From Muribaculaceae bacterium (GTDB lineage: Bacteria; Bacteroidota; Bacteroidia; Bacteroidales; Muribaculaceae), in NCBI GenBank assembly GCA_017473615.1, contig JAFUKL010000003.1, positions 1-38,668 on the forward strand: DNA of 38,668 bases, given 5' to 3'. Positions 1-38,668 of this stretch are shown here, piece by piece. Below the pieces are notes generated by a model. The model had not been told where the DNA came from and ran no database searches. It saw only the letters and a program-made list of their open reading frames with translations. Position numbers and translations under genes: made by a program. The stretch's first letter is position 1, and every line of letters begins with the position of its first letter.

Positions 1-37
1 TTTAACAAAAATTTATATCTATATGAATGTATACTGA

Positions 38-859
38 TTAGTCGGAGAAGTAGCGGTTGTACAGGGCTTGGTATTCTGCGGTTGACTTCACAGTTTTAAG
101 CCATGAATTAATGCTGTCACAAAATACCGAATCGTTTTTTTGCATTACCCACGACTGGAATTGAGAAAATCCTATACCCGTAGAAATATCTATATCGGGA
201 TAGCGTTCAACCATTTTCTTTGCCATTCGCTCATTCATTACGGCATGTCTTATCTCACCGGCTGCAACGCGCAAGAACAATTGTTCTACACCATATTCTG
301 CATCCTGCATCACAAATATCGTATCTCCTATTTCATGACTGAGATTGAGCAATCGTGTCCGTATAGAAGAACCGGCAACTACCCATACCGTATCTTTTGC
401 CAAGTCCAAAGATGATTTCACGGCAACACTACCGTCGGGCTGTTTCCGTTGCACAAGCACCTGCCTATCTATATAAATAGGTTCTGAAAAAAGATATTCT
501 TCCTTGTTCTCTTTTGTTACTGGAAATTCTGCACTTACTATCCGGCATTCACCCTTTTTCAGTTTTTCCAAAGACACCGATAATGTAACCATAGGCTGAA
601 ATTTCATTTCAAGTCCTGCATGACGGGCTATCATGCGTAACAAGTCGTAACTGAAACCGCCTAAGGTGTCTTCATAGGTATAAAACGACAGCGGCGAATA
701 TTCTATGGCAGCTATTACTCCATCATTATCACGATTAACGATATTCCTACCGTGCTCACAATCTTTCAGCATTACCATAGCAATGACAACAACAGAGAAC
801 AATACTACATACAATGCCATACTGCCTTTTTTCACTGTCTTTCTGATAAATGCCGCCAT
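38..859 (-). CDS. Membrane-anchored family 3 solute-binding protein
   Basis: 273 aa. A basic N-terminus is followed by one hydrophobic segment (about residues 14-31) that would anchor the protein in the inner membrane or act as an uncleaved signal. The rest resembles the periplasmic amino-acid-binding fold (SBP_bac_3, also the N-terminal half of lytic transglycosylase MltF): an early block near residues 49-75 (IEYSPLSFYTYEDTLGGFSY) and a second-lobe block near 150-170 with VVAGSS. The MltF transglycosylase domain is absent. The start lies 14 bp after the stop of the upstream porin gene, so the two are probably co-transcribed. No ABC transporter permease or ATPase genes are nearby, so the role could be sensing or scaffolding rather than transport. 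The ligand is unknown. Confidence 0.75.
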   Translation of the reverse strand: MAAFIRKTVKKGSMALYVVLFSVVVIAMVMLKDCEHGRNIVNRDNDGVIAAIEYSPLSFYTYEDTLGGFSYDLLRMIARHAGLEMKFQPMVTLSVSLEKLKKGECRIVSAEFPVTKENKEEYLFSEPIYIDRQVLVQRKQPDGSVAVKSSLDLAKDTVWVVAGSSIRTRLLNLSHEIGDTIFVMQDAEYGVEQLFLRVAAGEIRHAVMNERMAKKMVERYPDIDISTGIGFSQFQSWVMQKNDSVFCDSINSWLKTVKSTAEYQALYNRYFSD

Positions 860-873
860 AACAGATAAGGTCT

Positions 874-2877
874 TTAATTAGAAAAATCCACCGATAGTCC
901 CATTTGGAACTTTCTCGGATTTAACGGATAATGCGGCATTGAGAAATAATTATCTCCTCCAAACATCCCTTGATTCACATGCGAAAATATTAAGAAGAAA
1001 CGTGTCTTTTTCAATTTCACATTAGCATAAGCATTCATCCATGCAAAATCACCGCATTTAATCTTGTTCTGCGTATGAAATGCCATTGTGGCCGGATTAT
1101 AACCCGGAGCATAATAACCGGTATAATAATTGCAATCTACTCCTAACTGTACATGCATGACACCGGCTACACGGAATTTTAAATACAGATTGGAATATAC
1201 TGCGAATTTCGGTAAGGATAACACACTCTCCTCTGAAGAGGTTTGGTAAGTGAGCCTGTTCTCCCAATTCAAAGCTCTGAAACGCAGATTTTGCCTGCCG
1301 CTTATACTAAACACCTGTATATTGTCCCCATATTGAGCCGGCACAGCCGAATTATTGAAATATACGTAATTCTGCATGTTCTCAACTCCGACATCGACAA
1401 AAGTCTCGGTATGTGGCATACTTAACCTACCACCTATACGCACACGTCTCATCTTTCCAAAATCATTTTTCCATATATAATGATTTGATATATAATTCCG
1501 CAGCAGATACGGGACTTCTTCATTCTTAAAATAACCATATCCGGTAATCTTCACGCTGTCACCCCATAATGGTATACGTGTAGTTACATCTCCGGTAATA
1601 TCGACATCTCCGGCTACATTTCCAAGCACACCGAAACGCGCATCGGCATTGTATGTAAGTATGCTGCCCCGCTGTTTTGTCAGTTGACCGCCTACCCACG
1701 CCACATTCTCAGTTTCTTTACGAGGTATGATAAAATCAGGAACAGGTGTAAGGCTCTCGTTTCTATCGGCAACATACAGCATAGTATCCACCACCTGTTT
1801 ATATTTCCTTATCTCATAAGTAGCGTATGCCGACAGTCCGAATTTAGAATATTTATTGAACCCCTCCAAAAGAGATACGCCCAACGTGTTCGAAAAACGA
1901 CTGTATTCAGTGCGTTCATCAGTTCCGTTAAGCGACAAGTAACAATTCTCAAAATATGTGCGATCTTCGGTTGTATTACCATCGATGAACCTGTGCATAT
2001 TCGTTTTATAGTTCATCGTCCAGATAAAACTTGTTACCGGAATATATTCCTTGTGTTCAATAGTATCGTTAATACTGTCTTTCCATGTGCGATAATATCC
2101 CACCTTATAACGGTGATTCAAAAACAAGTCATGCCCTACCACTCTCGAATGTGCGCTATTAAGTAATGTAGGGATAGTTTTTGTATCCACTTTAGAATCC
2201 CCTCCTTGAACCTCGGCAGGATCGGTTATATATCTATCATCCTCAATACCACCGCTTTCCTTATTCAAAGAATTAAAATTGTTATAGTATGCTTGCAATT
2301 CATACCGATCACCCGTATATGAGCCGTTAAATCCCCACATAAGATTCTTTGCAGCCTGATATTCATAGTTGCCCTTTGAATAAATATAATCAATCATAGC
2401 CCCGATTTGCAGTCTTTTGTTTGCGTTGCCCGAAAATATTCCGGTCAATCGATCCTGATTGTTATATTTAGTTCCTCCTGTGCTATATGAAAGCAAAGTC
2501 ATAGGAATACGGGTATTATAGAATTTCTGATTACTCAATCCCTTTACCCACGTGTGCAGCGCATCCTCAAAGAAAAATTCGCTCACATGTTCACGTTCGA
2601 AGAAAATCTGCGTTTGCCCGGGACCTCCATAATTTCCTGTCGTCGCATAAGCGATACTTTGATTTGCCGGGACAAACCTCTGAGCATAATTATCCTGCAA
2701 AGTATCTATAGTAGCCTCATAACGTTGCCCGAGCGGCTGTGATATAGTCCATGCATAAGATGGAGCCACTACTACGCTGTCTTTCGCCATTGCGGAACCG
2801 AAAATAAATATTACAGCTACCGCCAATATCACATATCGTAAAAACTTACTCATTATCAAAATCAACATTTGTTCCAT
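874..2877 (-). CDS. Putative outer-membrane porin (Porin_10 type)
   Basis: About 667 aa. An N-terminal signal peptide (hydrophobic run ending AMAKDS) is followed by a long protein rich in aromatic residues and alternating beta-strand patterns. Length and layout match the Bacteroidota putative porin family (Porin_10), predicted outer-membrane beta-barrels of unknown substrate. The block GGPGQTQIFFEREHVSEFFF near residue 82 and a strand-like C-terminus ending in LSVDFSN support this. Three in-frame ATGs occur at 2877, 2868 and 2853; the last (MSKFLRY) gives the most conventional signal peptide, so the true start may be 2853. It lies 9 bp after the DUF3791-like gene and 14 bp before the solute-binding protein gene. 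Family match is fairly secure; the substrate is not known. Confidence 0.7.
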   Translation of the reverse strand: MEQMLILIMSKFLRYVILAVAVIFIFGSAMAKDSVVVAPSYAWTISQPLGQRYEATIDTLQDNYAQRFVPANQSIAYATTGNYGGPGQTQIFFEREHVSEFFFEDALHTWVKGLSNQKFYNTRIPMTLLSYSTGGTKYNNQDRLTGIFSGNANKRLQIGAMIDYIYSKGNYEYQAAKNLMWGFNGSYTGDRYELQAYYNNFNSLNKESGGIEDDRYITDPAEVQGGDSKVDTKTIPTLLNSAHSRVVGHDLFLNHRYKVGYYRTWKDSINDTIEHKEYIPVTSFIWTMNYKTNMHRFIDGNTTEDRTYFENCYLSLNGTDERTEYSRFSNTLGVSLLEGFNKYSKFGLSAYATYEIRKYKQVVDTMLYVADRNESLTPVPDFIIPRKETENVAWVGGQLTKQRGSILTYNADARFGVLGNVAGDVDITGDVTTRIPLWGDSVKITGYGYFKNEEVPYLLRNYISNHYIWKNDFGKMRRVRIGGRLSMPHTETFVDVGVENMQNYVYFNNSAVPAQYGDNIQVFSISGRQNLRFRALNWENRLTYQTSSEESVLSLPKFAVYSNLYLKFRVAGVMHVQLGVDCNYYTGYYAPGYNPATMAFHTQNKIKCGDFAWMNAYANVKLKKTRFFLIFSHVNQGMFGGDNYFSMPHYPLNPRKFQMGLSVDFSN

Positions 2878-2886
2878 GATAAAGAA

Positions 2887-3105
2887 TCATACCAACTGCC
2901 CTCCATTTTTATGACACAAAACAATCAAATCATCAACAGCATCATCTATAGACTGCAGATGTTCCGTCTCATAATACTCATCTAAAAAAGCAATTCCTTT
3001 AAAATGGAATAAATACTTGAACGCAACACTTATCGAGAAATTAAACCTTAATGCAAAAGCTCTAATACAAGCGTTCAAATAAGGTATTTTATACTTTTCA
3101 GCCAT
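2887..3105 (-). CDS. Small DUF3791-like protein
   Basis: 72 aa from the ATG at 3105. The frame stays open upstream to 3180, but a match to the Bacteroidota -7 box (TATCTTTG, 3128-3135, minus) lies within that extension, so 3105 is the better start. The protein contains the pattern of DUF3791: an aromatic-rich helix, then KGIAFLDEYYETEH-like residues and a C-terminal VDDLIVLCHKNGG segment. DUF3791 proteins are small, of unknown function, and are often found beside other small genes of toxin-antitoxin type; no partner toxin is seen here. It is the first gene of an apparent three-gene operon with a porin and a solute-binding protein. The family assignment is from memory of the motif. Confidence 0.6.
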   Translation of the reverse strand: MAEKYKIPYLNACIRAFALRFNFSISVAFKYLFHFKGIAFLDEYYETEHLQSIDDAVDDLIVLCHKNGGQLV

Positions 3106-3127
3106 AATCAATTGTTTTATCGACTTA

Positions 3128-3135
3128 CAAAGATA
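3128..3135 (-). promoter_or_regulatory. -7 box for the DUF3791/porin operon
   Basis: Minus-strand TATCTTTG matches the Bacteroidota sigma-ABfr -7 consensus TAnnTTTG exactly. Transcription would begin about 7 nt downstream and give a leader of roughly 15 nt before the ATG at 3105. No good TTTG -33 box is seen at the usual distance. Confidence 0.5.
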
Positions 3136-3181
3136 GCGATTTTCATTACATGCAAGAGCATGAGAAACATAATTTTTCATA

Positions 3182-3221
3182 ATTCACAACTTTAAAGGCT
3201 GATTCACAACTTTAAAGCATC
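3182..3221. repeat. Two tandem 20-bp units
   Basis: Two head-to-tail copies share the 16-bp core ATTCACAACTTTAAAG (3182-3197 and 3202-3217), period 20 bp. They lie between the promoter of the DUF3791/porin operon and the terminator of the TonB receptor. Read on the minus strand each contains TAAAGTTG, a degenerate -7 box. They may be a duplicated operator or promoter. Confidence 0.6.
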
Positions 3222-3261
3222 AAAAAGAGCCATGTGCATAATGATTAAATGCACACAGCTC
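3222..3261 (-). terminator. Terminator of the TonB receptor gene
   Basis: On the minus strand GAGC and GTGCAT (read 3261 to 3249) pair with ATGCAC and GCTC (3239 to 3227), followed by five Ts (3226-3222). It lies 33 bp after the receptor stop codon and is a typical factor-independent terminator with one small internal loop. Confidence 0.7.
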
Positions 3262-3293
3262 CATTATAAACAAAGTTATTTACTATATACTTT

Positions 3294-5591
3294 TTACAAC
3301 GATAATTTCAATCCTACATAGACACTTCGGGGCATCATCGGTCCATACATATAACCGGAATCGCGCAATTCACCCTTATCAAAATCCTCTTGGAATGAAT
3401 TGAAAATGTTATGTACTCCTGCATTTATCTGCAAAGTAGAGAAATTAAACAATTTAAAATCGTATGCTGCCTTAAAACCTATATCCGCAAAACTTTTGGT
3501 ACGCTCAGCCACATCGACATCAGTCCCTGAACCCTCAAAATGTTGCATCCACATAGGTCCTGTAAATGTCCCGGTAAGACCAAGCGACAATGGTTTTATC
3601 GGATTATAGTTCAAAGTAAAATATCCATATACATCAGGTGTACGGAACATATCCTTAGTCGCAGGAACATCCTCATTGTCACTCCACTGCTCCGGTTGCT
3701 TGTATCGACTTCGTTGAATGGTTACACCGCCTTGAATAGAGAATTGGGAAGAAAACACCATACGCAATTCCATATTACCTCCAAATACCGTAGCACCCGA
3801 CCCGTTATACCTTTCCAGCACATCATTACCTGCCGTATCCTGCCCTATGGTATGCAGAGCGAACACATCATCCAATGTAGTATAAAAGCCCTCCACAAGA
3901 AGATTGGTCTGTATCTCACCTATATTGAAATAGAAATCTCCTGAAAGGCTGAAACTATTAGAGCTTTCCTCTTTCAAGTCATCGGCAAGAACTGTAACCA
4001 CACGTTCTCCTCCTACTACAGCTATATGAAAATCCTCATCAAAAGCTTGCGGAGCACGGAATCCGGTAGAATAAGACAGACGGAAATTAGCTTTTTTCGA
4101 AGGATTGAATCGTATATTGGCACGCGGCGATACAATGACATTATCCACAAGAGAATGCTTGTCTATACGAGCACCTACCAAGAATCCCCACATATCATTA
4201 CGCCATTCATTCTGCACAAATCCGCTGTAGATATTCACTTTCTGTAAATGATTATGGTTATAACCCAACGTAACATCATGCAAATAATTATGATTATATT
4301 CCGCTCCTATCATAAACTCAGCAGGCATAAACCACAATTTGTTTATAGCACGAGTAAACTGAGCACCTCCCACTACCACGAGGTCATGAGTATTACCATA
4401 GGCGTTCGGGTCTTTTCCGCTACCATAGTAACTGTCACGCTTAGTATCTTGAAGTGATGCATAAAGATTCCATTTAGTTCTTTCATCATCGCTCCAATAA
4501 TTGAAATTAATGTCTCCACCGTGTATTTGATGGTCGGTTTGTTCTGTTATATCCGCCTCATGAGCTGGCTTATCAAGCAGGTTTCCCCCACGACGATATT
4601 CCTCGGTAGCGCGATATTCCAACGTAAGACGAGTGTTGTCGCTCGGGCGCATGAAAGCACGCGCACCTATAGTTTTAGATTTTATCTCACCTATTTCGGT
4701 ATATCCGTCTCCATCATGGTCGTAACTTGCTCTATCACGGTTCTGCCCGTATATCATCAGTCCCAACTTATGATTATCGGATGAAACAGAGGCATTCACT
4801 GTGGTATTATTATCAATCGCATTCTCCATACCTATAAACGTAGTGGTATTTGCCACCTCGGCATAGTTTATTATCGGATCCTTGGTAATTATATTTATAG
4901 TGCCACCTATGGACGATGAGCCGAACAACGCCGATCCGCCTCCGCGCATCACTTCAACACGGTCTATCATGTTAGCCGGTATCTGTTCAAGTCCATATAC
5001 ACCTGCAAGTGCAGAGAACACCGGGCGTGAGTTCATAAGAATCTGCGAATAATGACCGTCAAGACCGTTGATACGCACCTGCGTAAAACCGCAATTCTGA
5101 CAATTGTTTTCCACGCGCACTCCGGGCTGATAATTCAACCCGTCGGCAAGGCTGCATGCACTCACAAGATCAAAAGTCTTGGAATTAAGCACATTCACCA
5201 AAGTAGAACTGTTGCGACGTTTCACTTCTCCTTTATTGCCTGTCACAACCACCTGCTCAAGCATCATGACATCTTCTCTCAGGTCAAAATTAATTTCTAT
5301 TGTTTTTCTTCCTTTTACAGTCACATTATATTTCTGCGATACATAACCTATGCAAGTAGCCTCTATTTCATATTTTCCGTCCGGTATATTCTTCAAGAAA
5401 TAATGCCCTGTAGCATCGGTATTTGTTCCATAAGACGTGCCTACAAGGCGTATCGTCACATAGGGAATATGCTCTCCATTTCCTTTATCGATAACGTGCC
5501 CCATGATATTTGCATCAGTAAGTGTAGCTTGCGCAAAAGACATTTGTGCCGCAATAAGCGACAGAATAAGAGCGTAAAATAAATTTCTCAT
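3294..5591 (-). CDS. TonB-dependent outer-membrane receptor
   Basis: 765 aa. The signal peptide (residues 1-20, ending FAQ) is followed by a carboxypeptidase-regulatory-like beta-sandwich (about 25-105; GNGEHIPYVTIRLVGTSYGT), a plug domain (about 120-235; RVEVMRGGGSALFGSSSIGG) and a 22-strand barrel ending in a C-terminal aromatic strand (VYVGLKLSL). Length is usual for a BtuB/CirA-sized receptor rather than a 1000-aa SusC protein, and no SusD partner is present, so iron complexes, corrinoids or a similar small ligand are more likely than glycans. The plug contains NNCQNCGF, a CxxC pair. The gene stands alone: its own terminator follows and two candidate promoters lie upstream. The substrate is not determinable here. 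Confidence 0.88.
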   Translation of the reverse strand: MRNLFYALILSLIAAQMSFAQATLTDANIMGHVIDKGNGEHIPYVTIRLVGTSYGTNTDATGHYFLKNIPDGKYEIEATCIGYVSQKYNVTVKGRKTIEINFDLREDVMMLEQVVVTGNKGEVKRRNSSTLVNVLNSKTFDLVSACSLADGLNYQPGVRVENNCQNCGFTQVRINGLDGHYSQILMNSRPVFSALAGVYGLEQIPANMIDRVEVMRGGGSALFGSSSIGGTINIITKDPIINYAEVANTTTFIGMENAIDNNTTVNASVSSDNHKLGLMIYGQNRDRASYDHDGDGYTEIGEIKSKTIGARAFMRPSDNTRLTLEYRATEEYRRGGNLLDKPAHEADITEQTDHQIHGGDINFNYWSDDERTKWNLYASLQDTKRDSYYGSGKDPNAYGNTHDLVVVGGAQFTRAINKLWFMPAEFMIGAEYNHNYLHDVTLGYNHNHLQKVNIYSGFVQNEWRNDMWGFLVGARIDKHSLVDNVIVSPRANIRFNPSKKANFRLSYSTGFRAPQAFDEDFHIAVVGGERVVTVLADDLKEESSNSFSLSGDFYFNIGEIQTNLLVEGFYTTLDDVFALHTIGQDTAGNDVLERYNGSGATVFGGNMELRMVFSSQFSIQGGVTIQRSRYKQPEQWSDNEDVPATKDMFRTPDVYGYFTLNYNPIKPLSLGLTGTFTGPMWMQHFEGSGTDVDVAERTKSFADIGFKAAYDFKLFNFSTLQINAGVHNIFNSFQEDFDKGELRDSGYMYGPMMPRSVYVGLKLSL

Positions 5592-5637
5592 TATAATTTT
5601 TGATTTTATTTAACAATTTGCCGGCTAAATTCCACCG

Positions 5638-5668
5638 CAAAATTATACATGGATAGAATTTACGACAA
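5638..5668 (-). promoter_or_regulatory. Promoter of the TonB receptor gene
   Basis: Minus-strand -7 box TAATTTTG (5645-5638) preceded at 19 bp by CTTG (5668-5665), one base off the TTTG -33 consensus. Predicted leader about 40 nt. A second exact -7 match, TACCTTTG, lies at 5734-5727 and would give a leader of about 130 nt. The rest of the 226-bp intergenic stretch to rnfA shows no recognisable riboswitch. Confidence 0.5.
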
Positions 5669-5817
5669 GAGCTGTTATTCTTTGTTTATATGTTGGTGTT
5701 ACTCCCATATTTATAAAAAACGAGTGCAAAGGTACTCATTTTTTCAGTATTTACACAAACGATCCTAAAGCCTGATGATTTTCAAAGGAGTTTCTCCACG
5801 GCTATAGACACAACTTT

Positions 5818-6399
5818 TCAGCCTATTTTAATTCCGGCAAATCCCATGAACGCCATAGCCAAAATTCCGGCAGTTATTAATGCAATCGGTGTTCCTTGCA
5901 ATGGTTTCGGTACTTTTGCCAACGCCAGCTGTTCCCTTATTCCGGCGAACACCACAAGAGCAAGTGTAAAACCCAAAGCAGTAGAAACAGCATAAACCAA
6001 TGACTCAATAAGCGTCATTTCTTTCTGTATTACCAATATAGCTACACCAAGCACTGCACAATTGGTGGTAATCAACGGCAAGAATACTCCTAATGCCTGA
6101 TAAAGTACAGGCATGGCTTTCTTTATAACTATTTCCAGCACTTGAACAAGGGCCGCAATAACGAGAATAAATGCTATCGTTTGCAAAAAGGTTATACCTA
6201 ACGGCACTAACACATACTCTTGCAACATATACGTAACTACTGTGGCTACAGCCATTACAAAAGTTACCGCCATTCCCATACCGGCAGCAGAGCTTATTCG
6301 TTTGGAAACGCCCAAAAAAGGACAAATACCCAGAAATTGCGCAAATACAATATTATTTACAAAAATAGCAGTTATTATGATTGATATATAAGCCAGCAT
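5818..6399 (-). CDS. rnfA: Rnf complex subunit RnfA
   Basis: 193 aa, the normal length. Integral membrane subunit of the Rnf ferredoxin:NAD+ oxidoreductase, which couples electron flow from reduced ferredoxin to NAD+ with export of Na+ or H+. The sequence shows six hydrophobic helices and the hallmark early segment NNIVFAQFLGICPFLGVSK with its conserved cysteine, plus TTNCAVLG in the second half, the RnfA/RnfE inverted-repeat motif that holds the membrane [2Fe-2S] cluster. Start ATG at 6399 has a GGA-containing ribosome site. It is the last gene of the operon, 13 bp after rnfE. No strong hairpin terminator is visible in the next 200 bp. Confidence 0.95.
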   Translation of the reverse strand: MLAYISIIITAIFVNNIVFAQFLGICPFLGVSKRISSAAGMGMAVTFVMAVATVVTYMLQEYVLVPLGITFLQTIAFILVIAALVQVLEIVIKKAMPVLYQALGVFLPLITTNCAVLGVAILVIQKEMTLIESLVYAVSTALGFTLALVVFAGIREQLALAKVPKPLQGTPIALITAGILAMAFMGFAGIKIG

Positions 6400-6412
6400 T
6401 TTATATCCTCCT

Positions 6413-7000
6413 TCAACTATGTGATTTTATATTGTTTACAAATGCAATAAGCAGACCAAGAGCAATAAATGCACCGGGAGCCAAAACAAATACCAAACTT
6501 CCATACTCTTCACCATAGACCTCCATATTAAAAATACGTCCGGTTCCGAGAAATTCCCTCACAGCACCAAGCAAAGTAAGCGAGACTGTAAATCCCAAGC
6601 CTACTCCTACCCCATCACAAAACGAATCTGTCACATTATTTTTTGATGCAAAAGCCTCGGCACGCCCTAACAAAATACAATTTACCACAATGAGAGGTAT
6701 AAAGATACCCAACGTTTCATATAAAGCCGGCATATATGCCTGCATAATCATCTGTAGCACTGAAACAAATGAAGCTATTACTACAATGAACGCCGGTATA
6801 CGTACCTTGTCAGGAATCACATTGCGCAATAATGAAATCACCGTATTGGAGCATATAAGCACTCCCATCGTGGCAAGTCCCATACTCATGCCGTTAACAG
6901 CAGAATTTGTAGTCCCCAACGTTGGACACATCCCAAGCAATAAAACAAACGTAGGATTATTCTTTACTGCCGATTCTATAATGAATTTCAATTTATTCAT
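6413..7000 (-). CDS. rnfE: Rnf complex subunit RnfE
   Basis: 195 aa from the ATG at 7000. The open frame extends upstream to 7132, but that part overlaps rnfG, while the ATG at 7000 has a clear GGAGGGG ribosome site and gives the family's usual length and N-terminus. Membrane subunit homologous to RnfA in inverted topology: KNNPTFVLLLGMCPTLGTTN near the N-terminus and VVNCILLGRAEAFA in the second half carry the conserved cysteines of the RnfA/E [2Fe-2S] site. Six transmembrane helices. It overlaps the end of rnfG by 8 bp (translational coupling) and is followed 13 bp later by rnfA. Confidence 0.95.
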   Translation of the reverse strand: MNKLKFIIESAVKNNPTFVLLLGMCPTLGTTNSAVNGMSMGLATMGVLICSNTVISLLRNVIPDKVRIPAFIVVIASFVSVLQMIMQAYMPALYETLGIFIPLIVVNCILLGRAEAFASKNNVTDSFCDGVGVGLGFTVSLTLLGAVREFLGTGRIFNMEVYGEEYGSLVFVLAPGAFIALGLLIAFVNNIKSHS

Positions 7001-7613
7001 AACATATCCCCTCCTCATTCTCTTTAAACTCCATATATGCCTTGCAAGCTTTATCCAATGCGTCAAGAAATGCACGCGACGATATTGTTGCCGCAGTAAT
7101 AGCATCCACGTTACCACCATCTTTCTTGACACGCATTTTATGCGTAGCCGGATTTAAGCCCAAGATACACCTGTCACCATTTTTCATACGAAACCATTCC
7201 TGCATTTTAGAACCTAAACCGGCAGTTTCGGCATGTTTTAGCACCTTATAATCATTTATTTTTCCTTCGGCATCAAAACCATACATTACCGTTATTTCTC
7301 CGCTGAAACCGTCCATCGAAAAGCTTTTCACAGCTGCACCCACAAGTTTCCCCCCATTCTTGGCAGGGTACACAATAATATCTGCACCGGTTTTCTTATC
7401 TGGTTCTGAAATATATACATATTTTTCTTCCAACGGATTATTGTCAAAGTCAGGAGCAACTTCCTTTATTGCATCTACTTGAGCCTTCACTTCGGCTTTG
7501 GCTATCTTATCAGCTGTTATTGCATATACACTTCCAAGTATCAACGATGCTGCTATCGTTATCAAACCTAAGGACAATACCATATTCTTCATTGAGGAAT
7601 TTATTTTCTCCAT
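6993..7613 (-). CDS. rnfG: Rnf complex subunit RnfG (covalent FMN)
   Basis: 206 aa. One N-terminal membrane helix (about 10-32) and a periplasmic FMN-binding domain. The covalent flavin motif is at residues 173-179, TAATISS, with Thr176 the predicted FMN-phosphate attachment residue; the family consensus is (S/T)GATxS, so the glycine is replaced by alanine here. AETAGLGSKM at 128-137 is the second conserved FMN-domain motif. RnfG passes electrons across the outer face of the membrane with RnfD. The gene overlaps rnfD by 13 bp and rnfE by 8 bp. Confidence 0.93.
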   Translation of the reverse strand: MEKINSSMKNMVLSLGLITIAASLILGSVYAITADKIAKAEVKAQVDAIKEVAPDFDNNPLEEKYVYISEPDKKTGADIIVYPAKNGGKLVGAAVKSFSMDGFSGEITVMYGFDAEGKINDYKVLKHAETAGLGSKMQEWFRMKNGDRCILGLNPATHKMRVKKDGGNVDAITAATISSRAFLDALDKACKAYMEFKENEEGICYE

Positions 7614-8572
7614 ACTTTATTTCCCCTCCTTTCACCAAAACGTTTGGGACGCATATAAACATTTATCAGCGGCGTGAATCCGTTCATTATCAATATTGCA
7701 AACGATACTCCTTCAGGATAAGCTCCCCACAGACGTATTACCATTGTTATCACACCGATCATCACACCATATAGTATCATACCGTTTCGCGTCATTGGAG
7801 ATGTAACATAATCGGTAGCCATGAAAATTGAGCCTAACAAAACACCTCCACTCAATAGCGACACTAAGGGATTTATTCCCGCCAGCCATGAGAAGACCGA
7901 CACCGTAATCATTATCGATAACGGGATATGCCATGTAATAATGCGACGCACAATCAGGAACAATCCACCCAACAGCAATGCCACAGCACTTACTTCACCG
8001 AGACTTCCGCCCATCTGTCCGATAAAAGAACCCATTAAATCCACATTTTCCGGCATGAGCTCATTCATCTTCATCCGTCCCAATACAGTAGCTCCGGTCG
8101 CAGCATCAAGATAACTGCCCCGACTAACAAAAGGAACAGGCCAAGTTGTCATCTGTTGCGGAAACGAAATCAGCAGGAACACTCGTCCTAAAATAGCAGG
8201 ATTGAATATATTCTGCCCAAGACCTCCGAAAGCATATTTGCCCAACCCTATAGCAACCAAGCACCCTATCAGTATTATCCATATAGGCAGATTGCTTGGC
8301 AGATTCATTGCAAGAAGCAGACCGGTAATCACCGCAGAACCGTTTGTAACGGTAAGTTTGCCTCCCACAAGGTATCTCTGTATCAAATACTCTATCATAA
8401 CGCAGCCAAGCACTGAAGTAAAAATCACAACCAAAGCACCCAAGCCGAAAGCGTACACCGAAAATATAACAGCCGGCAAAAGAGCTACTACTACACCCCA
8501 CATCTTACCTTTCACCGTATCTTTTGTGTGCATGTGAGGAGAGCCTGACACTATAAGTCTTTTATCATCCAT
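7601..8572 (-). CDS. rnfD: Rnf complex subunit RnfD (covalent FMN)
   Basis: 323 aa integral membrane subunit with about ten hydrophobic segments, homologous to NqrB. The FMN attachment motif is intact: DAATGATVLGRM, with TGAT at residues 159-162 and Thr162 the predicted flavin-linked residue. GSAVITGLLLAMNLPSNLP (about 78-96) and GGLGQNIFNPAILGRVFLL (about 116-134) are family blocks. Located between rnfC (4 bp gap) and rnfG (13 bp overlap). Length and order match the canonical B-C-D-G-E-A arrangement. Confidence 0.95.
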   Translation of the reverse strand: MDDKRLIVSGSPHMHTKDTVKGKMWGVVVALLPAVIFSVYAFGLGALVVIFTSVLGCVMIEYLIQRYLVGGKLTVTNGSAVITGLLLAMNLPSNLPIWIILIGCLVAIGLGKYAFGGLGQNIFNPAILGRVFLLISFPQQMTTWPVPFVSRGSYLDAATGATVLGRMKMNELMPENVDLMGSFIGQMGGSLGEVSAVALLLGGLFLIVRRIITWHIPLSIMITVSVFSWLAGINPLVSLLSGGVLLGSIFMATDYVTSPMTRNGMILYGVMIGVITMVIRLWGAYPEGVSFAILIMNGFTPLINVYMRPKRFGERRGNKVWRK

Positions 8573-8576
8573 AACA

Positions 8577-9923
8577 TTAATTCTGATTATTTTTTCTCCG
8601 GACAGCTTCGTTCACTTTAAATTTGCCAAGCCTTATAAAATCGAGCAAAGGACGGCTTGACGGGCAGGAATAAGCACAACAACCGCATTCTATACAATTC
8701 TTCACTCCATGCCTGTTAAGCAAGTCCCATTCTCCGTTTTCAGTAAGCGGCATAAGCAAATAAGGCTCTAACCCCATCGGACAAACCTCTACACATGCGC
8801 CACACCTTATACAGGGTTCTTCCGACATACGGCGCGACTCTTCTTCTGGTACTATAACAATTCCCGATACGCCTTTTATGGTAGGAGCATCGACACTCAC
8901 CAACGCACGCCCCATCATAGGACCACCTACTATTATTTTACCTGTATTTTCAGGTATTCCACCGGCAGCATCTATCACGGTTTTCAACGGAGTACCTAAG
9001 AATACTCTGAAATTACCGGGATTTTTAACATTTTTCCCACTCACAGTCATAATGCGACTTATCAATGGTTCACGTAACCTTACAGCACGGTAAATAGCAT
9101 AAGCCGTTCCCACATTCTGCACTATCACACCCACCGACACCGGTAAGTTGCCATTTGGTACTTCACGCCCTATAATCGCTTTTATCAGTTGTTTTTCACC
9201 ACCTTGCGGATACTTTGTTTCCAATGCCACTACCGAGATTGCAGGATTTCCCTTCAGTCTGTCTTTTATGCAGGATACAGCATCCGGTTTATTATTTTCA
9301 ATTCCAATAACAGCACGCTTTACACCGGTAGCACGCATTATGTAACCTGCGCCCTCTATTATTTCATCGGCACACGAAACCATGAGCGCATGATCATTGG
9401 TAAGAAACGGCTCACACTCGGCACCATTCAATATTAACAATTCCGGATTACTACCCGAAGGTGGCGTAAGTTTTACTTTCGTGGGGAAAGCTGCCCCTCC
9501 AAGCCCTACTACACCGGCATCTGCTACTATCGACTTTATATCTTCGGCAGTAAGCGCAGCTACTTCTTCATCGGTTCTGGCAGTGGGAATAGAAATCGCA
9601 TCATAAGCTGCATCTTCATCACTCGCCACTATAGTTACGGTATCGCACGGATACCCGAAAGCCGTTTTCCACTTGCCTATACTTTTAACCGTTCCACTTA
9701 TCGGTGTATGTACATTGGCACTCACAACACCATTAGCTTTCGCAATAAGTTGTCCGCGCTCAACATGCTCCCCCTGCTTTACACAACACACAGCAATAGC
9801 ACCTATATGCTGCGAGAATGTAACCACAGCCTCACGGGGTGCAGGCAACTCCACGATGGGATTTCCCGCTGTAAACTTATATTCCGGTATATGTATTCCG
9901 CCTTTATTAAATGTTTTCAACAT
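8577..9923 (-). CDS. rnfC: Rnf complex subunit RnfC (NADH/FMN, 2x4Fe-4S)
   Basis: 448 aa soluble subunit that delivers electrons to NAD+. An N-terminal lipoyl-like barrel (FNKGGIHIPEYK at 5-16; HTPISGTVKSIGKW) is followed by a Rossmann-like FMN/NADH domain (VGLGGAAFPTKVKL, NGAECEPFLTNDHALM), a SLBB segment, and two 4Fe-4S clusters, CIRCGACVEVCP starting at about residue 371 and CIECGCCAYSCP at about 409. Start ATG at 9923 has an excellent GGAGGTG ribosome site inside the end of rnfB (17-bp overlap). The length is the compact form without the long alanine-rich tail of proteobacterial RsxC. Confidence 0.95.
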   Translation of the reverse strand: MLKTFNKGGIHIPEYKFTAGNPIVELPAPREAVVTFSQHIGAIAVCCVKQGEHVERGQLIAKANGVVSANVHTPISGTVKSIGKWKTAFGYPCDTVTIVASDEDAAYDAISIPTARTDEEVAALTAEDIKSIVADAGVVGLGGAAFPTKVKLTPPSGSNPELLILNGAECEPFLTNDHALMVSCADEIIEGAGYIMRATGVKRAVIGIENNKPDAVSCIKDRLKGNPAISVVALETKYPQGGEKQLIKAIIGREVPNGNLPVSVGVIVQNVGTAYAIYRAVRLREPLISRIMTVSGKNVKNPGNFRVFLGTPLKTVIDAAGGIPENTGKIIVGGPMMGRALVSVDAPTIKGVSGIVIVPEEESRRMSEEPCIRCGACVEVCPMGLEPYLLMPLTENGEWDLLNRHGVKNCIECGCCAYSCPSSRPLLDFIRLGKFKVNEAVRRKNNQN

Positions 9924-10788
9924 AATTCACCTCCTCACGTATTTGACCTTCCGCCATTATAGCTTTTTGTATAGGAAAATTCACGGCAACAATAGAGTTG
10001 CGTGGACACACAGCCACGCACTTTTTGCAAAGTTTACATTTTTCAAAATCTATTGCAGCAAGGTTATCTCCGACAACGATAGCATCATGAGTACACACTT
10101 TAACGCACTTGCCGCATCCTATACATGAGACCCTGCACTCTTTCATGGCGAGAGCACCCTTATCCCTATTTGCACATGCTACATACACTCTCATTCCTTT
10201 GGGTCCTTTATTCCGCAATTCAATTAAGTGACGGGGACATGCACCGACACATGCGCCACAACCCACACATTTTTCGGTATCTATTTCCACAATTCCGGTT
10301 CTGGTGTTTATTGCCAGCGCACCGAATCGGCACGCATCGACACAATCACCGCAACCGAGACATCCGTATGCGCAACCTCTTGCTCCAAGATACAACGAGT
10401 TTTCTATATGGCATGACATAGGCCCGTCGTAATAGGATTTTCTCGGACGATTATCACACGTTCCATTGCAATGTAAAACCGCAACCTTAGGCTTTACCGA
10501 TACGGCTTTGGCAAGTCCTGTGATTTCAGCAATTTTCGCCATTGTTTCTTCTTTACAGGACGGACAATGCAAACCGTCAAGCGTTTTTGCTTCGGCGCAA
10601 GCCACGGCAAAGTCATGGCATCCGTTCCTACCGCAACCGCCACAATTAGCACCGGGCAATAACTCCTCGATCTCAGCAATTTTAGGATTTTCTTTTATGC
10701 TGAATCGCTTTGCGGTAATAAATAATATCACAGCACTCGCAATACCGAGTCCGCCAAGAATTGCCACAGATAAAACTACCAATTCCAT
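9907..10788 (-). CDS. rnfB: Rnf complex subunit RnfB (ferredoxin-like)
   Basis: 293 aa. N-terminal membrane helix (about 5-25), a four-cysteine Fe-S cluster domain (CGGCGRNGC at 49-57 with C75), then a run of ferredoxin-type CxxCxxCxxxCP motifs (CLGCGDCVDACRF, CVGCGACVGACP, CIGCGKCVKVCTH, CKLCKKCVAVCP). RnfB accepts electrons from soluble ferredoxin and passes them into the complex. It starts 4 bp after the RseC-like gene and overlaps rnfC by 17 bp. The four extra 4Fe-4S motifs are more than the two of proteobacterial RsxB and are usual in anaerobes. Confidence 0.95.
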   Translation of the reverse strand: MELVVLSVAILGGLGIASAVILFITAKRFSIKENPKIAEIEELLPGANCGGCGRNGCHDFAVACAEAKTLDGLHCPSCKEETMAKIAEITGLAKAVSVKPKVAVLHCNGTCDNRPRKSYYDGPMSCHIENSLYLGARGCAYGCLGCGDCVDACRFGALAINTRTGIVEIDTEKCVGCGACVGACPRHLIELRNKGPKGMRVYVACANRDKGALAMKECRVSCIGCGKCVKVCTHDAIVVGDNLAAIDFEKCKLCKKCVAVCPRNSIVAVNFPIQKAIMAEGQIREEVNYVENI

Positions 10789-10792
10789 TTAC

Positions 10793-11203
10793 TTAAATCT
10801 TTTTCACCTTAAAAAGTACCTTTTTATCTTTTTTATTCCCAAGCAGCAAATAATATATTCCATAATATGCAGCAAGCGCAATAATACCGATCATACACCC
10901 GTAAACAGCCTGAATAAAGTGTGTAAAGAATATCACGACAGTCAGCAGCAACAAGCAGGGTATAACCAAACATATAAATATGGCTTTAACTTCAAGATTT
11001 TCCATTTCTTCTACTTCTACCTGTTCCCCTACATAAAACAATTCTTCAGGTTCTTTTATTTCAACTGTATCTTCAGCCGAAATTCCGCATAATTCGCCCA
11101 ACTTGCAACCATCACACTGATTACGAGCCAATTTTACCGTAATAGAACCATTTTGTCCCACCCCGGCAACAATTCCGAGATGAGTAATTCCTGACGACTT
11201 CAT
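10793..11203 (-). CDS. RseC/MucC-family membrane protein
   Basis: 136 aa from the ATG at 11203. An upstream TTG would add eight residues but lies inside the predicted -7 box, so 11203 is preferred. The N-terminal half has the RseC cysteine pattern CDGCKLGELCG (residues 30-40), followed by two membrane helices (about 70-115) and a lysine-rich tail. Related proteins lead many Rnf operons and are annotated as SoxR-reducing system proteins. In a Bacteroidota anaerobe a SoxR partner is not expected, and the protein more likely has an Rnf assembly or regulatory role (inference). It is first in the seven-gene operon. Confidence 0.8.
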   Translation of the reverse strand: MKSSGITHLGIVAGVGQNGSITVKLARNQCDGCKLGELCGISAEDTVEIKEPEELFYVGEQVEVEEMENLEVKAIFICLVIPCLLLLTVVIFFTHFIQAVYGCMIGIIALAAYYGIYYLLLGNKKDKKVLFKVKKI

Positions 11204-11224
11204 TGCTTTCCTGTTTTGAAGTTG

Positions 11225-11232
11225 CAAATTTA
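11225..11232 (-). promoter_or_regulatory. Promoter -7 box of the rnf operon
   Basis: Minus-strand TAAATTTG is an exact match to TAnnTTTG, about 22 nt before the ATG at 11203, so the leader would be about 15 nt. A degenerate -33 (CTTT, 11254-11251) lies 18 bp upstream. It fixes the start choice for the RseC-like gene. Confidence 0.5.
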
Positions 11233-11346
11233 GTCCATTTGTATCGAATTAAAGAAATTTTTCCGTAATAAAAGATTGTCCCGTTTTTCTTATTTGTATT
11301 CTATTTTTCCCATTGACACAAAAAGTCTCATACTCTATTCAGGTTG

Positions 11347-12240
11347 TTATTCACGATAAAAATAATCCTCGACACCTTTAAGCGTAGCGTTCTTCAACAA
11401 GACATTATGACGGCCATCAAGCAGATACAATACGGGCAATGATGGCAGATAATATAATTCATTATCGGTAACAGTCATCGAGGTATCACACACATCAATC
11501 CATGCATCGGGCAATTTTTGCCCTTTCCATTCATCAATACCACCTTCAACGCACACAGCAAGCAGCTTGAGACTGCCGCTATCCAACATATCATTTATCA
11601 ATGAAGACGCCGATAATTCTTGTTTCATAAACTTGCACGTTTCACAAGCCGGATCATTGAAAAAGACAAGCAGATACTCGGCTTCCACAGAATATAACGT
11701 GCCGGTCTTTCCATCCTTATACCCAAATGCAAAGTCAGTTGCTTTATTCCCTATACGATTTTTCATGACTGTATCCAACTTGTAACGTAAACGCTCCTTA
11801 ACAGCCTTTTCCACTTCAGGCATACATAACAACTTATTCAGAACCAATATATATAGTTCTTCATCATATAAAGACGAATTATATTCATAAAGATATTTTT
11901 CACCTAACCCAATAAAATAGTCCAACATTTTTTTATTTGCAGCAGCTCTGTCATACATATTTCCAAATGCCTCTTCCTGCATTGTAACGTACGTCATTAT
12001 ACCTAAGAAATCAGTAAATCCCCGTTCCGTAACATCTGTGTTCCCCACAAGTGTATTGTCGTTGAAATCAAACCTGTCCCAGTAATGAATCGCAAGATAA
12101 TTAACACTGTCTACCGATGATGAAAGAATCCCCGGCATATCAATCATCGGAAACATATTTTGCCGCCCTGAAGCAACAGGGCATACCAATCCCACAAAAA
12201 CATATAACAATATCTGTTTTACGTAAGTGTACATACTCAT
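11347..12240 (-). CDS. Secreted DUF5106/thioredoxin-fold protein
   Basis: About 297 aa from the ATG at 12240 (a second ATG is at 12234). A hydrophobic signal segment ends near VASG. The middle third is helical and resembles DUF5106 (HYWDRFDFND at about 57-66, followed by the helix around AFGNMYDRAAANKKMLDYF). The C-terminal part is thioredoxin-like, with a YLLVFFNDPACETCK strand-loop-helix and a CxxC at ACETC. Such proteins in Bacteroidota are thought to act in periplasmic or envelope thiol redox (TlpA-like). The promoter box TAAATTTG (12265-12272) lies just upstream, back to back with the tetR promoter, so a shared control region with the efflux operon is possible. Confidence 0.7.
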   Translation of the reverse strand: MSMYTYVKQILLYVFVGLVCPVASGRQNMFPMIDMPGILSSSVDSVNYLAIHYWDRFDFNDNTLVGNTDVTERGFTDFLGIMTYVTMQEEAFGNMYDRAAANKKMLDYFIGLGEKYLYEYNSSLYDEELYILVLNKLLCMPEVEKAVKERLRYKLDTVMKNRIGNKATDFAFGYKDGKTGTLYSVEAEYLLVFFNDPACETCKFMKQELSASSLINDMLDSGSLKLLAVCVEGGIDEWKGQKLPDAWIDVCDTSMTVTDNELYYLPSLPVLYLLDGRHNVLLKNATLKGVEDYFYRE

Positions 12241-12264
12241 TAATTTTTCAACAATTACGATATG

Positions 12265-12272
12265 CAAATTTA
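12265..12272 (-). promoter_or_regulatory. -7 box of the DUF5106 gene
   Basis: Minus-strand TAAATTTG, exact TAnnTTTG match, 24 nt before the ATG at 12240. The frame is open upstream of this box but that portion cannot be in the transcript if the box is used. Confidence 0.45.
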
Positions 12273-12409
12273 TCATTTTTTCTACGACAACAAAATATCG
12301 GTCACCCGTTTCTATAAAATTCGGCAGCCTTTGGAAATTTATAATTATTTAACCGTCATTTTCACCAACAAAACCATGAAAACTTTAGGAGTTTCCATAG
12401 TTTTCTCAT

Positions 12410-12417
12410 TAACTTTG
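12410..12417 (+). promoter_or_regulatory. -7 box of the tetR/RND operon
   Basis: Plus-strand TAACTTTG, exact TAnnTTTG match, predicted transcription start about 12424 and leader of about 15 nt before the ATG at 12439. This argues against the longer in-frame starts at 12262 and 12376 for the TetR gene. Confidence 0.5.
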
Positions 12418-12438
12418 CAACTTGGAATATATCTAAGT

Positions 12439-13053
12439 ATGGCATCAAACTTAACAGACACAATATTAGAAAAAGCAAGCGTACTTATGGACAAATACGG
12501 CATATCATCGGTAACGATGGATGATATAGCTAAGGAATGCCATATATCCAAGCGTACACTGTATGAGCAGATTCCGGATAAGCGCACTTTGGTGTGGTAC
12601 TGCATCCTGTTTGACCGACAACGTAAACAGAATGAGGCAATAAACCTCATCAGCGAGTCGCCAAGCACACTCGATGCGTTGTTGCACATATACAGGCACA
12701 TGAGAATCACCCTCACAGAAACATCGAGCATATTCTTCAAAGACCTGCATAGGCTTTATCCCGACTTGGAAAAGAAATGCCGAGACATGCATCGCGAGCG
12801 GGCACAAGAATTCGGAACTTTCCTCTCAAAAGGCATCAGCGAAGGAATGTTCCGAAGCGACATAGACCTCAACCTTGCCGCCGAAGTATTCATGGTACAA
12901 TCAGTAAGCATAATGAAAGAATTAGGCGTAAGCAGTAAATTGCTCGCCGTAAAAAAAATGATAGACACGGCTTTTGTCATTTTCCTGCGGGGATTGGCAA
13001 CACAGAAAGGACTTGAAGTAATTGACAACTTTTTGAAAGAAAACAATATATAA
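12439..13053 (+). CDS. TetR-family transcriptional regulator
   Basis: 204 aa from the ATG at 12439, supported by the -7 box at 12410. The N-terminal helix-turn-helix is clear: ILEKASVLMDKYGISSVTMD, IAKECHISKRTLYEQIPDKR (about residues 9-50). The C-terminal helical domain, which would bind the ligand, is unremarkable. It is the first gene of the RND efflux cluster (26 bp before the TolC-like gene), so it probably represses the operon, including itself, and responds to an efflux substrate such as bile salts, fatty acids or drugs (inference). Palindromic operator candidates were not obvious. Confidence 0.9.
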   Translation: MASNLTDTILEKASVLMDKYGISSVTMDDIAKECHISKRTLYEQIPDKRTLVWYCILFDRQRKQNEAINLISESPSTLDALLHIYRHMRITLTETSSIFFKDLHRLYPDLEKKCRDMHRERAQEFGTFLSKGISEGMFRSDIDLNLAAEVFMVQSVSIMKELGVSSKLLAVKKMIDTAFVIFLRGLATQKGLEVIDNFLKENNI

Positions 13054-13078
13054 AAACAAATAAACAAACTAACACAAG

Positions 13079-14434
13079 ATGAAAATTAACCTAAAACAGT
13101 GCATGATAGCAACTATGATGTCGTTAGGGATTGTGAGCATGAATGCTCAACAGACTCAAAACGGCGACACTATCAGCCTAACTCTTGACGAGTGCTTGCG
13201 AATTGCACTCAGCGAGAACCCGACTATCAAGGTTGCCGACATGGAGATTGAACGTGTCGACTATTCCAAGAAAGAAACTATAGGACAACTATTGCCCGAC
13301 ATTTCTTTTGGAGGACAGTACAGCCGTACTCTACAGAAACAGACTATGGCAATGAACGGACAGAGTTTCAAAATAGGTAGCGACAACAGCTACAGCGTGG
13401 GATTCTCCGCTTTACTGCCCATCATTTCAGTCCAACTATGGCAGTCGCTTAAACTCAGCAACAATCAAATCAAGCAAAATGTAGAAAAAGCCCGCGAATC
13501 CCGCCTTTCATTGGTGAATCAAGTAAACAATGCCTACTACGGATTGCTTTATGCTCAGGATGCGTTGAACGTTCTTATTGAAAACAGGGAAACAGCCAAA
13601 CTAAATGCCGACATATACAAGAAAAAGTTTGAGAACGGAACGGCATCGGAATATGATGTGCTTCGCGCCGAAGTTCAGGTGAAGAATATCGAACCATCAA
13701 TTCTTGACATGGAAAATACCATACGTCAGGCAAAGTTACAGTTGAAACTGCTTATGGGCATGGATATGTCTTATAATATAAAGGTATCGGGTAATCTGTC
13801 CGATTATCAAAAGAGCATGTACGAAACAGTTCTCAACACCAATGCGTCAATAGAGAACAACAGTTCGTTACGCACTCTTGAATTGCAAACAGAGGCTTTG
13901 AAACAAGCTCTTGACGTGCAAAAAGCAGCATGGTTCCCCACCCTTGCCCTATCGGCAAACTACAATTGGACTTCATTGAACAACGGCACACCGTTTAAAA
14001 ACCTCACATGGAATCCATATTCGACCGTAGGAGTATCTCTATCGATACCTCTTTTCCAAGGCGGTCGCCGTTACAGCAAACAGAAACAAGCCGAAATTTC
14101 ATACCGCGAAATGACTTGGCAACGAGAAAACTTGGAAAACTCTTTGAAATTGCAAGTACAAGCTCAATATGACAACATCCAGAAGAGCGTAAGCCAAATC
14201 GAAACCAATAAAGCCGGTGTAGACCAAGCTGTAAAAGCAAATCAAATCATGGAGAAAAGTTTCCGCATAGGTGCAGCTTCCTATCTTGACTTGCGCGACA
14301 GCGAAAATTCGCTTATGGCTGCAAGATTAGCTTATTATCAGTCAATCTACAATTACCTTGTAGCACAAAGCAATCTGTCATACGTACTCGGCAATACCGA
14401 TATTGACCGGTACAAAACAACCAACAACTATTGA
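13079..14434 (+). CDS. TolC-family outer-membrane efflux protein
   Basis: 451 aa. The signal peptide ends at about residue 24 (SMNAQQ). Then two repeats of the TolC/OEP domain, coiled-coil rich: the first begins SLTLDECLRIALSENPTIKV, the second around TLELQTEALKQALDVQKAAW with the strand segment YNWTSLNNG. SLSIPLFQGGRRYSKQKQAE (331-350) is a characteristic barrel-to-helix block. It forms the trimeric outer-membrane channel of the tripartite pump. No lipobox is present. It is 28 bp upstream of the adaptor gene. Confidence 0.93.
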   Translation: MKINLKQCMIATMMSLGIVSMNAQQTQNGDTISLTLDECLRIALSENPTIKVADMEIERVDYSKKETIGQLLPDISFGGQYSRTLQKQTMAMNGQSFKIGSDNSYSVGFSALLPIISVQLWQSLKLSNNQIKQNVEKARESRLSLVNQVNNAYYGLLYAQDALNVLIENRETAKLNADIYKKKFENGTASEYDVLRAEVQVKNIEPSILDMENTIRQAKLQLKLLMGMDMSYNIKVSGNLSDYQKSMYETVLNTNASIENNSSLRTLELQTEALKQALDVQKAAWFPTLALSANYNWTSLNNGTPFKNLTWNPYSTVGVSLSIPLFQGGRRYSKQKQAEISYREMTWQRENLENSLKLQVQAQYDNIQKSVSQIETNKAGVDQAVKANQIMEKSFRIGAASYLDLRDSENSLMAARLAYYQSIYNYLVAQSNLSYVLGNTDIDRYKTTNNY

Positions 14435-14462
14435 TAATAATAAAAAAAACACATATAACATT

Positions 14463-15509
14463 ATGACAATCAAATCACAACTTTTAAGTGTTGCCGCATT
14501 CTCTCTCGTTTTGGGAGCTTGCACAAGCAGCGAAAAGCAAGCAGTTGTTGAGGAACAACTGCCTATCGTAAAAACAGAGAAGGTTTTCATTGAAGATGTG
14601 CCGCAAATCATCTCATACACAGCTACAGTAGAGCCTTTCAAGAGCAACAACATCACTGCCAACATGGCAAACCGTATCAAGGAAATCAAAGTTGATGTAG
14701 GAGACAACGTTACAGCAGGACAAACTCTCGTCATACTCGACAACGTAAATGTTGAGCAACTTGAAGTTCGCATCGCCAACCAAGAGCGCGAATACAACCG
14801 CGCAAAGGAACTTTATGAAATAGGCGGAGGCACACAACAGGCTGTAGACCAAATCAAGACCGAACTTGATGCATCAAAACGCAGCTTGCAGAACTTGAAA
14901 GAAAACATGGTGCTTACAAGCCCTATTTCAGGTGTTGTTACTGCACGCAATTATGAAAACGGCGATATGACAGGCGCACTTCCTATTCTTACAATCGAAA
15001 ATATGCGTCCTGTAAAGATTCTTATCAACGTGAGTGAAAGCGAGTTCCCGAAAGTCAAGAAAGGTATGAAAGTGGATGTTAAGCTCGACACATACGGCGA
15101 TGAAGTTTTCACCGGAACCGTTTACTTGATTCACCCCACCATCGATGCCGCAACACGTACATTCCAAGTGGAAATCACCGTACCTAATGCTGACGGACGC
15201 ATCCACTCCGGAATGTTTGCCCGCGTCGATATTAATTACGGAACATCAAAGCACGTGGTTGTACCCGACCGCGCTATCGTTAAGCAGACCGGTTCAGGTG
15301 TACGCTACGTTTATACATACAAAGATGGCAAAGTGGCTTACCACGAAGTAAAATTGGGACAACGTCTCGACAACCGTTATGAGTTGCTTTCAGGTCTTGA
15401 GAACGACGTTGAAGTTGTAGTTTCCGGTCAAAACCGCTTAGGAGATGGCATGAGCGTACAACTTGCAGGTACAGAAACGACCAAAGCCGCTCAGGATACA
15501 ATAAAATAA
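14463..15509 (+). CDS. RND efflux periplasmic adaptor lipoprotein
   Basis: 348 aa from the ATG at 14463; the open frame extends 60 bp further upstream into the end of the TolC-like gene without a good start. The lipoprotein signal ends VLGAC with Cys20. The order is typical of membrane fusion proteins: barrel/lipoyl half (IKEIKVDVGDNVTAGQTLVI), alpha-helical hairpin (about 100-145), second lipoyl half (LTSPISGVVTARNYENGDMT), beta-barrel and membrane-proximal domains. It links the inner-membrane pump to the TolC-like channel. 27 bp separate it from the pump gene. Confidence 0.93.
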   Translation: MTIKSQLLSVAAFSLVLGACTSSEKQAVVEEQLPIVKTEKVFIEDVPQIISYTATVEPFKSNNITANMANRIKEIKVDVGDNVTAGQTLVILDNVNVEQLEVRIANQEREYNRAKELYEIGGGTQQAVDQIKTELDASKRSLQNLKENMVLTSPISGVVTARNYENGDMTGALPILTIENMRPVKILINVSESEFPKVKKGMKVDVKLDTYGDEVFTGTVYLIHPTIDAATRTFQVEITVPNADGRIHSGMFARVDINYGTSKHVVVPDRAIVKQTGSGVRYVYTYKDGKVAYHEVKLGQRLDNRYELLSGLENDVEVVVSGQNRLGDGMSVQLAGTETTKAAQDTIK

Positions 15510-15536
15510 GTATAACCTTAAAAAAGACTATATAAT

Positions 15537-18500
15537 ATGAGTTTATATTCAGGTGCAGTAAAACGTCCGGTAATGACTACGCTCTGTTTCGTGGCAGTGC
15601 TTATCATCGGACTTTTCTCCTTGGCAAAACTGCCTATCGACCTTTTTCCTGACATCGACACCAATACAATCATGGTGATGACAACCTATGAAGGAGCAAG
15701 TGCCGAGGATATTGAACAGAACGTAACACGTCCATTAGAGAACACTTTGAACTCTGTGGAACACTTGAAACACATCACATCCGACTCAAAAGAGAACATA
15801 TCTATTATCACACTTGAGTTTGAATATGGATATGACATAGATGTGCTTACCAACTATACACGCGACAAGCTCGACATGATAAAGAGTTATCTGCCCGATG
15901 ACGCAGAGAACCCTATCATCTTCAAGTTCAGTACCGACATGATTCCTATCATGCTCCTTTCGGTACAAGCAGAAGAAAGTATGCCGGGTCTTTACAAGAT
16001 TCTTGACGAGAACGTTGCCAATCCGCTTGCACGTGTCGATGGTGTAGGTTCTGTATCTATCACAGGTGCGCCCAAGCGAGAAATCCACGTTTACGTAGAT
16101 CCTATCAAATTGGAAGCCTACAACCTTTCAATCGAAACAATATCAAGCCTTATCGGAGCTGAAAACCGTAATATTCCGGGCGGTAACTTCGATATAGGTA
16201 GCGATACTTATGCTCTACGTGTTGAAGGTGAATTCAGCGATGCCAAACAAATGGAAAACATCGTTGTAAGTGCAAAGAACGGAAGTATCGTTTACCTGAA
16301 AGACGTAGCAACCATCGATGACTCTCTTGAAGAACGCGCCCAGCAGGCATACAACAATGGACATAAAGGAGCTATGATTATCGTCCAAAAGCAATCAGGA
16401 GCCAACTCTGTTGAAATTTCCAACAAGGTAATGGAACAGATTCCCGAATTGCAAAAGCGACTTCCGAGTGACGTCAAACTCGGTATTATCGTGGATACTT
16501 CAGATAACATTCGAAACACTATCGCATCATTGACAGAGACCGTGCTATATGCATTGCTGTTCGTCGTTATCGTGGTATTCGGTTTCCTTGGACGTTGGCG
16601 CGCTACTATCATTATCGCCATTACCATCCCTATCTCATTGATAGCATCATTCATCTATTTGTATGCGACAGGCGAAACCCTTAACATTATTTCTCTATCA
16701 GCACTTTCCATCTCTATCGGTATGGTGGTGGACGATGCCATTGTGGTACTCGAAAACGTCACCACACACATAGAACGCGGTTCTGCTCCGAAACAAGCTG
16801 CGGTTCACGGTACAAACGAAGTGGCAATATCGGTTATCGCATCAACATTGACACTTATCGCCGTGTTCTTCCCACTTACCCTTGTTACCGGTATGACAGG
16901 TGTATTGTTCAAGCAATTGGGTTGGATGGTATGTATTATGATGATAATATCTACTGTATGTGCATTGACTCTTACTCCTATGCTTTGCAGCCAAATGCTT
17001 AAACTTAACCCTACGAAAGGCAAGTTCCAACAATTCTTCTTCAAGTATATTGAAAGCGGTCTTGACAAGATTGACGATGGCTACGCTAAGTTGCTTAATA
17101 CCGTTGTAACGCACAAGAGAAAATCAATAGTAATTTGTACACTTATTTTTATAGGTTCTTGTTTCTTGATGAAATTCATCGGTAGTGAATTTATTCCTAC
17201 CAGCGACAACGGTCGTATCGGCGCAACCCTCGAGTTGCCTATAGGTACACGCACTGAAATTGCACAGGATATAGCAAAGAAAATACATGATGAATGGAGA
17301 AGCAAATACCCCGAAATAAAGGTATTGAATTACACCGTGGGACAAGCGAGCAGCGACAATACATTTGCTTCGATGCAAGACAACGGTTCGCACATTATCT
17401 CAATGAACATAAACTTGGTTTCAGTGACTGAGCGTGACCGCGGTATCATAGAAATCACCAACATGATGCGTGATGACTTGGCGCACTATCCTGAATTGGT
17501 TAAAACTCAAGTAAACGTGGGTGGTTCACGCGGAAACGGCATGAGCGGACAATCTACTCTTGACTATGAAATCTATGGTTATGACTTTACCGAGACCGAC
17601 AGCGTTGCACAACAAGTAAAACGTATCCTTCAAAACACCAAGGGTATCGCCGACATCACTATCAGTCGTTCCGACTATCAGCCGGAATATCAGGTTGACT
17701 TCGACCGAGAGAAACTGGCTTTATACGGATTGAACTTGTCTACCGCTGCCACCTATCTGCGTAACCGCATCAACGGTAGTACGGCATCTTATTACCGCGA
17801 AGACGGTGAAGAGTATGACATCAAGGTGATGTATGCACCGGAACACCGCACCTCGATAAGCGACATCGAAAATATTCTTGTTTACAACGCAAAGGGAGAA
17901 GGTATTCGCATACGCGACTTGGGTAAGGTCGTAGAGCGTTCAAATCCTCCTACAATCGAGCGCAAAGACCGTCAACGTATCATCACGGTACAAGGCGTTG
18001 TTAACGGAGAATTGGCGATGAGTGAGATTATTGCCGATGTCCAGCCTAAACTTGACGCTCTCGACATCCCATTGGGTATCGACATAGAGCTTTCAGGTTC
18101 ATTTGAAGATCAACAAGACTCATTCTCCGATTTGGGTTTGCTTGCAATCCTTATCATCATCTTGGTTTACATCGTGATGGCAGCGCAATTTGAATCATAC
18201 GCATATCCGGGTATTATCATGACATCCATACCGTTTGCATTTACAGGTATCGTGCTTATCCTTTGGATGACAGGAACAAACCTGAATATCATGTCAATGA
18301 TTGGTGCTATCATGCTTATCGGTATCGTAGTTAAGAACGGTATTGTGCTTATCGACTATATCCAGCTTAACCGCGAGCGCGGAATGAGTATCCGTTCTGC
18401 AGTGGTACTTGGAGGTAAATCTCGTCTCCGCCCTATTGTGATGACTGCACTTACCACCATCCTCGGTATGGTGCCTATGGCAATAAGCAATGGTGAAGGT

Positions 18501-18656
18501 GCTGAAATGTGGAGACCTATGGGTATCGCCGTTATCGGTGGTCTTACGTTCTCTACCTTAGTCACACTATTATTCGTTCCTGCGATGTACTGCGTATTTG
18601 CAGGTGTTGGAGTGAGACGTCAACGCCGTAATTTCGGCAAGAAGTTAAACGCTTAA
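15537..18656 (+). CDS. RND efflux pump, HAE1-like inner-membrane permease
   Basis: 1039 aa, the usual AcrB-like length. It has the RND layout of TM1, a large periplasmic loop, six helices, a second loop and six helices. The N-terminus reads VKRPVMTTLCFVAVLIIGLF. The proton-relay pair in TM4 is present: GMVVDDAIVVLENV with Asp399 and Asp400. The DD pair points to the hydrophobe/amphiphile (HAE) branch rather than to heavy-metal CzcA/CusA pumps. The second half repeats the fold, with GIVVKNGIVLIDYIQLNRER at TM10. The pump exports substrates from the membrane and periplasm by proton antiport. The substrate is unknown; the PII-like gene that follows is more often seen beside metal pumps. Confidence 0.95.
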   Translation: MSLYSGAVKRPVMTTLCFVAVLIIGLFSLAKLPIDLFPDIDTNTIMVMTTYEGASAEDIEQNVTRPLENTLNSVEHLKHITSDSKENISIITLEFEYGYDIDVLTNYTRDKLDMIKSYLPDDAENPIIFKFSTDMIPIMLLSVQAEESMPGLYKILDENVANPLARVDGVGSVSITGAPKREIHVYVDPIKLEAYNLSIETISSLIGAENRNIPGGNFDIGSDTYALRVEGEFSDAKQMENIVVSAKNGSIVYLKDVATIDDSLEERAQQAYNNGHKGAMIIVQKQSGANSVEISNKVMEQIPELQKRLPSDVKLGIIVDTSDNIRNTIASLTETVLYALLFVVIVVFGFLGRWRATIIIAITIPISLIASFIYLYATGETLNIISLSALSISIGMVVDDAIVVLENVTTHIERGSAPKQAAVHGTNEVAISVIASTLTLIAVFFPLTLVTGMTGVLFKQLGWMVCIMMIISTVCALTLTPMLCSQMLKLNPTKGKFQQFFFKYIESGLDKIDDGYAKLLNTVVTHKRKSIVICTLIFIGSCFLMKFIGSEFIPTSDNGRIGATLELPIGTRTEIAQDIAKKIHDEWRSKYPEIKVLNYTVGQASSDNTFASMQDNGSHIISMNINLVSVTERDRGIIEITNMMRDDLAHYPELVKTQVNVGGSRGNGMSGQSTLDYEIYGYDFTETDSVAQQVKRILQNTKGIADITISRSDYQPEYQVDFDREKLALYGLNLSTAATYLRNRINGSTASYYREDGEEYDIKVMYAPEHRTSISDIENILVYNAKGEGIRIRDLGKVVERSNPPTIERKDRQRIITVQGVVNGELAMSEIIADVQPKLDALDIPLGIDIELSGSFEDQQDSFSDLGLLAILIIILVYIVMAAQFESYAYPGIIMTSIPFAFTGIVLILWMTGTNLNIMSMIGAIMLIGIVVKNGIVLIDYIQLNRERGMSIRSAVVLGGKSRLRPIVMTALTTILGMVPMAISNGEGAEMWRPMGIAVIGGLTFSTLVTLLFVPAMYCVFAGVGVRRQRRNFGKKLNA

Positions 18657-18671
18657 AAAAGTAACAGATTT

Positions 18672-18965
18672 ATGAAAGCTATATTTATTGCATTCGACCA
18701 AGCTTACACAGAACGTATTGTAGAAATGCTTGAACGCAGCAATTGCCGCGGATTCACACAATGGGAACAAGTGTTGGGAAGAGGTACAAAGACAGGCGAA
18801 CCGCACTACGGCAGCCATGCTTGGCCTTCTTTGGCATCCTCTATCATTACTTTTGTGGAAGACAGCCGCGTAGACACTGTTCTTGAAAAACTGCATGAAA
18901 TGGACGTCGCTACTCCGAAACTCGGATTACGCGCATTTGTGTGGGACGTAGAAAAGACTATCTGA
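18672..18965 (+). CDS. PII-like small protein linked to an RND pump
   Basis: 97 aa. The pattern beta-alpha-beta, a loop, then beta-alpha-beta fits a PII/ferredoxin-like fold: MKAIFIAFDQAYTERIVEML at the start, a T-loop-like stretch (VLGRGTKTGEPHYGSHAWP, about 39-57) and SIITFVEDSRVDTVLEKLHE. This resembles the PII-like 'new group' (PII-NG) proteins found next to efflux operons. The conserved His residues in EPHYGSHAWP could bind a metal or another small ligand. It starts 15 bp after the pump gene and ends the operon before a strong terminator, so it likely senses something about pump state or cargo (inference). The usual PII uridylylation-site tyrosine is not evident. Confidence 0.65.
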   Translation: MKAIFIAFDQAYTERIVEMLERSNCRGFTQWEQVLGRGTKTGEPHYGSHAWPSLASSIITFVEDSRVDTVLEKLHEMDVATPKLGLRAFVWDVEKTI

Positions 18966-18992
18966 TCCCTACTAACACAAAACTCATATACT

Positions 18993-19033
18993 AAAGCCTT
19001 GTTCTCCTCCCGAGCGCAAGGCTTTGTTGTTTC
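18993..19033 (+). terminator. Terminator of the RND efflux operon
   Basis: Perfect 9-bp stem AAAGCCTTG (18993-19001) with CAAGGCTTT (19017-19025), then a T-rich tract GTTGTTTC. It lies 28 bp after the PII-like gene. Confidence 0.85.
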
Positions 19034-19046
19034 ATCTACCTTTGCA

Positions 19047-19083
19047 ATAAAAAACGCCCGGCAATCTTACAACTGCCGGACGT
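19047..19083 (-). terminator. Terminator of the 2-oxoacid oxidoreductase operon
   Basis: On the minus strand ACGTCCGGCA (19083-19074) pairs with TGCCGGGCGT (19063-19054) with one mismatch, followed by TTTTTT. It sits back to back with the RND terminator, so the two convergent operons are insulated from each other. Confidence 0.85.
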
Positions 19084-19112
19084 GTATGTCTATAATCGAT
19101 AAAGTACTATTC

Positions 19113-19652
19113 TTAACTATTCACAAGTTCCATGCCTCGGCGCAACGCCTCCTCATTCATAGGCAACAAATTGTGATGACGTTCAGGCAATGTCTTTTTA
19201 AGTCCTTTAAGTACACTTTCCACCGTCACCATAGGTCTCACTTTCAATAGTGCGCCAAGCACAAGCATATTGAACGCCTTCGTGTTCTGCATCTCAAAAG
19301 TAGCATCCATTGCATCTACCCTGTACACGGTAATATCGGTACGTGTCGGTATACGGTTTATTCCGTAACTGTCATAGATAAGCACACCTCCGGGTTTTAC
19401 CTTCGGTTCAAACTTATCAAGGCTCTGCTGATTGAGAACCACCGCTACATCGTAGCTATCCAATATGGGAGAGCTGATGCGTTCATCACTTAGAATCACC
19501 GTCACATTGGCTGTACCACCGCGCTGTTCAGGTCCGTAAGAAGGCAACCAAGTCACTTCCTTGTTTTCCATCAGTCCCGAATAAGCAAGTATTTTGCCCA
19601 TCGACAACACACCTTGACCGCCAAAACCGGCTATTATAATCTCATCTTTCAT
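19113..19652 (-). CDS. 2-oxoacid:ferredoxin oxidoreductase, gamma subunit
   Basis: 179 aa. POR/KOR gamma domain: the N-terminal IIIAGFGGQGVLSMGKILAY block is the family signature, followed by WLPSYGPEQRGGTANVTVIL. This subunit completes the catalytic core of the four-subunit enzyme that oxidatively decarboxylates a 2-oxoacid with CoA and ferredoxin. The start ATG at 19652 follows the beta gene after 15 bp. It is the last gene of the operon, followed by a terminator. Confidence 0.92.
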   Translation of the reverse strand: MKDEIIIAGFGGQGVLSMGKILAYSGLMENKEVTWLPSYGPEQRGGTANVTVILSDERISSPILDSYDVAVVLNQQSLDKFEPKVKPGGVLIYDSYGINRIPTRTDITVYRVDAMDATFEMQNTKAFNMLVLGALLKVRPMVTVESVLKGLKKTLPERHHNLLPMNEEALRRGMELVNS

Positions 19653-19667
19653 ATACTACAAGAGATA

Positions 19668-20429
19668 TTATTCGTTTTTTAAGTCACCAAGAGGATACTT
19701 CTTGAACATGTGTTCCACCATCCACTCATTAGCTTGAGCCGGAGTGAGTTTCCAGCCTGAGTTACATGTACTCACAATTTCCACCATCGAAGTTCCTTTA
19801 CCTGCCATGCTGTTCTCAAATGCTTTGCGAATCGCAGCCTTAGCTTTGCGCACTGCTCCGGGTGTGTGTACACTCTGGCGTGTTACATAGCATGTTCCGT
19901 CAAGCTGAGCCATCAACGGTGCCATGACAAGAGGATGACCGTTCAAGTCGACGCGTCTGCCGTAAGGCGTAGTAGCCGTCTTCATTCCAAGCAATGTAGT
20001 CGGTGCCATCTGTCCGCCGGTCATTCCGTATATCGCATTATTTATAAAGATTATGGCTATATTCTCCCCGCGATTGGCAGCATGTATCGTTTCACAAGTA
20101 CCGATAGCAGCAAGGTCGCCATCACCTTGATAAGTAAACACCAAATTCTCGGGATTCAGGCGTTTTAACGCAGTTGCTACCGATGGAGCACGTCCATGCG
20201 CAGCCTGAACCCAATCCACATCGATATAATTATAGGCGAAAACTGCACACCCCACGGGGCTTACGCCAACCGCCTTATCTTCCATTCCCATTTCTTCAAT
20301 CACTTCAGCTATCAACTTATGCACCACTCCGTGACTACAGCCCGGGCAATAGTGCATGTTAGCATCGGTCAGCAGAGAAGGTTTCTTATAAACACACTCC
20401 CCTTTACTGATTATATCTTCGGGTTTCAT
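19668..20429 (-). CDS. 2-oxoacid:ferredoxin oxidoreductase, TPP-binding beta subunit
   Basis: 253 aa. TPP-binding subunit: HYCPGCSHG with Cys28 and Cys31, then the TPP/Mg2+ motif GDGD at 101-104 ending with FINNAIYGMTGGQ near 127-139. GGAGGAATT ribosome site before the ATG at 20429. The 13-bp gap to the alpha gene indicates co-translation. The sequence type (CPGC followed by SHGVVHKL) fits the 2-oxoisovalerate/2-oxoglutarate branch more than pyruvate. Confidence 0.92.
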   Translation of the reverse strand: MKPEDIISKGECVYKKPSLLTDANMHYCPGCSHGVVHKLIAEVIEEMGMEDKAVGVSPVGCAVFAYNYIDVDWVQAAHGRAPSVATALKRLNPENLVFTYQGDGDLAAIGTCETIHAANRGENIAIIFINNAIYGMTGGQMAPTTLLGMKTATTPYGRRVDLNGHPLVMAPLMAQLDGTCYVTRQSVHTPGAVRKAKAAIRKAFENSMAGKGTSMVEIVSTCNSGWKLTPAQANEWMVEHMFKKYPLGDLKNE

Positions 20430-20442
20430 AATTCCTCCTCTT

Positions 20443-21519
20443 TTATTTTATCATGCCTTTCAATGCGTCAAGAACTTCATCAGGATTGGGGACAACACCA
20501 CCCAAACGTCCGTAATGACGCACTTCCACATTGCAATTAACAGCCAATTTAACGTCCTCTATCATCTGCCCGGCACTCAATTCCACAACGAGTATCCCCT
20601 TAGCTTTTTTCGCAGCTTCGGCAATTGCGGCAGCTGGGAAAGGCCATAAAGTTATAGGGCGCAGAAGTCCTGCTTTCAACCCTTGCTTGCGAGCTAATTC
20701 CATCACCTTCTCACAAATACGTGCCATACTGCCGAATGCAACAAGCAAATAATCACAATCTTCGGTGTTCAGTGCCTCATATCGCACCTCATTTGCCTCT
20801 ATTTCTTTATACTTGGCTTGCAAATGATTATTTATCTTCTCCATGGCAGGAGCTTCAAGTTCAAGCGATGTAATCACATTACGTTTGCGATTCTTCTTCC
20901 CCGTTACTGCCCACGGACACTGCTTGCGCACTTCTTCCTGAGTGCGGCGGCTGCGCTGCTCGGGCAATACCACTTTCTCCATCATCTGCCCCACGATTCC
21001 GTCAGCCAATATTATGGCAGGATTGCGATACTTGAAAGCCAAGTCCCACCCCAATGCCACAAAATCGCACATTTCTTGCACGCTCGACGGAGCAAGCGCA
21101 ATGAGGTGATAATCTCCATGCCCGCCACCTTTTGTCGTTTGAAAATAATCAGCTTGTGACGGTTGTATCGTACCTAAACCGGGACCACCACGCATGCAAT
21201 TAATCAACAATGCCGGCAATTCAGCGGCAGCTATATAAGAAACCCCTTCCTGCATGAGACTCATACCGGGGCTTGAAGATGAAGTGCACACTGCTTTACC
21301 GCAACCGGCTCCGGCATATACCATATTGATTGCAGCCACTTCGCTCTCTGCCTGCAACACCACCATACCGGTAGTCTCCCAAGGCATTTCAGCCTCCAAG
21401 GTCTCCAATACTTCCGACTGCGGAGTGATAGGATAACCGAAATAGCCATCAGCACCATACCTTATCATAGCATGAGCCAATGCCTCATTCCCTTTCATCA
21501 ATCTTATTTCTGATTCCAT
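20443..21519 (-). CDS. vorB: 2-oxoacid:ferredoxin oxidoreductase, alpha subunit (VorB-like)
   Basis: 358 aa from the ATG at 21519. The frame continues upstream to 21588, but only by overlapping the ferredoxin-subunit gene, and MESEIRLMKGNEALAHAMIR is the natural N-terminus. The pyrimidine-binding domain shows YFGYPITPQSEVLETLEAEM, the central part GAGCGKAVCTSSSSPGMSLM, and a transketolase C-terminal domain ends the protein. It resembles proteins named 3-methyl-2-oxobutanoate dehydrogenase subunit VorB, involved in branched-chain 2-oxoacid turnover or, run in reverse, in carboxylation. The precise 2-oxoacid cannot be told from sequence alone. Confidence 0.85.
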   Translation of the reverse strand: MESEIRLMKGNEALAHAMIRYGADGYFGYPITPQSEVLETLEAEMPWETTGMVVLQAESEVAAINMVYAGAGCGKAVCTSSSSPGMSLMQEGVSYIAAAELPALLINCMRGGPGLGTIQPSQADYFQTTKGGGHGDYHLIALAPSSVQEMCDFVALGWDLAFKYRNPAIILADGIVGQMMEKVVLPEQRSRRTQEEVRKQCPWAVTGKKNRKRNVITSLELEAPAMEKINNHLQAKYKEIEANEVRYEALNTEDCDYLLVAFGSMARICEKVMELARKQGLKAGLLRPITLWPFPAAAIAEAAKKAKGILVVELSAGQMIEDVKLAVNCNVEVRHYGRLGGVVPNPDEVLDALKGMIK

Positions 21520-21532
21520 ATCGGTAAGGATT

Positions 21533-21763
21533 TTAATTTTCCTGTATCCTGTAGACAGAGATACATCCATCGGGACACACCAAAGCACAACTTTGGCATC
21601 CTATGCATTTCTCGTGATTTTTCATGTAAGCGAAATGGTAACCTCTATTGTTTACCTCTCTGGGTTGTAACTCCAGAACATCAAGCGGACAAGCCACGAC
21701 ACAAAGGTTGCACCCTTTGCAACGTTCTACGTCCACTACTACCGCACCTTTTATTTTCGCCAT
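21533..21763 (-). CDS. 2-oxoacid:ferredoxin oxidoreductase, ferredoxin-like delta subunit
   Basis: 76 aa. Two 4Fe-4S motifs: C15, C18, C21, C25 (CKGCNLCVVACP) and C53, C56, C59, C63 (CIGCQSCALVCP). It carries electrons from the TPP-bound intermediate to soluble ferredoxin, which can then be oxidised by the Rnf complex encoded in this window. First gene of the delta-alpha-beta-gamma operon, 13 bp before the alpha gene. Confidence 0.92.
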   Translation of the reverse strand: MAKIKGAVVVDVERCKGCNLCVVACPLDVLELQPREVNNRGYHFAYMKNHEKCIGCQSCALVCPDGCISVYRIQEN

Positions 21764-21779
21764 ATCTTTTTTCTTTTTA

Positions 21780-21797
21780 ACAATACAAATGTATTGT
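21780..21797 (-). promoter_or_regulatory. Promoter with overlapping palindrome, 2-oxoacid oxidoreductase operon
   Basis: Perfect inverted repeat ACAATAC-AAAT-GTATTGT. Its minus strand contains TACATTTG (21793-21786), an exact TAnnTTTG -7 box, giving a leader of about 16 nt before the ATG at 21763. A palindrome laid over the -7 box is the usual position of a repressor operator. Confidence 0.5.
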
Positions 21798-21852
21798 AAA
21801 GTTTTGTGGATATAAGCGGTTTAACATTTTTTTAGTCCAACTTTAACCTTTG

Positions 21853-21919
21853 GCACACAATGCACCCTTTTGGGCAAGAAAATGCACACATCAGGTGTCA
21901 TTTGTACCATTTTGCACAC
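21853..21919. repeat. Three GCACAC hexamers at 30-31 bp spacing
   Basis: GCACAC occurs at 21853-21858, 21884-21889 and 21914-21919, starts 31 and 30 bp apart (about three helical turns). They lie 60-130 bp upstream of the 2-oxoacid oxidoreductase promoter and before the DUF2461 stop. Possible binding sites for a transcription factor; no further evidence. Confidence 0.3.
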
Positions 21920-21939
21920 TTTACACATCTATGCGCAAG

Positions 21940-22605
21940 CTAATCCTCATTAAAGATATAATTAAGAAATGTGTTAAAACCCTTAACGTATCTAAAATCA
22001 TCGGCAACTTTCTCCACCCAATCGTCACAAAAGAAATATTCGTCAGGCACTTCTTTTTTACACAGATATTCTTTCATCTTTATGTATTCGGCATTGGGAT
22101 TATCCTTATTGTATCCGCGAGGCACCACTTTCAATTTATCACCATAAAACACAAAACGTGAAGAAAACTCAGGATTTTCAAGAATGCTTTTGAATTCATC
22201 TATATTGGCATCTACCTCACTGCGCAATCGGGTAAGAATATCATTTTCAGGCCACCATATACCGGCATGCAACGCCGAATTACCCGGTTCCATGTGCAAA
22301 TAGCACCCTGCCTGTATACACTTCCGCCCTTTCTTGCCAAATACAGCCGAGAAGTATGTCTTATATGGGCTTTTATCTGCACTGAAACGCACATCTCGGT
22401 AAATCCTGTATGCACAATCACTCACTCGCAATCCATGCAAGGAATCGTCATACTCGCCCATTAGTGACAACAAGCGCGCTATATCAGCCTCCCAAGCCTT
22501 GCGCAAGGGTAGATATACCGATTCTTTATGCGCATTGAACCACTCGCGGTTATTATTTACCGCCAACGCCTTTAAGAAGTCATACATATCACGCACGTTT
22601 CCCAT
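21940..22605 (-). CDS. DUF2461 (TIGR02453) family protein
   Basis: 221 aa. Family blocks are clear: FLKALAVNNNREWFNAHKES near the N-terminus, then CAYRIYRDVRFSADKSPYKT and a YLHMEPGNSALHAGIWWPEN-like segment. The family is widespread in bacteria and fungi and has no established biochemical function. ATG at 22605 with a GGAAAT ribosome site. A near-match -7 box (TAACTTTA, 22640-22633, minus) lies 28 nt upstream. It appears to be a single-gene unit. Confidence 0.85.
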   Translation of the reverse strand: MGNVRDMYDFLKALAVNNNREWFNAHKESVYLPLRKAWEADIARLLSLMGEYDDSLHGLRVSDCAYRIYRDVRFSADKSPYKTYFSAVFGKKGRKCIQAGCYLHMEPGNSALHAGIWWPENDILTRLRSEVDANIDEFKSILENPEFSSRFVFYGDKLKVVPRGYNKDNPNAEYIKMKEYLCKKEVPDEYFFCDDWVEKVADDFRYVKGFNTFLNYIFNED

Positions 22606-22661
22606 ATTTCCTCGTTTTTTTGTTTTATACCCTAAAGTTACAATTTATTCCGATAAACACA

Positions 22662-22694
22662 AAAAAAGCAGAGCCTACACTCACGTGCAAGCTC
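22662..22694 (-). terminator. Terminator downstream of the beta-propeller gene
   Basis: Minus strand: GAGC (22694-22691) with GCTC (22674-22671) and inner CAC/GTG pairs, followed by a run of seven Ts (22668-22662). It lies about 110 bp after the propeller stop codon, the only gene on that strand it could serve. Confidence 0.65.
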
Positions 22695-22801
22695 CACTCC
22701 CAAATTAAAATTCCATTTTTTATTTTTAAAGATATCACAATTCCGAGACTAAGAAACTGTTTTGTATTTAAACAACTTCTTAATCAAATAAGAAATGATT
22801 C

Positions 22802-23782
22802 TTATTTAACTTTCTCGTAGATATACACTTCGTGAATTTCTTTTGTATAACCCTCGTTCTTGAACGGACCTTGTGACATACCAAGGATGATTTGAGTACC
22901 GCGGTTGTTCAATACCAATAGGTCATCGGTAGACGGGTCGATGCAAAGACCTTCGATTTCACCTGCACGGCGGAAATCAACCATTTCACGGAATGTTTCA
23001 AGACGTCCTGCCTTAGCACCACCTGCAATAAGACCTTTACGGATTACAGGCTTACCATCTTTCAACTTAACACTCCAAGGATTTTCCTTTTCAGGCTCTT
23101 GACCTTCAACAAGACCGGTGTAAGGCACTTCGCTTAGGTCAGCGATGTAAATATTATCGGCGATGTGATAAGTAGATTCACCGTCATCGGCAGCAAACAG
23201 CATTTTGCCGTCAGCGATGAAAATACCCTGTGTCCAGTAAGGCATCGGACGGCATTGCATCTTAGTATAGTACTTCTTTGTTTCCAAGCTGTAGCAATAT
23301 ACATAACGGCTGTCAACCCAGTCACTCATCCATATCATGTTCTTATCACGGTCAACCGCAAGACCTGACACTTCTACCTGACCAGACTCAGCACACCAAG
23401 GAATATCTTCAATCCATTCCAATGTGTTAGCGTCATATACAGAGATTGCGATGTTATATCCGCGTCCGAATTCAAACTTTTCGTTACCTGTATAAATCTT
23501 TCCGTCATGAACATCGATGTCACCGAAGTGGTTAGCCAATTTCGGATTTGGGAACAACGGATCTTCAGCAGTTTGTACACGTTTCTTTACAAGATTCCAG
23601 TTCTTGTCATATTTGTATAGACCGCGAGTGTCCGATACATAGAAGTAATCCTTATCGGCAGCAATACCCTGACGACCCGGTACTTCAACCACTTTCTTCA
23701 ATCTGTATTCAGTTCCTATGTGTTGAGCATTAACGCCAACAGCAAGCATTAGAACTGAAAGAGCCAATAATAACTTTTTCAT
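22802..23782 (-). CDS. Secreted beta-propeller protein (SdiA-regulated/phytase-like)
   Basis: 326 aa. Cleavable signal peptide (1-19, ending VNAQ). The rest is built of repeated propeller blades: GIAADKDYFYVSDTRGLYKY, GDIDVHDGKIYTGNEKF, VSGLAVDRDKNMIWMSDW, GIFIADGKMLFAADDGE and IEGLCIDPSTDDLLVLNNRG. The blade pattern resembles SdiA-regulated and esterase/phytase-like propellers. Being 44 bp after a phosphate-selective-type porin and downstream of GlpT and a phosphatase, it may handle a phosphorylated or phosphodiester substrate in the periplasm (inference). A catalytic site was not identified, and a lactonase or binding function is also possible. A 9-bp perfect AT-rich hairpin overlaps the stop codon. 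Confidence 0.65.
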   Translation of the reverse strand: MKKLLLALSVLMLAVGVNAQHIGTEYRLKKVVEVPGRQGIAADKDYFYVSDTRGLYKYDKNWNLVKKRVQTAEDPLFPNPKLANHFGDIDVHDGKIYTGNEKFEFGRGYNIAISVYDANTLEWIEDIPWCAESGQVEVSGLAVDRDKNMIWMSDWVDSRYVYCYSLETKKYYTKMQCRPMPYWTQGIFIADGKMLFAADDGESTYHIADNIYIADLSEVPYTGLVEGQEPEKENPWSVKLKDGKPVIRKGLIAGGAKAGRLETFREMVDFRRAGEIEGLCIDPSTDDLLVLNNRGTQIILGMSQGPFKNEGYTKEIHEVYIYEKVK

Positions 23783-23826
23783 AATGTGTTAGTTTTAAGT
23801 TAATAATATATTAATTAAGCTTTTAA

Positions 23827-24939
23827 TTAGAATTTAAAGATACCCATCAAGAAAATTTGGTCACTGAAATCATATCCTAATTTTTTCTTTGCATCACTTG
23901 TATACATCTTGTGAGAATAGTTAGCTTGTAACTTGAAGTTCTTGCATACTTCGTATGATACACCGGCAAGAATATTATTGTAATTACTCTTTGTGGTCTT
24001 ATCTGCATTATCTTTGTACATATCCCAACGAACTACAGGAAGCCATTTTCCGATATGATAACCAGCCAATACGTATGCACCCATTTCATCTACGCCGTAT
24101 ACGCCATCACTTTCTTTTGCACCTTTAAGCATACCAAATTCTGCACGAAGGTCAAGACCTGTAGGATTGTTATACCATGCACCGGCAATAAAACGGTTCA
24201 TTGTTTCATATGCAGGACCATATTCACCCCAGTTATAAGCAGCCTTAATCATCAAATGCTTGATAGGACGATATGTTAAAGCTCCGATAAGGTCTTTAGA
24301 TGCATTATCGTCATTCGTCATTTGAGGAGCACCATTGGTAAGAGCCACATTATATGACAATTGATTGAAACCGTCTTCGTGAGGAAGAAGATCTCCCATT
24401 ACCATTACACCAAGATCGCGACCATAGTCAACTTTAGGTTGGTTAATTGCATTACGGCATGCAATATTATAGCAAATGTCAGAGAAGTTTACTGTTTCAA
24501 GAGTTGCAGGAGAAATGTCATAGTTCTCAAATCCCATCGGAGTGTAGAATTGACCTGCACGCACTTGGAATGAAGGTTTAATCTTCCAAGTAGCAAATGC
24601 ATCCATTACTTGAAGGTTTCTTTGTCCGTTTATAGCTTTAGACTCTGTGTTGTTAAATGCTTCAATTTGCAAGCGGAAAGTAATGTTACTTGTCACCTTA
24701 CCGTCCATAATCAAACGAAGACGTTTAGCTTCAAATGAAGAAGAACTCCTACCACCGTCATTCTTATTCCAGTTCAAACCGGTCTGCAAATATCCCGATA
24801 CTTTCACAGGAAGTTTTGCAATAATGTCTTCCACTTTAGTTTGCTGAGGAGCAGGATTTGCTTCCGGTTCAGCCACTTCACTTGCAAACATAGGTGTTGC
24901 TATCGCAAGACCTAACAAAAATGCTAAAGTTTTTTTCAT
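23827..24939 (-). CDS. OprP/OprO-like phosphate-selective porin
   Basis: 370 aa. Signal peptide (ending FASEVA) and a beta-barrel starting with VKVSGYLQTGLNWNKNDGG. The 16-strand Porin_O_P family pattern follows: KRLRLIMDGKVTSNITFRLQ, then AFATWKIKPSFQVRAGQFYT and a C-terminal SDQIFLMGIFKF. The family in Pseudomonas selects phosphate or polyphosphate; Bacteroidota members are less well defined. It is 108 bp after the HAD phosphatase gene and 44 bp before the propeller gene. Context with GlpT suggests uptake of glycerol phosphates across the outer membrane (inference). Confidence 0.8.
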   Translation of the reverse strand: MKKTLAFLLGLAIATPMFASEVAEPEANPAPQQTKVEDIIAKLPVKVSGYLQTGLNWNKNDGGRSSSSFEAKRLRLIMDGKVTSNITFRLQIEAFNNTESKAINGQRNLQVMDAFATWKIKPSFQVRAGQFYTPMGFENYDISPATLETVNFSDICYNIACRNAINQPKVDYGRDLGVMVMGDLLPHEDGFNQLSYNVALTNGAPQMTNDDNASKDLIGALTYRPIKHLMIKAAYNWGEYGPAYETMNRFIAGAWYNNPTGLDLRAEFGMLKGAKESDGVYGVDEMGAYVLAGYHIGKWLPVVRWDMYKDNADKTTKSNYNNILAGVSYEVCKNFKLQANYSHKMYTSDAKKKLGYDFSDQIFLMGIFKF

Positions 24940-25047
24940 GTCATTTAAATTTTTAATGTTTAAAAATTGATAGTTTTAGATTTTAGTTTTTTCAATCCTT
25001 AAACGGGTTAGTAAAAAAAATATCTATCTCGATTATTTAATTTTTAT

Positions 25048-25920
25048 TTAATACTCGACTCCACGAGACTTAAGCAGCAATCTGCCGAACTCCTCTATAT
25101 TCAAAGCCGTTACATCGGGCTGTGGAGAGGAATTGACAGCTGTTTCAAGAGTGGTTTCTCCCGATAACACCAATACGCCAAGTGAACCGGCATTACGCGC
25201 TGTAGCCACATCGGTATAAATTCGGTCACCACACATAGCCACCTCTTCGGGAGTCATGCCATACTTGGTTTGAATACATTTAAGCATATCCGGATTGGGC
25301 TTGCCTATCACAATGTCGGGTTCACGACCGGTTGCATACTCTATGCACTTGCACATCGAGCCGCAATCCACCAATATTACTTCCTGATCGGTGGGACACA
25401 CCCTATCGGGATTTGTTGCAATATATCTCACACCTTGTGATGCCCACCATGCCGCACGGCATAAGCGTGAATAACACAAAGTCATATCAAAAGCCACCAC
25501 AAGTATATCGGGACGATCGGCAGGATCATCGGCGGCCATCTCAAAACCGGCATCCTCAAATTCTTTAATCATGCTGGGCGTTCCCAACACAAAAAGTCTT
25601 TTTGCCTCCGGATGATTCTGCTTTATATAATCTATCGTAGCAACGGCAGTAGTATATACTTCTTCAGGAGTTGCATCTATTCCTAAACCTTTTAACTTAT
25701 TCAAATAATCAGGAATACTCTTGGTGGGATTATTTGTCAAGAAAGAATAGCTTATACCGGTATCCGAAAGCCTTTTCAAGAAATTCTTCGTAAACGGGAA
25801 CAATGTAGCTCCCATATATATGGTTCCGTCCATATCGAGCGCAACATGCTTGATTCGGGCGCACGCTTTCATCAATTGCTCCTCGCTCATAGGCGACATA
25901 TATTTATCAAATTCCATCAT
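25048..25920 (-). CDS. HAD-IIA phosphatase (NagD/PGP-like)
   Basis: 290 aa. Haloacid dehalogenase subclass IIA: motif I LDMDGTIYMG with nucleophile Asp29 and Asp31, motif II SFLTNNPTKS, the cap domain between, Lys in motif III (VIGKPNPDML), and motif IV MCGDRIYTDVATARNAG. The family includes NagD and phosphoglycolate and glycerol-3-phosphate phosphatases. It is 4 bp after glpT, probably the fifth gene of the glp operon, so glycerol-3-phosphate or a related phosphate ester is a plausible substrate. Two ATGs occur at 25920 and 25917; the difference is trivial. Confidence 0.88.
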   Translation of the reverse strand: MMEFDKYMSPMSEEQLMKACARIKHVALDMDGTIYMGATLFPFTKNFLKRLSDTGISYSFLTNNPTKSIPDYLNKLKGLGIDATPEEVYTTAVATIDYIKQNHPEAKRLFVLGTPSMIKEFEDAGFEMAADDPADRPDILVVAFDMTLCYSRLCRAAWWASQGVRYIATNPDRVCPTDQEVILVDCGSMCKCIEYATGREPDIVIGKPNPDMLKCIQTKYGMTPEEVAMCGDRIYTDVATARNAGSLGVLVLSGETTLETAVNSSPQPDVTALNIEEFGRLLLKSRGVEY

Positions 25921-25924
25921 ATCC

Positions 25925-27412
25925 TCAATCTTTATTTATTTCAAGAGAACGCTTGTATCCGTCACGCGGTGCCTGCCACATAGTCAAGAAAATCACTGCA
26001 CCTACAAGCCCCACTACTATGAATGTGACAAACACCCAATCCCAGCCGAAATTATCGGCAATAAGACCAATACCGATAGCCGATAGAGCCGAGCCTAAAT
26101 ACCCAAGTACTCCGGCAAGTCCGTTGGCTGTAGCCGATGCTTCTTTCGTAGCTTGGTTAGCCGATGCTATTCCGATTAATGCCTGAGGACCATAAATAAA
26201 GAATCCTCCCATTGCCAAGAATGCAGTAGACACTGCTATGTGTACATGCGGAAGTAATGCGAACGCTCCAAGGAATACAACCGAACCTATCATACATATC
26301 AAGCACATTCGGTGAGCTTTCCCCTTGAATATTTTATCAGTAGCCCATCCTGCCGCTATAGTACCCACTATAGCGGTGATTTCAAATATCGCTACTACCC
26401 ATGCAGCACTTTTTATGTTCATTCCGCGATCTTCGGTAAGGAACTTAGGTCCCCAGTCGAGAACTCCCATACGCAATACATATACAAACACATTGGCAAT
26501 AGCAAGCGTCCACACCCAACGGTTCTTCCATACCATGTGTTTCAAGAACGCTGCTTGTGAAACCTTGTTCTTACCTTCAGCTGTATCCTTGCTTGTCTTT
26601 GTGTCAGGAAGATCGGGAAGCCCTACAGACTTAGGGTCGTCTTTCAATCCGAAATACAACCATAATGCACCCAACACTGCAAGACCGGCAGGCATCCAGA
26701 AACACCATTTCCAAGCGCCCACATGCTGCGCATACGCAAGTACCTTATTCAGTCCCTCTGTTGTAGACGGATCTACATTAAGATTGGCTGCTATTGTTGC
26801 TATAATTTCAGGATTACCACTCATGTCGGAACCGAGATGCCCCATCATATATCCGCACACCACTACGGCAAGAGATGCACCTATCGAGTGAGAAGTGTTC
26901 CATATCGACATCTTCGTAGCAAGTTCTGACGGATGAATCCATTGAGGAAGAAGACGCGCACAAGGAGGATAACCAAAACCTTGGAAATACTGATTAAGCA
27001 CAATTGTTATACCCATAATCAGAATGAGCATATTCACCAACTGCGGTCCTGCATTCACACCAGTTATCGCATAACTTAAATCATAACCAAAGCCGAAAGC
27101 AAGATTGGATGCGGCGCACAGCAACAAACCTAATGCCATAATAGCTTTGGAACTATATTTATCCACTATAAAACCGTTGATAAAACGGGATAATCCATAT
27201 ACGATAGAGCCTATTGCAATCACAATACCGAAACTTGTATTGGATATACCGTATTCAGCCGTCAAACCCGGCATGGCGATAGAGAAATTCTTTCTCACGA
27301 AGTAGAAAATCGCATAACCTATCATAGATACCACAATGGTACGCATTTGCCATGATTTGAATTTCTTAACCGTTTCCGGGCTCATCGAGCCGTATATCGA
27401 ACTTTTTTCCAT
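25925..27412 (-). CDS. glpT: Glycerol-3-phosphate transporter (OPA family MFS)
   Basis: 495 aa, 12 transmembrane helices. Organophosphate:phosphate antiporter signatures: IGYAIFYFVRKNFSIAMPGL in TM1, with the essential Arg of GlpT in YFVRKNFS; GYMMGHLGSD and a sequence-rich central loop. It imports sn-glycerol-3-phosphate in exchange for phosphate. It follows glpC by 21 bp and precedes the HAD phosphatase by 4 bp. UhpT-like hexose-phosphate specificity cannot be excluded by sequence alone, but the position next to glpABC favours G3P. Confidence 0.88.
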   Translation of the reverse strand: MEKSSIYGSMSPETVKKFKSWQMRTIVVSMIGYAIFYFVRKNFSIAMPGLTAEYGISNTSFGIVIAIGSIVYGLSRFINGFIVDKYSSKAIMALGLLLCAASNLAFGFGYDLSYAITGVNAGPQLVNMLILIMGITIVLNQYFQGFGYPPCARLLPQWIHPSELATKMSIWNTSHSIGASLAVVVCGYMMGHLGSDMSGNPEIIATIAANLNVDPSTTEGLNKVLAYAQHVGAWKWCFWMPAGLAVLGALWLYFGLKDDPKSVGLPDLPDTKTSKDTAEGKNKVSQAAFLKHMVWKNRWVWTLAIANVFVYVLRMGVLDWGPKFLTEDRGMNIKSAAWVVAIFEITAIVGTIAAGWATDKIFKGKAHRMCLICMIGSVVFLGAFALLPHVHIAVSTAFLAMGGFFIYGPQALIGIASANQATKEASATANGLAGVLGYLGSALSAIGIGLIADNFGWDWVFVTFIVVGLVGAVIFLTMWQAPRDGYKRSLEINKD

Positions 27413-27433
27413 GATAATGTTATTTTATCGTAA

Positions 27434-28669
27434 TTACTTATTAAGTTTTATGGTTTCTTCTATATCTATCGCATCGGCAAGAACCGAGATAGGATTCTGT
27501 ACCGTCTTTGATGTACTCATTTCTATCTGCCACTTGCATGTTTCACAATCGGTTGCCACGAAATCCACTCCGGAATCTTCAATCTGTTTGAACAACGGTG
27601 CACCTATCTTCTGAGAAGTCTCGTAATTTTCTTTCTTGAATCCGTAAGTACCGCCTATACCGCAACAAGTGGAATCAAGCTCAACAAGTTCCACTCCCGG
27701 AATCATCTTCAACATGGATATTGAATAAATCTTCCAACCCATTTTCTCCATGTGACATGCAGTTTGATAAGCTATTCGAGCTTTATAATCCTTGCGAAAT
27801 GCTATTCGAGCTTTTCCATCCTCAATCAGTCTGTAAATAAAACGGGTTGCAAGGGTGATATTGTCGCGTATATCGGCATTATCCACATTCAAGAGATGCG
27901 GATATTCATCACGCATCGTAAACGTACAAGTAGACGATGTAGTAAGTACCGGCATACCGGATTTCCGTATAGCGGTCATATTCTGTTCGGCATGCTTTGC
28001 AGCTTGAGCCGTAAGCCCGTTTGACATTAAAGCCACTCCGCAACATTTTTCTTTATCAAGCAAATTCACTCCATATCCGAGTGCATTCATAACTTTCACA
28101 AGGTCTTGACCGAGTTTCGGGAAATTATAATTGACATAACAGCCGTGGAAGTAACTAACCTGATTTTTGTATTGTCCCTGTGCGGCTGCTGCATTACGCT
28201 TATACCAAGTCTCAAATTTAATACCTGAATATTTAGGGAATGTGCGACGATGATCGATAGCCATCACCTTATCCATTACCATCTTGACCGGTTTCATTCC
28301 CAAAGTGAAATTAACTACTGGAGCCACAAGATTAGCCATAGTACCCACGAAATCGGTATTTGCAAGCATCATATCCCTGAATTTCACTTTTTTCGGACCG
28401 TAATTCATTCGGGCGCGCTGTATTATATCGCCTATCTTTACACCTGAAGGACACGCCACCTCGCAACGCTTGCAGTTCAAACACATCTTTAGGGTTTCAT
28501 CAAAGAAAGCCTTGTCTTTCAAGCGCAACCGTTCCCCGTCAGGACCTGCCTGTTTCGGTCCCGGATACAACGGATTAACCGATGAAACAGGACAATATAC
28601 CGTACATACAGTACATTTCAAGCACTGTTCAAAATTATCCTTGCTTATGCTGTATTGTTCCTTCTTCAT
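27434..28669 (-). CDS. glpC: Anaerobic G3P dehydrogenase subunit C
   Basis: 411 aa. Two N-terminal 4Fe-4S motifs (C16, C19, C22, C26 and C63, C66, C69, C73), then two CCG cysteine-rich domains (CCGVALMSNG and CCGIGGTYGFKKENYE) typical of heterodisulfide-reductase-type membrane-anchor subunits. It takes electrons from GlpAB and passes them to the quinone pool, normally menaquinone here. The start ATG at 28669 is 4 bp after the glpB stop. Confidence 0.93.
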   Translation of the reverse strand: MKKEQYSISKDNFEQCLKCTVCTVYCPVSSVNPLYPGPKQAGPDGERLRLKDKAFFDETLKMCLNCKRCEVACPSGVKIGDIIQRARMNYGPKKVKFRDMMLANTDFVGTMANLVAPVVNFTLGMKPVKMVMDKVMAIDHRRTFPKYSGIKFETWYKRNAAAAQGQYKNQVSYFHGCYVNYNFPKLGQDLVKVMNALGYGVNLLDKEKCCGVALMSNGLTAQAAKHAEQNMTAIRKSGMPVLTTSSTCTFTMRDEYPHLLNVDNADIRDNITLATRFIYRLIEDGKARIAFRKDYKARIAYQTACHMEKMGWKIYSISMLKMIPGVELVELDSTCCGIGGTYGFKKENYETSQKIGAPLFKQIEDSGVDFVATDCETCKWQIEMSTSKTVQNPISVLADAIDIEETIKLNK

Positions 28670-28673
28670 CGTC

Positions 28674-29909
28674 CTATCTTTTACTTATCAGTTCGGCAAC
28701 ATGTACACCGGTAATCAGCGACACGCCTCCCATACTTGCTTCTTTTATTTGATCAGCTCCACCTAATACAGAGCCGATCGCATATAAATTTTCTATCGTC
28801 TTTCCGTTTTTTAGGGTTCTGAAATTATTGTCTACAGACACCCCGAAACGCATATACGGTTGTGGATTGAAGAACCGCTCGTCATACCATTCGTCACGGC
28901 ACGCCTTGGTATTAACGTCCAAGCCGAAAATCGGTTCATATATTTCATTGGGAGCACCGGCAATACCACGACTGAAAAAGTTACCCGTGGCAAGAACATA
29001 CGTAGCGGCAATAAGTTTTTCATCCTCAAGATTGCGGGTATTAATCCATTGCAACTTGCCGTTCTCTATCTTTCCTCCTACGACAATATCACCTGTGAGA
29101 ATCGTCCCGCCCAAACTTTGGAAATATTTACGCATCAACGTCTGTATCCTCACTCCGGGAACCGCCGGCGGTAAAGTTGCAACGGTTTTAACCATAGGTT
29201 TTACCAATCCTTTCAACGTCTCAAACTGTTCATTCCCATTCCAGCCGAAGACAGCCGGTAAAAGAACGACATCATAGCCGTTTCCTTTTGAATTTATCGC
29301 ATCTGCTATTCTGTTTATGCCTATGGTTTCTATCGTTTTGGATATATTCACCGAACGCATTTCGCTGGCATTTTCACGCCGTTTTTCCAATTCAGGAATC
29401 GAAATTTCATCCACATCACACGAAAGCCCTTGTTGCTCAAGCCCGGTCGCAATAAATTTCACAGGCATATCCAAATAGCCTGCAACATTCAGCAACAAAA
29501 GTTTTTTTCCATTAAAAGAATCATCTGCCGTAATATATTCATCTATGGTGAGCCATGTGGGACGCTTATTGCCTATTGGAGTAAGTCTGTAATGATTCTT
29601 AGCGTTTCCACCCGTAATTTTAACACCTGTTTTATTCAAGAAAGCAGGGATTTCATTTGAAATTCGCTCAACCTCATCAACACCAATAAGACTATAGGGA
29701 TGTTCTTTATTTAACGATGACAATGCCTGTATGGGCGATTCCACTTCGCTACCGTCAATATAACCGAGCAAATCAAAAGAGCCGCTAAAGAAATGCAACG
29801 CTCCCTGACCGCTTGACACGACAGCACATTTTTTCCCTTTTTCCGCAAGAGAAATGCCGCAAGCCAATCCGCTCAAGCCACCGCCTATAATAACAGTATC
29901 AAATTTCAT
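28674..29909 (-). CDS. glpB: Anaerobic G3P dehydrogenase subunit B
   Basis: 411 aa. N-terminal FAD/FMN dinucleotide-binding motif TVIIGGGLSGLACGISLAEK and a C-terminal flavoprotein segment ending GGADQIKEASMGGVSLITG. GlpB bridges the GlpA flavin to GlpC. It overlaps glpA by 4 bp (ATGA), so the two are translationally coupled. Confidence 0.92.
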   Translation of the reverse strand: MKFDTVIIGGGLSGLACGISLAEKGKKCAVVSSGQGALHFFSGSFDLLGYIDGSEVESPIQALSSLNKEHPYSLIGVDEVERISNEIPAFLNKTGVKITGGNAKNHYRLTPIGNKRPTWLTIDEYITADDSFNGKKLLLLNVAGYLDMPVKFIATGLEQQGLSCDVDEISIPELEKRRENASEMRSVNISKTIETIGINRIADAINSKGNGYDVVLLPAVFGWNGNEQFETLKGLVKPMVKTVATLPPAVPGVRIQTLMRKYFQSLGGTILTGDIVVGGKIENGKLQWINTRNLEDEKLIAATYVLATGNFFSRGIAGAPNEIYEPIFGLDVNTKACRDEWYDERFFNPQPYMRFGVSVDNNFRTLKNGKTIENLYAIGSVLGGADQIKEASMGGVSLITGVHVAELISKR

Positions 29910-31522
29910 TGCATATCCTTAGTTTTATGGTTAACATCAGTATTCAATCCGCACACACCTTCATAAATCCACGACATAAACTGCGCCTCATTCATGGTAT
30001 CACCCCATGCTATAGGATTCATGCCTTTCCAACGTTCCTGTATAAAATCTGCCATATCCGTCTTTGCCTTTTCAGCGCAATTATGCGCTTTCACCATAAG
30101 ACCTGCCGCACGACAGGCGCAAAGCCCTCCTTGACATGTTCCCATTCCCATTCTGGTGCGTCTACGCAAATTTACTAATTTATTTACATTTAAATGATCT
30201 ATAGCATAATTTATTTCACCGGCGGTGACACTTTCGCATTCACACACAAGAGAATCAGCTATTCTGTCACCGGCAGGAATCTTATCGGCAAATGAGCCAT
30301 GACGATATTTTGCCGCCTTTACGGCTGTCTTACCCTCATTCGAAATCTCTGTATTGCCATCTGAACCGGGTAGACAGTCAATTGCAGTACGACATTCAGC
30401 GGTATTACCGAGTTTGCGACATGCAAGATCGGTAGCCCACTCTGCCATAAGTCTGTATGTCATTAGTTTTCCACCTGTAATAGTAATGAATCCGCCAAGT
30501 CCGTCACGTTTTTCATGGTCGAGACAAACGATTCCGCGACTTATACTTCGTCCTGATGGATCATTGTCTGCAGCCACAAGCGGGCGAACTCCCGCATACG
30601 CTCTTAAAATTCGGGTAGTCGCAAGAGCCGGAGCAAGCATTTCACCTTCACGCATAAGTTCATCCACCTCCTCACGTGTCACACGCATATCGTCAACTTC
30701 TTCAAACGGAACTCTGGTAGACGTAGTCCCTATTACGCATATAGTATCACCCGGAACCAATATATCGGCATTGGCAGGCTTGCGGCAACGATTTATCACC
30801 ATATTGTTAACCCTATGCCCGAACACCAACAGCGAACCTTTCGCCGGAAACATATTTACCGTCACTCCCGCTTTGGATGCAACGTTATGCCCCCATATAC
30901 CGGCTGCGTTTATCGTCACATAAGCATAATAGCGATGCGTTTCCTTTGTTTTATGACTGAAAGCCTCAACCCCGACAACGATGCCGTTCTCTATAATCAA
31001 TCCGGTTACTTCATGATATGTGAGCAATTCCGCTCCATGCAACCTTGCATCCACTGCATTAGCCACAGTCAGCCTGAATGGGTCTACTGCTCCATCAGGA
31101 ACTCTCACTGCACCTATCAGTGCCGGATTCACAGACGGCTCAAGAACCTTTGCATCCTGAGGATCTATAATTTCTGTTTTTATTCCGGCAGCAGTACATG
31201 CTTCCACGAATTCAGACTGATACGCTATATCATCTTCAGGTAAAGTAATAAACAACCCGTCGGTTTCTTCCACACAATGGCTTGCAATCTTACGCAAAAG
31301 CATATTTTCCTCTATGCACTCACGCGCTGATTCGCCATCGGTAACAGCATAACGAGCACCGCTATGCAACAACCCATGATTACGCCCGGTAGCCCCATTC
31401 GTAAAGTCAAAACGCTCCAGCAAGAGTGTTTTCAACCCTCGCTTGGCACAATCTCTGGCAGTTCCTGCTCCTGTCGCACCACCGCCTATAACTATTACAT
31501 CATATTGATTAATGCCTTTCAT
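29906..31522 (-). CDS. glpA: Anaerobic G3P dehydrogenase subunit A
   Basis: 538 aa. FAD-dependent sn-glycerol-3-phosphate dehydrogenase: dinucleotide fold YDVIVIGGGATGAGTARDCA (7-26), the family block GATGRNHGLLHSGARY, and a C-terminal BFD-like [2Fe-2S] domain with C427, C429, C463 and C468 (VCECESV; GTCQGGLC). It oxidises G3P to dihydroxyacetone phosphate under anaerobic conditions. First gene of the operon, divergent from the DeoR-family regulator across 299 bp. No glycerol kinase gene is present, so G3P must come from outside via GlpT or from lipid turnover. Confidence 0.94.
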   Translation of the reverse strand: MKGINQYDVIVIGGGATGAGTARDCAKRGLKTLLLERFDFTNGATGRNHGLLHSGARYAVTDGESARECIEENMLLRKIASHCVEETDGLFITLPEDDIAYQSEFVEACTAAGIKTEIIDPQDAKVLEPSVNPALIGAVRVPDGAVDPFRLTVANAVDARLHGAELLTYHEVTGLIIENGIVVGVEAFSHKTKETHRYYAYVTINAAGIWGHNVASKAGVTVNMFPAKGSLLVFGHRVNNMVINRCRKPANADILVPGDTICVIGTTSTRVPFEEVDDMRVTREEVDELMREGEMLAPALATTRILRAYAGVRPLVAADNDPSGRSISRGIVCLDHEKRDGLGGFITITGGKLMTYRLMAEWATDLACRKLGNTAECRTAIDCLPGSDGNTEISNEGKTAVKAAKYRHGSFADKIPAGDRIADSLVCECESVTAGEINYAIDHLNVNKLVNLRRRTRMGMGTCQGGLCACRAAGLMVKAHNCAEKAKTDMADFIQERWKGMNPIAWGDTMNEAQFMSWIYEGVCGLNTDVNHKTKDMQ

Positions 31523-31564
31523 GACTATACTTCCGAATTATTATTACAATACCGTTTTCTTATC

Positions 31565-31588
31565 AAAGTTTTCATGCGATGAAACTTT
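31565..31588. promoter_or_regulatory. Inverted repeat in the glpA leader
   Basis: AAAGTTTTCAT-GCG-ATGAAACTTT (31565-31588), perfect except for one extra T in the left arm. It lies within the predicted 5' leader of glpA, 43-66 bp upstream of the start, and is a candidate GlpR operator or an RNA hairpin. Direct repeats TTTACGTTT follow at 31603-31611 and 31620-31628. Confidence 0.5.
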
Positions 31589-31638
31589 TAGCTTAAGTAA
31601 AATTTACGTTTTAAAAGCTTTTACGTTTCATTTCAAAA

Positions 31639-31670
31639 CAAAGGTATGTTATTTATTTTTCACAAACAAA
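31639..31670 (-). promoter_or_regulatory. Promoter of the glp operon
   Basis: Minus strand -7 box TACCTTTG (31646-31639), exact TAnnTTTG match, with TTTG (31670-31667) as -33 at a 20-bp spacing. The predicted leader of about 110 nt includes the inverted repeat and the direct repeats, where a repressor could act. Confidence 0.6.
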
Positions 31671-31821
31671 TATTTTGCATAAAAAATTTCTTCTTTTGAT
31701 ATTCTTTTTTCTTTTTGACAACATTTCATACCACCCCTTCTCTCAACTCCAATTTGCTCATATCGGCATTTTTGCTTAACTTGCAAACAAATAATTCACA
31801 ACGAAACGGAAGGATTCAGCC

Positions 31822-32592
31822 ATGACTAAAGAAGAAAGATATAACGCTATAATGAACTTGCTGCTTCAGCATGATTCTATGCTTGTTACAGAACTTGCCG
31901 ACAAACTCAACGTATCATCCGTAACAATCAGAAAAGACCTTACAGAACTTGAAAAAGCGCAAAGGTTATACCGCAATCACGGTAAAGCAATACTTATCAG
32001 TCCTTATGCGCCCAACCGTTCCATCAGTGAAAAAGAAAAATATCATACCGACGAGAAACAGATAATAGGTATTTACGGAGCAAAACTTATAGAGCCTAAC
32101 GACTCTATTATTATCGCCTCAGGCACCACAGTGCATGCGCTGGCACGTAACATCAACCCCACATCGCCGCTCACAGTAATAACTTCTTCAATGAAAGTGT
32201 CGGAGATTCTATCTGTATCAGATTTCGTAAATATAATACAACTTGGCGGCACATTACGACACAGCAGCCTTTCAGTAGTAGGAAACAACGCCGAAGAGTT
32301 TCTCGCCTATTTCGCATGTAGCAAGCTTTTTATTGGCGTTGACGGCATAGATCTTGATTTCGGGATAACAACGACCGATATGCAAGAAGCGTCACTTAAC
32401 CGCGTGATGATGAAAGCCGCTCAAAAGACAATAGTTCTTGCCGACAGTTCAAAATTCGGAAGACGCGGTTTCAGCAAAATATCCAACATGGAGGAAATCG
32501 ACCACATCATCACCGACAGTAAGGTATCACCCGGGATAGTGAAACAAATCGAAGAAATGGGAATCGAACTAACTATCGCAAACAGCTTTTAA
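31822..32592 (+). CDS. DeoR-family regulator, probable GlpR
   Basis: 256 aa. N-terminal DeoR helix-turn-helix: YNAIMNLLLQHDSMLVTELA, then DKLNVSSVTIRKDLTELEKA (about residues 7-46). C-terminal sugar-phosphate-binding domain: SIIIASGTTVHALARNI, then ADSSKFGRRGFSKI and IDHIITD. GlpR in other bacteria is released by G3P. Divergent from glpA, so it probably represses the glp operon (inference). GGAAGGA ribosome site. The 299-bp intergenic region to glpA contains the features listed separately. Its own promoter is not obvious; the best candidate is TTTG at 31753-31756 with TAACTTGC 20 bp later, a poor match. Confidence 0.82.
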   Translation: MTKEERYNAIMNLLLQHDSMLVTELADKLNVSSVTIRKDLTELEKAQRLYRNHGKAILISPYAPNRSISEKEKYHTDEKQIIGIYGAKLIEPNDSIIIASGTTVHALARNINPTSPLTVITSSMKVSEILSVSDFVNIIQLGGTLRHSSLSVVGNNAEEFLAYFACSKLFIGVDGIDLDFGITTTDMQEASLNRVMMKAAQKTIVLADSSKFGRRGFSKISNMEEIDHIITDSKVSPGIVKQIEEMGIELTIANSF

Positions 32593-32675
32593 GAATTACG
32601 GAAGTAATAGTGGGCTCCAAGCGGTTTGATAAAAAAACAGCCTAAAGAGCTTTAATGAATCACAAACATCGTATT

Positions 32676-33230
32676 TTAAAGCCGAGTTCGTTTTTTCGAA
32701 AATTCAAAACTGTTTTTACTCTTTCGTATCTCATTCAAGTATGCTGTGACATCCTTTATAGGGCGAAACGGCTCAATAATGTTGAGTTCTGTGTCAATAA
32801 TGGCATATACAACTTCTTCGTTATTATCCTCCATCCCGAAGCCATCATCATCGGCGAAATATCTACCATCGGGATAAAGCGTCCACGAAATAGCACATAA
32901 TCCATCTTTAAAATCGCCCCATCTGTTTATGCCGGCGTAACATATTGCTTTTGCCCGCGCATTACCGAAACCATACTTACAGGTCTTAGCTATCGCATCA
33001 TAGTCAATTTCATCGTCATTTACTAACAACACACCATCTGTAGTTGAAAGATTACGGATTTTACCAGTTAAAGTATTAGCTAAGTACAATTCATAATTTC
33101 GCCATCCTTCGCCATAAAAGAAAGCAATACCATCACCGGCAAGAAAGCCTTTTTGACCTTCCAATCCGGGATAACCGTGCACAAACACTTTACCATTTCT
33201 AATCTCAAACTTAATGTAATCCATATTCAT
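32676..33230 (-). CDS. Hypothetical protein, unknown function
   Basis: 184 aa, no family recognised. Soluble, without signal peptide. Rich in short repeated glycine/aromatic turns (YGEGWRNYELYLANTLTGK, GDFKDGLCAISWTLYPDGRY) and acidic residues, an all-beta look, with a basic tail (FSKKRTRL). Convergent with the DeoR-family regulator (83 bp gap, no clear terminator) and divergent from tRNA-Leu. ATG at 33230 or 33224. It could be a stand-alone immunity or stress protein, but no evidence supports either. Confidence 0.6.
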   Translation of the reverse strand: MNMDYIKFEIRNGKVFVHGYPGLEGQKGFLAGDGIAFFYGEGWRNYELYLANTLTGKIRNLSTTDGVLLVNDDEIDYDAIAKTCKYGFGNARAKAICYAGINRWGDFKDGLCAISWTLYPDGRYFADDDGFGMEDNNEEVVYAIIDTELNIIEPFRPIKDVTAYLNEIRKSKNSFEFSKKRTRL

Positions 33231-33322
33231 AACTTTTCCTTTATTGGTTTTCTAATAATGATGAAACTTTAATCAAAAATCTATCATCATTCATTTCATT
33301 TTTTGAAAAATACGTCAAAATA

Positions 33323-33353
33323 TTTGTCAGTTCCAAAATAATGCGTACCTTTG
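33323..33353 (+). promoter_or_regulatory. Promoter of tRNA-Leu
   Basis: TTTG (33323-33326), exactly 19 bp, then TACCTTTG (33346-33353): a textbook Bacteroidota -33/-7 promoter. The mature tRNA begins 12 nt after the -7 box. Confidence 0.85.
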
Positions 33354-33364
33354 CATTCGGATTC

Positions 33365-33446
33365 GCGTGTGTGGCGTAATTGGTAGCCGCGCTAGACTTA
33401 GGATCTAGTGCCGTGAGGCGTGGGGGTTCGAGTCCCTTCACACGCA
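33365..33446 (+). tRNA. tRNA-Leu (UAG anticodon)
   Basis: 82 nt. Acceptor arms GCGTGTG (33365-33371) and CACACGC (33439-33445) pair perfectly, with discriminator A (33446). The anticodon stem CTAGA/TCTAG closes the loop CTTAGGA, anticodon UAG at 33399-33401. The extra arm typical of leucine tRNAs and GGTTCGAGTCC of the T arm are present. CCA is not encoded. Confidence 0.95.
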
Positions 33447-33454
33447 CGAAATCT

Positions 33455-33488
33455 AAAAAGAGGAAGATAAAAATCTTTCTCTTTTTTA
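33455..33488 (+). terminator. Terminator of tRNA-Leu
   Basis: 14-bp stem AAAAAGAGGAAGAT / ATCTTTCTCTTTTT (33455-33468 with 33473-33486, one G-U), four-base loop, T-rich end. It lies just after the tRNA. Confidence 0.8.
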
Positions 33489-33532
33489 TTTTCGTATGGT
33501 AGCGGACACCAGCTTTCCAATAAAAAACAAGA

Positions 33533-33563
33533 AAAGCGATTCAATCGTTGATTGAACCGCTTT
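33533..33563 (-). terminator. Terminator of the original tRNA-Val transcription unit
   Basis: AAAGCG (33533-33538) pairs with CGCTTT (33558-33563), and TTCAATC (33540-33546) with GATTGAA (33550-33556), with one mismatch; on the minus strand a T-rich tract follows. It stands 8 bp past the CCA end of the tRNA-Val fragment, where the terminator of an intact tRNA-Val gene would be expected. Confidence 0.7.
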
Positions 33564-33570
33564 GTTGTTG

Positions 33571-33618
33571 TGGTGGGCGTTGACGGATTCGAACCGCCGA
33601 CCCTCTGCTTGTAAGGCA
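33571..33618 (-). other. Attachment site: 3' fragment of tRNA-Val (UAC)
   Basis: On the minus strand this is the 3' part of a valine tRNA: the anticodon loop CTTACAA with UAC, 3' anticodon stem GCAGA, variable loop, T arm GGCGG-TTCGAAT-CCGTC, acceptor strand, discriminator A and an encoded CCA. The 5' half is missing: the bases that should form the D arm, the acceptor 5' strand and part of the anticodon stem are unrelated sequence, with TATGC where TCTGC is needed. A truncated tRNA 3' end next to a helix-turn-helix gene cluster is the usual mark of an element integrated into a tRNA gene by a tyrosine recombinase. The intact tRNA-Val should lie at the other end, outside the window. Confidence 0.85.
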
Positions 33619-33690
33619 TACTCCACATAACCGCAACCAACTGGTTAATAATATTTTAATGTATCTCTATTTTACTTCTTCACACAAACT

Positions 33691-34188
33691 TCACACATTG
33701 TTGTGATTCTGTTTGGTTTCGTAATCAATTCCATTTTTAATAAGAAGCTCTTTTAATGCAAAGTTCTCGTGTAATAATCGAGTTAAATCCTTTCGCAATT
33801 CATCAACTTGGGAATTAAGAAAGTCATTTCTGTCTTGCAAGCGTTCTATTCTAGACAATGCCTCAGATTCATTTGCATATTTCGCTTCTGTCATCTTCTC
33901 CATTATTCCGACAAATTTCTCAAAAATGGCACTATCATTTATAATGCTGTTTGTATTGTCGGACTGCGACTTCGATACACTGTTATTACCTATATCTTCT
34001 ATATAATAACTATCTATGTCCTCAATTTCAAATATTTCAATTATTTTATCCAATTTCTCCGGAGGCAAAGGGCTTCGCCCTCTCTCTATATTGGATAAAA
34101 AGCTCTGTTTTACTCCAAGTTTTTCAGCCAAATCTTTTTGGCTAATGCTGTAATCAGAGCGTATTTTAGCTAAATCTACTCGCTGCAT
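33691..34188 (-). CDS. XRE-family repressor
   Basis: 165 aa from the ATG at 34188 (an upstream TTG would add five residues). N-terminal Cro/CI-type helix-turn-helix: YSISQKDLAEKLGVKQSFLS followed by NIERGRSPLPPEKLDKIIEI (about residues 13-52). The second half is charged and predicted helical/coiled-coil (EKFVGIMEKMTEAKYANESE, RIERLQDRNDFLNSQVDELR) with heptad leucines, likely for dimerisation. No peptidase domain, so not a LexA-type self-cleaving repressor. Divergent from the Cro-like gene at 34364 across a 175-bp region with repeated TGATAT sites, the lysogeny-switch arrangement. Confidence 0.85.
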   Translation of the reverse strand: MQRVDLAKIRSDYSISQKDLAEKLGVKQSFLSNIERGRSPLPPEKLDKIIEIFEIEDIDSYYIEDIGNNSVSKSQSDNTNSIINDSAIFEKFVGIMEKMTEAKYANESEALSRIERLQDRNDFLNSQVDELRKDLTRLLHENFALKELLIKNGIDYETKQNHNNV

Positions 34189-34247
34189 TTTAGTTATATT
34201 CAATAAATATATAAGTTATATTTGTTGGAAAATCCAATTGAATAGTT

Positions 34248-34255
34248 TATCTTTG
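34248..34255 (+). promoter_or_regulatory. Rightward -7 box of the element's early operon
   Basis: TATCTTTG on the plus strand, an exact TAnnTTTG match, about 108 bp before the Cro-like gene. A second plus-strand match, TATATTTG, lies at 34217-34224. The long leader would contain the TGATAT sites. Confidence 0.4.
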
Positions 34256-34259
34256 CTCT

Positions 34260-34351
34260 TGATATTACTAATTTCAATCAAATCAATAAGTATTTTTATT
34301 TATGCAAATATAATAATTCTTGCTGATATAACAAAATATTTATTGATATAA
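34260..34351. promoter_or_regulatory. Operator sites of the repressor/Cro switch
   Basis: Three direct copies of TGATATnA: TGATATTA at 34260-34267, TGATATAA at 34324-34331 and TGATATAA at 34344-34351, 20 bp between the last two starts. They are interleaved with the rightward (34248) and leftward (34305) -7 boxes and are the likeliest binding sites of the two regulators. Confidence 0.45.
34305..34312 (-). promoter_or_regulatory. Leftward -7 box of the repressor gene
   Basis: TATATTTG on the minus strand (34312-34305), exact TAnnTTTG match, giving a leader of about 110 nt before the repressor ATG at 34188. Confidence 0.4.
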
Positions 34352-34363
34352 TTAAATTTTATT

Positions 34364-34588
34364 ATGTCATTTACATTTAAGGAACTTTATCAATTAGAAA
34401 AGAACAAGCCAACAGCAGGGCAATTATTTATCGAACGAATTGCGGAAATAACTTGCCGACAACCTGCCACTATCAGAATGTGGCTTAACGGCACACAATT
34501 TCCTAACGACACAGCAATAAAAGCTATCGCCAAGGAACTCAATGTCGATGAAGATTCGCTGTTTCCAAAGAAAAAGACATTATTATGA
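34364..34588 (+). CDS. Small Cro-like DNA-binding protein
   Basis: 74 aa. Helix-turn-helix pattern around FIERIAEITCRQPATIRMWL and NGTQFPNDTAIKAIAKELNV, then a short basic tail (FPKKKTLL). Size and divergent position opposite the XRE repressor fit a Cro-type antagonist. Its stop TGA overlaps the ATG of the next gene (ATGA). Confidence 0.7.
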   Translation: MSFTFKELYQLEKNKPTAGQLFIERIAEITCRQPATIRMWLNGTQFPNDTAIKAIAKELNVDEDSLFPKKKTLL

Positions 34589-34785
34589 TTACGAGTACAG
34601 AACCCCAAGTAGCTTTGAACGGAAGATACTCCATTAAAGATACTTGCAAAGCATTATCCATTTCCAGAGAAACATTACGAAGATATACCTATGCAGGGCA
34701 TATTAAATGTGGCTTTCGCAGGAACACAGCTCGCAAGTTCTATTTAGGAAGTGAGATTTTGCGTTTTTGGAAAGCACAAATATAA
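34585..34785 (+). CDS. MerR-like helix-turn-helix protein (excisionase-like)
   Basis: 66 aa. Winged helix-turn-helix of the HTH_17/excisionase type: YSIKDTCKALSISRETLRRY then TYAGHIKCGFRRNTARKFYL (about 13-53). Such proteins serve as recombination directionality factors or small regulators in Bacteroidota integrative elements. Overlaps the Cro-like gene by 4 bp. Whether it is Xis cannot be told without the integrase. Confidence 0.7.
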   Translation: MITSTEPQVALNGRYSIKDTCKALSISRETLRRYTYAGHIKCGFRRNTARKFYLGSEILRFWKAQI

Positions 34786-34796
34786 ATGAATATTGT

Positions 34797-35552
34797 ATGA
34801 AAGGCTGGATTAATCTCCATAGGGATATCACGAATCATTGGATTTGGCATAATCCACGCCATTTTCGCTGGTGGATATTACTGTTACTAATGGCACAATG
34901 GGAACCTCGGAAAGTTATTTTTGGGAAAACTTCAGTTCAGTTGCAACGAGGACAAATCTGCACTACAATTAGATTCCTTGCTCGCCAAATGGACGCTTGC
35001 AGTCATACAACCATAACGTTTTTGAATAGTTTGGAAGAGGCAGAAATGATACATCGTGTATCAACCTCACAAATGACAATAATAACCATTACAAATTATG
35101 ACAAATACCAGTTAAATGAAACAACAAAAAAATCAAAAAAAGAACGCAAAACGCAACACAAAATGCAACAGATTAAAGAAGATAATAATAAAGAAGAAAA
35201 CAATAATTCATCTATTAATACGCGAGAAGAAGAATTAAAATTTATAGATGAAATAGAATCATCTTCAGACTTTCTTAAAAGTATTGCACAAAATTTGGAT
35301 TGCGACATTATACAAATCAGAGAACTTTTCTCGGAATTTGTTTCAGAAATCAGTCTCACGGGGAAAATACATACCGATACAGTTGATTTCAAAAAACATT
35401 TTCTGAATTGGACTCGTAGAAGAATTCAAAACGATGAAAACAATAGCAGAGAATATCAAAACCAAGAAACAAGCAGAAACGATAAATATGCGGCTCGTCG
35501 AGGAAATCGTACCATTGCTGAGAAATCAGAGGAGTATAGAGAAACGTTTTAG
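34797..35552 (+). CDS. Replication-initiation-like protein (DnaD/replisome-organizer type)
   Basis: 251 aa from the ATG at 34797 (an upstream in-frame TTG at 34767 would overlap the previous gene). The N-terminal half is a winged-helix-like domain (MKGWINLHRDITNHWIWHNP, then RGQICTTIRFLARQMDACSH, TITFLNSLEEAEMIHRVSTS), resembling phage replisome organisers and DnaD-type initiators. A low-complexity lysine/asparagine/glutamate linker (about 105-150) is followed by a C-terminal region. Gene order before a DnaC-like ATPase supports a role in replication of the element. The C-terminal 119 nt overlap the next gene in another frame. Confidence 0.6.
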   Translation: MKGWINLHRDITNHWIWHNPRHFRWWILLLLMAQWEPRKVIFGKTSVQLQRGQICTTIRFLARQMDACSHTTITFLNSLEEAEMIHRVSTSQMTIITITNYDKYQLNETTKKSKKERKTQHKMQQIKEDNNKEENNNSSINTREEELKFIDEIESSSDFLKSIAQNLDCDIIQIRELFSEFVSEISLTGKIHTDTVDFKKHFLNWTRRRIQNDENNSREYQNQETSRNDKYAARRGNRTIAEKSEEYRETF

Positions 35553-36153
35553 ATTCAATCTCACGGTAGAGAATGCATTGGCTCTATTGACTGCCTCTTA
35601 TAAAGTAGAGGTTGAACGACGATTGCGTGAATTTATACTTGATAACAACACTCAAAAAAACCTCATAAGATTGGCTGAATATATAACATCTTCAGTTCCC
35701 AAATTCGGAGTTATGTTGTGTGGTACTTGCGGTAACGGCAAATCAACACTCATGTATGCCTTCCAGCAAGCATTAAACTATCTTGCCGAAAGACACCATT
35801 TTGATTTTATGGGTAGTTATTTCAAGCCGAGAATGACAATCTATGATTCTTATGAACTATCCCAAATAGCACGAAACATCAAAGAGTTTACTCTAATCAA
35901 GAATAAACCGCTTTTAGGCATTGACGACCTCGGGAACGAACCTGTTGAGATTCTTGAGTTCGGCAATCCGTTACACCCGGTAATCAGATTGATTGAATAC
36001 AGATATATTAATCAGTCATTTACTTTCATTACAACAAATCTTACCGCCAAAGAGATACGAGAGAAGTATGGAGACAGAATTGCCGACAGATTTAATGAAA
36101 TGTTACATGTAATAATTTTTGAAGATGGCTCATACCGAAAAAACAGACAATAA
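35434..36153 (+). CDS. DnaC-like AAA+ ATPase (helicase loader)
   Basis: 239 aa from the ATG at 35434; a second ATG at 35488 would shorten it by 18 residues. Walker A GTCGNGKST at 97-105, Walker B LLGIDDLG (160-167), sensor-1 TFITTNL and arginine-finger-like region DRIADRFNEM. DnaC/IstB-type ATPase, expected to load a replicative helicase onto the element's origin together with the preceding protein. Overlaps the upstream gene by 119 nt (65 nt if the later start is used) and the downstream gene by 29 nt. Confidence 0.82.
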   Translation: MKTIAENIKTKKQAETINMRLVEEIVPLLRNQRSIEKRFRFNLTVENALALLTASYKVEVERRLREFILDNNTQKNLIRLAEYITSSVPKFGVMLCGTCGNGKSTLMYAFQQALNYLAERHHFDFMGSYFKPRMTIYDSYELSQIARNIKEFTLIKNKPLLGIDDLGNEPVEILEFGNPLHPVIRLIEYRYINQSFTFITTNLTAKEIREKYGDRIADRFNEMLHVIIFEDGSYRKNRQ

Positions 36154-36643
36154 CTTTTATATCTATCTTGATATCGACCCTTATTTGGCTCAGTGGTTTA
36201 TTAATGAGCAAGGAGGCAACAATCCTGTGCAACTAAAAAGGGGCTGTATGGAAAGTAATATACTGGAGCAGTTCTTAAAGGCTACTCCAAATGATATTCT
36301 TCCGGATATAGACAGAGAAAATAAACTTCCCATAATAATACCCGAATTTAGGCATAAACCACCGATAAGCTACAATTATCTTCCGCCAAAAGCAATGCAA
36401 ATGCTTATAAATTGCATTAGAAATAGATTTGACTTGGAATTATGGAATTCTCTCCATAAATTCACAACAATATTCAGACGACAAGATGAACTTATATATG
36501 CATTTATGGAAAAACACAATATTGAGATTAATGATACCAATTGGAACGCAATCGCCAAACGGTATCGTCGTAAACGAGACCTTTACCATACCTATGAACG
36601 CATAAAAAGATATAAGAAAAAAAAGAAAGAATCCAAAGAGTGA
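36125..36643 (+). CDS. Hypothetical protein with basic C-terminus
   Basis: 172 aa from the ATG at 36125 (overlaps the ATPase gene by 29 nt, so translation is probably coupled). No family recognised. The C-terminal third is strongly basic and helical (IAKRYRRKRDLYHTYERIKR, then a run of lysines), which suggests nucleic-acid contact. Position after the helicase loader suggests a replication accessory role (inference). Confidence 0.6.
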   Translation: MAHTEKTDNNFYIYLDIDPYLAQWFINEQGGNNPVQLKRGCMESNILEQFLKATPNDILPDIDRENKLPIIIPEFRHKPPISYNYLPPKAMQMLINCIRNRFDLELWNSLHKFTTIFRRQDELIYAFMEKHNIEINDTNWNAIAKRYRRKRDLYHTYERIKRYKKKKKESKE

Positions 36644-36694
36644 TTTTCGTAGAATATACGCAATATACGCTTATCAAATTATCAATATTTTGCT

Positions 36695-37120
36695 ATGGAA
36701 AACATATGTCAATCATTACCGGGTATCGCACAAATCGGCTATGTCGAATGCGAAAGTCTTCAGCCCGATGTCGCTCTCAAACATTCATCGGGCATTCCGG
36801 TGGGTATCTTCTCTGAAATTGTGCCGGTCATCTTCTTCGGCGAGCCGTCTTGCGAGGCAACTTCGGAATACGACAGCAATGGGCGTAAGGTGGTTACCTC
36901 TCTCAAATTCTTGTCGAACGACAACATTCAGCTACACAAACACCTCGCTTTCATAATCACTGACGCTTCGGAAACTTCCTATCTCATCGGCTCTCGTGAA
37001 CGACCGTACCCGGTCATCAAGTCTTCTGCGAATAGTGGTACTGCCTCTAGCGACAGCCATGCCACTACCTACGAAGTCCGCTGGACTGCCATTTGTCCCC
37101 CTGTGCCGTGTGCAATATAA
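36695..37120 (+). CDS. Hypothetical protein of the element
   Basis: 141 aa. No family recognised with confidence. It reads as a mostly beta protein (VPVIFFGEPSCEATSEYD, KFLSNDNIQLHKHLAFIITD, YLIGSRERPYPVIKSSANSG). Codon use changes at this point from the AT-rich replication module to a more GC-balanced style shared with the 124-aa gene and ardA, so it may begin a separate module. It starts 51 bp after the previous gene. The 79 bp after its stop, up to 37199, show nothing recognisable. Confidence 0.6.
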   Translation: MENICQSLPGIAQIGYVECESLQPDVALKHSSGIPVGIFSEIVPVIFFGEPSCEATSEYDSNGRKVVTSLKFLSNDNIQLHKHLAFIITDASETSYLIGSRERPYPVIKSSANSGTASSDSHATTYEVRWTAICPPVPCAI

Positions 37121-37199
37121 CGGATTGTTACACTATGTGATTGTTTGTCGGGTAATTGACTGTGATTTATTTATGGCTCACTTGATTTACGCTGATTGA

Positions 37200-37411
37200 C
37201 ATTGCTTTATAGACTAATGTTTGTGATGTTTTAACCGCAAAGTTACAACTCCGTGATTTGAACAAGGACAAGCATGTTTTATCTGAAATCTGCCTCTCAT
37301 TCAAGAGTGTATTTCCGATAAAATCCTTGTTCCTGTAAATCTCTTGACGAGTTGGTTGGTTGCGTATAAAACAATCAACAACATTATGTCTAATTAAATT
37401 TTGAAGCAATG
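37200..37411 (+). promoter_or_regulatory. 212-nt palindromic element A (candidate ssDNA promoter)
   Basis: Long imperfect inverted repeat ending on the start codon of the 124-aa gene. Paired blocks (left/right): CATTGCTT 37200-37207 with AAGCAATG 37404-37411 (contains the ATG); TAGAC 37210-37214 with 37388-37392; AATGTT 37216-37221 with 37380-37385; GATGTTTTA 37225-37233 with 37367-37376 (one bulged A); CGCAA 37236-37240 with 37360-37364; CAACTC 37246-37251 with 37349-37354; ATTT 37256-37259 with 37337-37340; GAACAAGGA 37260-37268 with 37324-37332. The only symmetric unpaired patch in the middle is 37241-37245 against 37355-37359, over the minus-strand -7 box TAACTTTG (37245-37238). When the minus strand folds, this promoter points toward the gene. 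Pairing was derived by eye. Confidence 0.6.
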
Positions 37412-37783
37412 AGTCAATCTATCAGAAATCAAGCGGAATCAGAGGAAAACAAATTCCCCTATTGCACAAACTACTATGTAGCTGTTCATTGGTGCAACAA
37501 TCACTTTATCTTATGCAACAGCATTCCCCAAGTGGATTTCACTGTGTATGACAATGCAGAATTCGATTTGGATAATACCGAAATCTATCAGTGGTTTCTT
37601 TCGGACTGCTCTTATTCAGAAAAGGAATTTCTTCAAAAGCATTTCCCGGATCTGCATTTTACATACTCGGACAAACTCGATGTTTGGGTACTTGCTGTTG
37701 ACCACTTCGGTACTGCATGGGCTTATGTCGAGGCTGTTACTGACCTCAAGCGTGCAGTACGCGAACTGGGTGAACGCGAATAA
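37409..37783 (+). CDS. Hypothetical acidic protein, candidate early-entry factor
   Basis: 124 aa. No family recognised. 21 acidic against 9 Lys/Arg residues, rich in aromatics, with a short Asp/Glu-rich stretch (DFTVYDNAEFDLDNTEIYQW). Soluble, no signal peptide. Its start codon is the tip of the 212-nt inverted repeat upstream, the same architecture that precedes ardA. This suggests expression in the same circumstances, so an antirestriction or other anti-defence role is the working guess (inference). A UUCG-loop terminator follows the stop after 17 bp. Confidence 0.65.
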   Translation: MSQSIRNQAESEENKFPYCTNYYVAVHWCNNHFILCNSIPQVDFTVYDNAEFDLDNTEIYQWFLSDCSYSEKEFLQKHFPDLHFTYSDKLDVWVLAVDHFGTAWAYVEAVTDLKRAVRELGERE

Positions 37784-37800
37784 CAATCCGTTCAGCGTTA

Positions 37801-37830
37801 AAAGCCTCACTTCGGTGGGGCTTTGTTCTA
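37801..37830 (+). terminator. Terminator after the 124-aa gene
   Basis: AAAGCCTCAC (37801-37810), loop TTCG, GTGGGGCTTT (37815-37824): a 10-bp stem with one G-U and a stable UUCG tetraloop, followed by GTTCTATC. It separates this gene from ardA, so ardA needs its own promoter. Confidence 0.75.
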
Positions 37831-37893
37831 TCTTCAGCGAGTGGTCGGACTTTCTTGTCGATGTTCATTCAGTCTTTATGGTGGGATAATTAT

Positions 37894-38132
37894 CCATAAA
37901 CGAATTAAAACATAATGCTCCGCCGAGCACTTTTACACCGCAAAGTTATTGCCGGGTACTTTCAACTGCAAGGTCAAGCACAGGTGTCGGGGCTGAAATC
38001 TCCACACCTAAATTCGGGTAGTATTTAATCTCCGAACCTTGCATAATGTTGAGTATCGGCTCTTTTCGGGCAGTGTAAAAGTCGCTCCTTTACGGAGCAT
38101 AGTGTTTAACATTTTAATTCATTTTGATATGG
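37894..38132 (+). promoter_or_regulatory. 239-nt palindromic element B (candidate ssDNA promoter of ardA)
   Basis: Paired blocks (left/right): CCATA 37894-37898 with TATGG 38128-38132 (contains the ardA ATG); GAATTAAAA 37902-37910 with 38112-38120; ATGCTCCG 37915-37922 with 38093-38100; GAGC 37925-37928 with 38084-38087; ACTTTTACAC 37929-37938 with 38073-38082; GC 37940-37941 with 38070-38071; GCCG 37951-37954 with 38057-38060; TACT 37957-37960 with 38052-38055; CAAC 37963-37966 with 38048-38051; TGCAAGGT 37967-37974 with 38036-38043. The 9x9 internal loop 37942-37950/38061-38069 is almost wholly unpaired and covers the minus-strand -7 box TAACTTTG (37948-37941). Same layout as element A; terminal loop of 61 nt. 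Confidence 0.6.
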
Positions 38133-38668
38133 ATAATTTGAATTTCTCCCACCCTTCAGACTATTTCGAATGTGCATCGGAAAGTCGCTCGTTCCCCTCT
38201 CACGAAGAAATGAAAGAACACTCGCATGACTTCGACAGCGAGAATCCGGCTGTTTATTGTGGCACTTACGGAAAGTACAACAATGGCTCACTTCATGGTA
38301 TGTGGATTGACTTGACCACTTTCTTTGATTATGATGAGTTCATCGAGTTCTGCAAAGATTTGCATGCCGATGAAGAAGATCCCGAATTGATGTTTCAGGA
38401 TTATGAGAATTTTCCTCGCGAGTTGTATTCGGAAAGTTGCTTCGATGAAGACACATTCGACAAAATCATCAAGTATGCTAATCACTCTAATCGTGAAGCC
38501 CTTGACGCTTTCCTCTCTTACTTCAACATTGAAGATATTGACAAATTCGATGAATTTTATCAAGGCGAATTTTGCAGTGAAGAAGCATTTGCCGAATATA
38601 TCGTTGATGAATGTTATGACCTTGAACGAACAATGGGCAATCTCTCGTTTTACTTCGATTACGACAAA
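38129..38668 (+). CDS. ardA: ArdA antirestriction protein, truncated by window end
   Basis: The first 180 codons are present and open to the last base. After a short variable N-terminus the ArdA pattern is plain: VYCGTYGKYNNGSLHGMWID, EFIEFCKDLHADEEDPELMF, QDYENFPRELYSES, then EFYQGEFCSEEAFAEYIVDE. ArdA is an elongated DNA mimic that blocks type I restriction (and modification) enzymes when a conjugative element enters a new host. The charge supports this: 46 Asp/Glu against 11 Lys/Arg in the visible part. Preceded by palindromic element B, whose right arm ends on the ATG at 38129. Two minus-strand frames inside the gene are antisense shadows. Only the extreme C-terminus is likely to be missing. 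Confidence 0.9.
   Translation, partial: MDNLNFSHPSDYFECASESRSFPSHEEMKEHSHDFDSENPAVYCGTYGKYNNGSLHGMWIDLTTFFDYDEFIEFCKDLHADEEDPELMFQDYENFPRELYSESCFDEDTFDKIIKYANHSNREALDAFLSYFNIEDIDKFDEFYQGEFCSEEAFAEYIVDECYDLERTMGNLSFYFDYDK

Follow-up and report, generated by a model that had tools for sequence, protein, structure and literature searches.

The two long imperfect palindromes at the right-hand end of the window, i.e. of the whole 38,668-nt stretch of DNA analysed here, belong to a large and strongly conserved family of hairpins in mobile elements of Bacteroidota. Hairpin A, in front of a gene for a 124-aa protein, and hairpin B, in front of ardA, are probably single-strand-gated promoters, the Bacteroidota counterpart of the Frpo and ssi promoters of F-like plasmids. 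This interpretation, put forward earlier from the bare sequence, is now supported by the linkage of the hairpins to particular genes, by covariation and by promoter boxes of the Bacteroidota type, whose strand, spacing and mispairing fit it.

Hairpins A and B and their family

Both palindromes of the sequence-only reading exist and fold far better than shuffled sequences (Table 1): as single-stranded DNA, A reached a minimum free energy of -41.1 kcal/mol and B one of -42.2 kcal/mol, and in neither case was any of 200 shuffles as good. The blocks proposed to be shared by the two were confirmed as well, with TTTTAACCGCAAAGTTA/TTTACACCGCAAAGTTA recovered as a direct repeat and CAAGGnCAAGC, GAAATCT, GTATTT and CCTTG collinear in A and B. 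The further claim that each palindrome ends on a start codon stood for A and B themselves, where the ATG is in the outermost pairs, and did not hold as a rule for the family: among the 47 non-redundant members in which a gene starts no more than 100 nt away, 27 had the whole ATG base-paired to the left flank, and the gap between the hairpin core and the ATG ranged from below 0 to about 300 nt. A search of window positions 30000-38668 against Rfam, at E up to 1, returned no match on A or B; the matches obtained were one tRNA and two below the cut-off, istR and SNORD75, at 37737-37826 and 33859-33931. The match at 37737-37826, which overlaps the terminator-like hairpin before B, is probably due to chance.

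Table 1. Features at the right-hand end of the window, with strand and the evidence for each
Feature	Position	Strand	Evidence or remarks
Left end of the host prophage, beside tRNA-Leu	33365..37120	.	Genes listed in the text
Hairpin A, long imperfect palindrome, upstream of the 124-aa gene	37200..37411	-	z -8.0
Hairpin A, conserved core	37225-37374	-	Covariance-model match, 90.6 bits; seed included A
-7 box of A, TAACTTTG on minus	37238..37245	-	Minus-strand fold: TAACT unpaired, TTG paired
-33 region of A, CCTTG on minus	37263..37267	-	Paired with 37325-37329; spacing TTG-N17-TAACTTTG
Predicted RNA start zone of A, from pairing	37367..37372	+	Right arm opposite the bases past -7; ~40 nt before ATG 37409
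124-aa gene behind hairpin A	37409..37783	+	No Pfam/PHROG family at E 0.001
Terminator-like hairpin with weak T-run, between the 124-aa gene and hairpin B	37800..37829	+	Sequence and fold
Hairpin B, upstream of ardA	37894..38132	-	z -5.7
Hairpin B, conserved core	37928-38085	-	Covariance-model match, 182.5 bits; seed included B
-7 box of B, TAACTTTG on minus	37941..37948	-	All but the last base unpaired
-33 region of B, CCTTG on minus	37969..37973	-	Paired with 38037-38041; spacing TTG-N20-TAACTTTG
Predicted RNA start zone of B, from pairing	38074..38080	+	~50 nt before ardA ATG 38129
ardA, cut by the contig end	38129..38668	+	Pfam PF07275, E 1.8e-26

A first covariance model, made from seven hairpins, matched 56 places at E <= 0.01, spread over 39 of the 247 genomes in our sample of the window's family, and a second one, made from 43 sequences, matched 22 of 395 genomes sampled from the phylum (E <= 0.001); both searches were run with strict filters, under which weak matches are lost. 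Seven weaker rows among the 56 model matches, being on the opposite strand or partial, were dropped and 49 were used. In IMG/VR a pattern of the core loop was present in 44 stretches, and the exact pattern of shared blocks 1 and 2 in none. Altogether the family comprises 118 matches, near-identical copies included, and 66 non-redundant ones, stretches of less than 110 nt having been left out of the latter. The IMG/VR pattern matches L102, L112 and L118 were judged not to be hairpins of the A/B kind and were removed before both sets were formed; L102 and L112 are still included in the promoter-box count on 49 sequences given below. A match on a genome contig of an Alcaligenaceae bin (L009) was discarded as a chance match, none of the neighbouring genes being present.

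Hairpin B itself gave no blastn match among 72,556 plasmid records at E 0.1, with the record of F in the collection, and none among phages, and its relative L117 matched 12 plasmid and three phage records, the latter being unannotated metagenome fragments. On five hairpin-bearing IMG/VR contigs, six of eight large proteins matched phage families, namely terminase (L130, L138, L136), tape measure (L130, L122) and head protease (L104). The window's own genome (G000) has two more hairpins, on contig 16 (1317-1476) and contig 51 (239-397).

The direction of the hairpins was uniform in 10 of the 12 stretches with at least two matches at E up to 0.001 (the window, L058, L066, L177, L184, L193, L195, L196, L198 and the L012-L013 prophage). 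One exception, L146, has one hairpin in a conjugative transposon and another (32326-32490) in an element nested inside this CTnDOT-type transposon, where the gene behind it carries the annotation putative phage abortive infection protein; the other exception is a weak match (L210:3120-3251, E 0.00022) on the opposite strand, 2 kb from the main hairpin. It should be added that in L198 the public annotation puts a small opposite-strand hypothetical protein (11210-11509) over the hairpin match at 11259-11411, and that this is probably not a gene.

Genes and elements behind the hairpins

According to BLAST clusters, the first gene downstream coded for ArdA in 31 and for SSB in 7 of the 118 matches, near-identical copies counted, while 11 matches gave no gene. 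Pfam confirmed the tested representatives of ArdA and SSB and identified ArdC, a Mob_Pre relaxase and AbiEii once each among the downstream genes, many of which have no known function; no psiB was noticed among them. Starting from the protein family, 62 ArdA matches were found in 50 of the 247 genomes; of the 30 loci fetched, each the best match of its genome, 29 had a model match just upstream on the same strand, 28 of them at E < 1e-4 and one at 0.007. Fourteen of these 29 hairpins lay outside the 56 places of the first model, and of the rest several belonged to the seed or were near it. No hairpin was found at the remaining locus (L222), where the contig ends about 300 nt upstream. The expectation that many matches with conserved structure would stand immediately upstream of ardA or ssb was thus borne out by both genes, together with covariation above that of controls (see below).

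The left end of the prophage that hosts A and B contains genes for a repressor, an HTH protein, excisionase-like, DnaD-like and DnaC-like proteins and proteins of 174 aa and 141 aa (p174 and p141). Towards the right-hand end of the window the order is p141, hairpin A, the 124-aa gene, the terminator-like hairpin, hairpin B and ardA, and the terminator-like hairpin would, on its predicted fold, set B and ardA apart as a unit of their own. The order p141, hairpin, ardA recurs in related loci with enough flank (L006, L007, L008 and L011), and in L005 the hairpin and ardA are found with p174 and p141 behind ardA. In L011 the element was traced through 54 kb and continues into head protease, terminase, portal and integrase; given the similar gene order in this relative, the right-hand end of the window was identified as the start of a temperate tailed prophage. 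Unlike the Frpo and ssi promoters, which the sequence-only reading named as parallels, these two copies consequently do not lie in the leading region of a conjugative element.

The L011 prophage has three hairpin matches, one of them weak (E 0.00028). In this Bacteroidales prophage the hairpins are located at L012:7598-7755, L013:8545-8692 (the weak one) and L013:9826-9978, each before a gene and in the same direction. A tblastn search with the 141-aa protein against phages gave no match. Relatives of the 124-aa protein were present in two further genomes among the 247, and none were found in IMG/VR; neither of the two related genes has a hairpin upstream, and therefore hairpin and gene may be exchangeable units. 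From its position, the 124-aa protein possibly has an anti-defence role.

Among the conjugative relatives, a circular B. fragilis record with mobABC, tra genes and tet(Q), of CTnDOT type by its genes, carries a hairpin; a P. vulgatus plasmid with a relaxase and tra genes carries three, which precede two small genes as well as PcfK/PcfJ and a ribose-phosphate pyrophosphokinase-like gene; and a partial B. fragilis plasmid carries four. The MOB-suite types in PLSDB list these three records as non-mobilizable, contrary to their gene content. Gene names in G467, G559, L177, L191 and L193 were assigned by eye, aided by the annotation of the CTnDOT-type record.

The genes behind hairpins were co-directional with the relaxase or mobilization gene in all seven elements in which both were seen, from about four lineages (G559, G467, NZ_OR675140, the element nested in NZ_OR675140, NZ_CP103198, NZ_OP227220 and L194). 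Since relaxase genes usually enter last in transfer, as stated in a passage of PMC11541004, this orientation suggests that the transferred strand would be the template strand that folds. Four conjugative relatives have their hairpins some 18-30 kb away from the oriT region, unlike elements in the classic leading-region position.

Covariation, folding strand and promoter boxes

The matched substitutions noticed between the arms of A and B are real: changes on both sides with the pairing kept occurred in 10 of 46 pairs of a seven-sequence alignment, two-sided changes in 39 of 46 pairs of a structure-fitted alignment of 43 sequences (89.7% of cells paired) and both-sided changes in 20 of 38 predicted pairs of an alignment of 13 ArdA-type members made on sequence only, counts that do not equal independent events, as the aligned sequences are related. 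The covariation score of the 43-sequence alignment was 0.533, versus 0.152 in shuffles and at most 0.095 with the partners slid. A plain alignment of 22 divergent members, analysed with RNAalifold, yielded a weak consensus fold that favoured plus over minus (-17.4 vs -8.9 with RNA parameters and -3.4 vs -1.0 with DNA parameters), which counts against folding of the minus strand. Strand preference was therefore judged on single sequences, and covariation on model-based and close-relative alignments.

In single-sequence folds, 19 of 22 non-redundant members and 58 of the 66 had their lower energy on the minus strand, although the models behind the latter set had been built on the plus strand. 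The mean difference between strands was 4.48 kcal/mol, and shuffled copies of the same sequences gave 1.45 kcal/mol, so that base composition explains about a third of the gap; the lean towards minus went beyond the member's own shuffled mean in 54 of 66, and flanking windows had no lean (58/123, mean 0.00). When wobbles were forbidden, the single mismatches within helices of the 22 members were A.C rather than G.T on the plus strand (22 vs 1) and G.T rather than A.C on the minus strand (16 vs 2), and the same count in the 66 members gave 46 A.C vs 14 G.T on plus and 33 G.T vs 16 A.C on minus; per member, wobble-type mismatches leaned to the minus strand in 27, to the opposite one in 8 and were tied in 31. 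Terminator-like hairpins of the same loci, which function at the RNA level, leaned the opposite way, favouring the transcribed strand in 48 and the other strand in 25 of 78 cases. Hairpin A is strand-neutral, with the same energy on each strand, and hairpin B is more stable on minus (-47.3, compared with -42.2 on plus). In plasmid F, the template strand of the three leading-region hairpins was the more stable under three ways of picking windows (minus favoured in 19/19, 12/12 and 44/44 windows), and control stretches of F had the opposite lean or were neutral (0/9, 16/57 and 10/62). On balance, these predicted energies point to folding of the minus strand, which is the template for the downstream gene.

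For the primary sigma factor of Bacteroidota, a passage of PMC7366714 gives TAnnTTTG at -7 and TTTG near -33. The minus strand of the left arm has the combination TTG-N16-22-TAnnTTTG in 40 of 49 sequences, compared with 0 of 49 for the plus strand of the right arm; in the larger set the corresponding numbers were 50 of 66 members for the minus strand, strict boxes being absent in 16, and 0 of 66 for the coding strand, scanned from 350 nt left to 180 nt right of the apex. In a plain palindrome the two arms would carry boxes alike, and the predicted boxes are distributed differently; as the other arm is without a -7, plain duplex DNA offers no such promoter towards the gene. In the 40 members with both boxes, the TA of the -7 was mostly unpaired (mean probability 0.55 and 0.73), the TTTG of the -7 was paired (0.10-0.19 unpaired) and so was the -33 region (mean 0.14 unpaired). 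In the predicted minus-strand folds of A and B, likewise, the -33 is part of a helix and the -7 falls within an internal loop, so that its TA is already open. A simple -35/-10 scan of the plasmid F hairpins did not pick out F's own boxes, hence the box geometry is uncalibrated on a proven case.

Proposed mechanism, alternatives and related systems

The 3' arm of the minus strand carries TTG-N17-20-TAACTTTG, which is of the type of the primary Bacteroidota sigma-factor consensus, and we propose that this strand, once single-stranded, would fold into the long hairpin. RNA polymerase would bind the hairpin, start near its base, copy the 5' arm and enter the 124-aa gene or ardA, with an early burst of protein that would end once the strand becomes double. 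In the conjugative relatives this would be the strand that is transferred; for the prophage in the window, which belongs to a tailed phage with double-stranded DNA that is not known to enter cells single-stranded, the single-stranded or extruded state would have to arise otherwise, by replication or by cruciform extrusion. That one class of structure-gated promoters is common to conjugative elements and dsDNA tailed phages of Bacteroidota, with phages also firing their anti-restriction genes, before or during the establishment of their DNA in a new cell, whenever the template strand is single-stranded or extruded, is a tentative idea, to which we would not give quite an even chance.

Extrusion could also be the whole explanation, supercoiling driving the palindrome out of double-stranded DNA and the minus hairpin being used without any single-stranded genome. 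Such a cruciform promoter would work for phages as well as for conjugative elements, and this accords with members in tailed phages with terminase, portal and tape-measure genes, with the three matches in one prophage and with a promoter geometry that is alike in phage and conjugative settings. We nevertheless regard it as unlikely, as a cruciform folds both strands, whereas minus was favoured over plus here, and long interrupted palindromes should extrude poorly.

The conserved loops, the covariation and the nearness to the start codon might belong to a structured RNA, i.e. a 5' untranslated region that controls translation or stability of the downstream mRNA, and the consensus fold of the plain alignment, somewhat better on plus, agrees with this. 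Single-sequence stability and wobbles, however, favour the strand that is absent from such an RNA, no member has a consensus promoter on the coding strand in the 350 nt left of the apex (0/66), and no Rfam family was matched; moreover, terminator-like hairpins stand upstream in the window, L006, L007, L008 and L011 (under strict criteria they were detected in only 4 of 65). A structured RNA is very unlikely. We consider it highly improbable that the minus-strand boxes, which do read leftward in duplex DNA, drive an ordinary leftward transcript from a palindrome that is incidental or binds a regulator, since the left-hand 141-aa gene points right in 22 of 22 clustered loci, and covariation of the right arm and linkage to the right-hand gene would be left unexplained. 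Least probable of all is a single-strand initiation site at which primase or RNA polymerase primes synthesis of the complementary strand and not an mRNA: the title of a 1997 paper reports Frpo to do both, but the tight placement before particular genes and the several copies in some elements fit transcription better.

The single-strand-gated promoter, which we prefer, has its closest parallels in Frpo1 and Frpo2 of F and ssi of ColIb-P9, likewise long hairpins upstream of early genes of the ssb/ardA type. As in F, the template strand folds better than the coding one, the boxes are inside the hairpin and there are often several hairpins per element. The family differs from Frpo and ssi in that the blastn search with B found no sequence similarity, and in its Bacteroidota sigma-factor boxes, the other host phylum and its occurrence also in tailed prophages. 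On features that can be tested in silico, it would appear to work like Frpo, except for location and sequence similarity.

Two other known systems invite comparison. Coliphage N4 has its early genes read from tiny DNA hairpin promoters by the virion RNA polymerase; the present family shares with it the placing of phage early genes behind a DNA hairpin, but its members are ~150-240 nt long and have boxes for the host sigma factor. In the invertible promoters of Bacteroides the promoter boxes lie between inverted repeats, a likeness that extends to the phylum, but the orientation of the boxes is constant in the hairpin family (50/66 against 0/66), whereas flipping would show both. In F, the promoter boxes, which are of sigma-70 type, form inside the hairpin, according to passages of PMC9849209 and PMC11541004. 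The latter, a 2024 survey of single-strand promoters, based its search on sigma-70 boxes and on similarity to five known Frpo/ssi sequences; in its main text no word begins with 'Bacteroid'. Our literature search, with subscription papers and preprints outside its scope, found no paper on single-strand promoters in Bacteroid*.

If the proposed mechanism is true, single-strand-gated early expression is not confined to the sigma-70 world and occurs in a dominant gut phylum, and the hairpins can be used to search conjugative elements and phages of Bacteroidota for early and anti-defence genes. The early genes behind them, for ArdA and SSB, are those that a newly arriving element needs first. The family also raises the question why tailed phages carry such switches. 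Beyond the promoter boxes, the apical loop (AAATCTCCA...GGGTAGTATTT; ~37998-38028 in B) is among the most conserved parts of the hairpins, and it may be bound by a protein.
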